From the NCBI GenBank assembly GCA_945885475.1, contig CAMCYR010000020.1, positions 1 to 55,656 on the forward strand: DNA of 55,656 nucleotides, written 5' to 3'. The stretch's first letter is position 1. Each line of letters begins with the position of its first letter. The notes below the pieces were generated by a model. The model was not told the DNA's origin and searched no databases. It was given only the letters and a program-made list of their open reading frames with translations. This DNA comes from Chitinophaga pinensis. Its GTDB lineage: Bacteria; Bacteroidota; Bacteroidia; 2-12-FULL-35-15. Below are positions 1-55,656 of this stretch, piece by piece. Position numbers and translations under genes: made by a program.

Positions 1-935
1 GAACTTGTTGCTGCTTGTGATGCACCCAAATTTCTATCCATCCATATTTTTCCTGTTGTTGGGTTGGTTACATTTACCACTGCAGTTGCACCTGCACAAT
101 TTACGGTGCCAGCGGGGAAAGCAACAGAAACAACTGTGCCGCAGACTTCATACCAAGCGCTGACGCTATAAAAATTGAGGCATCCCGTTGTACTATTATA
201 TATTTGAAGACCACTTGCTGGACTAACAATTGCATTGCGTTGCGTAGTCGTCATTCTTGGTGGTAAAAAACCTTGATTTGTTGAATTCATTTCTGTAATA
301 GCAGAGGCATTTGGCGTTGCTGTACCTATTCCAATATTGCTACCGTTATTATAAAAATTAGCCCCATTTAAAATCCAATTTGTTCCGTTCCAATAAGGAG
401 TATTACCTGCTAATGTTCCAGCACTTAATAAACCACTTGGGCCGGTTGCGCCAGGCAAACCTGCTGCTCCGTTTGTTCCATCATTTCCTGCAACACCTTG
501 TACCCCTTGCGGACCAATTGGTCCAATGCTGCCATCATCTCCTTTTATACCTTTTAATGACACCCAATGTCCACCATTCGCAGTAGTTGTGGTATTTCTG
601 TAATAATAATATCCCGGGAATACACTGTCGGCGCCAATACCTGCAATACCTGTAGCCGTATTAAAAACCAAGAGTCCATCAAAATAATTGGGGTTATTAC
701 TCGCATTAAAAGGCCCCGCATGAGACATAGCGGTATAATTCACAAGATCTACCCGCGGATACAACATGCCTTTTCCTTGGTTGGTAGTGCCGTTCCACAA
801 AGGACTACTAGAAGCATCCATAAAGGCAGAGCTGGTATTAATGGCAGAGTTCGCTGCGTTTTGGTTGACTTTTACCTGTGCCGTAATAATGCTCGAAAAG
901 CTTATTAAGGAAAAGAGTAGGAGTATTTTTTTCAT
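1..935 (-). CDS. Collagen-like / FISUMP-type secreted surface protein (3' end outside window)
   Basis: The frame is open from an ATG at 933-935 down to base 1, giving 311 codons with no stop, so the C-terminus lies outside the window. The first 20 residues form a Sec signal peptide ending in TAQ. Around residues 125-160 there is a short run of Gly-x-y triplets (GDDGSIGPIGPQGVQGVAG), a collagen-like stretch. It is followed by the GIGTATPNASA motif and FLPPRMTTTQRNAI, both common in Bacteroidota surface proteins. The last visible residues, GKIWMDRNLGASQAATSS, match the start of a FISUMP domain (Fibrobacter succinogenes major paralogous domain). I infer a secreted or surface-anchored protein. 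No enzymatic role can be assigned and the anchoring signal would lie in the missing part. Confidence 0.8.
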   Translation of the reverse strand, partial: MKKILLLFSLISFSSIITAQVKVNQNAANSAINTSSAFMDASSSPLWNGTTNQGKGMLYPRVDLVNYTAMSHAGPFNASNNPNYFDGLLVFNTATGIAGIGADSVFPGYYYYRNTTTTANGGHWVSLKGIKGDDGSIGPIGPQGVQGVAGNDGTNGAAGLPGATGPSGLLSAGTLAGNTPYWNGTNWILNGANFYNNGSNIGIGTATPNASAITEMNSTNQGFLPPRMTTTQRNAIVSPASGLQIYNSTTGCLNFYSVSAWYEVCGTVVSVAFPAGTVNCAGATAVVNVTNPTTGKIWMDRNLGASQAATS

Positions 936-1028
936 TATTTTTTTGTTTTGATATTATAATTAGCTGACTGAAATTTTTACTTGCAACAAAGTAAATATAA
1001 AAAAATAAATTGATTATCAGACATAAAC

Positions 1029-1217
1029 TCAAATTAATAAAGCTGTTTCAATTTCGCTGTACGGTATGTTATCGGCTATTTGTATTTGCTTCATCAGTTT
1101 CAAATACTTTTTGGTGGGTTTGCATGCGTACTGTTTTTTAAAATGCTTTTTGTAAAGTTGTTCAAACAGTTGGTCGGCTCGGAAATATAATTCCAATTCA
1201 TTTTTCTGATTTTTCAA
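1029..1217 (-). CDS. Small hypothetical ORF next to a transposase relic
   Basis: A 62-codon frame, rich in Lys, Leu and Gln, that I do not recognise. The reading frame continues upstream without a stop for about 14 codons and meets the TAA of the transposase relic at 1260-1434, in the same frame. It could therefore be read-on DNA behind a decayed transposase rather than a real gene. There is no signal peptide, membrane segment or known motif. It is listed only as a possible gene. Confidence 0.2.
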   Translation of the reverse strand: MKNQKNELELYFRADQLFEQLYKKHFKKQYACKPTKKYLKLMKQIQIADNIPYSEIETALLI

Positions 1218-1259
1218 TTTAAATTTTTCATATTCTACTTTTCTGTTTCTAAATGATTC

Positions 1260-1434
1260 TTATTTAATTCGTCTTCTTTCCTTTAAAATAGAATCTCCTC
1301 GACCAGAATAAACATCTGCAGGCATTACGTTTTGTAATGATTCATTTCTTTCGTCATTTGGTAGTATATCTAAATCTTTATAAATAATCTGCTTTAATTC
1401 CCAAAGACTTTTTTTCTTACCATCGAATTTTGTT
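1260..1434 (-). pseudogene. C-terminal relic of an IS3-type (integrase core) transposase
   Basis: Translating the minus strand from about 1434 to the TAA at 1260-1262 gives a peptide containing LPNDERNESLQNVMPADVY followed by SGRGDSILKERRRIK. This matches the end of rve-type transposases, where the consensus runs YNxxRYHExLxNVTPADVYFGR and then a basic ILxxRxxIK tail. There is an in-frame stop just upstream and no N-terminal or DDE region nearby, so only the tail of the element remains. I see no terminal inverted repeats. It marks an old insertion between the flanking surface-protein genes. Confidence 0.7.
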
Positions 1435-1460
1435 TAATTTTTTAACTTTGTTTACATTTG
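1430..1460 (+). promoter_or_regulatory. Bacteroidota-type promoter for the cyclophilin gene
   Basis: TTG at 1430-1432 is followed after exactly 20 nt by TACATTTG at 1453-1460, which fits the TTG / TAnnTTTG promoter consensus of Bacteroidota. The ATG at 1465 begins four bases after the -7 box, so the predicted mRNA would have almost no 5' leader. Confidence 0.6.
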
Positions 1461-1464
1461 ATAA

Positions 1465-2595
1465 ATGAAACAATACATTTCAGCGGCAATCTTTTTAGTG
1501 CTTTTCATGAACGCAAACATCGCGTTCTCCCAATCGCGCAGCTTCACAGGCAAGCCCATCTATCAAATCTTAACAAAACGAGCAGGAATTACCATTGGAA
1601 CAACTACTGTTGAACTTTTCCCAAACATCGCTCCGCATCATGTTAGCAATTTCGATAGTCTGGTGAGCTTCCAGTATTTTGACACTACCGCCTTTCATCG
1701 TGTAATTCCCGGTTTTATGATTCAAGGTGGAGATCCTAATTCAAGACATCTTCCAAGATCCACTTGGGGTAACGGTGATCCAAGTCAGCCAACCGTGCCC
1801 GCGGAGTTCAGTGCCGCAAAACATCTAAGAGGTGCGCTTTCTGCTGCTAGAGATACTTCCATCAATAGCGCGAACTCACAATTTTTTATTTGTGTTGCAC
1901 CTGCTGCCTGGCTTAACGGACAATATTCTGTTTATGGCCGTGTCATATCCGGAATGAACATCGTTGATACCATCGTAAGTGCTCCGAGAGATTCGGTGGA
2001 CAATCCCTATCAGAAAATTGAAATGTTTGTGACCTATATTGGATCAAACGATACGGTTCCGAATGCACCTTTATTGAATCTGCCCGTTTCCGGATCGGCA
2101 AGTGCTTCATCAGCAAGAGCATTAAAATGGTTTGCTGAAAGTGATGGAATTATTTACCACGTTGAGGTATCCACCGACTCGCTTTTCTCAACTTTCTATC
2201 GATCAGTTGATGTAGGGACAAATGCATATACTGTAACCGGACTAACAGCTGCAACCAGGTATTACTGGAGAATAAAAACTAATAATGGCGGTCATAATAG
2301 CGGCTATTCATCGGTGTGGAATTTTTACGTATCAGGTGTAGGAATTCAGGAAAATACCGATGTTACAAATAGTAACATTTCACCGAACCCAAGTTCCGGA
2401 CTATTCACTTTCTCGAATGTGGAAAAAGAAAATATGATCGAAATTTTTGACATCACCGGAAAAAGTATTTTGAAAACAAGCGCTCAAAACACTTCTTGCG
2501 CTATTGATTTAACGAACAAAGCAAAAGGATTATATTTTTATAGCATCCGTTCTAAAAACAGAAAAGTGCAACAAGGGAAAATCATTCTACAGTAA
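1465..2595 (+). CDS. Secreted cyclophilin-type peptidyl-prolyl isomerase with FN3-like and T9SS sorting domains
   Basis: The 376-residue product starts with a Sec signal peptide (to about residue 22, AFSQ). Residues about 33-195 are a cyclophilin domain with the signature FHRVIPGFMIQGGDPNS and the downstream SQFFICVAPAAWLNGQYSVYGRV block. These carry the usual catalytic Arg (FHR) and Gln and Phe positions, so proline isomerisation is likely. Residues about 197-288 look like a fibronectin type III module (TGLTAATRYYWRIKT). The last 75 residues are a type A T9SS sorting domain with NPSSGLF, IFDITGK and KGLYFYSI. Known cyclophilins of this kind assist folding outside the cytoplasm. I infer export through Sec and then T9SS, so it probably acts at the cell surface or in the medium. 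Confidence 0.88.
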   Translation: MKQYISAAIFLVLFMNANIAFSQSRSFTGKPIYQILTKRAGITIGTTTVELFPNIAPHHVSNFDSLVSFQYFDTTAFHRVIPGFMIQGGDPNSRHLPRSTWGNGDPSQPTVPAEFSAAKHLRGALSAARDTSINSANSQFFICVAPAAWLNGQYSVYGRVISGMNIVDTIVSAPRDSVDNPYQKIEMFVTYIGSNDTVPNAPLLNLPVSGSASASSARALKWFAESDGIIYHVEVSTDSLFSTFYRSVDVGTNAYTVTGLTAATRYYWRIKTNNGGHNSGYSSVWNFYVSGVGIQENTDVTNSNISPNPSSGLFTFSNVEKENMIEIFDITGKSILKTSAQNTSCAIDLTNKAKGLYFYSIRSKNRKVQQGKIILQ

Positions 2596-2676
2596 TTCAG
2601 CACAAATTAAACAAATAAATGCAGATTATTTGTCTGTGAAAATTTGAGAAATCGGTGGCTTAAACCAAAAATTTAT

Positions 2677-3183
2677 ATGAAAAAATTAATCGTCATCTCA
2701 ATTGCTATTCTTTCTTTCAGCACAGCATCCGCACAATTAATGTCGCTGGGCTTTGTAAAAAACTGTATGAGTTACAATAGGACGGCTTATGAAAATGAAT
2801 TGTTTAAAAAGCATTATTTCAAGGTAGAACAGGCAGTGGAAAATCCACAGAATGCATTGCTAAAAGGGGCTACATCTTATTCAAATGAAAAAGATGCTGC
2901 AAATGGTGAAATCAAAGTGTTATCGTTGATTACCGACAAACAAAAAATTACAGAACTTTATTTTGTGAACGGACCGAAAAATGATTTTTCAAAAAACTTC
3001 GCAGAGGTATACAATCAAATGGTGTCGTTCTTCAATAATCAAACATCCTTTAAAAGTGCGAAGTACAATGTGGATGTTACAAAGTTCACAAAAGATAAAA
3101 TAGCTTATTATGTTTACAAGCTGAAAGAAATAATGGTAATTGTAGTTTCGGATTTGAAATTGGAAGAGAGGTATTTTAAATAG
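2677..3183 (+). CDS. Small secreted protein of unknown function
   Basis: I do not recognise a family. The start is set at the ATG at 2677 because the next residues form a clean Sec signal peptide (MKKLIVISIAILSFSTASAQ). The frame is open further upstream to a TTG at 2644, but that would put polar residues in front of the signal. The 168-residue product has no T9SS tail and no lipobox. It is mixed alpha/beta in composition, with one Cys after the signal. It lies about 80 bp after the cyclophilin gene on the same strand, so it may be co-transcribed. A soluble periplasmic or secreted location is inferred from the signal only. Confidence 0.65.
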   Translation: MKKLIVISIAILSFSTASAQLMSLGFVKNCMSYNRTAYENELFKKHYFKVEQAVENPQNALLKGATSYSNEKDAANGEIKVLSLITDKQKITELYFVNGPKNDFSKNFAEVYNQMVSFFNNQTSFKSAKYNVDVTKFTKDKIAYYVYKLKEIMVIVVSDLKLEERYFK

Positions 3184-3205
3184 GCCATACGGACCATGCT
3201 CAAGC

Positions 3206-3783
3206 TGATCGTAGATTTTTCATTTCGATTAGCGGAACAAGAACGCTTCTCGATACATTCCTCCTTTGGTCGGAATTACTCGAAGTGACATTATCTTTTG
3301 AATTTCGAGATTGTAACCTTTCTCCTGATAGTAGATTTTTTAGTTCGATTAGCGGAACAAGAAAGCTTCTCGATACATTCCTCCTTTGGTCGGAATTACT
3401 CGAAGTGACATTATCTTTTGAATTTTCGAGATTGCAACCTTTCACCTGACAGTGTTTATGTAGTTCGAGTAGCGGCAAAAGAACGCTTCTCGATACATTC
3501 CTCCTTTTGTCGGAATTACTCGAAGTGACATTGTCTTTTGAATTTCGAGATTGTACCCTTTTCACCTGACAGTGTTTTTTTAGTTCGATTAGCGGAACAA
3601 GAACGCTTCTCGATACATTCCTCCTTTGGTCGGAATTACTCGAAGTGACATTATCTTTTGAATTTCGAGATTGTAACCTTTCACCTGATAGCGGATTTTT
3701 TAGTTCGATTAGCGGAACAAGAGCGCTTCTCGATACATTCCTCCATTTGTCGGAATTACTCGAAGTGACATTATCTTTTGAAT
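3206..3783. repeat. Tandem array, 4.8 copies of a 120-bp unit
   Basis: The anchor CTTCTCGATACATTCCTCC occurs at 3246, 3366, 3486, 3606 and 3726, exactly 120 bp apart each time. Copies differ by point changes and by small compensating indels (for example aattttcgag against aatttcgaga). Each unit contains the near-mirror blocks TTCGATTAGCGG and GGAATTACTCGAA, so it can fold on itself. There are no unique spacers, so this is not a CRISPR. The array stops about 8 bp before the stop codon of the small lipoprotein gene on the minus strand. Confidence 0.9.
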
Positions 3784-3790
3784 ACTACTT

Positions 3791-4003
3791 CTAGCATCCA
3801 TCCCCCTCAGACAACTTCCCGTCTTTGTAATCACCTTTCACTATTTGATAAAAATTTGGTAATACATTTCGTGTCCATTTAGCAATAGAATCTACAGGTG
3901 TAGTTGGAGCAGCAACATTTTTCGTTAAGTCAGGGTTTTCTACTGGAGCTTTACCACATGCCAATACAAAGAAAAGTAAGGGTAAAAAGATTAATTTTTT
4001 CAT
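3791..4003 (-). CDS. Small lipoprotein of unknown function
   Basis: The 70-residue product has a lipoprotein signal peptide with lipobox VLAC at residues 13-16, so the mature protein begins at Cys16 and is about 55 residues long. The rest is polar (APVENPDLTKN, then WTRNVLPNFYQIVKGDYKDGKLSEGDGC) and ends in Cys. No family is recognised. The gene lies 22 bp downstream of the response-regulator gene on the same strand, so it may be the last gene of the two-component operon. Its 3' end touches the 120-bp repeat array. The signal peptide supports it as a real gene; the function is unknown. Confidence 0.65.
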   Translation of the reverse strand: MKKLIFLPLLFFVLACGKAPVENPDLTKNVAAPTTPVDSIAKWTRNVLPNFYQIVKGDYKDGKLSEGDGC

Positions 4004-4025
4004 GTGATTTATTTATAAATAGAAT

Positions 4026-4721
4026 TTATTTTCCTGTCAATAGCTTAAATCCTTTTCCGTGAACGTTAATTAATTCAACAGCAGTATCTTCTTTGAGATA
4101 TTTCCGGAGCTTCGCAATATACACATCCATACTTCTTCCGTTAAAATAATTATCATCATTCCAGATAGATTTCAGAGCAAAATTACGATCCAAAACGTCA
4201 TTTTCGTGGAGGCATAGCAATTTCAGGAGTTCTGCTTCTTTTGTTGTTAGCTTATGCTGCGCGCCATTCAGATCCAAGACCTGATGTTTGTAATCAAATT
4301 TATATTTCCCGATCTTAAATTCTTCCTGATCCGTATTTTTAACCGATTTATTATCTGTTCTTCGCAAAATAGCTTTTATGCGCATCAGCAATTCTTCCAT
4401 GCTGAAAGGCTTCGTGATATAATCGTCAGCGCCAATAGTAAAACCTTCGAGTGCATCCTCTTTCATAGATTTAGCAGTTAAGAAGACAATAGGAATATTG
4501 ATATCAATTGCCCGAATCTCTTTTGCTAGTGTGAAACCATCTTTTATCGGCATCATCACATCCAAAATACAAATGCCAAATTTATCTTTGGAAAAAACAT
4601 CATATCCTTGCTTCCCATTTACAGCAAGCACCGTTGAATATCCTTTTGCGTCCAAATATTCTTTTAATAGACTTCCTAAATTGGGATCATCCTCGACCAA
4701 TAAAACTTTAATTTTTTCCAT
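4026..4721 (-). CDS. OmpR/PhoB-family DNA-binding response regulator
   Basis: The 231-residue product has a receiver domain (residues 1-120) and a winged-helix effector domain (about 130-231). The receiver has the acidic pair E10-D11-D12, the phosphoacceptor Asp54 in LDVMMP, the conserved Thr in VFLTAKS and the Lys in ITKPFS. The C-terminal half carries LTTKEAELLKLLCLHEN, NYFNGRSMDVYIAKLRKYL and VHGKGFKL, typical of OmpR-type DNA-binding domains. The gene starts 40 bp after the end of the sensor kinase gene, so the two form one operon with the kinase first. It resembles the RprY-type regulators of Bacteroidota. The target genes are unknown; the divergent lipoprotein at 6534 is a candidate. 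Confidence 0.93.
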   Translation of the reverse strand: MEKIKVLLVEDDPNLGSLLKEYLDAKGYSTVLAVNGKQGYDVFSKDKFGICILDVMMPIKDGFTLAKEIRAIDINIPIVFLTAKSMKEDALEGFTIGADDYITKPFSMEELLMRIKAILRRTDNKSVKNTDQEEFKIGKYKFDYKHQVLDLNGAQHKLTTKEAELLKLLCLHENDVLDRNFALKSIWNDDNYFNGRSMDVYIAKLRKYLKEDTAVELINVHGKGFKLLTGK

Positions 4722-4761
4722 AATGGCAATTTAATTATTTTAACTCAGGTATGAAATTAAT

Positions 4762-6366
4762 TTAATCACTATAAGGCAAATACAATGTAAACGTACTTCC
4801 TTTACCTAATTCACTTTCAACTTTTATTGATCCGCCATGCTTTTCCACCACTGCTTTCACATAACTCAATCCCAATCCAAAACCTTTCACATTATGAATA
4901 TTTCCCGTCGGGACACGGTACATCGTATCAAAGATACGTTTCTGATTTTCTTTGCTTATTCCAATACCGCTGTCCTGCACGGAGATGAAAACACCTTCAT
5001 CATCACTGCTTGTCGTAATTTTAATCACCGGTTTTTCCTTGGAGTATTTCAGGGCATTATCGATGAGATTAAAAATAATATTTGTCAGGTGGATCCGATC
5101 AGCCTGGATCACAGCTCTAACTGCATTTAGTTCAGTGTGCATTTCTCCGTCTTTATTTTCAACCTGTAAATTGATGTTGTGAATTGATTGTTCGATCAGT
5201 GTATGAACATCAATATTTTGTATCTTCAACTTAAATTCTCCCTTGTCTAGGATTGCTGTTTGCAGAATATTTTCAACCAGTAAACTCAGGCGTTTGTTCT
5301 CATCACCAATCATTTTTACATAATTGCTGATCCTTTCCTGCGACTTCTCCACGGACCTATCATTCAATACTTCTACAGCCAAAGAGATTGTAGAAATTGG
5401 CGTTTTGAACTCATGTGTCATATTGCTGATAAAGTCATTTTTAATTTCAGACAATTTTTTCTGTTTAAAAATAGTAGAGATCGTATAATAGAAAGAAAAA
5501 ATAAGTGTAAGCATAAACGCCAAGGAAACTAGTAACAACACCCACATCGTGCTTAACAAATAGTTTTGCTGATTGGGAAAATAAACAGACAAAAATTGAG
5601 GTTTGATAAAAACATTATCAGGAGATAGATTTACTTTGAATGGAGAATCATAAATTTTCTTCCTTTGATCGGAGATAACAACAGAATCGGAAGGAATATT
5701 TTTAGAATTGGTAAGTCCGAAAATATAATTTGCAGCAATTCCTTTTTGCAAAAGTTCGAATTTCAATATTGAATCGAGCAATACGGTATCCACTTTCGGT
5801 GAAAAACCATTGTAGATGTTGACGGAGATCAACTCATCGAAAATATCATTCACCATCGCATTTTTGTGTGAGATCCAGTTTTGATCAGAGCCGGCAGCGA
5901 ACTGCTGAAAAAAGGATGGACCATCTGTTTTTGTACGGGTATCGAAATTGCCGGAAGTAGTATCACTGGAATATTCTTTCTTACGCATTTTTTTTACAAT
6001 GACACCATTTGAATCTGAAGCGTATTCTTCAATGATCTTTACATTCACATTGTTGTTGCGTAAAATACAATTTGCTTTATCGTTCATGGAATCACAAACC
6101 AACGGCTTCCCTTTTACTGAAGGGCTATTCAGGTTTGTTGTAATAATTCCCTGCTTTCTGAGGTTAAATTTTCTGGTGATCTTTGCAGCGGTTTGCTGCT
6201 TTTCCATTCTTAATACTACATTGTTGAGCGCTTCACTAACACTTTGTTCGAAGCGCTGTTCCCCTAGCGTAACAGCATTGTTTACCCAATAAACCTGAAT
6301 GGCTATCAATCCGATCAAAGCCAAACCTGCCATGATGCTTATAATGCTTATGTTTCCTTTATTCAT
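4762..6366 (-). CDS. Membrane-bound sensor histidine kinase
   Basis: The 534-residue product has a transmembrane helix at about residues 7-29, a periplasmic sensor region of about 240 residues with no recognised ligand fold, and a second helix at about 270-296. The cytoplasmic kinase follows: the H-box SNMTHEFKTPIST with phospho-accepting His318, the N-box IIFNLIDNALKYS, the G1 box DSGIGI and the G2 box GFGLGLSYV. It should autophosphorylate and pass phosphate to Asp54 of the response regulator encoded immediately downstream. There is no HAMP or PAS domain. A TATTTTTG -7 box lies at 6378-6385 on the minus strand, just upstream of the ATG. Confidence 0.93.
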   Translation of the reverse strand: MNKGNISIISIMAGLALIGLIAIQVYWVNNAVTLGEQRFEQSVSEALNNVVLRMEKQQTAAKITRKFNLRKQGIITTNLNSPSVKGKPLVCDSMNDKANCILRNNNVNVKIIEEYASDSNGVIVKKMRKKEYSSDTTSGNFDTRTKTDGPSFFQQFAAGSDQNWISHKNAMVNDIFDELISVNIYNGFSPKVDTVLLDSILKFELLQKGIAANYIFGLTNSKNIPSDSVVISDQRKKIYDSPFKVNLSPDNVFIKPQFLSVYFPNQQNYLLSTMWVLLLVSLAFMLTLIFSFYYTISTIFKQKKLSEIKNDFISNMTHEFKTPISTISLAVEVLNDRSVEKSQERISNYVKMIGDENKRLSLLVENILQTAILDKGEFKLKIQNIDVHTLIEQSIHNINLQVENKDGEMHTELNAVRAVIQADRIHLTNIIFNLIDNALKYSKEKPVIKITTSSDDEGVFISVQDSGIGISKENQKRIFDTMYRVPTGNIHNVKGFGLGLSYVKAVVEKHGGSIKVESELGKGSTFTLYLPYSD

Positions 6367-6470
6367 AATTAATATAACAAAAATAGATGATTACCTCTTG
6401 TTACCACTCACCTTAACATAATTTAACAGCCATTAACAGCACTTTAACATTCTCAAACCCTATTGTGTAT

Positions 6471-6478
6471 TATGTTTG
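6471..6478 (+). promoter_or_regulatory. -7 box upstream of the divergent lipoprotein gene
   Basis: TATGTTTG at 6471-6478 fits TAnnTTTG and lies 55 bp before the ATG at 6534. No TTG is found 19-21 nt upstream. Together with CAAAAATA at 6378-6385, which is a minus-strand box for the kinase operon, it makes the 6367-6533 gap a divergent promoter region. Confidence 0.4.
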
Positions 6479-6533
6479 CTGAGGAAAATTTCGACTAAAA
6501 AAAGAAATCGTATTCATCAATAAAAAATTAAGC

Positions 6534-7211
6534 ATGAAAAAAATATACCAGATCGGTTTTATAGCGTGTATGCTATTACTAGTAGGAATCATCGTTAGCT
6601 CTTGCGGACAAAATCCAACAATAAAAACAATTACTATTGTCAACGGGGATACCACAATTTCAGAAGGAGAATTTAATGAAAAGGAATTCGCTGAAATGGG
6701 AAAACACATTGAAATTTCAATGACCGAAGATAGTGATGGATCAGAAAAAAGAATAAAAAAGATCCTCATCCATGATGAGAATGAAGAGAACAAGGCACGT
6801 ATTGAATCAACAAACAAGAACGATCAAGAAGAGCGGAAAGTTCAGGTAACAAGGAATGAAAATGGAACAGAAACAAGAATCATCGTCAAGAAAGTAGAGG
6901 AGAACAATCCGAAAGAAACAAGAAAAATTGTTAAAAAAGAAACTGGAATAGTTTCTGAAGTAAAAGAAAACAATAGCCTGAATCTGAACATCAGTATTAA
7001 AAACACAACAGCAAGAATAACAGTAGAAACAATTAGTAGAGAGGCTTTGAACATAAGTGTCTTAAACGAGAACGGGAAACAGATCTTTTATGATACTCAA
7101 AAAATAGGAGGAAAATACAACAAAGAAATTCCTTTAGGCAAAAAAGGAACGTACTTTTTAAACCTCATTCAAAATAAAAATTCGACAGCAGAAAAAATCA
7201 TTATTGAGTAG
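6534..7211 (+). CDS. Lipoprotein with highly charged middle and sorting-domain-like C-terminus
   Basis: The 225-residue product has a lipoprotein signal with the lipobox VSSC at residues 22-25. Residues about 55-145 are extremely rich in Glu, Lys, Arg and Asn (for example EERKVQVTRNENGTETR) and probably extended or coiled. The last 75 residues (SISREALNISVLNENGKQ, then KGTYFLNLIQ and AEKIIIE) resemble a type A T9SS sorting domain or DUF3244-like fold. A lipobox together with such a tail is unusual. The gene is transcribed away from the kinase/regulator operon across a 167-bp gap, so it may be a regulatory target or an accessory sensor of that system. That is inference from position only. A terminator follows at 7257. 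Confidence 0.75.
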   Translation: MKKIYQIGFIACMLLLVGIIVSSCGQNPTIKTITIVNGDTTISEGEFNEKEFAEMGKHIEISMTEDSDGSEKRIKKILIHDENEENKARIESTNKNDQEERKVQVTRNENGTETRIIVKKVEENNPKETRKIVKKETGIVSEVKENNSLNLNISIKNTTARITVETISREALNISVLNENGKQIFYDTQKIGGKYNKEIPLGKKGTYFLNLIQNKNSTAEKIIIE

Positions 7212-7256
7212 ATCAACGTTTTTTATCCCCAAAATTTCCTGCTAATTAACAATGAA

Positions 7257-7281
7257 TAAAAGGCTCCGCAAGGAGTCTTTT
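7257..7281 (+). terminator. Rho-independent terminator after the lipoprotein gene
   Basis: Stem AGGCTCC (7261-7267), loop GCAA, stem GGAGTCT with one G-U pair, flanked by AAAA on the left and a T run on the right. Confidence 0.8.
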
Positions 7282-7350
7282 TATTTCTAATTATTTACTA
7301 ATTTTACAGGAATCAACAACTAAACGCTTCGCGGCATCCACGTTCATATT

Positions 7351-8796
7351 ATGCAAACAATTAAAAACTATATCAACGGTGAGCTTATTGAGCCGACAGG
7401 CAAACAATACATCGACAATTATAATCCTGCAACAGGAAAAGTATATTCACTTATCCCCGATTCTGATGAACGCGATGTGGAATTAGCGACAGAAGCAGCT
7501 TTGAAAGCCTTTCCATCTTGGAGCACAACGCCAAAGGATGAGCGCTCACGCATCATGCTTAACATTTCCTCATTAATAGAAAAGAATTTAGACCGCTTAG
7601 CCCTTGCGGAATCAACTGATAATGGAAAACCTGTTTCATTAGCGAAGATGGTTGATATCCCACGAGCCGCTGCCAATTTTCATTTCTATGCGACAGGAAT
7701 TTTGCATTATGCCTCCGAGAGTCATTCAATGGAAGACACCGCAATCAATTATACCGTTCGAACTCCTGTAGGTGTTGCAGGTTGTATTTCTCCATGGAAT
7801 TTACCATTGTACTTATTTACCTGGAAAATCGCTCCTGCTATCGCGGCAGGAAATTGTGTGGTTGCAAAACCTTCTGAAATTACACCCATGACAGCTTATT
7901 TGTTATCTGAATTATGTATCGAAGCGGGTTTGCCAAAAGGAGTATTAAATATCGTACACGGTTATGGACATAAAGTGGGATCCGCAATAACAGCGCATCC
8001 GAAAATTCCATTGATCTCTTTTACTGGTGGGACAAAAACAGGTGCCGAAATTGCGAGAGTCGCTGCTCCTATGTTTAAAAAATTATCACTTGAATTGGGT
8101 GGAAAAAATCCCAACATCATTTTCGCAGACTGTGATTTTGAAAAAATGATTAAAACAACATTGAGCTCTTCCTTCGCAAACCAAGGACAGATATGTCTTT
8201 GCGGCTCGCGTATTTTAGTGGAACGTTCTATCTATGAAAAATTTAAAACAGAATTTGTTTCCCGTGTTCAAAAAATGAAAGTAGGAAATCCGGCAGCCGA
8301 CGATAGCAGATTGGGTGCTGTGGTTTCAAAACCACACATGGAAAAAGTTTTGTCGTATGTTGAATTGGCAAAAGAAGAAGGCGGAACAGTACTATGTGGT
8401 GGCCATCAAGTGCAGCTGGAAGGTGAATTTGCCGGAGGATATTACATTGCTCCAACCGTTATTGAAGGATTGGCATATAACTGCAGGACAAACATGGAAG
8501 AGATCTTTGGACCTGTTGTTACCATTATGCCTTTTGATACAGAAGAAGAAGCATTGCTGTATGCAAATGCAACTCAATATGGTTTGGCATCTACGGTATG
8601 GACAGAAAATTTAACACGTGCTCATCGTATGGCGAATAACATTCATGCAGGAATCGTATGGATCAACTGCTGGTTGTTGCGCGATCTGAGAACACCTTTT
8701 GGAGGAGTAAAAAGCTCGGGTGTTGGCCGTGAAGGGGGCTTTGAAGCACTTAACTTTTTTACGGAGCCGAAAAATATTTGTATCAAGTTAAAATAG
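7351..8796 (+). CDS. NAD-dependent aldehyde dehydrogenase, 2-aminomuconate/2-hydroxymuconate semialdehyde type
   Basis: The 481-residue product is a full-length aldehyde dehydrogenase. The cofactor-site PWN (Asn150), Lys173 in VAKPSE, the FTGGTKTG loop, general-base Glu248 in LELGGKNP and nucleophile Cys282 in GQICLCGSR are all present. The tail NCWLLRDLRTPFGG, SSGVGREGG and FTEPKNICIK is characteristic of the ALDH8 / 2-aminomuconic-6-semialdehyde (also 2-hydroxymuconic) dehydrogenase branch. In the kynurenine pathway that enzyme oxidises 2-aminomuconate semialdehyde to 2-aminomuconate. The RidA-like gene at 21014 resembles 2-aminomuconate deaminase, the next step, which supports this reading although it lies 12 kb away. 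The substrate is inferred from family features. Confidence 0.85.
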   Translation: MQTIKNYINGELIEPTGKQYIDNYNPATGKVYSLIPDSDERDVELATEAALKAFPSWSTTPKDERSRIMLNISSLIEKNLDRLALAESTDNGKPVSLAKMVDIPRAAANFHFYATGILHYASESHSMEDTAINYTVRTPVGVAGCISPWNLPLYLFTWKIAPAIAAGNCVVAKPSEITPMTAYLLSELCIEAGLPKGVLNIVHGYGHKVGSAITAHPKIPLISFTGGTKTGAEIARVAAPMFKKLSLELGGKNPNIIFADCDFEKMIKTTLSSSFANQGQICLCGSRILVERSIYEKFKTEFVSRVQKMKVGNPAADDSRLGAVVSKPHMEKVLSYVELAKEEGGTVLCGGHQVQLEGEFAGGYYIAPTVIEGLAYNCRTNMEEIFGPVVTIMPFDTEEEALLYANATQYGLASTVWTENLTRAHRMANNIHAGIVWINCWLLRDLRTPFGGVKSSGVGREGGFEALNFFTEPKNICIKLK

Positions 8797-8971
8797 TATT
8801 TTTGAACTCGTTAGTCAACTAGAATTTATTACTTGTCAAGCTCCTGCAATTTTTTAATTTAAAACAGCATCAGTTCTCTCCTTTTTTTATTTTTAAAATT
8901 ATATGAATAATGGATTTTAAAATTCTTTCTATCAAATAAATTGAGTTAAATTAAAAGTATACTATTTTTAT

Positions 8972-8979
8972 TATATTTG
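8972..8979 (+). promoter_or_regulatory. -7 box for the small T9SS protein gene
   Basis: TATATTTG at 8972-8979 fits TAnnTTTG and lies 33 bp upstream of the ATG at 9013. No well-spaced TTG is seen upstream. The rest of the 8797-9012 gap is AT-rich and shows nothing else. Confidence 0.4.
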
Positions 8980-9012
8980 AACGTCAAACCAATTCCAAAA
9001 ACTAGAGAACAT

Positions 9013-9687
9013 ATGAAGACAAATCGATTTACTAAAAATATATTTTTTACTTCGCTATTTCTGGTGACTGTTTGCATTCTTTCCCTAAAAAGCTACGGAC
9101 AATGCAATCCTACTATTCCAATCAGTAGCAATGTGGTTAGCAGCAGTCAAACGGTGGACGGTGGCTTTACGCCTCAATGGGTTTGTTCAGGGGCTTCATT
9201 TTCTACAAACGGAGGGGCATTTAATGTTTACCTTGAATCAGGTGCTGTGATGAGCACAGGAGGAGGAATTGATTCCATTTATGTAAAAGCAGGTGCTACC
9301 CTTAATATGAACGGAGGGATTCACCATATTTTTTTCGAACCCTTGGCTATATTGAATATATTAGGTGGTATTTCATACGTTGATACTTGTGTTAGCATTA
9401 ATTATGATTACAGTCAAGCACCTGCAGGTGGTTGTTTATTTACTTCTTTAAATAATATCCAGGTGAGTGATGTTAATTTTAGCATTGCTCCGAATCCTGC
9501 AAAAGATCAGTTGACAATTGAAACAACAAAAGCTACAACCATTGAAATAATGAATGTATTGGGCGAGAAATTAGTTGATCGTACAATTGATAAAAAGGAA
9601 GTAATCTCTATTACCAACTTCAATAAGGGGATATATTTTATTAAAGATCTGACGACAGGCAAAACAATTAAGTTCGTAAAAGAATAA
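9013..9687 (+). CDS. Small secreted protein with short beta-helix-like repeats and T9SS sorting domain
   Basis: The ATG at 9013 is preferred over the TTG at 8977 because it starts a standard Sec signal peptide ending at SYGQ and because the -7 box overlaps the TTG. The 224-residue product has three short repeats, GGAFNVYLESGAVMSTGGG, IDSIYVKAGATLNMNGG and IHHIFFEPLAILNILGG, whose alternating hydrophobics and Gly turns suggest a small right-handed beta-helix. The last 70 residues are a type A sorting domain (SIAPNPAKDQL, IMNVLGEKL, KGIYFIKD). I infer secretion by Sec then T9SS. No catalytic motif is visible, so an adhesive or structural role is as likely as any other. Confidence 0.8.
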   Translation: MKTNRFTKNIFFTSLFLVTVCILSLKSYGQCNPTIPISSNVVSSSQTVDGGFTPQWVCSGASFSTNGGAFNVYLESGAVMSTGGGIDSIYVKAGATLNMNGGIHHIFFEPLAILNILGGISYVDTCVSINYDYSQAPAGGCLFTSLNNIQVSDVNFSIAPNPAKDQLTIETTKATTIEIMNVLGEKLVDRTIDKKEVISITNFNKGIYFIKDLTTGKTIKFVKE

Positions 9688-9706
9688 TTTGAATAAATAG
9701 ATTGAT

Positions 9707-9743
9707 AAAAAAACCTCAACAAATAAATTGTTGAGGTTTTTTT
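9707..9743. terminator. Bidirectional terminator between convergent genes
   Basis: AAACCTCAACAA and TTGTTGAGGTTT form a perfect stem around the short loop ATAAA, with an A run on one side and a T run on the other. It can end transcripts from both the gene ending at 9687 and the minus-strand gene ending at 9770. Confidence 0.88.
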
Positions 9744-9769
9744 ATATTTAATTTTTAAGAATAATCTAC

Positions 9770-12700
9770 TTATAAATTCCCTGCCAATACACAGGTCTTT
9801 TTGAAATGTTTTACATTACCGGAAAGATCAAACACTTCGAAATAAAAAATATATATTCCGATGCGTGCTTTTTCGCGCTCATCATTTATTCCATCCCAAG
9901 AAAATGTTCCTTTTGTACCAAGCAATTCATTTTGAATAAGGTGTTTTACAATTCGTCCTTTGCTATCGTACACGAGAATATTTGCCGTATATCCAGGAGT
10001 ATCAAAATGATAATTCATGTTCACCACATCACTCCTTCCATCTTCATCAGGAGAAAAAATTTCTGGTGTTATTTCAATGGCGTTATCTGTTTCACCTGCA
10101 TCGCTGTATTGAGAATTTTTATACGCGGGTGTTGCAAAACCAACAGCTGCTGCTGCTGAATGCCAATTGGTGCGATCCTGTGTAGGGCGTTCAAAATTAA
10201 TACGTTCTAAAGAAATACCTTTTGTGTCGGTTAATAAACCGAAATGCATATTATCATAATAGGTTAAATTATCTATGATCGCTGTTGGAGTGGATAAACA
10301 GACCGTTCCGCCAGCAATACTCATAGTAGGCAGATTGCTCATATCTAAAAAGCCTTCCGGATTGCTGGTATAATATTGAGCCTTCAGCATTGCACCATTT
10401 TCACTTAATACAATGTATTCCTGCGGAAAGATCAAATAGCCATCTGTAGAAATCGTTTCGGGATTGCTGATTGTATTCGTGATCGTATCATAGTTCGACA
10501 ACGTGAATGTATTCAAATCAATAACTTTATTCGAACGGTTGTAAATTTCTACAAAATCATATCCGCCCGTTTTAGGATCAAACATAATTTCATTGATCAC
10601 GATATCATTAGCCACAGCAGGCTCAGGGATCGCAAAGCGTGCTGAATTGTCTGCTCCCAAAGCGTTTCCGACACAATCGGTAATGGTATTGTTTACGGTA
10701 ATGGTATAAATTGTTCCAACATTTAATACTATTCCTAACGCTAACCGCACACTTTTATAATCGGGTGCAATTACTTGTACAAATATTGGAGCGCCAATAC
10801 TGTTATCGATCATGTAGATTGCCGGATTAATCATTGAAAGACTGTCAAGTGGCTCATTGAAATACAATTGAATTGTATCTGCAGCAATTACTCCAACACG
10901 AACAACTTGCGGAAGCGTATTATCCGGATTGTTTGCATAAATAGAATTCTGAACACCAGGTGTTCCTCCATTTGCATTGTTTGAGGCGCGCCAGTTGCTT
11001 ATTGCGGCACAAGGATTTGCAGGATCAATTTGTTCTAAACTGTAACCGCCATCTTTTTTTATCGCATCCTGATACCAGCTATCGGCATAAGAAACGGTCG
11101 AAACGATCATTCCATCGGGGGTTTTTAATGTAAGCGTTTGACCTGTATTCGTTAATGCGGGAAAACTCACTAAGGCTGTCGCATTTATTCCGGAAGGCAT
11201 TCCTGAGAGACCCGAAACAGATGTTAAAACAATAAAGCTGTCGGCAGGAACAATGATCCCAGGTAACACTTTTGTATTTGTACCGGCAGAGAATGTCCAA
11301 TTATTAAGATTGATCGGGAAGGCGGTTCTATTGAATAACTCTATATATTCATTATTCGGTAAAATTGTAACAATAGGATCCGGATCAGCCATAATTTCAT
11401 TGATCACAATGTCGAATGGTTTGACATTATAATAGGAAAAAACAGTTGAAAGCGGAGAAAGCAAGTTTCCTGAGCAATCAGTAATATTGGTAAAGGTGAG
11501 TGTATAGGTAGAATCAGACTGCAGTGCAGTACTTAAAAGAAAGTCGATACAGGTGAGTGTTGCATTCGCTGATATCGACAAGGGATTACCGATTCCGTTA
11601 CTGATTAAATAATTGGATGTAATTGGTAATTGTAATGCATCAATAGCTTCTGAAAAACAAACAGTAATATGTGTTGCATCAACAACGGTAACACTTACAT
11701 TCGTTGGTGGAATAAGATCAACAACAGTAGAATAAACACTGTTTTGTGTCCCGGGTGTTCCACCACTTGCATTTGTGGATGCGATCCAATTGCTAGATGC
11801 GGGACAACCTACGGGTGCATTCGGATTAATTAATTCAAGCGTCCAGCCACCATCTTTTTTAATAACATCCAGATACCATGCATCCAAATAATTTACTGAA
11901 TCAATAACGGTTAGTGTGTTATCCAATAATTTTAAATTGTCACCTGCATTGTTCAATGAAGGAAAACTAGTCAAACCAATCCGACTCCCAAAGGCAGTAA
12001 ATAGGGCTGTATCAAGTGCTGAACATAAAATTAAATATTGATTGGGACCTACTACAACATTACCAATTGTTCCTGTTGAAGAACCATCAGTAAATTTCCA
12101 ACCATTTAAATTAAATGTATTGGCACTACGGTTAAATAGTTCAACAAATTCAACAGCAGGTAGACCAATAATAGGGCTGGGATCTGCAAAAATTTCGTTT
12201 ATGATAATGTCTTTATAAAATGGAGTAACAGGGGCAACATACATGAATGTAGCGGTTGTCGTCGTTAGTGCATTCCCACTTAAATCCTGAACAGCAGTAA
12301 CCGTTAATGTGTTTAAAAGTCCACTTGAAAAAGGTGTTGCAAAGGTCAAGTGAACAAGACTTAAATTTGTTGCATCACGTACAGCAGCAGAAGGGTTTCC
12401 TAAACCGTTGTCGGCTGAATAATTTGTGAGTATTTGCGAGGTTGCCAAATCAACATTTTCATTGAATAAAACATCAACTGCTGTATTCGATAGAGCTGAA
12501 GAAGAAAGAATAGTTGGAGCAGTTACATCAACGATAATTGCGCCATTATAAAAATCATCGAAATAAAATTTTGTTGCTGAACTAACTGTATAAACAGTAG
12601 CAACACCAAAAAAACTAGAGCTTGTGAAGACGTTATCCGTTCCGGTTGCTTCCAGACCATAGGCTGTTCCACCTAATGGATCAACAAATAGACTCCAGTT

Positions 12701-13177
12701 TCCAGCTGCATCACGCGTTACTTTTACACCCAGCGTAAACGATGCAGCTATTTCTCCATTTGTCCCTCGGCAAACCGAAGTACTTGTTAAACCTGTTTGA
12801 CGGAATAATTCAACGGCATCCAAACTTCCGGCTTCACCAAATTGTAAATAGTATCCATTCAGTGCAGCTTCTAAATTTGCCTGATCAGAAACTAAATATA
12901 CTCTTCCATAGTTACTAGCTGAAGGAGCAAAGCTTTGTTTTATATAAAAATTCCATTGAAAATTATCAATTGAGGCGCCCGGACTAGCAGTTGAAAGGTA
13001 GCTAGCGCCCGCAATGGTATTGTTTAATTGTAATTGTTGAGACACATTTACAATATATTCAGCGGCATCACCACTCCACACAGGAGAAGATGTAAAATCA
13101 CCGTCTGTAAAATTATCTGTGACCTGAGCCGAAGCAAAGGACGTAATAAATAAAAAAAATAAAACAATCGAGCGCAT
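9770..13177 (-). CDS. Giant secreted protein with three lamin-tail domains and Ig-like modules
   Basis: The 1135-residue product begins with a Sec signal peptide ending at ASAQ. Residues about 20-210 look like a concanavalin-type beta-sandwich. There follow alternating SbsA/Big-like Ig modules (starting TAPTILSSSALSN, then VDLIPPTNVSV) and three lamin-tail domains whose first strands read IIINEIFADPSP, IVINEIMADPDP and IVINEIMFDPKTGG. Each contains the FVELFNRS or YIELFNRT core. The end (ITPEIFSPDEDGRSDVVN, then KGTFSWDGIND) is a FlgD-Ig/CHU_C-like module, probably the export signal. In Bacteroidota such proteins are surface or secreted, often near nucleases or phosphatases, but no catalytic domain is visible here. 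I infer a structural or adhesive role. It ends at the shared terminator at 9707. Confidence 0.85.
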   Translation of the reverse strand: MRSIVLFFLFITSFASAQVTDNFTDGDFTSSPVWSGDAAEYIVNVSQQLQLNNTIAGASYLSTASPGASIDNFQWNFYIKQSFAPSASNYGRVYLVSDQANLEAALNGYYLQFGEAGSLDAVELFRQTGLTSTSVCRGTNGEIAASFTLGVKVTRDAAGNWSLFVDPLGGTAYGLEATGTDNVFTSSSFFGVATVYTVSSATKFYFDDFYNGAIIVDVTAPTILSSSALSNTAVDVLFNENVDLATSQILTNYSADNGLGNPSAAVRDATNLSLVHLTFATPFSSGLLNTLTVTAVQDLSGNALTTTTATFMYVAPVTPFYKDIIINEIFADPSPIIGLPAVEFVELFNRSANTFNLNGWKFTDGSSTGTIGNVVVGPNQYLILCSALDTALFTAFGSRIGLTSFPSLNNAGDNLKLLDNTLTVIDSVNYLDAWYLDVIKKDGGWTLELINPNAPVGCPASSNWIASTNASGGTPGTQNSVYSTVVDLIPPTNVSVTVVDATHITVCFSEAIDALQLPITSNYLISNGIGNPLSISANATLTCIDFLLSTALQSDSTYTLTFTNITDCSGNLLSPLSTVFSYYNVKPFDIVINEIMADPDPIVTILPNNEYIELFNRTAFPINLNNWTFSAGTNTKVLPGIIVPADSFIVLTSVSGLSGMPSGINATALVSFPALTNTGQTLTLKTPDGMIVSTVSYADSWYQDAIKKDGGYSLEQIDPANPCAAISNWRASNNANGGTPGVQNSIYANNPDNTLPQVVRVGVIAADTIQLYFNEPLDSLSMINPAIYMIDNSIGAPIFVQVIAPDYKSVRLALGIVLNVGTIYTITVNNTITDCVGNALGADNSARFAIPEPAVANDIVINEIMFDPKTGGYDFVEIYNRSNKVIDLNTFTLSNYDTITNTISNPETISTDGYLIFPQEYIVLSENGAMLKAQYYTSNPEGFLDMSNLPTMSIAGGTVCLSTPTAIIDNLTYYDNMHFGLLTDTKGISLERINFERPTQDRTNWHSAAAAVGFATPAYKNSQYSDAGETDNAIEITPEIFSPDEDGRSDVVNMNYHFDTPGYTANILVYDSKGRIVKHLIQNELLGTKGTFSWDGINDEREKARIGIYIFYFEVFDLSGNVKHFKKTCVLAGNL

Positions 13178-13280
13178 ACCTTACATTATATAGGTAGTAA
13201 ATATATATAAAAGGGATGAGAACAGAATTAAGAAATGATTAAATAATTTGTACTAATTATAGGGTGATTTAAAATTAATA

Positions 13281-13311
13281 TTGACAATTAAATAAAAACA
13301 AATTAGCTTTG
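13281..13311 (+). promoter_or_regulatory. Promoter of the asd leader
   Basis: TTG at 13281-13283 and TAGCTTTG at 13304-13311 are separated by exactly 20 nt and match the TTG / TAnnTTTG consensus of Bacteroidota. Transcription should start at about 13316-13320, at or just before the leader ATG at 13321. Confidence 0.65.
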
Positions 13312-13320
13312 TCACTGCAA

Positions 13321-13386
13321 ATGAAAATGATCTGTAAAAATAAAAAACACGATAAGAAACTTTTCCACAGCGGAAAGGGAAACTAA
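13321..13386 (+). CDS. Putative lysine-rich leader peptide of asd
   Basis: A 21-codon frame (ATG 13321, TAA 13384-13386) lies between a good promoter and a terminator, 102 bp before asd. Seven of 21 residues are Lys (positions 2, 6, 8, 9, 12, 13 and 19); the core reads NKKHDKKLFH. The Lys pairs at codons 8-9 and 12-13 sit immediately before the first hairpin segment (13360-13366), where a stalled ribosome would cover it. Asd makes a precursor of lysine, so the residue bias matches the pathway product. Lysine is common in AT-rich genomes, so the enrichment alone is weak. The position relative to the four hairpin segments is the stronger argument. Confidence 0.55.
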   Translation: MKMICKNKKHDKKLFHSGKGN

Positions 13387-13442
13387 TGTTTTTTATATAA
13401 ACGATAAACACAGAAGCCTTTCCAAATTGGAAAGGTTTTTTT
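13360..13442 (+). promoter_or_regulatory. Candidate transcription attenuator controlling asd
   Basis: Four segments alternate in complementarity: 1 CTTTTCC (13360-13366), 2 GGAAAGG (13372-13378), 3 CCTTTCC (13417-13423) and 4 GGAAAGG (13429-13435), followed by seven T (13436-13442). Segments 3 and 4 form a perfect rho-independent terminator. Segments 2 and 3 pair perfectly, which gives an antiterminator. Segments 1 and 2 pair with one G-U. Segments 1 and 2 lie inside the leader reading frame. A ribosome stalled at the Lys codons would mask segment 1 and favour 2:3 (read-through). One reaching the stop would mask segment 2 and favour 3:4 (termination). This is the trp/his-type layout. The lysine specificity is inferred. 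Confidence 0.6.
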
Positions 13443-13488
13443 ATATCGCCATTTCAAATATGAATGTGGCGAAAAATAAATAAATAAA

Positions 13489-14475
13489 ATGAAAGTAGCA
13501 GTAGTAGGTGCAACCGGTTTGGTTGGTACAAAAATGATCCAAGTGTTGGAAGAACGTAATTTTCCGATAACAGAACTAATACCAGTAGCATCTGAGCGTT
13601 CGGTTGGTAAGGAAATTTCTTATAAAGGAAAAATATTCAAGGTAGTTAGTATGCAAACGGCAATTGACATGAAGCCCGCTGTTGCTTTGTTCTCTGCCGG
13701 AGGAAGCACTTCACTTGACTGGGCTCCGAAATTTGCTGCTGCAGGAATTACTGTCATTGATAACTCATCGGCATGGAGAATGGATGCAACAAAAAAACTA
13801 GTTGTTCCGGAAATCAATGCGTTAGAATTAACTGCTATAGATAAAATTATCGCTAACCCAAACTGCTCTACGATTCAAATGGTGGTAGCATTAAATCCAT
13901 TGCATAAAAAATACAAGATTCAACGCATCGTTGTGTCTACGTATCAATCGGTAACGGGTACAGGCGTAAAAGCGGTTGATCAGTTGATGAACGAGCGCAA
14001 GGGACTGAAAGGTGAAATGGCTTATCCCTACCCGATCGACTTGAATGTGATTCCGCAAATTGATGTTTTCACCGACAATGGTTACACCAAAGAAGAGATG
14101 AAAATGGTGAATGAAACAAAAAAAATCATGGACAATAACATTCGTGTAACAGCTACAACAGTGCGTATTCCGGTGATGGGTGGACATAGTGAGAGCGTGA
14201 ATGTTGAATTTGAAAATGAATTTGAAATGGAGGAAGTGCGCAACATTTTACAAAATGCACCCGGAGTTATTTTAGTGGATGACGTGAAAAATTTAAAATA
14301 CCCGATGCCCATGGATGCGCAGGATAAAGACGACGTATTTGTTGGTCGTTTGCGTAGAGATGAAACACAAGCAAAGACATTAAATATGTGGATTGTTTCG
14401 GATAATCTTCGTAAAGGTGCTGCAACCAACGCAATTCAGATAGCTGAGTATTTAGTTGAAAAAAAGTTGATATAG
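13489..14475 (+). CDS. asd: Aspartate-semialdehyde dehydrogenase
   Basis: The 328-residue product matches Asd in length and motifs. It has an NADP-binding GATGLVGTKM at residues 8-17, SERSVGKEI, the active-site Cys126 in NPNCSTIQ, Arg226 in RIPV and the acid-base His233 in GGHSESV. The enzyme reduces aspartyl phosphate to aspartate semialdehyde, the branch-point precursor of lysine/diaminopimelate, threonine and methionine. The ATG at 13489 is preceded by a hairpin at 13446-13472 (TCGCCA/TGGCGA) and by the putative Lys attenuator. The gene stands alone. The next gene, lspA, is convergent, with only 36 bp between the stop codons. Confidence 0.96.
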   Translation: MKVAVVGATGLVGTKMIQVLEERNFPITELIPVASERSVGKEISYKGKIFKVVSMQTAIDMKPAVALFSAGGSTSLDWAPKFAAAGITVIDNSSAWRMDATKKLVVPEINALELTAIDKIIANPNCSTIQMVVALNPLHKKYKIQRIVVSTYQSVTGTGVKAVDQLMNERKGLKGEMAYPYPIDLNVIPQIDVFTDNGYTKEEMKMVNETKKIMDNNIRVTATTVRIPVMGGHSESVNVEFENEFEMEEVRNILQNAPGVILVDDVKNLKYPMPMDAQDKDDVFVGRLRRDETQAKTLNMWIVSDNLRKGAATNAIQIAEYLVEKKLI

Positions 14476-14511
14476 AAATAAGAGATTGCTTCGTTACTGG
14501 CAATGATGGTC

Positions 14512-15183
14512 TTAGACATTTATATTTTCGGTTGTGGGGGTGTTTGCCGCTGCAATTCCATTCGATTCAGAATCAATTTTTTCTGTATTCTTCTTACCAA
14601 AAAAACGTTTTTGATAAAAGATAATCATTCCCACTCCAACACTAATTGAGAAATCGGCAAAATTAAAAACGGGACGGAAGAATTCAAATTCCTCTGTTCC
14701 CCAGATCGGAAACCAAGCTGGGAAATGACCTTCGATGATCGGAAAATAAAACATGTCCACTACTTTACCATGTAAAAAACCGGCATAACCACCTTCTTCA
14801 GACAGAAAGCGAGCAACTTCATAATTACTATCACTGAACATAAGACCATAAAAAGCGCTGTCGATGATATTCCCCAATGCTCCTGCAAAAATGAGCGCGA
14901 TACAAACAATATATAATTTATCTTCTTTATTTTTAGTCAAGGTCCACATATAATAAGCTATTCCGCCCACAGCAAAAATGCGGAAAACACTTAAAAATAA
15001 TTTTCCAAATTCCCCACCAAACTCCATCCCATAAGCCATACCATTATTTTCGGTAAAATGAATGATCGCCCAATCACCGGCAAGATGAATTTCTTCTCCC
15101 AGAAAAAAATGTGTTTTAATATAGATCTTAATAAGCTGATCAATCAGTAAAACGATGAAGACAATAAGTAATGGCTTTCTCAC
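14512..15183 (-). CDS. lspA: Lipoprotein signal peptidase (signal peptidase II)
   Basis: The 223-residue product has four hydrophobic helices (about 3-22, 62-80, 90-108 and 176-192). It carries the LspA motifs FTENNGMAYG, FAGALGNIIDS, HGKVVDMF and VFNFADFSIS. Asp143 (VVD) and Asp177 (NFAD) fit the catalytic pair. It cleaves prolipoprotein signal peptides in the inner membrane, and this window alone encodes several lipoproteins. At 223 residues it is longer than typical proteobacterial forms (about 165), with an insertion around residues 115-135 and a polar C-terminal tail after about 195. In many Bacteroidota, as far as I recall, the order is ileS, dksA-like, lspA. Here the last two are separated by a terminator and a repeat array, so lspA needs its own promoter. 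Confidence 0.94.
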   Translation of the reverse strand: MRKPLLIVFIVLLIDQLIKIYIKTHFFLGEEIHLAGDWAIIHFTENNGMAYGMEFGGEFGKLFLSVFRIFAVGGIAYYMWTLTKNKEDKLYIVCIALIFAGALGNIIDSAFYGLMFSDSNYEVARFLSEEGGYAGFLHGKVVDMFYFPIIEGHFPAWFPIWGTEEFEFFRPVFNFADFSISVGVGMIIFYQKRFFGKKNTEKIDSESNGIAAANTPTTENINV

Positions 15184-15202
15184 AAAAATATTATTTAATT
15201 AA

Positions 15203-15713
15203 ACGTAACAGCATTCATAACAACAAAAAAATTAAACACATAGTGACATAGTTTTTTGTAATTGCTTATTTACATAGCCCGATAAATCGTGAAACATAAG
15301 AACTATGTGTTAAAATTTATTTTTCTTTACTTTATTCCTTCCCTTATTTTCTATGCGTTTGAATTTACTTCTAACGTAACAGCATTCATAACAACAAAAA
15401 AATTAAACACATTATGACATAGTTTTTTGTAATCGCTTATTTACATAGCCCGATAAATCGTGAAACATAAGAACTATGTGTTAAAATTTATTTTTCTCTA
15501 TTTATTCCTTACCTTATTTTCTATGCGTTTAAATTTACTTCTAACGTAACAGCATTCATAACAACAAAAAAATTAAACACATTATGACATAGTTTTTTGT
15601 AATCGCTTATTTACATAGCCCGATAAATCGTGAAACATAAGAACTATGTGTTAAAATTTATTTTTCTTTACTTTATTCCTTACCTTATTTTCTATGCGTT
15701 TAAATTTACTTCA
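15203..15713. repeat. Three tandem copies of a 170/171-bp non-coding unit
   Basis: ACGTAACAGCATTCATAAC begins copies at 15203, 15374 and 15544, so the periods are 171 and 170 bp; the third copy ends near 15713. Each unit carries arms AACACATAGT (15235-15244 in copy 1) and ACTATGTGTT (15302-15311), able to form a stem around about 57 nt. In copies 2 and 3 the left arm is altered to ACACATTATGACATAG. No ORF of any length is conserved. The array lies between the DksA-like gene and lspA. Confidence 0.9.
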
Positions 15714-15756
15714 ACAGTACTACAAAAGTAAAAAATACTCGCCATAAAAGGACGAA

Positions 15757-15792
15757 AAAAAAGCTGCTCTAGTATGAAAGAGCAGCTTTTTT
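15757..15792 (-). terminator. Terminator after the DksA-like gene
   Basis: AAAAGCTGCTCT and AGAGCAGCTTTT form a perfect 12-bp stem around an 8-nt loop, with an A run on the left that reads as a T run on the minus strand. It lies 18 bp past the stop of the DksA-like gene and should cut lspA off from the ileS transcript. Confidence 0.88.
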
Positions 15793-15809
15793 GAAAATAG
15801 ATTAATTCA

Positions 15810-16823
15810 TTATGAATTTTGCTCCAATTTAGCTTCAATCGCTAATGTAGCATGAGGAACACTTCTTAAGCGTTGCTTAGAGATCAATTTACCCGTTGAT
15901 CTGCAAATACCATATGTTTTGTTTTCGATACGGATCAATGCATTCTGAAGATTTTGAATAAATTTCTCCTGACGACCAGCCAAATGAGCTGTTTCTTCTT
16001 TTGACAATACATCAGAACCATCTTCTAACAACTTGAACGTAGGAGACGTATCATCTGTCCCGTGATCATCCTTGTGAGAAAGAGTGCTCTTCAGCAATTC
16101 AAAATCTTTTTGAGCTTCAGATAATTTTTTGAGAATCAATTCCTTGAATTCTTTTAATTCGCTGTCAGAATAACGGGTACGTGTATCTGTATTGATATGC
16201 GGTTTAGGAGCAGGCCCCAAGGGCTTACGGATAGAAGGCGTTTTGTATTCTACCACCATTGGTGCTTCATCAGAACTATAATCATCATCAGTTGCAAACT
16301 CACGTTTTTTCTTAGCCAAAGCCTCCGCCTTTTTAGCAACAACAGGAGAAACTTTAGGAGCTACAACCGGTTTGGCCGGAGCTACTTTTTTCACTTCTAC
16401 CTTAGCTGGCTTCGCAACTACTTTAGCTACAGGTTTAGGACTTACTTTTTTTGCTACAGGCTTAACGATTTTTTTTGCAACAACTTTTTTAGCAATTACT
16501 TTTTTTACCACTTTTTTAGGAGCTGCTTTTTTTGCAACAACTTTTTTAACCGGCTTTTTAGCAACTACCTTTTTAACTATTTTTTTTGCAAGCACCTTTT
16601 TAACAGGTTTTTTTGCAATTGCTTTTTTTACAGGTTTAACCGCTTTTTTAGGAGCTGCTTTTTTTGCAACTACCTTTTTAACAGGTTTTTTTGCTACTGC
16701 TTTTTTTGCAGGTTTTACAACTTTTTTAGGAGCTGCTTTTTTTGCAGGCTTTTTTGCTACCGCTTTCTTTGCAGGTTTTGCAGCTTTTTTTGCCGGTTTG
16801 CCTTTTTGCGCTTTTTTAGCCAT
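15810..16823 (-). CDS. DksA/TraR-family protein with a long histone-H1-like N-terminal tail
   Basis: The 337-residue product has two parts. Residues 1 to about 170 are almost only Lys, Ala, Pro and Val in short repeats (AKKPVKKVVAKKAAPKK), like the tails of histone H1 and bacterial H1-like proteins, and should bind DNA or RNA. Residues about 205-337 are a DksA/TraR-like coiled coil and end domain (YSDSELKEFKELILKKL, then YGICRSTGKLISKQRLRSV and PHATLAIEAK). Only one Cys (307) of the four zinc-finger Cys is left, as I recall for other Bacteroidota homologues. DksA proteins act on RNA polymerase in the stringent response. The gene follows ileS by 8 bp, so the two are co-transcribed. A role in nucleoid or transcription control is inferred. 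Confidence 0.82.
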   Translation of the reverse strand: MAKKAQKGKPAKKAAKPAKKAVAKKPAKKAAPKKVVKPAKKAVAKKPVKKVVAKKAAPKKAVKPVKKAIAKKPVKKVLAKKIVKKVVAKKPVKKVVAKKAAPKKVVKKVIAKKVVAKKIVKPVAKKVSPKPVAKVVAKPAKVEVKKVAPAKPVVAPKVSPVVAKKAEALAKKKREFATDDDYSSDEAPMVVEYKTPSIRKPLGPAPKPHINTDTRTRYSDSELKEFKELILKKLSEAQKDFELLKSTLSHKDDHGTDDTSPTFKLLEDGSDVLSKEETAHLAGRQEKFIQNLQNALIRIENKTYGICRSTGKLISKQRLRSVPHATLAIEAKLEQNS

Positions 16824-16831
16824 TGTATTTT

Positions 16832-19800
16832 CTAGTTTAGTAGTTTGGTTATAGAAATTAATGTCTTGATGTCTTCCTCTATTTCAACTTCAGAGCCATT
16901 TGCAGACTCCACAGTATCAACAAGTTCTAACGAAGAAGCAAGAATTTCAGCGCAAATATAGTCCAAATTATTATTTATGGCAGAATTTATCGCACTATTT
17001 CTTTGAATTTTCACCTCAATACGGTCTGTAACATCTAAATTATTGTCCTTGCGGAGATTTTGGATCCTGTTTACCAATTCACGGGCAAGTCCTTCTTCAC
17101 GCAGCTCCGCACTTATCGTAACATCCAGAGCAACAGTAAGTTGTCCAAAATTTACAACTTTCCATCCCGGGATATCTACCGGTATAATCTCCACATCTTC
17201 GTTGTCCAAAATAATCGATTCGCCATCAAATTTCATCTCAAAATTGCCCGTCTTTTCAATTCCAGAGATGATCGCCTGCGCATTTTCGTTCGCAAAGGTC
17301 TGAACAGATTTCATGTGCTTACCACATTTTTTTCCAAGCGTCTTGAAATTCAATTTCAGGTTTTTCACAATTTGCGTTTGTGATTCATCTACCAATTCTA
17401 AACTCTTCACATTCACTTCCGACAAGATCAGATCCTTCACCGCCTCAATTTTTACTTTGTAAGAATCGTCCAGAATAGGAATTTGAATTCTTTCCAAAGG
17501 CTGACGCACACGGATATTTTCTTTTTTGCGGATAGACAGAACCATCGAAGAGATCTTTTGTGCCAATTCCATCCGCTCTTCCAGATCTTTATCAATTAAG
17601 AAGGTATCCGACACAGGGAAGTCACTCAGGTGAATTGATTCAGATTTATCGCGGTGTGTGATTGAATTCAAATCGGTGAACAAACGATCCATAAAGAAAG
17701 GAGCGATGGGTGCTGCTAATTGTGCGATCACTTCCAAGCAGCGATAAAGCGTTTGGTAAGCAGCAATTTTATCTTCCGAATAATCTCCTTTCCAAAAACG
17801 TCTTCTGCACAGTCGAACATACCAATTACTCAAATGTTCATCAACAAAACGCTCGATATATCTGCCAGCGCGGTGCGGTTCGTAATCAGCATACGCTTCG
17901 TCCACTTTCTTTATCAAGGTATTTAATTCAGAGATGATCCATCGATCGATTTCTGCACGCTCCAACATTGGTATTTCAGCCTCTTTATAGGCGAATCCAT
18001 CCACATTTGCATATAATGAGAAAAACGAATAGGTGTTGTGAAGCGTACCAAAAAATTTACGTTGCACTTCTGATATTCCTTCTAAATCAAATTTTAAATT
18101 ATCCCAAGGAGCTGCATTGGTGATCATATACCAGCGGGTTGCATCCGGACCATATTTTTCAATGGTGATGAACGGATCAACAGCATTTCCTAAACGCTTA
18201 CTCATTTTTTGTCCGTTTTTATCCAACACCAAGCCGTTGGATACTACATTTTTAAAGGCGACAGAATCGAAGCACATGGTACCGATTGCATGCAGTGTAA
18301 AAAACCAACCACGGGTTTGGTCAACACCTTCAGCAATAAAATCGGCAGGGAAATATTTTTTCTGATCAATTAATTCTTTGTTCTCAAACGGATAATGCAA
18401 TTGCGCATAGGGCATTGCACCAGAATCAAACCATACATCAATTAGATCCGGTTCACGGAAAAGCTTTTTGCCATTGCGTTCCAGAATGATGCTATCAGCA
18501 TACGGTTTATGTAAATCGAATGAATTGTAATTTGCTTCCGACATATCACCTGCATTAAATTTCGCAAGCGGATTGTCTATCATCGCATTTTTTGCAACAG
18601 CATTTTCAATTTCTTTTTTCAGCTGTTCCACCGATTCAATACAAATTTGCTCGGTTTTATCTTCACTCGTCCAGATAGGAATTGGAATTCCCCAAAAGCG
18701 TGAACGTGATAAATTCCAGTCGTTCAAATTTTCCAACCAGTTACCAAAACGCCCAGTACCGGTTGATTCCGGCTTCCAGTTGATGGTTTTATTCAAGTCG
18801 ATCATACGCTCCTTATAATCGGTCGTTTTAATAAACCACGAATCCAAGGGATAATACAAAACAGGTTTGTCTGTTCTCCAGCAATGCGGATAACTGTGTT
18901 CGTAGGTTTCCTTTTTGAAAAGTTTTCCTTCTTCTTGTAATTTTAAAACAATACGTTCGTCAACGCTCAGATATGCTTTCAGCTCTTTAATTTTTCCGGA
19001 AGCTTCCAATACTTTTTTCTGATGCTGAAATTCAGCTTCCTTTTCTTGGTCTGTTAAATAAGCTTCTTTTACATATTCTTCGCCATATAAGAAAACGCCA
19101 TCTTTGATCTCCGGTAAAAATTTACCACGCTTGTCAACAAGTGTTAATGAGCCAATTCCATTTTGTTTCGCCACTCTAAAATCGTCTGCACCAAAACTCG
19201 GAGCAATGTGCACGATACCTGTTCCGTCTTCCGTTGTTACGAAATCACCGATGATCACTTTGAATGCATCGCCATCGGTAGGTTTCGCGAATGTTAAAAG
19301 TTGTTCGTAGGAAATTCCATCTAAGTCAGAACCTTTATATTCAGATATAATTTCAAAAGGAACAGCTTTGTCTCCTGCTTTGTAATCTTCAAACTTTAAT
19401 TCTTTATTTTTTTCCGGAAAATGTTTTCCAACAAGTTCTTTTGCAAGAATAACATTTGTAATGATGTGAGAAAAGGGATTAAATGTTTTCACTAAAACAT
19501 AGTCAATATTTTTCCCAACCGCCAAAGCCGTATTAGAAGGCAAAGTCCAGGGTGTTGTTGTCCAAGCTAAAAAATAAACATCTCCAGCTAACTTTAAACT
19601 TTCCAACTTTGAACTTTGAACTGCCTTAAACATCGCCACAGCCGTTCTATCTTTCACATCTCTGTAGCACCCCGGTTGATTCAACTCATGGGATGACAAT
19701 CCGGTACCCGCGGCAGGTGAATAGGGCTGAATGGTAAATCCTTTGTAGATCGATCCTTTCGCATACAAATTGTTTAATAACCACCATACACTTTCAATGT

Positions 19801-20269
19801 ATTTATTATCGTAAGTAATGTATGGATGTTCCATATCTACCCAATAGCCCATTTTTGCTGTTACATCCGCCCACACATCCGTATATTTCATGACATCTTT
19901 ACGACATTCAATGTTATACTGCTCAACAGTTATTTTTTTACCAATATCTTCTTTTGTAATCCCTAAAGTCTTTTCAACACTCAGTTCTATTGGCAAACCG
20001 TGTGTATCCCAACCCGCTTTCCGTTTTACTTGAAAGCCTTTTTGTGTTTTGTAACGACAAAAAATATCCTTAATCGAACGCGCCATTACATGGTGAATAC
20101 CCGGCAATCCGTTTGCACTTGGCGGTCCTTCATAAAAAACGAAAGGCGTTTTTCCTTCACGGGAAGTGATGGATTTTTCGAATGTATTATTTTCGTCCCA
20201 GGTCTTTTGAACATCCTTTGCAGTTTGCGAAAGGTTGAGACCGGTATATGTTTTATAATTCTTGCTCAT
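16832..20269 (-). CDS. ileS: Isoleucyl-tRNA synthetase (GxHH signature)
   Basis: The start is placed at the ATG at 20267-20269 (MSKNYKTYTGLNLS); the frame upstream contains an implausible Phe/His-rich extension. The 1145-residue product charges tRNA-Ile. The class I HIGH signature reads GIHH (residues 57-60), the KMSKS loop reads KMSKR (688-692), and the CP1 editing domain has the AWTTTPWTLPSNTAL block. The C-terminus holds the anticodon-binding and extended domains. A GxHH signature in place of HxGH has been linked in IleRS2-type enzymes to very high mupirocin resistance. The promoter box TACCTTTG reads on the minus strand at 20313-20306. The DksA-like gene follows after 8 bp. Confidence 0.95.
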   Translation of the reverse strand: MSKNYKTYTGLNLSQTAKDVQKTWDENNTFEKSITSREGKTPFVFYEGPPSANGLPGIHHVMARSIKDIFCRYKTQKGFQVKRKAGWDTHGLPIELSVEKTLGITKEDIGKKITVEQYNIECRKDVMKYTDVWADVTAKMGYWVDMEHPYITYDNKYIESVWWLLNNLYAKGSIYKGFTIQPYSPAAGTGLSSHELNQPGCYRDVKDRTAVAMFKAVQSSKLESLKLAGDVYFLAWTTTPWTLPSNTALAVGKNIDYVLVKTFNPFSHIITNVILAKELVGKHFPEKNKELKFEDYKAGDKAVPFEIISEYKGSDLDGISYEQLLTFAKPTDGDAFKVIIGDFVTTEDGTGIVHIAPSFGADDFRVAKQNGIGSLTLVDKRGKFLPEIKDGVFLYGEEYVKEAYLTDQEKEAEFQHQKKVLEASGKIKELKAYLSVDERIVLKLQEEGKLFKKETYEHSYPHCWRTDKPVLYYPLDSWFIKTTDYKERMIDLNKTINWKPESTGTGRFGNWLENLNDWNLSRSRFWGIPIPIWTSEDKTEQICIESVEQLKKEIENAVAKNAMIDNPLAKFNAGDMSEANYNSFDLHKPYADSIILERNGKKLFREPDLIDVWFDSGAMPYAQLHYPFENKELIDQKKYFPADFIAEGVDQTRGWFFTLHAIGTMCFDSVAFKNVVSNGLVLDKNGQKMSKRLGNAVDPFITIEKYGPDATRWYMITNAAPWDNLKFDLEGISEVQRKFFGTLHNTYSFFSLYANVDGFAYKEAEIPMLERAEIDRWIISELNTLIKKVDEAYADYEPHRAGRYIERFVDEHLSNWYVRLCRRRFWKGDYSEDKIAAYQTLYRCLEVIAQLAAPIAPFFMDRLFTDLNSITHRDKSESIHLSDFPVSDTFLIDKDLEERMELAQKISSMVLSIRKKENIRVRQPLERIQIPILDDSYKVKIEAVKDLILSEVNVKSLELVDESQTQIVKNLKLNFKTLGKKCGKHMKSVQTFANENAQAIISGIEKTGNFEMKFDGESIILDNEDVEIIPVDIPGWKVVNFGQLTVALDVTISAELREEGLARELVNRIQNLRKDNNLDVTDRIEVKIQRNSAINSAINNNLDYICAEILASSLELVDTVESANGSEVEIEEDIKTLISITKLLN

Positions 20270-20305
20270 AATCAGTAATGCGATATGTAAATAAAAAAAG
20301 GAGTG

Positions 20306-20313
20306 CAAAGGTA
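20306..20313 (-). promoter_or_regulatory. -7 box of the ileS operon
   Basis: On the minus strand TACCTTTG (20313 to 20306) fits TAnnTTTG and lies 36 bp before the ileS ATG. No TTG lies at the ideal distance upstream. Confidence 0.45.
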
Positions 20314-20347
20314 GTAAATAATCTATAAAAACCTACTGCTTAAAGGC

Positions 20348-21010
20348 TTACGCTTTATCAGAATGTAGTTTTTTATATTTTTTCAAAACTATAGTAATTA
20401 GCACCGTACCAAAAAGTGTAGGCAGCAGCCACAGGGCAATCGGAGGCAGAAAAGGGAAAAAGCGATAATTATTCACTAAAAAAGCAGTCATGGTTGCAAT
20501 ATAAGCACCCCCCATTTGTCCGATATGTTTATACATCCAGAACATTTTTTCCGTTGGTGCTTTTTTAAATTTCCGATATTCCTGCCAAACACCCAAGGCA
20601 TAAAAAACGCCAAAGATCAACAAGACATACCCTGCATCGTTATTTCTGATAGCATTGGTGATTCCCAAATACAGCATAAAAACAGTAGCGAGTGCACCAA
20701 CAACTAATCCAATATAATCAAGCACTTCAGGATTTTGACCTTGATTTAATTTCTTTAGATACAAAATACGGTATCCGTTAAAAGCGCCTTGAAAACTAAA
20801 GAATGCAATGAGTACAAAAAAGATCATTTCTTTGTAGAAAGACATATAAATACTGGACACAAAAATAACGGCCATACTCCAGAAATAAAGTTTACCATTG
20901 AAGCGATGTGCTTTGCCGCCTTTTATGGTAAGCATTGCGATCAAACCGGTAATAAGGGCAATTGCACCGGCAAGAATGTGAATGATCTTGATAAAAAGAT
21001 AGAGGGTCAT
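20348..21010 (-). CDS. Multi-pass membrane protein, DUF2306-like
   Basis: The 220-residue product has about seven hydrophobic helices with short polar loops. Its first helix holds a conserved-looking His (FIKIIHILAGAIALITGLIA), followed by KGGKAHRFNGKLYFWSM, then a further His in WMYKHIGQMGGAYIA. This pattern (His in helix 1, KGG..HR..G.., later H..M) resembles the DUF2306 membrane family; the function of that family is unknown to me. The ATG lies 3 bp after the RidA-like gene's stop, so the two are translationally close and share an operon. Location is the inner membrane. The family assignment is moderate. Confidence 0.75.
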   Translation of the reverse strand: MTLYLFIKIIHILAGAIALITGLIAMLTIKGGKAHRFNGKLYFWSMAVIFVSSIYMSFYKEMIFFVLIAFFSFQGAFNGYRILYLKKLNQGQNPEVLDYIGLVVGALATVFMLYLGITNAIRNNDAGYVLLIFGVFYALGVWQEYRKFKKAPTEKMFWMYKHIGQMGGAYIATMTAFLVNNYRFFPFLPPIALWLLPTLFGTVLITIVLKKYKKLHSDKA

Positions 21011-21013
21011 CCT

Positions 21014-21430
21014 TTAAATGGTTGCTATAACTTTTAGTTCGATTGCAATAGGAGTTGGCAAACAGTTGATCTCAATGGTTGTTCTGCAAGGCTGATTGTC
21101 TTTGAACCACTCAGCATAAACACGGTTATAGGTTGCAAAATCGTCTTTCATATTGGTAAGAAAAACCTGCACATCCACAATGTTATCCCAACTGCTGCCG
21201 GCATCTTCCAGAATGTATTTAATATTTTGAAACACACATCTACATTGCGTTTCTATATCGTAAGAAACAATGTTTCCATTTTCATCGAGTTCAACCCCAG
21301 GAATTTTTTTAGATCCACGTTCACGCGGACCAACTCCTGAAAGAAACAATAAGTTACCTACTCTGCGCGCATGAGGATAAGCGCCAACCGGTTCGGGTGC
21401 TTTGCTTGAATTTATTCTGTCTTCTGCCAT
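21014..21430 (-). CDS. RidA-family protein, 2-aminomuconate-deaminase-like
   Basis: The 138-residue product is a full-length Rid/YjgF/UK114 protein with APEPVGAYPHARRVGN, LLFLSGVGPRERGS, NIVDVQVFLTNMKDDFATYN and PCRTTIEINCLPTPIAIELK. The GPRERGS block and the short inserted strand (IPGVELDENGNIVSYD) match the branch annotated as 2-aminomuconate deaminase more than the generic RidA branch, which hydrolyses 2-aminoacrylate. With the aldehyde dehydrogenase at 7351 it would give two consecutive steps of 3-hydroxyanthranilate breakdown. The other genes of that pathway are not in this window. It is the first gene of a two-gene operon with the DUF2306-like protein. Confidence 0.88.
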   Translation of the reverse strand: MAEDRINSSKAPEPVGAYPHARRVGNLLFLSGVGPRERGSKKIPGVELDENGNIVSYDIETQCRCVFQNIKYILEDAGSSWDNIVDVQVFLTNMKDDFATYNRVYAEWFKDNQPCRTTIEINCLPTPIAIELKVIATI

Positions 21431-21519
21431 AATTCGAAAAACTAACTAATAGAATTCAAATATAATGTATTTTATTTTTTATCGGAGAACTATTTATTTG
21501 TTACTTTCACAAAAAAATT

Positions 21520-21593
21520 GGGGGATTAGCTCATTTGGCTAGAGCGCTTCGCTGGCAGTGAAGAGGCGACCGGTTCGAATCCGGTATTCTCCA
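21520..21593 (+). tRNA. tRNA-Ala (anticodon GGC)
   Basis: A complete cloverleaf can be drawn: acceptor GGGGGAT with ATTCTCC (some G-U pairs), D-stem GCTC/GAGC, anticodon stem CTTCG/TGAAG around loop CTGGCAG (anticodon GGC), and T-arm ACCGG-TTCGAAT-CCGGT. The discriminator is A and CCA is not encoded. It reads alanine GCC/GCU codons. Accessory DNA follows directly, which is typical beside tRNA genes. Confidence 0.95.
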
Positions 21594-21604
21594 CGAATGA
21601 AGAC

Positions 21605-21643
21605 AGGGGTTCGAGACTTTTAATAGTTTTTACCCCTTTTTGA
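21605..21643 (+). terminator. Possible tRNA terminator
   Basis: AGGGGT and ACCCCT can pair across a long AT-rich loop, followed by a short T run just after tRNA-Ala. The loop of about 20 nt makes this less certain than the other terminators. The left arm sits in GGGGTTCGAGAC, which echoes the T-arm of the tRNA. Confidence 0.4.
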
Positions 21644-21689
21644 TTTGCACAATAATAGCCCTGTAAACAATAAAAAAACATGTCCTAAT

Positions 21690-22604
21690 ATGATTTATTT
21701 AACTCAATTTAAAATTATTATCTTATTATTAGTAATCACCATAACTCATTCTAGTTGTAAGGTATATTACGATGTTAATACATTAAATTCAAAATTAAAA
21801 TCAAGTGTAGAAAATATAAATCAAAACTGTACATCAGTAACCAGTAAAATATCTGCTATGCAAACTGACTATTTAAAATTAAATTGTAAAAGCGTTGAAA
21901 AGCCTTTTCAAATTGCAAAACAACTTTTATATGAAACAGATGCGTTAGTTAAAGTGATGTCTAAATACCAAATGAATATTAATAATGAATATGAGAATTT
22001 TAAAGAGTATACCAATGGTAAGACTAAAATAGAGTCGGGAACTCAAGAATGGACGAAATTTAAATTTACCAAAAAAGCTATTAAATCTAATATCAAAATG
22101 CTTCAATCAAAAGGAAATGATGCAGTAAAAAAAGCAACAGCATTTAATAAGTACGCAAACGAAGATATTTTAAAAAACATTCAATATTGCGATGTCCCTT
22201 CTTTTAATTCAAAATTTGATGAAATGCTGCTAAATTTAGACAAAAGTCACAAAACATTTGTAGAACAATTAAGGGAGTATGAATCAAAAATGCAAGACAT
22301 GACAAATAAATTTAATCAAGTATTTCCTGATCAATGCAAATTATTGAATGAAGATTTCCAAAAAATAAAATCAGGTAAAGAGCGATTTGAATATATAAAA
22401 TCTGATGTGCAATTATGCGTAAATAAGTTTAAAATTTCTTCTGCAGGAAAACAGATAATTTATTCATGCGCTTCAGATTGGGAAATAGTTAATAAAGCTG
22501 AAAAAGATATAACAGCAAAACAAGCAGATTTAAATAATTTACAACAAAATATTCAAAGTTTGATAAGTCATATGCAAGCTGTAATTAATACAATGCAACA
22601 ATAA
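21690..22604 (+). CDS. Coiled-coil lipoprotein of unknown function
   Basis: The start is put at the ATG at 21690, which gives a 304-residue product with a hydrophobic signal and lipobox-like THSSC (Cys about residue 23). Starting at the TTG at 21645 would place 15 polar residues in front. The rest is Lys/Asn/Gln-rich, low in Gly and Pro, and predicted mostly helical with long coiled-coil stretches (LNKLQQNIQSLISHMQ-type heptads near the end). Seven or so Cys are scattered in the mature part, unusual for this genome's periplasmic proteins. No family is recognised. Base composition is more AT-rich than the neighbouring housekeeping genes, and the gene sits beside tRNA-Ala, both consistent with acquisition by transfer. 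Confidence 0.6.
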   Translation: MIYLTQFKIIILLLVITITHSSCKVYYDVNTLNSKLKSSVENINQNCTSVTSKISAMQTDYLKLNCKSVEKPFQIAKQLLYETDALVKVMSKYQMNINNEYENFKEYTNGKTKIESGTQEWTKFKFTKKAIKSNIKMLQSKGNDAVKKATAFNKYANEDILKNIQYCDVPSFNSKFDEMLLNLDKSHKTFVEQLREYESKMQDMTNKFNQVFPDQCKLLNEDFQKIKSGKERFEYIKSDVQLCVNKFKISSAGKQIIYSCASDWEIVNKAEKDITAKQADLNNLQQNIQSLISHMQAVINTMQQ

Positions 22605-22703
22605 TATACCATATATATAATTGGCAACCACACCTCTTTGAAATCCATTTTTTTACAAATGTTATTTTTTGAAAGTATTTAGGATCATAGCTTTAAATGA
22701 ATG

Positions 22704-24491
22704 TTACTCTTTCACAAACTTTTCTTTACCAATTACACGTCCTTTATTATCTACTAATTGAATAAAATATATTCCACTAGGTAATGAACTTACATTAAGT
22801 GATGCTGATTTTTCTTTTGTAAACACAAGCTGACCTAAGGTATTTACAATTTGTATACTTGAATAAATTGCTTTTGTATTTATTGTCAGCGTTGAATTTG
22901 TTGGGTTAGGATAAACAGTAAATGATGCAGTATTACTTATCGCATTTATCCCAGTACAAAGATCTACAACCATTGTTATTTGAGCAGTATTGGCACAAGC
23001 ATTTATATCGGTATACGTATACGTGATAATGTGTGTGCCTGCACCAGCAACAGAAGGAGAGAAAGTACTACCCACAATACCTGCACCAGTCCATGTTCCT
23101 CCTAAAGGCAATGCTATTAAACTGACCGAAGCAGAAGAAACGCATACATTTGTATCTGCTGCAGCTACACTTAATGAAGGCAGAGGGTTAACAGTTAAGT
23201 TTGTTGTTACAGTGCTATCGCATCCATTGGCAGCAGTTAGAGTATCGGTATAAGTACCAAATGTTGTATAGGTGCTTGTTCCTACTTGATAATTTTCACC
23301 TACACAAATATATGGAGATTGTATTCCCGTTATTGCAGCAGGTTCTGTTATAGTTCCTGTAGTTGAAGTACTACAACCATTTGCGTCTGTAACAGTACAC
23401 GTATACGAACCTGCAGAAAGTGCAGATGCTGTAACACCTGTTCCTCCAATTGGTGCCCATGAATAAGTATAACCCGGTGTACCACCGGATGCTGCAATAG
23501 AAGCAGAACCATTACTTAATCCATTACAACTTACATTGGTTTGTGATGGTGTTGTAGAAGGAGGAATATTTACATTTACTAAGGTAGTAGTGGTAGAAGT
23601 GCACCCTAATGCGTCTGTACCTGCAATTGTATAGGTAGTAGATATGCTCGGTGCTACTACTACAGAATTTCCTGATAAACTACCTGGCATCCATGTGTAT
23701 GCTGTTGCACCACTTGCGGTAAGGGTTGTAGAACCACCTGAACAAATAGTTGAGGAACTGGCATTCACTGTCATACTAGAAGTTCCTGATTGATATAGTC
23801 CTTTTATTTCACATGGAGTTAAAGCTCTGTTCCAAATACCAATATCATCTAATTTACCATTCCAAAAAAAACGGCCATTGCCAGCACCAATTAAAAAGTT
23901 AATATTTGCATTGCCTGCTGTTGGATAGTATTGCTGAGATACTAGATTGCTGTTAATGTAAAATTTTACTGAATCCATAGCGTTAATAGTAAACACAAAA
24001 TGTGTCCAAATATTAAGAGGGGGTGTATAATTTGAATTAGATACTGATTGTCCTATGTAATATGAAAATTCATTATCAATACCACCAGCTGGATAGTGCA
24101 TGATCATGACTGCTCCTTGATCATAGTAACCACTTTGATCCCTACCAATAATTACTCTGCCGCCACCAAGAGGATAAATAATAGTTTCTAATGAATCGGC
24201 ATTTACCCAAATAGAATAAGTAATAGGCTTGTATTGGATGTTGTTTAATGAATTAAGTAAAATATAATCATCTATTCCATCAAAATTATACGCCTTATTC
24301 ACATTACCAAACCTATCAGTTGTTAATGTTGCTCCATTTACAGTTCCATCATTGGTATTAACACTTTCATCAATAGCATTACCTGTAAAAGGCCACCAAC
24401 CGACTAAACCAGATGTTGGAACATAGCTAGGTACTTGTGAAAAAGCAGTTGTGCTTAATGCTAAACATAAAATTAGTAGTAGTTTTTTCAT
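22704..24491 (-). CDS. Secreted LamG-domain protein with SprB-type repeat and T9SS sorting domain
   Basis: The 595-residue product has a signal peptide ending at AFSQ, then a LamG/concanavalin-like domain (about residues 25-235; LVGWWPFTGNA, YNFDGIDDYI, GKLDDIGIWNRALT). Next comes an Ig-like segment rich in Ser and Thr (SSTICSGGSTTLTASGA), an SprB-type repeat (about 312-390; NVSCNGLSNGSASI, GGTPGYTYSWA, GSYTCTVTDANGC), and a further Ig-like part. The last 75 residues form a type A sorting domain (VYPNPTNSTL, IVNTLGQLV, SGIYFIQL). SprB repeats are found in gliding adhesins. I infer a surface or secreted adhesin-like protein, possibly carbohydrate-binding through LamG. A partial duplicate of its 3' end lies just upstream, at 24498. 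Confidence 0.85.
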   Translation of the reverse strand: MKKLLLILCLALSTTAFSQVPSYVPTSGLVGWWPFTGNAIDESVNTNDGTVNGATLTTDRFGNVNKAYNFDGIDDYILLNSLNNIQYKPITYSIWVNADSLETIIYPLGGGRVIIGRDQSGYYDQGAVMIMHYPAGGIDNEFSYYIGQSVSNSNYTPPLNIWTHFVFTINAMDSVKFYINSNLVSQQYYPTAGNANINFLIGAGNGRFFWNGKLDDIGIWNRALTPCEIKGLYQSGTSSMTVNASSSTICSGGSTTLTASGATAYTWMPGSLSGNSVVVAPSISTTYTIAGTDALGCTSTTTTLVNVNIPPSTTPSQTNVSCNGLSNGSASIAASGGTPGYTYSWAPIGGTGVTASALSAGSYTCTVTDANGCSTSTTGTITEPAAITGIQSPYICVGENYQVGTSTYTTFGTYTDTLTAANGCDSTVTTNLTVNPLPSLSVAAADTNVCVSSASVSLIALPLGGTWTGAGIVGSTFSPSVAGAGTHIITYTYTDINACANTAQITMVVDLCTGINAISNTASFTVYPNPTNSTLTINTKAIYSSIQIVNTLGQLVFTKEKSASLNVSSLPSGIYFIQLVDNKGRVIGKEKFVKE

Positions 24492-24497
24492 ATTATT

Positions 24498-24632
24498 GTT
24501 TTTTACAAATGTTATTTTTTGAAAGTATTTAGGATCATAGCTTTAAATAAATCAATTTTACTCTTTCACAAACTTTTCTTTACCAATTACACTTCCTTTA
24601 TTATCTACTAATTGAATAAAATATATTCCACT
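24498..24632 (-). pseudogene. Duplicate fragment of the 3' end of a T9SS sorting-domain gene
   Basis: Bases 24498-24632 repeat 22648-22778 almost exactly, including the non-coding tail (GAAAGTATTTAGGATCATAG) and the last 24 codons plus stop (TTA of the stop at 24558-24560). The fragment still encodes the end SGIYFIQLVDNKGSVIGKEK, with one change (Ser for Arg) from the intact gene. It breaks off abruptly at 24632. It is best explained as the remains of a second, tandem paralogue that was mostly deleted. Confidence 0.85.
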
Positions 24633-24679
24633 TTATGCTGGCGATTTACACGTTTCAAACAAATATAAACGTAAATTAT

Positions 24680-24729
24680 CAAATAGCAAATAAAAACATC
24701 ATTATGCAAACATTAAGATTTGCTATTTG
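24680..24729 (+). promoter_or_regulatory. Perfect inverted repeat, candidate operator of the XRE regulator
   Basis: CAAATAGCAAAT (24680-24691) and ATTTGCTATTTG (24718-24729) are perfect reverse complements, 12 bp each with 26 bp between. The right arm ends 9 bp before the ATG of the XRE gene. The layout suggests binding by a dimer and autoregulation. The sequence is AT-rich, but a chance 12-bp perfect match so close by is unlikely. Confidence 0.55.
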
Positions 24730-24738
24730 CAACAAAAA

Positions 24739-25104
24739 ATGCACTCGGGGAAAAAAATCAAACTGCTACGCAATCTTAAAAACATTTCCCAAGAACAACT
24801 TGGTGAAAAAATAAATAAAACCAGGGCTTTGGTTTCGCACATTGAACAAAGCGGCAAGGTAAACCACTATACTCTTACAAGCATTCTGAAGGTATTAAAC
24901 ATTTCACATACAGAATTTGAATCATTTACCGGAGAGGATGTTTTAAAAGGGGCATTCACTAATTCCATTGCAGAAATTAAATTGTTGCTGGATAAAATTG
25001 AGTATTTGCAAAAAGAAAATGATTTACTTAAAAATCTTGTAGATTCGCAGAAAAAATTAATTGAAGCGCTGGGGGAGAAGCGAAACAGGAGAAAAAAACA
25101 ATGA
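24739..25104 (+). CDS. XRE-family HTH regulator with C-terminal coiled coil
   Basis: The ATG at 24739 is chosen over the TTG at 24727 because the TTG lies in the operator arm. The 121-residue product has an N-terminal helix-turn-helix of the Cro/C1 type (about residues 4-60; IKLLRNLKNISQEQLGEKIN, ALVSHIEQSGKVNHYTL). Next is a helix with a Leu heptad pattern (IKLLLDKIEYLQKENDLLKNL), a likely dimerisation zipper, and a basic end (EKRNRRKKQ). There is no toxin, restriction or phage partner next to it. It probably represses its own promoter through the flanking inverted repeat. As it sits in accessory DNA after tRNA-Ala, it may be left from a mobile element. Confidence 0.8.
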   Translation: MHSGKKIKLLRNLKNISQEQLGEKINKTRALVSHIEQSGKVNHYTLTSILKVLNISHTEFESFTGEDVLKGAFTNSIAEIKLLLDKIEYLQKENDLLKNLVDSQKKLIEALGEKRNRRKKQ

Positions 25105-25456
25105 AGCACATTAGTTAATGACAAATTATAACGAAAGTTGGGATTGAAAAATAAAAAAAGAATACACCTCGTTTGCTTTTTGCTAAGGGATAGCCAAACG
25201 GCTTTGCTTTAATTCTCCGCTGTCAAGTTACTGCGTCATTGTCTACAAATAAACTGTAAACATTTGGTTCGATCTTTTGTCTCTCAAGTCCACCCAGAGG
25301 GAAGAAGCTGAAAATTCAGATTTCTTCCCACCTTTTTTGCGCAGTCACTAATCTAAACTCAACAAGCAAGTGACTTCTTCTATTAATCTATATTGCTCGA
25401 TATACTTGTATTTTATGTAATTTATTATTAGGTTTGCTTTAACAAAACTACTACCT
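25105..25456. other. Intergenic region with a strong hairpin
   Basis: No ORF is found in these 352 bp. A long hairpin lies at 25299-25329: GGGAAGAA pairs with TTCTTCCC, with an inner CTGAA/TTCAG stem, followed by ACCTTTTTTG. It could end a transcript or be part of an RNA. The composition (GCTAAGGGATAGCC, TCCACCCAGAGGG) is less AT-rich than usual intergenic DNA here. At the right end lies the promoter of the next gene. Confidence 0.5.
25406..25436 (+). promoter_or_regulatory. Promoter of the PKD/CHU_C protein gene
   Basis: TTG at 25406-25408 and TAGGTTTG at 25429-25436 are separated by 20 nt, the same arrangement as at 1430 and 13281. The ATG at 25457 lies 20 bp after the -7 box. Confidence 0.6.
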
Positions 25457-27847
25457 ATGCTACCCTCAAAAAATAACATGTTTTTTTGTGCTATGTTGTT
25501 GTTTTCATTTTCTTACATAACAACTGCTTTTTCACAAAATAAATCTGTAGATCTTTCTGCTAATCTCTACACCCAAAATGAACGCAATATCCTTGAAGAT
25601 CGAGCTCAGTGGAAAGAAGTAGAAGCAGAACGAAAAGTATTTTCCAGCACGTTCATTACTCCCGATGGCAGAATAATTTCGCATTACAGTAAACAACCTA
25701 TCAACTATTACAATACAAACAATCAACTTGTCCCTATTGATATACAACCGGCTTCCTTAGAAAAAGGGCTTTCTGCAAACAATCAACCTAATGAAGTATC
25801 TGTTTTAAAAAACGGCTCCGTTGAGATAAATACTGGCGACAATTCAAGCATTATTTTTTCAAAAAATTGCATCTTAAATGGGAAGGAAATTTCCACATCA
25901 GAAATTAAACACGATGGATTAAATGCAAGTCTGTCAACTGGTATAACAGGCATTACTAAAACATTCGAATTTCGTTTCAACGGTATTAAATATAATTATG
26001 TTTTAAGTACGCCAACTGCTGCTTCAACAAACGACTTCGTAATTGAAGAAGAAATAATGATTCCAGAAAATGCCAAACTTCATCCGGATGAAAATTACGG
26101 CAGACAAGATGAAAGAGGTTGGCTTGGGGCGATTCAAATTCTTTCTGCAACTGGAAAAGAATTAGGAACGATTCGGGGTGCTGTTTGTTTTGATGCAAAT
26201 AAAAATTACATAACTGCAGCATATAAACTAGAGTCGGTAAATGGGAAACAAAAAATAAAAATCATTGTACCCAATTCATGGATCAATGATCCTTCACGTG
26301 TTTATCCAATTACCATCGACCCTCTGGTAACTGGTCCAACGAGTACGTTTACAGGTGCTTTCATCCCATCTTGCATCTCACCTGCAAGCGACTCTGATAG
26401 TATTTTAGTTACAATTCCTGCACAAATTACTGTTACAGGATTATTTGTCAGCGGAAGTTTTTATGCGAGTCCATTTTCAACTGCAATCATGAATGACGGA
26501 GCCATGTTTTTCAGAACAAGTTGCGGAAGTACTACTACTTTTACCACAACAGGTGCTGCCGGCATAACTCCTGGAACGGCTTATCTAACTGCCTACGATT
26601 TAAAGAGTCCGCTGTTGTGTTGTAAACCTCAATCCTGCGCCATACAAACATTTTATTTATCAATGCATGTTTCTCGTACCGTTGGCGGAACAGGTTGCAA
26701 CACAGCCTATGTTTACCACGATCCTTTTGGCGGATATCCTTTCAGTGCATACGTTGAGGGTCATACAATAGAAGGATACGGTCCGCTTTGGAATGTTTCT
26801 CCGAACAGCATTTGTTCAAACGTTTGCTCGCTCACAGGAACCGTTTATATCCGTTATGGCGTTCCTCCTTTCACAATAACCCACCCCTGGATGAGTGGCA
26901 GCGTAACTGCTGGAACAGCTTCAGGATGTTCTGCTGCAACAACTCCTAAACTATTAAACTTAACGATTCCGGCTTGTCCATGGACTTGCGATACGATCTC
27001 CGTTCTTTCTGTTCCTCCTCCAACGGTTACAGATGCATGTGGAAATATCCTCACAGGGCTTCTCCCTGAAGTTATTGGAATCAAAGAAACACCTGAAGTA
27101 ACTGCTTCTCCTAACCCAACAACAATCTGCTCCGGTGATGCATTTAATATCACCCTAACACCTTGTATCGGCACAAGCACAGTTAGCTGGAGCGGTAACG
27201 GAAGCAGCGGAACAGGGACAAGCATCAGCCAGACAATTGTGAATACAGGAACAACTGTTTCTTCCACAACATATCAGGCTTCTGCTTTAAACAACACTTG
27301 CCAGTCGGATACCATTACAATAACCGTGAACACAGACCCTTTGCCTGTAGCCGGATTTACTGCTTCTCCGCAACCCGTTGTAATAAATAATCCATTGACG
27401 TTTACAGATAATTCTACTGTTTTTGGAGGTAGCGCAAACAACTGGCTTTGGGACTTCGGTGACGGGAATTCTGCTTTAACTCAAAATCCGATGCACAGCT
27501 ACACTAGTCCTGGAATATACCGTGTTTGTTTAAGCATGCAAACTTCAAATGGCTGTCTGGATTCGATTTGCCAAGATATAAAAGTCATTCCGGCAGAAAT
27601 AGTACTTCCCAATGTAATCACTCCGAATGGAGACAGTGACAATGAATTTCTATATTTTAAATACCTTGAATTTTTCGGAAAAAATAACTTGAAAGTGTAT
27701 GATCGTTGGGGAGCAGTGGTGTATGAAAAAGATAATTATAACAATGATTGGAACGCGACAAAGGTTAGCGATGGCACCTATTATTATGTGCTTACTTTAG
27801 GTGACGGGAAAACACTTCCAGGCTATGTTCAGATCATTCATAAATAA
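25457..27847 (+). CDS. Large secreted protein with PKD and gliding-associated C-terminal (CHU_C) domains
   Basis: The 796-residue product starts with a signal peptide ending at AFSQ. Residues about 30-300 form a region (FITPDGRIISHYSKQPINYY, then NDPSRVYPITIDPL) typical of large Bacteroidota and Rhs-like surface proteins. A Cys-rich part follows (about 310-560, about 25 Cys). A PKD domain lies at about 630-710 (NWLWDFGDGNSALTQNPMHSY). The end is a CHU_C/type B sorting domain (LPNVITPNGDSDNEF, LKVYDRWGAVVYE, SDGTYYYVLTLGDGKTLPGY). Type B domains direct export by T9SS and allow surface attachment. No enzymatic site is seen; an adhesive or structural role is inferred. An alternative ATG lies at 25478. 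Confidence 0.85.
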   Translation: MLPSKNNMFFCAMLLFSFSYITTAFSQNKSVDLSANLYTQNERNILEDRAQWKEVEAERKVFSSTFITPDGRIISHYSKQPINYYNTNNQLVPIDIQPASLEKGLSANNQPNEVSVLKNGSVEINTGDNSSIIFSKNCILNGKEISTSEIKHDGLNASLSTGITGITKTFEFRFNGIKYNYVLSTPTAASTNDFVIEEEIMIPENAKLHPDENYGRQDERGWLGAIQILSATGKELGTIRGAVCFDANKNYITAAYKLESVNGKQKIKIIVPNSWINDPSRVYPITIDPLVTGPTSTFTGAFIPSCISPASDSDSILVTIPAQITVTGLFVSGSFYASPFSTAIMNDGAMFFRTSCGSTTTFTTTGAAGITPGTAYLTAYDLKSPLLCCKPQSCAIQTFYLSMHVSRTVGGTGCNTAYVYHDPFGGYPFSAYVEGHTIEGYGPLWNVSPNSICSNVCSLTGTVYIRYGVPPFTITHPWMSGSVTAGTASGCSAATTPKLLNLTIPACPWTCDTISVLSVPPPTVTDACGNILTGLLPEVIGIKETPEVTASPNPTTICSGDAFNITLTPCIGTSTVSWSGNGSSGTGTSISQTIVNTGTTVSSTTYQASALNNTCQSDTITITVNTDPLPVAGFTASPQPVVINNPLTFTDNSTVFGGSANNWLWDFGDGNSALTQNPMHSYTSPGIYRVCLSMQTSNGCLDSICQDIKVIPAEIVLPNVITPNGDSDNEFLYFKYLEFFGKNNLKVYDRWGAVVYEKDNYNNDWNATKVSDGTYYYVLTLGDGKTLPGYVQIIHK

Positions 27848-27888
27848 TCTACCTTTCACAGGAGTATTTTAAAGATCTTCCAGCAACT

Positions 27889-28629
27889 ATGAATTTAGTC
27901 ATCAATAGTATTTCAGCAATTCTAGTCGTTTTTTTTCTGTATTTTCTGTTCCGTTATTTTGAAAGCTTCTGGTCATATAAGATCTATAGACCTTACAAGT
28001 GGGAAGATGCAGTAAAAAATAAAAGGATCTCTGATTCTCTGAAATCGTTGGAAAGAAATTACTTCGATAAGATCCGGTTTTATTGCATATGGTTTCAGAT
28101 CGAACGGTTAAAAAAAGATACTATCATCGGTGATTTTGCGGAAGTTGGCGTCCATAAAGGCGAAACAGCAAAGATCATTTATGAAATGGATTCCTCCCGC
28201 ACACTCCACTTGTTCGACACATTTGAAGGGTTCAATGAAGCCGATCTGAAACATGAAACTCAAAAAGAAAAAAAGTTTTCTACAACCGAATTTTCAGATA
28301 CTAGTTTAGAAGAAGTAAAAAAGGAGATCGGTGGCGGAGAAAATGTATTGTATTATCCCGGCTATTTCCCTTCTACAGCAAAGGGATTAGACAAGCTGCA
28401 GTTTGCATTTGTGCATTTAGATGCAGATCTGTATTTACCAACAATTGAAGGATTAAAATTCTTTTACCCGAAACTTTCAGCCGGTGGTGTCATCATCATT
28501 CATGATTATAACCATACATGGGACGGAATAAAAAAAGCGTTACATGAATTCATGCCCAGCATTCCGGAAACACTCATTGAATTGCCAGACTGGAAAGGAA
28601 GTGTTATGATTGTAAAGAATTCAAAGTAG
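27889..28629 (+). CDS. TylF/MycF-type methyltransferase with N-terminal membrane anchor
   Basis: The 246-residue product has a hydrophobic segment at residues 5-25 and then a class I SAM methyltransferase of the macrocin O-methyltransferase (TylF) type. SAM site: IGDFAEVGVHKGETAKIIYE; acidic strand 2: TLHLFDTFEGFNEAD; metal/catalytic block: LQFAFVHLDADLYLPTIEGL; end: GGVIIIHDYNH and GIKKALHEFM. The family methylates sugar or polyketide hydroxyls in a metal-dependent way. With the epimerase-like gene and the glycosyltransferase nearby it could modify surface glycans, but the epimerase is on the opposite strand and there is no operon. The substrate is unknown. Confidence 0.85.
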   Translation: MNLVINSISAILVVFFLYFLFRYFESFWSYKIYRPYKWEDAVKNKRISDSLKSLERNYFDKIRFYCIWFQIERLKKDTIIGDFAEVGVHKGETAKIIYEMDSSRTLHLFDTFEGFNEADLKHETQKEKKFSTTEFSDTSLEEVKKEIGGGENVLYYPGYFPSTAKGLDKLQFAFVHLDADLYLPTIEGLKFFYPKLSAGGVIIIHDYNHTWDGIKKALHEFMPSIPETLIELPDWKGSVMIVKNSK

Positions 28630-28630
28630 T

Positions 28631-29620
28631 CTATAAATATTTATTTTCAATGAACCATGCTTGCGCCTCTTTCACTCCTACTTCAATTGGTGTCTGCGGC
28701 ATTTTTAATTCTTCAATGGCTTTTTTCGGACTAAAATAATGTCCGTCACAAGCAATCTGAGCCAGATTGATTGTTAGCTTAGGTGCTTTTTTTGTGATGG
28801 CTGCAGTAATTGTTCCTATCATTCCGATGAACTTTAAAAAGAAATCGGGCACAATAAATTTTGGTACTTTTTTTTGTCCGAGTGCAGCAGCAATTCTTTT
28901 TACTGCATCCACATAGGTTAAATTTTCAGCACCCAAAATATATGCTTCTCCTGTTCTTCCCATTGTGAGTGCATTACAAACACCTACAGCCACATCCTTT
29001 ACATATACCCAATTTTTTCCTCCCGAAGAAAATCCCGGAAGTTTACCTTTTGCAATGGCAATAATCATTGCTCCGGAACTGGGTTTTGAGTCATAAGGTC
29101 CGATCATAAATGTCGGGCAAACAACAACAGCATCGACGCCTTTTTCTTTTACGGCAGCAATTACTTTCTCCTGTCCTAATTTTTTACTTTCAATATAATC
29201 TACTTTATATTTTGCCGATTTGAATGCTGACGTTTCATCACCTGGATGCTCTATAGTGCCATAACCAAATGAGCTTGCGCTACCAACATGAACCAATCGT
29301 TTCATTTTATTTTGTAAAACCGCTTCAATAGCATTCTCTGCCCCTTTCACATTTATTTTGAAATAAATAGCTCCGCGGGTCGGCCACATATCTGTTATTG
29401 CCGCAACATTAATAAAATAGTCGCAGCCTTTGGAAAGTTCAATCACTTGCTCCTTATTGGTAATATCTCCTTCAACAATTTCAATGGGCAAGCCTTTTAA
29501 TGTGATTGGCTGACGGGGTCCAAATACTAAGACTTTAACTTCATAATTTCTTGAAAGTAATTCTCTTACTATGTTACTTCCTAAAACACCATCAGGACCG
29601 GTTACAAAAACTTTACTCAT
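28631..29620 (-). CDS. NAD-dependent epimerase/dehydratase (extended SDR)
   Basis: The 329-residue product has the Rossmann motif TGPDGVLGSNI (Gly-rich loop, TGxxGxxG) near the N-terminus, the DITN strand, VAAITDMWP, the Ser block VHVGSASSFG, the YIESK pair (YxxxK) and CPTFMIGPYDSKPSSG. This is a full-length extended short-chain dehydrogenase, closest by eye to the dihydroflavonol-reductase-like or hopanoid-associated sugar-epimerase-like branch. It acts on a nucleotide sugar or a hydroxyl/keto substrate in the cytoplasm; which one cannot be told. It overlaps no gene. Its stop lies 1 bp after the methyltransferase stop on the other strand. A -7 box TATCTTTG reads on the minus strand at 29659-29652. 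Confidence 0.85.
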   Translation of the reverse strand: MSKVFVTGPDGVLGSNIVRELLSRNYEVKVLVFGPRQPITLKGLPIEIVEGDITNKEQVIELSKGCDYFINVAAITDMWPTRGAIYFKINVKGAENAIEAVLQNKMKRLVHVGSASSFGYGTIEHPGDETSAFKSAKYKVDYIESKKLGQEKVIAAVKEKGVDAVVVCPTFMIGPYDSKPSSGAMIIAIAKGKLPGFSSGGKNWVYVKDVAVGVCNALTMGRTGEAYILGAENLTYVDAVKRIAAALGQKKVPKFIVPDFFLKFIGMIGTITAAITKKAPKLTINLAQIACDGHYFSPKKAIEELKMPQTPIEVGVKEAQAWFIENKYL

Positions 29621-29801
29621 GAGTATAAAAACGAATATGATTTATTTTTCACAAAGATACTATTAATTGAGGGAGGCATTTAAGAGTATAATTACACATC
29701 TATTATTTCTGACAAATAAAAAAATCTATTTACTTAAAAGAAAAATAAATAGAGGTGCTTTTTTCATCAAAACATAAATAGAAAAAATTTGATCGAAGTG
29801 A

Positions 29802-30485
29802 TTAAATAGAAGACAAAAGCAGATTTGTTACCGACCCTTCGGTTTCTCGATGGTAGATATACGTTGGCAAATTCGTTTTAATCATTGAAACTCCTGTAGC
29901 GGCAACCCGGTCGAACAGGTCGGAGTCCTCTCCCAACAGTATATCATTAAATCCTTTTAAAGAATACAACAACTGCTTCTCAATAAAAAAAGTACCTCCG
30001 ATTTCACACTTGTCGATGTGAACCTGCTTTGTCGCATCAAAGCGATCCGGAACAAAAGGACTACCAATAATTTTTAATCCCCCTGACAGAAACTGCAACC
30101 CCGGATTTTCAATGATAATCTTTTTTCTGGATGCTAAATGTGTCCGTTCATACTCATCATCAGAATCCAAAAAAGTAAAAAAAACACCTTTCGCGTGTTG
30201 GATGCCGGTGTTTTTTGATCCGGCAGCTCCTCTGTTTTTCTGTTTCAGATATTTTATATTTTCGAACTGATCTAAAAGCGGACGCAATTCGTAGTAGGTA
30301 TCATCTGTGCTTCCATCATCAACAATAATTGCTTCCCAATCGGTTTCGGTTTGTGCAAGCAATGAATTTATTGCGCGTGATATTGTCGCTTTCCGATTGA
30401 ATGTTGGAATGATCACAGAAAAAAATGGTGAATTTTCAACAATCAATTTTGATTCAATTGAATTTGTTTCAACTTTTTTACTCAT
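29802..30485 (-). CDS. Family 2 glycosyltransferase
   Basis: The start is placed at the ATG at 30485 (MSKKVETNSIE); the seven upstream residues (MLFYFSL) are unlikely. The 227-residue product is a GT-A fold GT2 enzyme with FSVIIPTFNRKATISRAINS, the nucleotide-binding DDGSTDDT, KNRGAAGSKNTGI and the metal-binding block FLDSDDEYERTHL (DxD-like SDD). The acceptor half is short (GGTFFIEKQLLYSLKGFND, then GEDSDLFDRVAATG). It should transfer a sugar from a nucleotide donor to a surface glycan or lipid in the cytoplasm or at the membrane face. No other glycan genes flank it, apart from the SDR and methyltransferase. Confidence 0.85.
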   Translation of the reverse strand: MSKKVETNSIESKLIVENSPFFSVIIPTFNRKATISRAINSLLAQTETDWEAIIVDDGSTDDTYYELRPLLDQFENIKYLKQKNRGAAGSKNTGIQHAKGVFFTFLDSDDEYERTHLASRKKIIIENPGLQFLSGGLKIIGSPFVPDRFDATKQVHIDKCEIGGTFFIEKQLLYSLKGFNDILLGEDSDLFDRVAATGVSMIKTNLPTYIYHRETEGSVTNLLLSSI

Positions 30486-30786
30486 AAGGCTAAAATAGAA
30501 TAACAATTAACAATGCCATTTGATTAAAAGCATTCATTGAATTTAAGGTTGAACATCTAAAAGGCATTTATGTTTATTTTGAAACCATTTTGCTGGAAAA
30601 GAAATCCTATTCTTTGTATCCGAATTGCTATTCGCCACTAAAATAATTACGTGAACCAACCATCATTTCATCAGATAACCAGCGCTTTGATTTCGCAACC
30701 GTTGCGCGAAAATAGATGAATGTTCCCACAGTAAAAAATCTAAATTTACAGAATATGCACTTACGCCTTCTAATACTTATTTATAG

Positions 30787-30794
30787 TACTTTTG
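30787..30794 (+). promoter_or_regulatory. -7 box of hrpB
   Basis: TACTTTTG at 30787-30794 fits TAnnTTTG. It ends 6 bp before the hrpB ATG at 30801, so the mRNA is likely leaderless. The TTG at 30792 lies within the box and cannot be the start. The rest of the 30507-30800 gap shows nothing else. Confidence 0.5.
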
Positions 30795-30800
30795 CATTTA

Positions 30801-33305
30801 ATGTCGCGCTACGATTTTCCTATAAACGAAATAATTCCCCTTTTAAAAACAACTCTTGAAAAAGAGCCTGTAATTATTTTACAAGCACCTCCAGGTGCGG
30901 GGAAATCGACTGTGCTTCCCATTCAGCTTTTGAATGAAAAATGGTTGGGAGACAAAAAAATAATTATGCTTGAACCCAGACGGTTAGCCACCCGCTCCGT
31001 TGCAAACCGAATGGCTTCTTTATTAAATGAATCTATCGGAGAAACAATTGGTTACCGTATCCGCTTCGAAAATAAAATTTCTAAAAACACAAAAATTGAA
31101 GTCGTTACCGAAGGAATTTTAACACGCATGTTGCAAAATGACAATGCACTAGACAATGTCGGACTGATTATTTTTGATGAATTTCATGAACGAAGTTTAA
31201 ATGCCGATCTGGCTCTTGCCTTGTGTTATCAAGTGCAACAAGTTTTAAGAAACGATCTACGTATTTTAATTATGTCTGCAACATTAGATGGAGCAAAACT
31301 TTCTTCATTGTTAAACAACGCTCCGATTTTAACTTCTGAAGGCAGACAATATCCGGTCAGTATTCAGTATTTAAATACGGACGATAAAATATACTTGCAT
31401 GTGCGAATGGCAAACGCCATCAAAAAAGCGCTTCGGGAAAACAGTGGAGATATTCTTGCTTTTCTTCCAGGTGCTGGAGAAATTCTGAGGACACAACAAA
31501 TGCTGGAAGAAGACAACTTAGAAATAAGTGTTCAACCTTTGTATGGTGATCTTTCACAGCAGAAACAACAGGAAGCCATTCTGCCACATCCGCAAGGAAA
31601 ACGGAAAGTAGTATTGGCAACTTCTATAGCAGAAACATCGCTAACAATAGAAGGGATTACAGTTGTGATCGACAGCGGTTTTGCTCGATCCCCCCGATTT
31701 GATATTCAAACAGGATTAAGCCGATTAGAAACAATAAAAGTTACAAAAGATGCAGCCGACCAAAGAACTGGAAGAGCAGGAAGATTAGGTCCGGGAACTT
31801 GTTACAGACTTTGGAGCGAAGGCTCACACATCCACCTTCTACCCAATCGCAAACCGGAAATTTTAGAAGCTGATCTCGCTCCTTTAATGTTAGAGCTCGG
31901 TCAATGGGGAATTCAGAATATCAATGAATTACTTTGGTTAACAGCTCCACCTATTGCTGCTGTATCGCAAGCAAAAGAATTATTGACTCAATTAGGTGCT
32001 TTACAAAATAATAAAATTACAGCTCGCGGAAAAGAGATGTTGCAAATGCCCACTCATCCTCGCTTGGCACACATGCTCATTGAAGCGGCACACTTTGAAA
32101 AAAATAACCCGAAAGAAAATTTCAAAGCACTCGCAACTGATATCGCATCAATATTAGAAGAACGTGATCCACTCTCAAAAGAAACAGGTGCCGATCTTTC
32201 TTTACGAATAGAATTGCTGCGGAAATTCAGAACAGGCGAAAGAGTAAATGCGGACAAAAAAGTACTTGACAGAATAGAACGGCTCGCACAATCCTGGAGA
32301 AAACTCCTAAAAATAGAACCCGATAACAGCGCACCGGATGTTTTTAAAATCGGGAAACTCCTTGCTACCGCTTACCCTGAGCGTATTGCAAAGCGCATCG
32401 ACAAAACGGGTTTGCGTTATCGTCTTGCAAATGGACGGATCGTAAAACTAAATGAAACGGATGCACTTGCTAAAGAAGAATGGCTGGCTGTTGCTCATCT
32501 GGACGCAGGAGCAAACGAAGGAAAGATCTTTTTAGCTGCCGCTTTCGATTCAAACGATCTTTTTGAACTCGCAGAAGAGCGGCAATCAGTTAGCTGGGAC
32601 AAACAAAGAGGAATGGTGGTTGGTATCATTGAAAAACGGGTGGGTAATCTGATATTGGAAACCAAAGCATTAGAAAAGATCGATGATGCCCAACGTATCC
32701 AGGTCATTTGTAATGTGATTCGGGAAAACGGATTAAAGATCTTGAATTGGAGTGATACTCAGGAAGATCTTCAAGCACGTATTTTAAGTTTACGCGCATG
32801 GCGGCCAAACGACAACTGGCCGGATATTTCCAATGAGCATTTATTAGAAACCCTCGAAGAATGGCTTTCACCTTATCTTTTAAAGACAAACAAACTCACC
32901 GAATTACAGAAATTGGATTTTACACAGATCCTGCACTCCATTCTACCTTGGGAACTTTCTCAAAAACTGGATAAACTGGCTCCTTCAAAAATGGAAGTCC
33001 CGACAGGCTCCATGATCAAACTTTCTTATTTTAATGATGGTAGTAAAATTGAAATGGCAGTGAGATTGCAGGAAGTCTTTGGTCTGTTTGAAACGCCAAC
33101 CGTAAACGAAGGGAAAAACAAGATTCTACTTCATTTACTTTCCCCGGGCTACAAACCCGTTCAGATAACTCAGGACTTAAAAAGCTTTTGGGAAAAAACC
33201 TATTTCGAAGTACGAAAAGAACTTCTCTCCCGCTATCCAAAACATCACTGGCCCGAAAATCCCTTAACAGCAGAAGCCATGCGTGGACCAAAAAAAAGAA
33301 AGTAA
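30801..33305 (+). CDS. hrpB: ATP-dependent RNA helicase HrpB
   Basis: The ATG at 30801 gives an 834-residue product. It has the DExH helicase core: Walker A PPGAGKST (about residues 31-37), motif Ia LEPRRLATRS, motif II DEFHER (126-131), motif III SATLDG, motif V ATSIAETSLTIEG and motif VI DQRTGRAGRLGPG. The HA2/ratchet region follows, then the HrpB-specific C-terminal region (RYPKHHWPENPL, then ending in a basic GPKKRK). The DEFH sequence and the C-terminal block separate HrpB from HrpA. It unwinds RNA using ATP; its cellular role is poorly known. A divergent glycosyltransferase lies upstream. Confidence 0.94.
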   Translation: MSRYDFPINEIIPLLKTTLEKEPVIILQAPPGAGKSTVLPIQLLNEKWLGDKKIIMLEPRRLATRSVANRMASLLNESIGETIGYRIRFENKISKNTKIEVVTEGILTRMLQNDNALDNVGLIIFDEFHERSLNADLALALCYQVQQVLRNDLRILIMSATLDGAKLSSLLNNAPILTSEGRQYPVSIQYLNTDDKIYLHVRMANAIKKALRENSGDILAFLPGAGEILRTQQMLEEDNLEISVQPLYGDLSQQKQQEAILPHPQGKRKVVLATSIAETSLTIEGITVVIDSGFARSPRFDIQTGLSRLETIKVTKDAADQRTGRAGRLGPGTCYRLWSEGSHIHLLPNRKPEILEADLAPLMLELGQWGIQNINELLWLTAPPIAAVSQAKELLTQLGALQNNKITARGKEMLQMPTHPRLAHMLIEAAHFEKNNPKENFKALATDIASILEERDPLSKETGADLSLRIELLRKFRTGERVNADKKVLDRIERLAQSWRKLLKIEPDNSAPDVFKIGKLLATAYPERIAKRIDKTGLRYRLANGRIVKLNETDALAKEEWLAVAHLDAGANEGKIFLAAAFDSNDLFELAEERQSVSWDKQRGMVVGIIEKRVGNLILETKALEKIDDAQRIQVICNVIRENGLKILNWSDTQEDLQARILSLRAWRPNDNWPDISNEHLLETLEEWLSPYLLKTNKLTELQKLDFTQILHSILPWELSQKLDKLAPSKMEVPTGSMIKLSYFNDGSKIEMAVRLQEVFGLFETPTVNEGKNKILLHLLSPGYKPVQITQDLKSFWEKTYFEVRKELLSRYPKHHWPENPLTAEAMRGPKKRK

Positions 33306-33479
33306 GAAGTTGACAAAAGATATGTTTCTTTTATCACAATCCGAACATCCATTTTCCGTCCAAACGACTTCTCAACCATTGATAAAATAAAGGGAATTTG
33401 CATCAGATTTTTTTAAAATTTAAGAACTATTTAAAATCTATTATTCTAATAAAGTTGAAAAGCATTTTATTGTCGGGCG

Positions 33480-33716
33480 GGCTTTTGGGAAGCAGCATCT
33501 TATGTGGAAAGTAAACTGAAAGTGAGAACCTCATAAACTACAAATTCTGAAATGGGGCCGGTTATCAGCACAACTGATATTTTGGAATATAAAGATGTGA
33601 ATGGATTAAAATGCCCAAGTGTGATCTCTATCAGCGGGCCAATATCAATGAAATTAACTGCTGAAAGCATCAATGTAAACAAAGGAGTTGCTGATAGCGA
33701 ATTCGCGATTCAATAA
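33480..33716 (+). pseudogene. C-terminal relic of a LolA-like / outer-membrane lipoprotein-sorting protein
   Basis: Reading in one frame from about 33480 gives FWEAASYVESKLKVRTS, a TAA stop at 33534-33536, then TTNSEMGPVISTTDILEYKD, VNGLKCPSVISI and a terminal VNKGVADSEFAIQ with TAA at 33714-33716. The pattern Y-D/E-K/S, SEMGPV, DYKEVNGVKFP and VNKGIxDSxFEI is typical of the end of LolA-like outer-membrane lipoprotein-sorting proteins in Bacteroidota. The inner stop and the missing N-terminal part show it is broken. The 54-codon piece after the stop could still be read from an ATG at 33552, but a functional product is unlikely. Confidence 0.55.
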
Positions 33717-33732
33717 AAATAAAACTCCGAGT

Positions 33733-33772
33733 CCTTAAAAACGATTCAAATTGATTTGAACAGTTTTTAAGG
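33733..33772. repeat. Long near-perfect inverted repeat
   Basis: CCTTAAAAAC (33733-33742) pairs with GTTTTTAAGG (33763-33772), and inside it TTCAAAT (33745-33751) pairs with ATTTGAA (33754-33760), with only symmetric 2-nt interruptions. It lies 16 bp after the LolA-like relic and upstream of the sigma-factor gene. It may have been the terminator of the lost gene; no clean T run follows. Confidence 0.7.
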
Positions 33773-33892
33773 AGTTCTTAACTTTTAGTCATAACCAATT
33801 AAAAAAATAGTGCAGAGAGGCAACCCCTTAAAACCTTTTACGTCATATTGCGTATAAGGGAGGTGGCTTTAGCCTATGAATTTTCTCATTAT

Positions 33893-34459
33893 ATGAATGA
33901 AACCGACATCATCAAAGGTTGTTTAAGAAATGATCGTGCAAGCCAAAAGGTTTTGTACGAACAATTTTACAGTAAGATGTTAGGTGTTTGTTTACGCTAC
34001 TCCAAAAGTAGTGATGAGGCTAAAGACATACTCCACGAAGGATTTATGAAAGTGTTTGACGGCCTAAAGAACTTCAAGGCGAATGGTTCTTTTGAAGGCT
34101 GGATCAGACGGATCATGGCAAATACCGCCATTGATCATCTGAGAAAAAACAAGCAGAATTACCTGATAGTGAGTACAGTTTACGCCAATGAAAAAGCAAC
34201 GAATGTTGTAGACGAAATGAATGATGATGAGCTGGCACTTCACATTGATAAAGAAGAAATTTTAAGAGCGATTCAGGAATTAACACCCGCGTACAGAACC
34301 GTTTTTAACTTATATGTGATTGAAGAGTACACACACAAAGAAATTGCAGAACTGCTTGATATTAGTGAAGGAACCTCTAAATCAAACTTGTCGAAAGCAA
34401 AATTTAATTTGAGAAAAAATCTGATGCATCATATTAAACCAACTATAAATGGAAAATAA
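33893..34459 (+). CDS. ECF-family RNA polymerase sigma factor
   Basis: The start is placed at the ATG at 33893 (MNETDIIKGCLRNDRASQ), not at the TTG at 33848, since the family begins just before the first helix. The 188-residue product has the sigma-2 region (YEQFYSKMLGVCLRYSKSSD, AKDILHEGFMKVF, NFKANGSFEGWIRRIMANTA) and the sigma-4 region with its helix-turn-helix (LTPAYRTVFNLYVIEEYTHK, EIAELLDISEGTSKSNLSKA). It directs RNA polymerase to specific promoters. The next gene overlaps by 11 bp and encodes a membrane protein that may be its anti-sigma factor; PorP/SprF follows. In Porphyromonas an ECF factor (SigP) regulates T9SS genes, so a link to PorP expression is plausible but not shown here. 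Confidence 0.92.
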   Translation: MNETDIIKGCLRNDRASQKVLYEQFYSKMLGVCLRYSKSSDEAKDILHEGFMKVFDGLKNFKANGSFEGWIRRIMANTAIDHLRKNKQNYLIVSTVYANEKATNVVDEMNDDELALHIDKEEILRAIQELTPAYRTVFNLYVIEEYTHKEIAELLDISEGTSKSNLSKAKFNLRKNLMHHIKPTINGK

Positions 34460-35168
34460 CACTACTCCTAGCAAACTCGATGAAACCATAAAAGATAGCT
34501 TAAGTAATTACGATGCGAAGTATGATTCCGGTGATTGGGCGCGTATGGAACGAATGTTAGAAGCGACACCTAAATCGATGGCTCCAAAAGGATCTAACAC
34601 GATCGCTTTAATTCTTGGAGTAGTTGTGCTTGTTGGTGGATTTTTAATTTACAAAGGAATTAATTCTTCGAAAAAATCGGAGGAAACGACTGTCGCACCT
34701 GTCGAATTGCCTATTGAAAAAACTGCTGAGCCAATTACAAAAACAACACCCCCGGCTGCCAAAACTAAAGACAGTGAACCGACCAGCACATCAGCTCCGA
34801 CAGTTATTCCTCCCTCAGAAGTAAAATCAAAAGTGCCGGAACCGAAAACAATAGTAAGTGCAGTTGAGCAAAAACTGAAACCGGTTGCTGAAAAAAGAAA
34901 AAAAGAGAAGAAACAAAATACATCCACACTGGATATTGACTTTCCAAAAAACCTAAAGGTTACGGTTATGGGAAATGAACCTATTTTTGGTGACATGATC
35001 GATTCCTCAAAGGGGATTGTGCGTGAAACAAAAGAGAATGAAAGCACTAAGAAAGAAGCAGTAATAAAAGGAAGTAATAATATCGGATTAAGTGGACTAT
35101 TGAACCTAAATGCGGATAGTATCCTTAAACAAAAAGAACTTATGAAGAACGACACAGTACATAAATAA
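34449..35168 (+). CDS. Single-pass membrane protein, candidate anti-sigma factor
   Basis: The 239-residue product has a cytoplasmic N-terminal part of about 50 residues (LDETIKDSLSNYDAKYDSGD, WARMERML), one transmembrane helix at about 57-75 (IALILGVVVLVGGFLIYKGI) and a long Pro/Thr/Lys-rich outer part with low complexity (ETTVAPVELPIEKTAEPITK). The motif YDSGDWARME before the membrane helix is frequent next to ECF sigma genes in Bacteroidota. The gene overlaps the sigma gene by 11 bp, so translation is coupled. I infer an anti-sigma or membrane partner. No zinc-type anti-sigma (HxxxCxxC) motif is present, and no PorX-like features are seen. A terminator follows at 35190. Confidence 0.7.
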   Translation: MENNTTPSKLDETIKDSLSNYDAKYDSGDWARMERMLEATPKSMAPKGSNTIALILGVVVLVGGFLIYKGINSSKKSEETTVAPVELPIEKTAEPITKTTPPAAKTKDSEPTSTSAPTVIPPSEVKSKVPEPKTIVSAVEQKLKPVAEKRKKEKKQNTSTLDIDFPKNLKVTVMGNEPIFGDMIDSSKGIVRETKENESTKKEAVIKGSNNIGLSGLLNLNADSILKQKELMKNDTVHK

Positions 35169-35189
35169 AATTTGGAATAATCTCTCTCG

Positions 35190-35224
35190 AAAAAAAGCAG
35201 TTCAAATTGAACTGCATTTTTTTT
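35190..35224 (+). terminator. Terminator after the candidate anti-sigma gene
   Basis: GCAGTTCAA (35197-35205) and TTGAACTGC (35207-35215) form a stem with a minimal loop, flanked by an A run and followed by a T run. It separates the sigma/anti-sigma pair from the PorP/SprF gene. Confidence 0.85.
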
Positions 35225-35293
35225 ATCCTTCCCAGAAGCAACCATTCTTTGCTCCACTCGTCTAAATAATACATCCAATATAAAATCGTGCCC

Positions 35294-36250
35294 ATGAAAA
35301 AAAGCTACTTAACTATTATACTGTTTTCACTTAGCTTGACACCTTATCAGTCTGCATTGGCGCAAGATCCTGAATTTACTCAATTTTATGCAAACCCACT
35401 TTATTTGAATCCTGCCTTAGCCGGTTCGAATATTTGTCCGCGTGTAAACATTAACTACCGAAACCAATGGCCCGGCATTTCGGGAACCTATATTACTACC
35501 AGTGCATCTTTTGACCGATATATATTTAGAATAAAAAGTGGGATTGGTTTATTAGTAACGAATGATAATGCAGGTAATGGCACATTAAAAACTACGAATG
35601 TAAGTGGCATCTATTCAAAACAAATTCCGATCAACAGGAACTTCTCTATCAATGCCGGATTTCAGGCAACTTATGGACAAAAATCAATCGACTGGAGTAA
35701 ATTAACTTTTGGAGATATGATTGACGAACGCAGAGGCTTTGTAAAATACTCAGAAGAGATTCCGGGTAACGGAAGAAAATCTTATGTTGATTTTTCTGCT
35801 GGTGCTGTCGCTTTTAGTAAATACATTTTTATTGGTTTTGCGGCACATCATTTAACACAACCTGATGAAGGATTAATGGGCACGAGTAAATTACCGATAA
35901 AGTATACCGGTCATGCCGGAGCAATCATTCCTGTTGGTGATAAAGGCAACGAAACAACCGTCTCACCAAATATTCTATATCAGCAACAACAAGATTTCCG
36001 CCAATTGAACTTAGGAGTTTATATTACAAAGGGTGCATTGGTCGGAGGATTATGGTACAGAAATAGCGATTCGTTTATCATGTTGATTGGCTTTCAACAT
36101 GGCGTATTTAAAGCAGGATACAGTTATGATATAACAATTTCAAAGTTAACCAACGCAACAGCAGGTTCACACGAAATTTCTATAGGAATGAATTTTTACT
36201 GTAAGAAACCACGACCTAAATACCGACCGGGTGTTTGTCCGAGTTTCTAG
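35294..36250 (+). CDS. PorP/SprF-family outer-membrane protein (T9SS-associated)
   Basis: The start at the ATG at 35294 gives a signal peptide ending near LAQD (the upstream GTG adds only two residues). The 318-residue product has the PorP/SprF beginning DPEFTQFYANPLYLNPALAG, with the later YRNQWPGIS, SFDRYI and GIGLLVTNDNAGNGTLKTT, and many amphipathic strands of an outer-membrane beta-barrel (GLWYRNSDSFIMLIGFQHG). In P. gingivalis PorP, and in Flavobacterium SprF, members help anchor or export T9SS substrates such as SprB. Here it may serve the SprB-repeat or CHU_C proteins in the window. Type B substrates are often coupled to a nearby PorP/SprF gene; the CHU_C protein at 25457 is 7.4 kb away. 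Confidence 0.9.
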   Translation: MKKSYLTIILFSLSLTPYQSALAQDPEFTQFYANPLYLNPALAGSNICPRVNINYRNQWPGISGTYITTSASFDRYIFRIKSGIGLLVTNDNAGNGTLKTTNVSGIYSKQIPINRNFSINAGFQATYGQKSIDWSKLTFGDMIDERRGFVKYSEEIPGNGRKSYVDFSAGAVAFSKYIFIGFAAHHLTQPDEGLMGTSKLPIKYTGHAGAIIPVGDKGNETTVSPNILYQQQQDFRQLNLGVYITKGALVGGLWYRNSDSFIMLIGFQHGVFKAGYSYDITISKLTNATAGSHEISIGMNFYCKKPRPKYRPGVCPSF

Positions 36251-36648
36251 TAAACTTTTCCGTACAAATTATAGTATAGAAAATAGAAAAAGCAGACTAG
36301 AAAAAAGAAAAAGTTGAAAATGAATTGAAAGATGTACTTAAAAATTTAGAAATCCTGAAGTTAGAGAGCAGGATTTATAATGGCCGTAAGATGAATAAAA
36401 GGAAATAGAGCCCACCCTTCATCTGAAAGTCGCCCCGACCCACCCATCGGGTTTTAGTTGAGATGATTTTAAATCATTTCATTTAGTTTAGAGAGCAGAA
36501 AAGCTTCGCATTTGCGAGGCTTTTCTGTTTATTAGGAAGGAATAATAAAGTAAAATTAAAAATGAGTAGGCCGTGGATTAAAACAAAATAAAAGACTCAA
36601 AAACGCAAGCGAGTTTTGAGTCTTTTGATTTAAACATTAATGAATAGT
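36251..36648. other. Intergenic region with two terminators
   Basis: No ORF is credible. A hairpin at 36496-36527 (CAGAAAAGC/GCTTTTCTG with inner TCGCA/TGCGA) followed by TTTATT ends the PorP/SprF transcript. Another at 36590-36626 (AAAAGACTCAAAA and its complement around CGCAAGCG) ends the minus-strand glyS transcript. Between them there is only AT-rich DNA, with a 10-mer GTCGCCCCGA that also occurs at 44533. Confidence 0.75.
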
Positions 36649-38190
36649 TTACAAACTCTGCAATGCTTTCTTGAAACTCACTTTATCATCCACAATTTTT
36701 ACAAGTGCGTCAATGCTCACGCGGTCTTGCGTCATGGTATCACGGTGGCGAATGGTAACCGTGTTGTCTTCCAATGTTTGATGATCAACAGTGATGCAAA
36801 ATGGTGTTCCAATCGCATCTTGTCTGCGGTAACGTTTCCCGATTGTATCTTTTTCATCATATGTTGTTGCATGATCAAATTTTAAAAGATCTAAGATCTC
36901 TCTTGCTTTTTCAGGCAGTCCGTCTTTTTTTAATAATGGTAAAACCGCTACTTTAATAGGAGCTAAAAATGCAGGGAGGTTTAATGCAGTGCGGATGGTT
37001 CCATCTTCCAATTTCTCTTCAACAAATGCTTTCGACATTACTGCTAAAAACAAACGATCCAATCCAACCGATGTTTCCACTACATACGGTACGTAGTTCT
37101 GATTCAATTCAGGATCGAAATACTGCAATTTTTTACCCGAATGTTGTTCGTGTGCCTTTAGATCGAAATCGGTACGGGAGTGAATTCCTTCCAGTTCTTT
37201 AAATCCAAACGGAAAATTAAATTCAATATCACAAGCCGCATTGGCATAGTGTGCTAATTTAATATGATCATGGAAACGGTAATTCGCTGCTCCGAATCCC
37301 AATGAATTATGCCACTTCATACGGGTCGATTTCCAATGATGATACCATTCCATTTCAGTACCGGGACGAACAAAAAATTGCATTTCCATTTGTTCGAACT
37401 CGCGCATACGGAAAATAAATTGACGTGCAACGATCTCGTTACGGAAAGCTTTTCCTGTTTGTGCGATACCGAAAGGAATTTTCATTCTACCGGATTTCTG
37501 TACATTTAAAAAGTTCACAAAAATACCTTGTGCCGTTTCCGGACGTAGATAAATTGTATTTGAATCCTCACTCACAGCGCCCATAGAGGTGCTGAACATT
37601 AAGTTGAACTGGCGCACTTCTGTCCAGTTTTTAGAACCAGAAATAGGACAAACAATTTCACAATCGATGATGATCTGACGTACCGCTTCCAGGTCATTTT
37701 TCTCTAAGGCATCCTTAAATTTTGCAAGTATAGCATCTGCCTTCACTTGATTTTCTAATACACGTGCATTCGTTGCACGGAATTGTGCTTCATCAAAAGC
37801 ATCAGCAAAACGCTCTTTCGCTTTGTCCACTTCTTTCTGAATCTTCCCATCGATCTTCGCTACATGATCTTCAATCAATACATCGGCACGGTATCTTTTT
37901 TTACTGTCTTTGTTATCTATTAATGGATCATTAAAAGCATCAACATGTCCTGATGCTTTCCAGGTTGTTGGATGCATAAAGATTGCTGTATCAATGCCAA
38001 CAATGTTTTCGTGCATTTGCACCATTGCTTTCCACCAATAGTCGCGAAGGTTCTTTTTTAACTCTGCACCCATTTGTCCGTAATCATAAACAGCACTTAA
38101 GCCATCGTAAATTTCGGAACTCTGAAAAATAAACCCATACTCTTTAGAGTGGGAAATAATGTTTTTAAAAATGTCTTCTTGATTTGCCAT
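36649..38190 (-). CDS. glyS: Glycyl-tRNA synthetase, alpha2 type
   Basis: The start is placed at the ATG at 38190 (MANQEDIFKNIISHSKEYGF), since the 35 residues further upstream are not family-like and contain the promoter. The 513-residue product is the single-chain homodimeric GlyRS (class II), not the alpha/beta form. It has YDGLSAVYDYGQMGAELKKN (Gly site), motif 2 (FRNEIVARQFIFRMREFEQM), EMQFFVRPG, HSRTDFDLKAHEQHS and the anticodon-binding end (VAVLPLLKKDGLPEKAREI, RYRRQDAIGTPFCI). It charges tRNA-Gly. The gene is alone on the minus strand, divergent from the T9SS-tail gene at 38278. Confidence 0.95.
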   Translation of the reverse strand: MANQEDIFKNIISHSKEYGFIFQSSEIYDGLSAVYDYGQMGAELKKNLRDYWWKAMVQMHENIVGIDTAIFMHPTTWKASGHVDAFNDPLIDNKDSKKRYRADVLIEDHVAKIDGKIQKEVDKAKERFADAFDEAQFRATNARVLENQVKADAILAKFKDALEKNDLEAVRQIIIDCEIVCPISGSKNWTEVRQFNLMFSTSMGAVSEDSNTIYLRPETAQGIFVNFLNVQKSGRMKIPFGIAQTGKAFRNEIVARQFIFRMREFEQMEMQFFVRPGTEMEWYHHWKSTRMKWHNSLGFGAANYRFHDHIKLAHYANAACDIEFNFPFGFKELEGIHSRTDFDLKAHEQHSGKKLQYFDPELNQNYVPYVVETSVGLDRLFLAVMSKAFVEEKLEDGTIRTALNLPAFLAPIKVAVLPLLKKDGLPEKAREILDLLKFDHATTYDEKDTIGKRYRRQDAIGTPFCITVDHQTLEDNTVTIRHRDTMTQDRVSIDALVKIVDDKVSFKKALQSL

Positions 38191-38250
38191 AATTAGGTGT
38201 AAAAATAGGAATATTATTGATGAATAATTTTTTGCCTTAACGAAATGTTC

Positions 38251-38258
38251 TATTTTTG
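38251..38258 (+). promoter_or_regulatory. -7 box for the 38278 gene
   Basis: TATTTTTG at 38251-38258 fits TAnnTTTG and lies 19 bp before the ATG at 38278. The nearest TTG (38232-38234) is 16 nt upstream, shorter than the 20 nt seen elsewhere. Confidence 0.4.
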
Positions 38259-38277
38259 GCAAAATCATATTTAAATC

Positions 38278-38757
38278 ATGAAAAAACTTATTCACCTATT
38301 TATTGCTATGTCTGTTAAAACAGCAATAGCACAATCAATAAGCCCCGATGTAGTCGCAACATCAGGCACTAGCTTTAATGATGGCACTTCGCAATTAGAT
38401 TGGACACTAGGAGAAACTGTGACCTCAAACTTTACGGCAGGAAGCGATATGTTAACTCAAGGTTTTCATCAGCCCAATTTATTGGCAACATCCATAAATA
38501 ATGTAGAAACAGATTATTCGGTACTTGTATTTCCAAATCCTAGTATTGATTTTATTCAATTGCAATTCCAAAATTTAAAACAAATAGTTACAATTGAGCT
38601 ATTCTCTGCTGATGGTAAACTCCTTCAGTCTAAAGAAGTAAATACGGGAAATGAATTTCAAATGGACATGAGTAAATATTCAGCCAGCACTTATTTGCTT
38701 TCGTTTAAAGATAGCCATTCTAAAGTAAAAACATATCAAATCATTAAATTAAAATAA
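38278..38757 (+). CDS. Small secreted protein with T9SS sorting domain
   Basis: The 159-residue product has a signal peptide ending at AIAQ, then a short segment common in Bacteroidota small secreted proteins ([40 protein letters not shown]). The last 75 residues are a type A T9SS sorting domain ([36 protein letters not shown]). No other domain is present, so the mature protein after sorting would be only about 60 residues. It lies 17 bp before the collagen-like/cupredoxin gene and probably shares its transcript. A role as a partner of that protein is possible but not shown. Confidence 0.85.
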
Positions 38758-38774
38758 TCTTAAAACATATTTAC

Positions 38775-39818
38775 ATGAAAAAAATATTCTCCTTCGTTAT
38801 CTTAAATTGTTTTGTTATTGTTGCGTTTGCACAAGCTCCTCAAGGATTTAATTACCAGGCAGTGGCTCGCAACTCTTCAGGTATTGCATTGGTGAGTCAG
38901 CCTATTGGATTACAAATCAGTTTACTTCAAGGTACTGCATCTGGAACAATTGTTTACACCGAAACACATGCAGTAACATCTAACAATTTAGGTTTAGTAA
39001 ATTTAGTTGTTGGAAACGGAACGGTTGTAACAGGAACATTTACTACTATTAACTGGGCAGCTGGCCCTTATTTTATTGAAGTAAGTATGGATATAACAGG
39101 AGGAACAACTTATTTGTTGATGGGAACACAGCAATTAATGAGTGTGCCTTATGCTTTGTATGCAGAAAATAGTGGGTCGGGAGCAACTGGATCTACAGGA
39201 TCTACAGGAGCCACAGGAACAGCTGGTGTTGCAGGAGCAACGGGTGCTGATGGAACTGCAGGAGTAACAGGAGCTACTGGACCTACAGGAGCCACAGGAA
39301 CATCTGGTGTCGCAGGAGCTACGGGTACTGCAGGAGTAACAGGAGCTACTGGACCTACAGGAGCCACAGGAACAGCTGGTGTCGCAGGAGCTACGGGTAC
39401 TGCAGGAGTAACAGGCGCTACTGGACCTACAGGAGCTACGGGTTCAGTTGGTGCTACAGGAGCCACGGGTTTAACAGGGCCAACAGGAACAGTTGCTAGA
39501 GTTTTTACTATTTTAAATAGCGGTGCATCAAATTATCTTATTGATAACGTTGCGGATTATAATGCAGCGCCATTTAATGCAGACCCTACAATTTCATTAC
39601 AACGAGGATTAACTTATCAATTCAATATTACCGCTGTAGGTCATCCTTTTCGCATTGCAACAAGTGTAGGAGGACCGCAATATAATGTTGGTGTTAGCGC
39701 AAACGATGTTTCTAGCGGAACTATTATTTTTAGAGTCCCTATGGATGCTCCAACAATATTGTTTTATAACTGTACGATACATCCAGGAACAATGTTCGGG
39801 ACTATTAATATTCCTTAA
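38775..39818 (+). CDS. Secreted collagen-like protein with C-terminal cupredoxin-like domain
   Basis: The 347-residue product has a signal peptide (about 1-20) and an N-terminal domain (21-130; [25 protein letters not shown]) that in Bacteroidota often precedes collagen repeats. A Gly-x-y tract follows (136-239, almost all GAT/GPT/GVA triplets). The C-terminal domain (about 240-347) has the order His290 (GHPF), Cys333, His336 and Met340 (CTIHPGTM), the ligand set of a type 1 copper site with spacing C-x2-H-x3-M. There is no T9SS tail. I infer a trimeric surface fibre with a copper- or electron-carrying head. The copper part is inferred only from residue order. Confidence 0.8.
39270..39450 (+). 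repeat. 72-bp coding repeat within the collagen-like tract
   Basis: The 24-residue unit [20 protein letters not shown] plus AGVT begins at residues 166, 190 and 214, that is at bases 39270, 39342 and 39414, the third copy being partial. Copies 1 and 2 differ at the DNA level only by the tct/gct change giving Ser or Ala. The near identity suggests recent expansion by unequal recombination or slippage. Confidence 0.85.
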
Positions 39819-39881
39819 GCCCATATTTTAAAGTACTCGTTAAGTCCCATACCGAATATCGTGATGGGACTTTTTTATTTG

Positions 39882-39889
39882 TACTTTTG
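39882..39889 (+). promoter_or_regulatory. -7 box of the DUF3109 gene
   Basis: TACTTTTG at 39882-39889 fits TAnnTTTG and ends 4 bp before the ATG at 39894, again predicting a leaderless mRNA. It shares the TACTTTTGCA sequence with the hrpB box at 30787. Confidence 0.5.
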
Positions 39890-39893
39890 CAAC

Positions 39894-40457
39894 ATGATAG
39901 CAATTGATAATACTATAGTATCCGAACATTTATTAGAGAAAAAATTTGTGTGCGACCTAAACGCCTGCAAAGGAGAATGCTGCGTTGCAGGCGATTCGGG
40001 CGCACCATTGGAGGAAGAGGAAATTGCTATTTTAGAGGATATCTGGGATGAGGTGAAACCCTATTTACCGAAAGATGGCGTGAAAGCGATTGAAAAACAA
40101 GGAGTATTTGTGATTGATGATGACGGAGACTATACAACACCATTAGTAAAGGGCAAACATTGTGCTTTTACAATTTTTGATGAAGGCATTGCTAAATGTG
40201 GCATCGAACAAGCATATTACGATAAAAAGATCACCTGGAAAAAACCGATCTCCTGCCATTTATATCCCGTAAGAATCAATAAATACAAAGATTACGAAGC
40301 AGTAAACTACCATAAGTGGGACATCTGCAAGCCGGCTTGTGAGTGTGGCGCAAAGTTAGATGTGCCTGTATATAAATTCCTGAAAGAACCTTTAATTCGT
40401 AAATATGGCAAGGATTGGTACAAACAATTGGAATTGGCAGATAAATTGAGGAAATAA
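39894..40457 (+). CDS. DUF3109-family Cys-cluster protein
   Basis: The start at the ATG at 39894 (MIAIDNTIVSEHLLEKKFVC) is chosen because the family begins here and the promoter box lies just before it. The 187-residue product has the Cys cluster FVCDLNACKGECCV (Cys20, 25, 29, 30), then further Cys in GKHCAF, AKCGIEQAYYDK, ISCHLYPVRI and WDICKPACECGAKL. This is the DUF3109/YkgJ-like pattern, thought to bind an iron-sulphur or zinc centre; the function is unknown. It is soluble and cytoplasmic, with no signal. Its conservation across Bacteroidota suggests a housekeeping role. Confidence 0.88.
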   Translation: MIAIDNTIVSEHLLEKKFVCDLNACKGECCVAGDSGAPLEEEEIAILEDIWDEVKPYLPKDGVKAIEKQGVFVIDDDGDYTTPLVKGKHCAFTIFDEGIAKCGIEQAYYDKKITWKKPISCHLYPVRINKYKDYEAVNYHKWDICKPACECGAKLDVPVYKFLKEPLIRKYGKDWYKQLELADKLRK

Positions 40458-40930
40458 TTCTCAAAACAACCACTTGAAATCGGGAAATTGAAATTTGATT
40501 ATTTTACTTTCCCATGAGTAGATAAAGCTTAAACTATTAATTTTAGACTATTTTTAGCCACATGCTCCCGAAACACTCGTATTTCTAGCTCTGCATTTTT
40601 TCCCGATACTGCAAATTTTTTTAGGATTAATTTTCAGTTTTTTTCAGTTTAATCTTAAAATGCTGTTCCTTAATACATTGGTCAATTCTTAACATTCATC
40701 TGTTTATTTCGCGTGTTTATAACTTCGATCAAATGTTAATTCAATACACTTGACACAACACTTTTTTTTGCCAAAATTTGTCCACCTTTAATTCAATAAG
40801 CAACATTATACTAAATAGTTCAAAAAGAAAGATATAGCCTTTCAGGGAAATTTTTCCCTCTAATTTTAAAAGTTTGAACAACTAAAGTACTGAATAACAA
40901 TAAATTACAAGAATAATAAGAAATTAGACT
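40458..40930. other. Long leader region upstream of nrdB
   Basis: In 473 bp I see no ORF, no T-loop-like tRNA remnant and no NrdR box (no ACACTATAT-type pair). A short hairpin AGGGAA/TTCCCT lies at 40844-40859. AT-rich runs and several TTTG words occur, but no clean TTG-N20-TAnnTTTG pair. The length suggests a regulated leader for the ribonucleotide reductase operon, but I cannot support a mechanism. Confidence 0.4.
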
Positions 40931-41899
40931 ATGAACGAAGAACCAATACTAAAAGAGAATAAAGATAGATTTGTGCTTTTCCCGATTAAGCATAATAATA
41001 TATGGGAAATGTATAAAAAAGCAGAAGCAAGTTTTTGGACGGCCGAAGAGATTGACTTAAATCCGGATCTTCAGGATTGGGACAATAAGTTAAATGATGA
41101 TGAGAAACATTTCATCAAACATGTGCTGGCGTTTTTTGCTGCAAGTGATGGCATCGTTAATGAAAATCTTGCTGTAAACTTCATGAATGAAGTGCAATAT
41201 CCGGAAGCACGTTGCTTCTATGGTTTTCAGATCATGATGGAGAACATTCACTCCGAAACCTATTCTTTGTTAATTGATTCTTATATTAAAGATCCTAAAG
41301 AAAAAGACCGACTTTTTCATTCTATAGATACACTGCCATGTGTTGGAAAGAAAGCCGAATGGGCTATGAAATGGATAGGAAATGGGACTTTCGCTGAAAG
41401 ATTAATTGCTTTCGCTGCTGTTGAAGGCATCTTCTTTTCGGGAAGTTTCTGCTCCATCTTCTGGTTAAAAAAACGTGGATTAATGCCGGGATTAACTTTT
41501 TCGAACGAATTGATCTCTCGCGATGAAGGATTGCATTGCGATTTCGCTTGCCTTTTGTATGCTGAACTTACCAATCATTTACCGAAAGAACAAGTAACAG
41601 CTATTATCACGAATGCCGTAGAAATTGAAAAGGAATTTGTTTCTGATGCCTTGCCGGTTCGATTGATCGGTATGAACGCAGATATGATGTGTCAGTACAT
41701 CGAATTTGTTGCCGATAGATTATTGGTGGCTCTTGGATGCGACAAAGCATACAACGCAATAAATCCTTTCGACTTTATGGAACTTATCTCCTTGCAAGGG
41801 AAAACAAATTTCTTCGAAAAGCGTGTTGCCGAATATCAAAAATCCGGTGTAATGGGCAAAAAAGAAGACAATGTGTTTAAACTGGATGAAGATTTTTAA
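40931..41899 (+). CDS. nrdB: Ribonucleotide reductase class I, small (radical) subunit
   Basis: The 322-residue product has the di-iron ligands Asp73 (FAASDG), Glu104 and His107 (ENIHSETY), Glu165, Glu199 and His202 (SRDEGLH). Tyr111, three residues after His107, matches the radical tyrosine Y122 of E. coli NrdB, so it is a tyrosyl-radical (Ia-like) subunit, not a Phe-type Ic. The C-terminal tail FKLDEDF is the docking peptide for NrdA. It makes the radical needed for deoxyribonucleotide synthesis. nrdA follows after 97 bp on the same strand, so the two form one operon. A long leader precedes it. Confidence 0.95.
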
Positions 41900-41996
41900 C
41901 CCTTGAGCATCTCAAGGTAACAGGAAAAGAAAATTAGTATAGTAAAAAAGACTACTCGCAAGCAAACTAATAACTAACTACTCAACACATTCATTT

Positions 41997-44471
41997 ATGT
42001 ACGTAATCAAAAGAGATGGTAACCGCGAATCAGTAAAGTTTGATAAAGTAACAGCTCGCATCCAAAAACTTTGCTACGGTCTTGACCCTATTCACGTAAC
42101 TCCAATCAATGTTGCCATGAAGGTAATTGAAGGAATTTACGAAGGTGTTACCACCAGCGAATTGGATAACTTAGCCGCTGAAACTGCTGCTTCGCTTACC
42201 ACCAAACACCCCGACTATGCGCTATTGGCGTCCCGCATAGCTGTATCCAACTTGCACAAAAACACGAATAAATCGTTTTCGAAAACGATGGAAGCGCTGT
42301 ATAACTACATAGACCCAAAAACTGGAAAAAAGGCACCGCTTATTGCTGATGATGTTCATGAGATCATTCAGAAAAATGCGCAGGAACTTGATTCTACAAT
42401 TATCTACGACCGCGATTTCGGTTATGATTATTTCGGGTTCAAAACATTGGAGCGCTCATATCTTTTAAAACTAAACGGGCAAGTTGCTGAACGCCCTCAG
42501 CACATGGTTATGCGTGTGGCTGTTGGTATTCACAAAGACGATATCGCTTCCGTTATTGAAACGTATAACTTAATGTCTGAACGTTGGTTCACACACGCTA
42601 CTCCTACATTATTCAATGCAGGAACTCCTAAGCCTCAAATGTCTTCTTGCTTTTTATTGACGGTAAAAGATGATAGTATCGATGGTATTTATGATACATT
42701 AAAATCATGTGCTAAAATTTCACAAAGTGCCGGTGGTATCGGCTTGAGTATTCACAACATCCGCGCTACAGGTTCATACATCCGTGGGACAAACGGAACC
42801 TCGAACGGCATCGTTCCGATGTTACGCGTATTCAACGATACGGCTCGTTATGTTGACCAAGGTGGTGGAAAACGTAAAGGTTCTTTCGCTATTTACTTAG
42901 AGCCTTGGCATGCTGATATCTATGAATTCCTTGATCTTCGTAAGAACACAGGTAAAGAAGAAGCACGTGCGCGTGATTTGTTCACGGCCATGTGGACACC
43001 TGATTTATTCATGAAACGTGTAGAAGAAAATAGTACGTGGTCTTTATTCTGCCCGAACGAAGCACCAGGATTGGCTGATTGTTGGGGAGCTGAATTCGAA
43101 GCATTATATACGCGTTACGAACAAGAAGGTAAGGCGCGCAAAACAATTCAGGCACGTGAACTTTGGGCTGCAATCATCGATTCACAAATCGAGACAGGTA
43201 ATCCTTACATGCTTTACAAAGATGCTTGTAACGGAAAAAGCAATCAACAAAATTTGGGTACGATCAAGTCTTCAAACTTGTGTACCGAAATTATTGAATA
43301 CACTGCACCAGACGAAATCGCAGTTTGTAACTTGGCTTCTATCGCATTGCCTCGCTTTGTGGAAGATGGAAAATTTGATCACCAACGATTATTCGACATC
43401 ACGTACGTAATCACAAAAAATTTAAATAAAATCATCGACCGCAATTATTATCCGGTTGCTGAAGCACGCAACTCTAACATGCGTCACCGCCCTATCGGCA
43501 TTGGCGTGCAAGGATTAGCGGATGCCTTCATCTTAATGCGTTTCCCTTTCGATTCTCCTGAAGCAGTTCAGCTGAACAAAGAAATACACGAAACAATTTA
43601 TTATGCTGCAATGACTGCTTCTAAAGATCTTGCAAAATTAGAAGGACCGTATGAAACGTTCGCGGGTTCACCGGTATCTAAAGGTGTTTTTCAATTCGAC
43701 ATGTGGAATGTAACACCTTCAAGTCGTTGGGAGTGGGATGTATTGAAAGAAGAAGTAAAAACGCATGGTGTACGGAACTCCTTGTTGTTAGCACCAATGC
43801 CTACCGCTTCTACTTCTCAGATCTTAGGTAACAACGAGTGTTTTGAACCATATACATCAAACATCTATTCAAGAAGAGTATTGTCCGGAGAGTTTGTTAT
43901 TGTTAATAAACACTTATTGAAAGACCTTGTAAAACTTGGAATCTGGAACGATTCATTGAAAAACAAGATCATCATCGCAAATGGCTCTGTGCAAAATATC
44001 GCTGAAATCCCGGATAACGTAAAAGCATTGTATAAAACAGTTTGGGAAATTTCTCAAAAAGTAATTATCAATATGGCTGCTGACCGTGGAGCATATATCT
44101 GTCAGTCACAATCGTTGAACTTGTTTGTACAAGATGCAAACTTCGCGAAACTTTCTTCCATGCATTTCTATGGATGGAAAGCAGGATTAAAAACGGGAAT
44201 GTATTACTTACGTACAAAAGCTGCTGCGGATGCAATTAAATTTACTGCGGATGCTGCTGCTGCAAAAGAAATTCCTGAAGGAACAACTGTTGCTACTGCA
44301 GCAACTGAAGTGTTAGGCAATGAAGATGTTTTAGTAATGGAACGTCAACAACAAATCAGCGCTGAACGTCAAGCACTGTTGGAAGCTGAAGCTGAAAAAG
44401 CGGCGCTCATTGCGGCTCAGATCACTTGTTCAATTGATAACAAGGATGATTGTGAGGCCTGTGGTAGTTAG
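41997..44471 (+). CDS. nrdA: Ribonucleotide reductase class I, large (catalytic) subunit
   Basis: The 824-residue product begins with an ATP-cone (about 1-95; [20 protein letters not shown]), the allosteric activity site. The barrel carries [20 protein letters not shown] (first redox Cys), [20 protein letters not shown], and the catalytic [20 protein letters not shown] (Asn, Cys, Glu, second redox Cys). Then comes [20 protein letters not shown] and a C-terminal tail with CEAC, the thioredoxin-reducible pair. It reduces ribonucleoside diphosphates using the radical of NrdB. It is the last gene of the nrdB-nrdA operon and is followed by a strong terminator. An Ala/Glu-rich linker precedes the tail. 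Confidence 0.95.
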
Positions 44472-44497
44472 TCATTAATATGTAATTATAATCTCCA

Positions 44498-44527
44498 AAC
44501 CCTCGCAATATGCGGGGGTTTTGTTTT
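44498..44527 (+). terminator. Terminator of the nrdB-nrdA operon
   Basis: AACCCTCGCA (44498-44507), loop ATA and TGCGGGGGTT (44511-44520) form a 10-bp stem with one G-T pair, followed by a T-rich tract. Confidence 0.88.
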
Positions 44528-45014
44528 TAGATGTCGCCCCGATTGGACTGGGATTCATATATCCCAGTTTATATAAACAGGGCGCACGTTCGGAACTATT
44601 TTATATAATTGATGATTTAGTATAAAAATGGAAATAATTTTTTTGTGTATGGCTTTCTGAACGTATCATCGATTTCACTGTTTACAACATCACTTATGAA
44701 TTCCTCAGTCGTATATTTATCCAGGACTTTCTAACAATTTTTGAAAAGAAATAAAAAAACGTTTCGATGAACAATTTAGAATGCGGCGCAAAATAATACT
44801 TCATTTCTTTACTGGTCTAATTTGAAAAATAAATTTCATTTCCCTTTAAAAGTTCCAGTTTATTCAAAATAAGTAGCTCTATATAGTAAATCTACACGAC
44901 CTTTTTTGAGCATCTTTAATCCTAAATTGTACTATTCATATGTATCTAAAACTACTTCCAATAAGGCCTTTTTACTATCTTTACTATCTATCCCTAGGAT
45001 AAGAAAATACAAAT
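44528..45014. other. Intergenic region after nrdA
   Basis: No credible ORF. One hairpin, ACTGGGAT (44547-44554) with ATCCCAGT (44561-44568) around TCATAT, is perfect but has no T run after it. The rest is AT-rich. It holds nothing else I can name. Confidence 0.5.
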
Positions 45015-45839
45015 ATGAAAAAATACCTAGCTATTTTCATTTCTATTATCACTTCTGCAGTTTCTTTTGCCCAAAAAGATAAAATATATAAATCATTTGA
45101 AGAAGCATTCAGAAACCCTTCACAGGTTTATCATTTAAAAATTGTATACAAAGGATTGGATTCTATCCCCTCAGATATATACAAACTTGTGAACCTTGAA
45201 ATATTAGAATTGAACAACAATGATTTAATTACTTTACCACCTGAACTTTCATTGCTTCATAATCTCAAAGAATTAAATCTGTTCCGAAACAAATTGACAG
45301 CTTTACCAACAAATTTTGGTGAATTTAAAAAATTAGATCGCTGCATTTTAAGTAGCAATAAACTCAAACAATTACCTCCAAGTATTGGCAAAATAAATAC
45401 GTTGAAGGAGCTATCGATCAAAGACAATCAACTTACTTCTTTACCCGATGAGATTTGTAACTTAGAAAAACTGGAACAACTTTTCTTATCCTATAATGAT
45501 ATTAAAACACTGCCGGATAGCATTGGGAAATTAATAAATTTAGAACAACTATACATTGGCAACAATGACTTACAATCTCTCCCACCCTCACTATCTAACT
45601 TAAGCAATATGAAATATTTTTATTTGGGAAGAAACGAATTAATGGAATTTCCAATTTCAATATGTAGCATGACCAGATTAAATGAACTTGATGTAGCCTA
45701 TTCCGGTGCAATGGGTTTTTTACCCCAGTGTATAAAAAACATCACTTTACTGGACGTCCTAATTATTGATTATGGACAGTCCCTCCCTTTTCAACAATCT
45801 CGTTTCCACAACCCTTCTCTCAAAGTAATTATAAAATAA
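45015..45839 (+). CDS. Secreted leucine-rich-repeat protein
   Basis: The 274-residue product has a Sec signal peptide ending at SFAQ and then about eight leucine-rich repeats of roughly 23 residues (LNNLEILELNNNDLITLPPE-type; the consensus LxxLxxLxLxxNxLxxLPxxI is visible from about residue 50 to 250). It is the short, bacterial/plant-like LRR type, forming a solenoid for protein binding. There is no T9SS tail, lipobox or membrane anchor, so it may be periplasmic or released. The partner is unknown. It stands alone between a long gap and the convergent outer-membrane protein gene. Confidence 0.88.
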   Translation: MKKYLAIFISIITSAVSFAQKDKIYKSFEEAFRNPSQVYHLKIVYKGLDSIPSDIYKLVNLEILELNNNDLITLPPELSLLHNLKELNLFRNKLTALPTNFGEFKKLDRCILSSNKLKQLPPSIGKINTLKELSIKDNQLTSLPDEICNLEKLEQLFLSYNDIKTLPDSIGKLINLEQLYIGNNDLQSLPPSLSNLSNMKYFYLGRNELMEFPISICSMTRLNELDVAYSGAMGFLPQCIKNITLLDVLIIDYGQSLPFQQSRFHNPSLKVIIK

Positions 45840-45940
45840 AAACGTACTTTTAAATTATCCATGAAAGAAAAAAACATTACGGCTGGAACAAAGGCATTTT
45901 TAAATGATCACAGAAATAGGGTAACTGCGGCAAATAGAAA

Positions 45941-48900
45941 TTAAAAATATGCCCTTACTTGTGCTCCACCCGTATGAATTATTTTCGTGCCTTCTGATTT
46001 GCGTCCGTCATACGTTAAACTCAACTGCAAATTATTCGATAAGGTTCTTTGATATGCAACTCCCCAAGTAATATTCTGACCGGTTTTTAGCGCGTCCAAC
46101 ATCTCAAATGCCAGAGAAGTATTTTGAACGCCATCAAACTTGATCTTTATAAAATTGCCTTTCAGATTCAAACTTCCTTTTTGAAGCACATTGTATTTCA
46201 GCTCCACTCCATAATCTTGTAGTTCTGCTTTTTGTCCACCCAGCTCTGCCTTGTTTTTTCTTTCTGTATAGCGAAAAGATACTGTCGCACGAAAAGCTGT
46301 ATTCGGTTGGTAGCTGATTTTGGGTTCTGCTTCGTAATATAAAATAGAAAAATCACGGCTAGAAAAATATTGCGAACTGCTTTTTTTATTCCCATCCTTA
46401 TAGGATAAATTCCAACTAAATTCTTTACTGATATTCCAGCGCAAGCGGCCTTCTTTAAACATGTTCACACGCGAATCGAATCCATTTACTAACAACGATT
46501 TATTTCTAGAATCCTGAAAAGTAAGGTCCAAACCAAATACAGGACTAAGTTGATTAATAAAAAATGTGTTTCTGAATGAAGAATTAAGCGTTACCAGAGT
46601 GCTGTCATTTGTCTCCGCTAAAAATGGATTATACGCCTTCGACAAATCGTTTTCATTTGATTTACGATCTATCCGGTAGGATGCCTGATCAGAAACACGC
46701 GAAAGTAGTTTCTTGATCCCCTTCTTGTTCGACCAAAGTGCGGAAGGTTTTAATGTAAGCGTCTGACTGAATTGATTACTGTATACTTTAATATAATCAC
46801 TTGTGGGGGTGTAAACTTTAATATAATCAGCTGTATTCGCGAATGTGGCTATTTCAAATTCATCCAGCTCTTTAATTCCGTTTTCATTATAATCGTTCCA
46901 CACATAAACACCTTGCCCCACGGCAACAAGTATATATGAAAATTCTTTTTTTATTTCTAATCCTGAGCCTATTTCATAAAAAGTACTTGAATAAATAAAT
47001 CCTTTCCACAACCTGAAATTATATTCCGCACGAGCTACCAGGGAGTTATCCGGCTTTTGACCTGTGAGCAAGGGATCTGTAATTTTAAGTTCACGATAGG
47101 CAGCATTTAATTTCAATTGATTGTTCGAATTCTTGATCAAATCAAGATAACCGCCAATACTTTTTGCTGCTGCTGTTCGCACTAAAAGTGGTGCACCCAA
47201 ATTGTTTCTCACCGCATAATCTGTCCGCTGCTTATAATTTATTCCATATCTATTTTTTGTAGTATCTGCATTTTGCATATAGGCTTGCCACTCCCAAAAC
47301 TGATAGCTATTTGACAAAAGTGAATCCTTTTTACTCAAGGCAAATTTATTCTGTTCAAACTCATCTTTCAATCCAACTGTAAACCATTTTATTTTTTGCG
47401 AAACGCCACTTTTGTGTCTGTAAAAATTAGTGTTCGTAGCACTTGCAGAACTTAATAAACTTCCATCGTAAAGTACCGCAAATCCTTTTTTAGATAATGC
47501 GATAGTTGCATTGTGCTTGTTGGCATTGTAATTAGTTCCTTCAAAAAATGCATTGAACCTATAACCAATCGAGCCAAGTCCTTTTTTAGCAAGACCAAAA
47601 GAGGCACCAACAATATGTTGGTCATCTACCTGCAATGAGCTTCCTCTGTTCCAGTCGCGCTCAAATTCGATACTCCTGTAGCGTTCGATTGGAGAAAAAT
47701 ATTTTTGGACAAACTCATAGTTAACATTTGTCAGAAACAATAATGGCGCGACAGTATCAATCTGTTTTTTTGAAAGCGGTTTTGCACGATCAAAATTCAC
47801 CTTCAACCCAAAACCAACATCGTCCTCGCTATTCGCTGCAGAAAATGTATTGATGTCGTTTTTACTTATTGCGCCCTCAAAAGAGATCCTGCTGAATTTG
47901 TTTAATTCATAATCAAAGCCGGCAGTTACCATTTGTTTTTGTTTTGGAGTAGCCAATTGGATCACCGGCTCATAATTTCCATTCGGAATATTTGTGATCG
48001 TATCTGGCATTATCCACTGAAACACTTTTCCATTTGCACTAGATAAAACCTGAATATAGTTTCCTTTATTTGCACCAACATTACTGTATGTTACCCTAAA
48101 ATGGGCGCTATCAACTATACTATTGCTCAGGTAATATTTGGTCGGACTATAAATAAATACATCAGGGAAAAATTGAGTGCCAATCGTTGAATCGGATTTA
48201 TAATACAACACCTCATCGCTGTTAAAAGCAACACTATCGATACTAGGAGTAACTGCCAACGACAATGTATCACCAATTTCTGAGAGCAATTTTTTTTGTG
48301 CTGGTGAGAGATCCTGCTGCAGTGGTTGATTCTTGCTATCCTGCTCTGAATACACATGCAAATGTGTTCTAAATTTATTTTGTTCGTATTCGTTTGCGAA
48401 ATGAATGAGTGAACGCGCATAATTCTTATCGGAATATTGAAATTCAATCACGATTCGCTTGTCCTTAGTGATGAGTTGTTTTGCCGTGAATGTAATTTCG
48501 GAAGTATTATAGTTGACCACATAATCATTCTCTTGTCCTCTATCCATAAGCCGTCCATCAATATATACTTTTTCAGTACCCGACAAAATAATTATAAACG
48601 GTTCATTTTCTGCACCACGCAAACGATAAGGTCCCTGATTATTTTCTATTCCCTGAATTTGATTTCGCGCAAATTTTCCCCGCGAAACGGCAGCGCTTAA
48701 TCCTGTTTTATAAATGCCTTGTTTACTAAGATCTTTATTGTCAGCATTTACTTTTTGAGTAGTGGAAAAACTAACACCTTGTGCTTTTTTATTGAAATTC
48801 ATAAAATAACCAAAGGGACGCATCATCTGAAAATCTCCCGCAATCAATTTTGTGTTTTGATTTGAGAGCTGAATAAATACTTTATCAAACTCTTGCAATT

Positions 48901-49498
48901 GCTGTGTATTTCCGTCCGGCTGAATCGGTATATTATTGTCCGTTGCAGCCAAAAGAATATCAACGTTATTATTCAGATGTCCGGACAACTGTAGATTTAA
49001 ATTTGAATTCACCACCACATCCTGATTATTGCCGAATGAAATGCCGCGGGAAATACTTCCGCTTTTATCTAAGCCTTCCATTTTAAAAATGTCATCATTT
49101 TTAGATTCTATGGAATAACTGAATGGATTTGTATTTCCTTTGATATCCGGTTTTATGCGACTAATATCTTTGTGTTTTGTTTCAGAAGAAAACAAATAAG
49201 GAAATATTTTGTAAGTAAATCTTAGGCTGTCAGTAGAGATGTTATTTTCCATCATTTTTTTCCGATTCAGGATAACGATCCCTTCAGCATGATTTATTTT
49301 AAAATAGGAAGTATCCAAAGCGACTCCGGAAGAAGACATTAATTTGAAAGATCCGGGAACCAAACTAAGTGAATCGAGTTGAAGTGTATCCGAACTTGGA
49401 GTATATTGTTTAAAGCGGCTGTTCCCCGTATATTGCGAATAACCACCAATACAGAAAAAAAGAAAGAGAAAAACCGGTATTATTCTTCGCACTATCAC
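45941..49498 (-). CDS. Very large outer-membrane beta-barrel protein, conserved but uncharacterised
   Basis: The 1185-residue product has a signal peptide ending at GYSQ. It contains SISRGISFGNNQDVVVNSNL and NNIPIQPDGNTQQLQEFDKV, an unusual motif block shared, as I recall, with SprA and related large Bacteroidota outer-membrane proteins. Most of the remainder (about 500-1185) is alternating amphipathic strands with aromatic ends, typical of a large beta-barrel. The C-terminus ends in Phe (GGAQVRAYF), a BAM-type signal. At 1185 residues it is about half the size of SprA, so it is not SprA itself. A role in transport or surface assembly is inferred. It is divergent from exonuclease III, 96 bp away. 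Confidence 0.72.
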   Translation of the reverse strand: MIVRRIIPVFLFLFFCIGGYSQYTGNSRFKQYTPSSDTLQLDSLSLVPGSFKLMSSSGVALDTSYFKINHAEGIVILNRKKMMENNISTDSLRFTYKIFPYLFSSETKHKDISRIKPDIKGNTNPFSYSIESKNDDIFKMEGLDKSGSISRGISFGNNQDVVVNSNLNLQLSGHLNNNVDILLAATDNNIPIQPDGNTQQLQEFDKVFIQLSNQNTKLIAGDFQMMRPFGYFMNFNKKAQGVSFSTTQKVNADNKDLSKQGIYKTGLSAAVSRGKFARNQIQGIENNQGPYRLRGAENEPFIIILSGTEKVYIDGRLMDRGQENDYVVNYNTSEITFTAKQLITKDKRIVIEFQYSDKNYARSLIHFANEYEQNKFRTHLHVYSEQDSKNQPLQQDLSPAQKKLLSEIGDTLSLAVTPSIDSVAFNSDEVLYYKSDSTIGTQFFPDVFIYSPTKYYLSNSIVDSAHFRVTYSNVGANKGNYIQVLSSANGKVFQWIMPDTITNIPNGNYEPVIQLATPKQKQMVTAGFDYELNKFSRISFEGAISKNDINTFSAANSEDDVGFGLKVNFDRAKPLSKKQIDTVAPLLFLTNVNYEFVQKYFSPIERYRSIEFERDWNRGSSLQVDDQHIVGASFGLAKKGLGSIGYRFNAFFEGTNYNANKHNATIALSKKGFAVLYDGSLLSSASATNTNFYRHKSGVSQKIKWFTVGLKDEFEQNKFALSKKDSLLSNSYQFWEWQAYMQNADTTKNRYGINYKQRTDYAVRNNLGAPLLVRTAAAKSIGGYLDLIKNSNNQLKLNAAYRELKITDPLLTGQKPDNSLVARAEYNFRLWKGFIYSSTFYEIGSGLEIKKEFSYILVAVGQGVYVWNDYNENGIKELDEFEIATFANTADYIKVYTPTSDYIKVYSNQFSQTLTLKPSALWSNKKGIKKLLSRVSDQASYRIDRKSNENDLSKAYNPFLAETNDSTLVTLNSSFRNTFFINQLSPVFGLDLTFQDSRNKSLLVNGFDSRVNMFKEGRLRWNISKEFSWNLSYKDGNKKSSSQYFSSRDFSILYYEAEPKISYQPNTAFRATVSFRYTERKNKAELGGQKAELQDYGVELKYNVLQKGSLNLKGNFIKIKFDGVQNTSLAFEMLDALKTGQNITWGVAYQRTLSNNLQLSLTYDGRKSEGTKIIHTGGAQVRAYF

Positions 49499-49594
49499 AA
49501 ATTTAAAAGTACAAATTATGTGCGAACAAATGCATTTTATACATTTGTTCGGATTATTAACAAAAACTCACAAACCTATTATATACGTTTTAAA

Positions 49595-50362
49595 ATGGCA
49601 AAAATTATATCATACAACCTAAATGGCATCCGTTCGGCAATGAGCAAGGGATTAATGGAGTGGCTTAAAGCCGCAAATCCGGATGTATTATGTATACAAG
49701 AGCTAAAAGCAGAACCGAGTCAATTGGATGTTTCCATTTTTGAAAATGCCGGCTATCACCATTTTTGGTATCCCGCCCAAAAAAAAGGTTATAGCGGGGT
49801 TGCCATTTTCAGTAAACAAAAACCCGATCATGTCGAATATGGATGTGGGATTGCTGAATATGATTTTGAAGGAAGAGTGATCCGTGCCGACTATGGGGAT
49901 ATTTCAATAATGAGCGTCTACCATCCGAGTGGCAGCAGCGGTGAAGACCGGCAAGAATTCAAGATGAAATGGCTTGGTGATTTTCAAAAATATATTGATA
50001 AATTAAAACAAGAACGACCAAAGCTCATCATTTGCGGTGATTACAACATTTGCCATCAACCGATTGATATCCATAACCCTAAGAATAACGCCAACAGTAG
50101 CGGATTTTTGCCCGAAGAAAGAACTTGGATCGATACGTTTATGAAGAACGGCTTCATTGATAGCTTCAGGCATTTTAATAAAGAGCCACATAACTATAGT
50201 TGGTGGAGTTTTAGAGCCAATTCAAGAGCAAAAAACCTGGGCTGGAGGATTGACTATAACCTGGTAAGTGCAAACTTAGAATCAAAAATGAAACGAGCGA
50301 CTATTTTAGCTGAAGCGAAGCACTCCGACCACTGCCCTGTCGTTTTGGAAATTGATTTATAA
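49595..50362 (+). CDS. xth: Exodeoxyribonuclease III (AP endonuclease)
   Basis: The start is placed at the ATG at 49595 (MAKIISYNLNGIRSAMSKGL); the 72 extra upstream codons overlap the divergent gene and are not family-like. The 255-residue product is an ExoIII/APE1-type EEP nuclease with IISYNLNGIRSA, CIQELKAEPSQ (metal Glu), SVYHPSGSSGED, CGDYNICHQPIDIHNPKNN (catalytic Asp and Asn), WWSFRANSRAKNLGWRIDY and SDHCPVVLEI (catalytic Asp-His). It cleaves at abasic sites in base-excision repair and degrades 3' ends. Length and motifs match the family. Confidence 0.94.
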   Translation: MAKIISYNLNGIRSAMSKGLMEWLKAANPDVLCIQELKAEPSQLDVSIFENAGYHHFWYPAQKKGYSGVAIFSKQKPDHVEYGCGIAEYDFEGRVIRADYGDISIMSVYHPSGSSGEDRQEFKMKWLGDFQKYIDKLKQERPKLIICGDYNICHQPIDIHNPKNNANSSGFLPEERTWIDTFMKNGFIDSFRHFNKEPHNYSWWSFRANSRAKNLGWRIDYNLVSANLESKMKRATILAEAKHSDHCPVVLEIDL

Positions 50363-50441
50363 AAAATTGCCATTCATCAGCCATAAATCAGTATCTGTCC
50401 TAAATCTTTATCAATTCGTTATGAAATTTGCATATTAACTA

Positions 50442-50449
50442 TATCTTTG
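50442..50449 (+). promoter_or_regulatory. -7 box of the peptide-binding lipoprotein gene
   Basis: TATCTTTG at 50442-50449 fits TAnnTTTG and lies 36 bp before the ATG at 50486. No TTG at 20 nt upstream. Confidence 0.4.
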
Positions 50450-50485
50450 TAGTCCAAAAAAATATGTACTTAGAAATACACTGAT

Positions 50486-52246
50486 ATGAAAAAAGTAATT
50501 TACTCCTTGTTAATTTTTATTGTTGCAGGATTATTTTCATCGTGCGGAAATGGAAAATCCAATGCGGGATCCTCACGGGAAGCAAAAGGTGGCGTTTTTT
50601 ATGGAGGAGTTTTTAAAATGAATGAGGTAGAAGATTTCAGAAATCTCTACCCTTTAAATATTACAGAAGTAACGTCTCACCGCATTGCAAACCAAGTCTA
50701 CGAAGGCTTAGTAAAACTTTCACAAAGCGACTTATCAGTTATTCCTTGTTTAGCTGAAAATTGGGAGAAAAATGCCGACGCAAGCCAATGGACTTTTCAT
50801 TTACGTAAAGGCATAAAATTTCATGATGACCCTTGCTTTTCTGAGGGCAAAGGACGCGAAGTAACGGCCAAAGACTTTATTTACTGTTTCGAAAAACTTT
50901 GTACTTCCAGTTCTGAAAATCAACAATTTGGCAATACTTTCAAGGATCGTGTAATTGGTGCAAATGAATATTTTCAATCTACAATCGATAAAAAACCATT
51001 AACTGGAGGTGTTTCAGGTATTAAAGTAATTGATGACTATACTATTCAAATAAATTTACTTCATCCGTTCGCTGGATTTCTAAACATCTTAAGCACTGCA
51101 GGTTGTTGGATCTATCCTCAGGAAGCATTAGAAAAGTATGCTGTTGATATGCGTGTTAAATGTGTTGGAACAGGTCCTTTCCAAGTAAAAAGCATCAAAG
51201 AGGGTGAAGCAGTAATCCTGGAACGTAACGAAAACTATTGGAATGTTGATGAATTCGGTAATCAGTTACCATACCTTGATGCTCTAAAATACACATTCAT
51301 CAAAGAAAAGAAATCAGAATTATTAGAATTTAAAAGAGGAAATCTGGATATGATCTTCCGTTTGCCAATCGAAATGATCCCGGACATCCTGGGAGAACTT
51401 GGAAGTGCTAAGGAAGGAAACGCTCCTTTCGAAATGCAGGTTGTTCCGGCAATGAGTACCTTTTACTATGGCTTCCAGCACCAAAGCACTATTTTTGACA
51501 AAAAAGAAGTTCGTTTGGCTTTCAACTATGCTATAGACCGTGAGAAAATTGTGAACTATACGTTGCAGGGCGAAGGCGTACCGGGGAATTACGGGATAGT
51601 TCCTCCATCATTTAAAGATTATGATTCAAAAGCATTAAAAGGATATACACTTGATATCGATAAAGCTCGTAATTATATGGCGACTGCTGGTTATCCTGAT
51701 GGGAAAGGATTCCCGAAATTAACATTGCAGATCAATAGCGGTGGTGGCGACAGAAATATTCAAACAGCTGAAGTTATTCAAAAAATGTTGAAAGAAAATC
51801 TGAATATTGATATTGAGATCAATGTAATGCCTTTCGCAGGGCACTTGGAAAGCGTTGAAACAGGTAAAGCACAATTCTGGAGATCAGGATGGACTGCGGA
51901 TTACCCGGATCCTGAAACATTCCTTACTTTGCTATACAGTAAACATATTCCGGAAAAACTATCTGACAAATCATTCTTAAATACTGTGCGTTATAAAAGC
52001 GTAAGATTTGACTCCTTATTTTCGGCTGCAATGCAGGAAGTGGATGACAAAAAACGTTTCGATCTATACCGTCAAGCTGATCAACAAGCAATTGATGATG
52101 GCGCGATTATGCCTATTTTCTATGATGAACACTACCGTTTAGTTCAAATGAACGTAAAAAACTTCCCATCAAATGCAATGGAATACCGTGACATGACGCG
52201 TGTTTTTATCCAGCCTGAGGAGGAAAAATCTGAAGCAAAAAAATAA
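50486..52246 (+). CDS. ABC-type peptide/oligopeptide substrate-binding lipoprotein
   Basis: The 586-residue product has a lipobox FSSC (Cys about residue 20) and the SBP_bac_5 fold: ITEVTSHRIANQVYEGLVKL, LAENWEKNADASQWTFHLRK, GIKFHDD, AKDFIYCFEKL, CVGTGPFQVKSIKEGEAVIL, RNENYW, VRLAFNYAIDREKIVNYTL, GIVPPS and FWRSGWTADYPDPETFLTLL. These families bind peptides, nickel or sugars and feed an ABC permease. No permease or ATPase gene is adjacent in this window, so it is an orphan here. It is probably anchored in the inner or outer membrane. A perfect terminator follows. Confidence 0.92.
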   Translation: MKKVIYSLLIFIVAGLFSSCGNGKSNAGSSREAKGGVFYGGVFKMNEVEDFRNLYPLNITEVTSHRIANQVYEGLVKLSQSDLSVIPCLAENWEKNADASQWTFHLRKGIKFHDDPCFSEGKGREVTAKDFIYCFEKLCTSSSENQQFGNTFKDRVIGANEYFQSTIDKKPLTGGVSGIKVIDDYTIQINLLHPFAGFLNILSTAGCWIYPQEALEKYAVDMRVKCVGTGPFQVKSIKEGEAVILERNENYWNVDEFGNQLPYLDALKYTFIKEKKSELLEFKRGNLDMIFRLPIEMIPDILGELGSAKEGNAPFEMQVVPAMSTFYYGFQHQSTIFDKKEVRLAFNYAIDREKIVNYTLQGEGVPGNYGIVPPSFKDYDSKALKGYTLDIDKARNYMATAGYPDGKGFPKLTLQINSGGGDRNIQTAEVIQKMLKENLNIDIEINVMPFAGHLESVETGKAQFWRSGWTADYPDPETFLTLLYSKHIPEKLSDKSFLNTVRYKSVRFDSLFSAAMQEVDDKKRFDLYRQADQQAIDDGAIMPIFYDEHYRLVQMNVKNFPSNAMEYRDMTRVFIQPEEEKSEAKK

Positions 52247-52260
52247 GTTAAGTTGTAACA

Positions 52261-52296
52261 AAAAACGCCATTCCGAACTTTCAGAATGGCGTTTTT
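52261..52296 (+). terminator. Terminator after the peptide-binding lipoprotein gene
   Basis: AACGCCATTC and GAATGGCGTT pair around the loop CGAACTTTCA, with an A run before and a T run after. Confidence 0.9.
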
Positions 52297-52389
52297 TATT
52301 GCCCTCCATTTCATAATTATTAACAAATAGTTTGCTTCTTTATGTGGATAAAGAATCTGAATCTCCGTTATACCGCTTCTGATTATCAA

Positions 52390-52397
52390 TAATTTTG
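52390..52397 (+). promoter_or_regulatory. -7 box of the OmpA-family lipoprotein gene
   Basis: TAATTTTG at 52390-52397 fits TAnnTTTG and lies 22 bp before the ATG at 52420. Confidence 0.4.
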
Positions 52398-52419
52398 TTT
52401 TAAATTTAAAATCTGCAAA

Positions 52420-53427
52420 ATGAAAAACACATTAAAATATGGATTAATTATTACCCTTACCTGCGGAATGTTTTCATGTGTTCCTCAGCGTAAGCTTGAA
52501 GAAGAAAAAGCAAAGAGAGAAAGCACTGAAAAAGAACTTGCTGCTTTAAAAACAAGTTCCATGGAATGCAGCACCAAACTTACAGAAGCAACTCAGCTGA
52601 TTTTAGAGGACAAAAAAGTGATCATTGGATTACAGAAAGATACGTCCGTTTTAGGTACCAGCTATCGCACATTAGTGTCGAAATACGATAAATTAAATCA
52701 GATCAACGAACAACTACTTGACAAATACAACCGTCTATTAGAAGGGAATTTAGCCGATACTAAAAAAATTTCTGGAGAACTCCAACTTACTCAAGAGCAA
52801 CTTTTAAAAAAACAGGATGAACTGAAGCTTTTAGAAGCACAGTTGAATGCTCAAAGGAAAAATCTGGATGAATTAAACGCTGAATTAAAAAAACGTGAGG
52901 CACGTGTTGCTGAACTAGAAGATATTCTGAAAAGAAAAGACGATGCATCAAACGAATTAAAGAGAAAATTATCTGATGCTTTGCTTGGTTTTGAAGGTAA
53001 AGGCTTGACCATCACTCAAAAAAATGGGAAAGTGTATGTTTCGATGGACGAAAGTCTCCTATTTGCTTCAGGAAGCACAACGGTTGAATCAAAAGGTGTG
53101 GATGCATTAAAAAAAGTAGCTAAGGTATTAGAACAAAACACCGATATCAACGTAATGATTGAAGGACATACAGATGATGTTCCGATGATTGGGAAAGGTG
53201 ATATAAAAGATAACTGGGACTTAAGTGTTATTCGTGCTACTTCAATAGTCAAGATAATCACCAAAAATAGCTCTGTTGACCCAAAACGCTTGACAGCATC
53301 AGGCAGAGGAGAATATTTTCCGATAGATCCTTCAAAAACAGCTGATGCTCGCAAGAAAAACCGAAGAACAGAAATTATTTTGACTCCGAAATTGGATGAG
53401 TTATTAAAAGTATTGGAAACAAACTAA
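52420..53427 (+). CDS. OmpA-family peptidoglycan-binding lipoprotein with coiled coil
   Basis: The 335-residue product has a lipobox MFSC (Cys about residue 20), then a long coiled coil of about 150 residues (EEEKAKRESTEKELAALK; LNAQRKNLDELNAELKKREA). The C-terminal OmpA domain (about 205-325) has the strand-helix pattern VYVSMDESLLFASGS, NVMIEGHTDDVPM (Asp), NWDLSVIRATSIVKI, RLTASGRGEYFPI and DARKKNRRTEIILT (Arg). It binds peptidoglycan through diaminopimelate contacts and ties the outer membrane to the wall. The coiled coil may span the periplasm. The lipid anchor puts it in the outer membrane. Confidence 0.92.
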   Translation: MKNTLKYGLIITLTCGMFSCVPQRKLEEEKAKRESTEKELAALKTSSMECSTKLTEATQLILEDKKVIIGLQKDTSVLGTSYRTLVSKYDKLNQINEQLLDKYNRLLEGNLADTKKISGELQLTQEQLLKKQDELKLLEAQLNAQRKNLDELNAELKKREARVAELEDILKRKDDASNELKRKLSDALLGFEGKGLTITQKNGKVYVSMDESLLFASGSTTVESKGVDALKKVAKVLEQNTDINVMIEGHTDDVPMIGKGDIKDNWDLSVIRATSIVKIITKNSSVDPKRLTASGRGEYFPIDPSKTADARKKNRRTEIILTPKLDELLKVLETN

Positions 53428-53443
53428 TTCAACATATATTGAT

Positions 53444-53490
53444 AAAAGAAAAAAAGAAAATTGAATGTCTCAATTTTCTTTTTTTCTTTT
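53444..53490. terminator. Long bidirectional-looking terminator
   Basis: AAAAGAAAAAAAGAAAATTGA pairs with its complement (TCAATTTTC then seven T, CTTTT) around the loop ATGTC; total stem about 21 bp. It lies 16 bp after the stop of the OmpA-family gene. The next gene is on the same strand. Confidence 0.88.
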
Positions 53491-53586
53491 GCATAAAGGA
53501 TAACAGCATAATTTTTAAGGAAAATAATTTTAAATTTATATAACAATTTTAAATTTATTCGTTATACGTCTATATTCTATTTAGAA

Positions 53587-55380
53587 ATGAAAAAAACTAT
53601 TTTTATTGCATTATCACTTCTCCTTACAAACAGCTCTTTCTCCCAAGTGGCAACCGAATTCTGGGATATCGCTCAAACAAAGAAAAAGAGTGAACAAGAA
53701 ATGAAGGATGGAATGCAGGATGGTAAATATACTGCCTGGTACGAAACTGGTGACATCGCAAAAGAGGGTCTTTTTTCAAAAGGAAAAGAAAACGGGAAAT
53801 TTATCAGCTACTATGCAGGGAAAAAACCTAAAGCAGAAGAAAATTATAGTGCCGGGAAAAAAGATGGCTGTTGGAAATATTGGTATATCAATGGGAACAA
53901 AGCTCAGGAAACTTTTTTCAAAGACGATAAACCCGATAGCGCCTGGACCGGCTGGTATGAATCCGGGAAACTAAAAAGTACTGAAAATTATAAAGCCGGC
54001 AAAAAAGATGGTGTATGGATTTATTATTACCAAAACGGGCAAAAAGAAAGCGTCGGAAATTTTACGGAAAATTTAGCTGAAGGAAAATATACCGGTTGGT
54101 ATTCAAACGGGAATAAGCAAAAAGAAGGACAATACAAAAACGATAAAGAAAGCGGTCTTTGGAAAGAGTTCTATAGAAGCGGTAAACCCAAACAAGAACT
54201 ACTATATGAAAACACAGAAGTTCTTTTGATGAATCTCTGGTTTGAAAATGGCGAACAACCAATCAAAAATGGTAACGGAAAATTTACGCTTGCTTATGAT
54301 AATGGAAAGAAAAAAGGAGAAGGAAGCTACAAAGAAGGAAGAATGGATGGAGATTGGTTGTTTTATATGCCAAGGGGTGAAAAAGACTTTGTTGTTACCT
54401 ACCAAAAAGGCAAAAAGAACGGTAAATGCATAAACTGGTTTATCGGTGGAATAATTAAAAGTGAGGGCCCGTTTGTAAATGACAAAAAAAACGGCTATTG
54501 GAAGTTTTACAACGAAAATGGCAAAATGCAGATTGAAGGCACCCTCTCCGACAATCTTCGCTCCGGCAAATGGATGTATTGGTATAATAATGGAGCAAAA
54601 GAATCGGAAGGGTTTTATAAAAACGACCTTATGGACAGTCTTTGGACCTATTTCTACAACGATGGAAACAAATGGAAACAAGGTTTATACAAAGAAAACC
54701 TGAAGACCGATATGTGGACTACTTGGTATGAAACAGGACAAAAACTGGAAGAAGGAAAATATATAAACGGGAAAGAAGATGGCCCCTGGTACTCCTGGTT
54801 TGATAATGGTGTAATGAAAAATGAAGGGCACTTTAAGCAGGGGAAAATGGATGGAAGTTGGAAGGCATGGTTCCCGAACAAAAATCTGAATTATGAAGGA
54901 TTCTACTCTACCGAAGAGCGGCAAATAACGTTGAAATACACTTACAAAGACAAAACAAAAAAAGACTCCGCTACCTGCAAAACAGGGAATTGGAAGTATT
55001 ATTATGACAATGGCAAAGTAAAAGAAGAAGGAGCTTATAAATCCGGTCAGAAAGAAGGTCATTGGATTTTTTGGACTCCATACGGGTTTAAAGATATGGA
55101 GGGTGATTACACAGATGAAAAGCAAAATGGTCTGTGGACATATTACTATGAAACAGGAGTGAAATCTATGGAACAAACCTTTAAAGATGGAAAATTAAGT
55201 GGAGACTGCAGTTCCTGGTACGAGGATACTAAAATAAAAAGTACAACATCTTATAGTTTGGTGAAAGATAAAAAAGGCTTAAGAACCGATAGTAAGCCAA
55301 ATGGGAAATGGACATATTATGACAAAAACGGCAACATTATGATGGAAATCACCTACAAAAAAGGTGAAAAAGTCAATTAA
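53587..55380 (+). CDS. Secreted MORN-variant repeat protein (YwqK-like)
   Basis: The 597-residue product has a signal peptide ending at SFSQ. Almost the whole remainder is made of about 23 repeats of roughly 23 residues, each like YYENGKKKSEGNYKNGKKDG plus WxxW/Y (examples: YKAGKKDGVWIYYYQNGQKE, FKDGKLSGDCSSWYED). This is the MORN repeat variant found in YwqK-type proteins; in Bacteroidota such proteins are secreted, and the toxin-antitoxin label of the family is not supported here. The repeats form a beta-hairpin ribbon, likely for binding a surface or phospholipid. The repeats are diverged, not recent copies. Its stop codon directly abuts that of the convergent gene at 55381. Confidence 0.88.
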   Translation: MKKTIFIALSLLLTNSSFSQVATEFWDIAQTKKKSEQEMKDGMQDGKYTAWYETGDIAKEGLFSKGKENGKFISYYAGKKPKAEENYSAGKKDGCWKYWYINGNKAQETFFKDDKPDSAWTGWYESGKLKSTENYKAGKKDGVWIYYYQNGQKESVGNFTENLAEGKYTGWYSNGNKQKEGQYKNDKESGLWKEFYRSGKPKQELLYENTEVLLMNLWFENGEQPIKNGNGKFTLAYDNGKKKGEGSYKEGRMDGDWLFYMPRGEKDFVVTYQKGKKNGKCINWFIGGIIKSEGPFVNDKKNGYWKFYNENGKMQIEGTLSDNLRSGKWMYWYNNGAKESEGFYKNDLMDSLWTYFYNDGNKWKQGLYKENLKTDMWTTWYETGQKLEEGKYINGKEDGPWYSWFDNGVMKNEGHFKQGKMDGSWKAWFPNKNLNYEGFYSTEERQITLKYTYKDKTKKDSATCKTGNWKYYYDNGKVKEEGAYKSGQKEGHWIFWTPYGFKDMEGDYTDEKQNGLWTYYYETGVKSMEQTFKDGKLSGDCSSWYEDTKIKSTTSYSLVKDKKGLRTDSKPNGKWTYYDKNGNIMMEITYKKGEKVN

Positions 55381-55656
55381 TTACCTTCTTTTGGGATGAT
55401 GAAGTTTTGAGTTAGAATTCCGAATGCGGGTAGCTCTTATTTCCAGTTCTTTGTTCTTTTGTTTTTTTGCAAGAACCGTTGTAAACCAAGCGATAAAAAT
55501 TACAACCGAAAAACCAATCACCATATAAACATAGCTCATGATCTCTTCATGTCTTATTTTTTCAAGTTCCTCAACACCGAAATTCAAATTTTTTGATAAA
55601 TTCGAAATGGATGGTTCCGATGAGTCAGCAAATGTTGTTGAATCAGATTTGCTGAT
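55381..55656 (-). CDS. Membrane protein, cut by the window edge (5' end missing)
   Basis: The frame is open from the last base to the TAA at 55381-55383, 91 residues without a start. An internal TTG would give 68 residues, but reading continues upstream without a stop (KSDSTTFADSSEPSISNLSK), so the gene begins outside. The visible part is a Ser-rich stretch, one transmembrane helix (SYVYMVIGFSVVIFIAWFTT) and a basic end (NSNSKLHHPKRR). The Ser/Asp-rich part would be periplasmic and the basic tail cytoplasmic by the positive-inside rule. No family can be named. Confidence 0.6.
   Translation of the reverse strand: MSKSDSTTFADSSEPSISNLSKNLNFGVEELEKIRHEEIMSYVYMVIGFSVVIFIAWFTTVLAKKQKNKELEIRATRIRNSNSKLHHPKRR

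Follow-up and report, generated by a model that had tools for sequence, protein, structure and literature searches.

A candidate lysine-responsive transcription attenuator upstream of asd in Bacteroidia

In the 55,656-nucleotide stretch of DNA analyzed here (the window), which comes from an uncultured host, a small lysine-rich ORF and an RNA switch upstream of asd can be read directly from the sequence. The asd gene is present in one copy in the host's own genome and has relatives across Bacteroidota. A sequence-only reading of the region had listed a promoter (TTG-N20-TAGCTTTG), a 21-codon ORF with seven lysines, four short segments, and a T run, and we found every one of these in place (Table 1). 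Direct reading also confirmed the placement of segments 1 and 2 within the leader ORF and of the terminator 3′ of its stop codon. Missing from that earlier list was an additional pairing, stem A, which joins the leader ORF's Lys tract to the spacer that follows the stop codon.

Table 1. Features of the asd leader, in window coordinates.
Feature	Position	Strand	Details and evidence
Promoter, Bacteroidota-type	13281..13311	+	TTG 13281-13283, N20 spacer, TAGCTTTG 13304-13311; sequence
Leader peptide ORF, MKMICKNKKHDKKLFHSGKGN followed by a stop codon	13321..13386	+	21 codons, 7 Lys; sequence; open in relatives
Stem A, 5′ arm, within the Lys tract of the leader ORF	13340..13349	+	MFE fold; swap test
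Control codons AAG AAA (Lys12-Lys13), conserved Lys pair	13354..13359	+	Excess of synonymous changes; spacing to segment 2
Segment 1, CTTTTCC	13360..13366	+	Sequence; 1:2 pairing without covariation
Segment 2, GGAAAGG, antiterminator 5′ arm	13372..13378	+	2:3 swap test
Stem A, 3′ arm, spacer right after the leader stop codon	13387..13396	+	MFE fold; swap test
Segment 3, CCTTTCC, antiterminator 3′ arm and terminator 5′ arm	13418..13424	+	Sequence; swap tests
Segment 4, GGAAAGG (13429-13435), and 7-T run (13436-13442), intrinsic terminator 3′ arm	13429..13442	+	Fold; 3:4 swap test
asd, aspartate-semialdehyde dehydrogenase, predicted regulated gene	13489..14475	+	328-aa ORF; name by sequence similarity and family knowledge

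The divergent neighbor gene (9770-13177, minus strand) encodes a probably secreted protein of 1135 amino acids with repeated segments that look lamin-tail-like, and its homologs adjoin asd in several congeners. At 15810-16823, also on the minus strand, is an ORF whose long N-terminal tail is histone-H1-like and rich in Lys, Ala, and Pro, and whose C-terminal part looks to be of the DksA/TraR type.

Because the promoter ends 9 nucleotides before the leader ATG (13321), the leader transcript probably has next to no 5′ untranslated sequence. Among relatives, TAnnTTYG ends 6–9 nucleotides 5′ of the leader ATG in 86 of the 94 leaders that carry the motif, 46 further leaders having no exact match to it. 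The leader RNA of the window folds with an energy of −29.6 kcal/mol (z = −4.3), which none of 200 shuffles equaled, and the terminator hairpin has an energy of about −13.9 kcal/mol. The minimum-free-energy fold leaves the conserved Lys pair unpaired, in the stretch that links stem A to segment 1. The interval between stem A and the terminator (13394-13413) contains a block that the genus keeps in a form like TATATAAACGTATAATCACA and that often reads ATATAAC in Chitinophagaceae; none of the pairings that we tested accounts for this block, which may be a pause site.

For searches among relatives we built a sequence-only model, R1, from 32 asd leaders, leaving base pairs out of it to keep the tests of pairing independent. 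In the host's own genome R1 found a single strong site, at asd (E = 4.4e-21); the next best match (E = 1.8e-6) was a partial match to the terminator half, and the remaining matches were partial or weak. The 36 congeneric genomes, which also constituted the order- and family-level sets, yielded 12 complete sites and one remnant. At the class level sites were present in 20 of 395 genomes, from families coded f1, f27, f35, f37, and f41, and in Chitinophagaceae, which we took f35 to be, they were present in 237 of 396 genomes. The element is thus conserved across five families.

We also compared asd upstream regions from the 36 congeneric genomes and from 80 named Bacteroidota contigs. Within the genus the leader was kept in about a third of the genomes (as in L083, MKMILKNKKHGKKRFHSGKVN, and L099, MIMDQHKKCGKKRFHNGEGC), and more than half of the genomes were without it, among them the close relatives represented by L082, L089, and L091. 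A shorter relative, such as MMTLKHTKRTKKPL, occurs in many Chitinophagaceae, including Niabella, Niastella, Limnovirga, Sediminibacterium, Flavihumibacter, and others. No such leader was found at the asd loci of Mucilaginibacter, Pedobacter, Sphingobacterium, Dyadobacter, Hymenobacter, Spirosoma, and Algoriphagus.

In the close congener G031, whose asd is 96% identical (L132, G031:C57:125-209, and L082), a remnant of the leader ORF still sits beside the divergent neighbor gene, with the terminator and asd missing next to it; asd itself lies on another contig, leaderless, behind an unrelated gene. This remnant is the product of decay after a rearrangement. At L090 (G030:C4:80810-80929) one A is missing from the A run of the leader, placing the Lys pair out of frame (MKMICKIKNTTRKVSIA), and stem A and the terminator are retained despite the frameshift. 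The single-base deletion may represent decay, programmed slippage, or an error of sequencing or assembly.

The leader ORF, first noted in one sequence and put forward as something that relatives should keep, was open in all 121 of the 121 model matches as well as in 11 genus leaders including that of the window, with a core of KHTKR[T/I]KK across relatives. Lysine accounted for 26% of leader codons, the corresponding shares in the two alternative frames being 8% and 11%. The Lys codons themselves proved to be kept by selection at the level of the amino acid, as judged from codon changes reconstructed by parsimony for 139 leaders on a tree of the asd proteins. Numbering codons relative to the Lys pair, we found that 29 of 48 changes were synonymous at Lys codon −3 (8.7 expected from mutation alone), 13 of 22 at Lys codon 0 (4.0 expected), and 15 of 23 at Lys codon +1 (4.2 expected), such that the three codons together had 57 synonymous changes among 93 inferred, versus ~17 expected. 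On the same tree the flanking codons −2, +2, and +3 had no synonymous excess over expectation. Because the changes at the Lys pair fell mainly at third codon positions, what is constrained is the amino acid rather than simply the A-richness of the stretch. A full KK was absent from ~15 of 146 leaders after allowing for differences in register, some of these having one Lys rather than two.

These codon patterns bear on two explanations that dispense with lysine as the signal. A-rich Lys runs slow ribosomes or cause them to slip, and the leaders are strongly A-rich, which raises the idea that the Lys tract itself, through its codons or through a basic nascent peptide, slows the ribosome and produces either constant read-through or a response to the general rate of translation. 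We regard this explanation as improbable because AAG and AAA interchange, because Arg was not observed substituting for Lys at the pair, and because the element was found at no genes other than asd and dapA. The other explanation, in which an intrinsic terminator happens to follow a chance K-rich ORF and nothing is regulated, draws on the commonness of Lys codons in AT-rich sequence and on the existence of the leaderless close relatives. Against it stand conservation across five families, codon-level selection, the covariation of 2:3 described below, and the rarity of such ORFs, only 2 of the 508 ATG ORFs of 12–35 codons in the window having at least seven lysines, with the leader ORF being one of the two; we give it next to no credence.

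A test of whether the three alternative pairings of the four segments, 1:2, 2:3, and 3:4, covary in relatives had been suggested. We examined them with a swap test, in which the pairing energy of a segment with its own partner was compared with that obtained with partners from other sequences over 5000 permutations; the test treats related sequences as independent and is inflated by kinship, although the margins were large. The 3:4 terminator had −17.2 kcal/mol with its own partners and −13.7 kcal/mol with swapped ones, and the 2:3 antiterminator had −16.2 versus −13.9 kcal/mol. Stem A behaved in the same way (−9.4 versus −6.9 kcal/mol), and in all three cases the observed value lay beyond the best of the 5000 permutations. 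The short and mostly invariant 1:2 pairing had no signal (−5.7 versus −5.6), nor was there any in a control stretch of the leader. Because the TTCC/GGAA core of 1:2 is nearly invariant in many leaders, the swap test neither proves nor refutes this pairing; as the main protector of segment 2, however, 1:2 is not supported. Covariation at stem A and its absence at 1:2 make stem A the better candidate for the protector, a role that it can fill because it encloses segment 2 and is thereby incompatible with the nested 2:3 pairing. Several pair types occurred in stem A and toward the ends of 2:3 in tallies that were made on energy-chosen pairs and serve solely as an illustration of the swap test. 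RNAalifold recovered the terminator alone from a mixed alignment because stem A is offset between families.

The position of the Lys pair relative to these pairings is also conserved, with 13–19 nucleotides separating the start of the pair from segment 2 in 135 of 146 leaders. Because a ribosome covers ~12 nucleotides of mRNA downstream of the codon being translated (PMC4833913), one stalled at the pair would leave segment 2 free. In the window, Lys12-Lys13 is the only Lys pair at this classical spacing to segment 2, which amends the earlier placement of segments 1 and 2 just after Lys pairs. Folding with segment 1 or 2 masked had been suggested as a check. When RNA made up to segment 4 was folded with a ribosome at the Lys pair, 2:3 formed in 99–100% of leaders, compared with 7–30% when the ribosome was at the stop codon, and stalls at Lys were separated from those at the stop codon with footprints of 9, 12, and 15 nucleotides. 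The same folding did not distinguish the Lys pair from codons lying farther 5′, the simple mask also predicting 2:3 for stalls well upstream of the pair. When the RNA up to segment 4 was folded without a ribosome, 2:3 formed in 71% of leaders, but not in that of the window; because 2:3 is thermodynamically favored in these leaders, the notion that an untranslated leader is a terminated one rests on the order of folding.

Together, these features suggest how the element might work. Nascent RNA would begin a few bases 5′ of the leader ATG and be translated at once. With plentiful Lys-tRNA, the ribosome would reach the stop codon and cover segment 2 (or stem A would close after its release), in which case the 3:4 terminator would form and asd would not be transcribed. 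When Lys-tRNA is short, the ribosome would stall at the conserved Lys pair, and possibly also at nearby Lys codons, occupying the 5′ arm of stem A and segment 1 and leaving segment 2 free to pair with segment 3, such that no terminator would form and the polymerase would enter asd. Through such a switch the cell would very probably make more Asd enzyme only when lysine is short.

The genes downstream of the element fit this proposal. At the ~135 sites where we read the downstream gene it was asd or dapA every time, with no third gene among them; the first 121 sites inspected comprised 115 at asd and 6 at dapA (L196 being dapA by sequence). A second copy of the attenuator was found upstream of dapA in 17 genomes from five Chitinophagaceae genera (including L152, L170, L192, L194, L196, L198, L284, L286-L291, L293, L294, and L296). 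Among the genomes with two sites the exception was G732, in which the second site precedes another asd copy on a short contig. The host's own dapA and both of its aspartokinase genes have no leader, which leaves asd as the sole site found in its genome. Both downstream genes function, by established pathway knowledge, in making the amino acid that is presumed to be sensed: asd catalyzes a step shared by the routes to Lys, Thr, Met, and Ile, and dapA the first step of the lysine branch. Having dapA as the second target therefore provides independent support for lysine as the signal.

The same two genes are typical targets of the L-box elsewhere (PMC5584792), as would be expected if the element were a lysine-binding riboswitch, L-box-like or new, with an incidental ORF whose translation is unneeded. 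Rfam, however, contained nothing of this kind, either for the window at gathering thresholds or for 12 leader loci at E ≤ 0.1; in particular, the L-box (RF00168), the Bacteroid-trp motif (RF01692), and the asd motif (RF01732) had no match in the window or in the 12 relatives. Moreover, the leaders have no conserved core of aptamer size, and their conserved Lys codons fall in an unpaired linker, with variation at the third position of the codon. We consider a riboswitch very improbable.

Lysine might not be the only amino acid sensed. The asd leaders of Chitinophagaceae could be joint sensors in which codons for Thr, or for the Ile made from it, act as control codons alongside those for Lys, with the dapA leaders and those of the window's genus responding to Lys only. 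Of 139 asd leaders, 69 have Thr and 34 have Ile at the codon just 5′ of the Lys pair, each of the four Thr codons being represented, and in the folding model a stall at this codon would also mask segment 1. In the 16 genomes for which both leaders were read, those of dapA have Val or Ser at this position, and they contain less Thr (1.19 versus 2.19 in the asd leaders) and less Met (0.25 versus 1.31). The role of asd as a step shared with Thr, Met, and Ile fits as well. Against joint sensing, the synonymous excess at the codon preceding the Lys pair is weak (34 versus 25.8 expected), Thr changes to Ile by a C-to-T transition, a single duplication may have given rise to the dapA copies, and in the genus of the window this codon encodes Asp, Gly, Cys, Met, Asn, or Ser. 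We therefore regard joint sensing as tentative and, on balance, doubtful. The second copies at dapA look like a duplication of the leader followed by retuning, and a more speculative extension, which we think rather unlikely, is a two-tier regulon of the aspartate family, in which asd leaders would read Lys plus Thr/Ile (and perhaps Met) and the duplicated dapA leader would have been stripped to its Lys codons. If true, a shortage of any end product would open asd, and only a shortage of lysine would open the lysine branch. The asd/dapA duplication is a natural experiment on the fate of control codons once a leader comes to serve a narrower step of a pathway.

With respect to lysine itself, the sequence-only reading had recognized the layout of ribosome-mediated attenuation, and the open leader, the covariation of 2:3 and 3:4, the selection on Lys codons, and the dapA copies all argue for it. 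Judging from these sequence comparisons, we assign a probability of roughly 0.86 to a lysine-responsive, ribosome-mediated transcription attenuator upstream of asd. The best reading is one of classical attenuation by charged tRNA-Lys, operating in a new lysine regulon of Bacteroidia.

The closest parallels are the enterobacterial attenuators of trp, his, thr, ilv, leu, and pheA, which likewise have a leader ORF rich in codons for the product of the pathway, control codons spaced for stalling, 2:3 and 3:4 pairings that exclude each other, a T run, and a stop codon placed such that the terminating ribosome covers segment 2. Unlike them, the asd leader is predicted to sense lysine, for which we found no described member; stem A, which encloses segment 2, appears to act as its protector in place of a covarying 1:2 pairing; and it probably has a nearly leaderless start and belongs to Bacteroidota. 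The earlier statement that no lysine-codon attenuator of asd was known in Bacteroidota agreed with our search of the full-text open-licence literature, which found none for asd or dapA. The Bacteroid-trp motif is an attenuator-type element whose name points to trp genes. It is a cis-regulatory RNA motif of Bacteroidetes (PMC2864571) and a different family from the present element, which precedes asd or dapA. In Flavobacterium psychrophilum, leader-peptide attenuators operating by the same inferred mechanism in the same phylum have been proposed upstream of amino-acid operons, and the structured 5′ elements given as examples in the main text of that report are those of pheA, hisG, ftsY, acsA, alaS, and rimP, with no asd or lysine genes among them (PMC9723704).

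The asd motif is also associated with asd, but its host group, Lactobacillales, differs. Control of lysine in bacteria is usually described in terms of the L-box riboswitch and protein regulators. The L-box shares with the present element its targets, asd and dapA, and its end, lysine-controlled premature termination, but unlike the asd leader it binds lysine directly and needs no leader ORF; a survey of 468 L-boxes never mentioned Bacteroidetes (PMC5584792). The type of mechanism is old; as far as we could check in the open-licence literature and Rfam, there is no description of the lysine regulon, of its breadth, or of the layout with stem A. Because the element is widespread in Chitinophagaceae and absent from Rfam, it predicts the regulation of asd or dapA in hundreds of genomes, and ribosome-mediated attenuation appears to control lysine in a large group for which the survey recorded no L-box.
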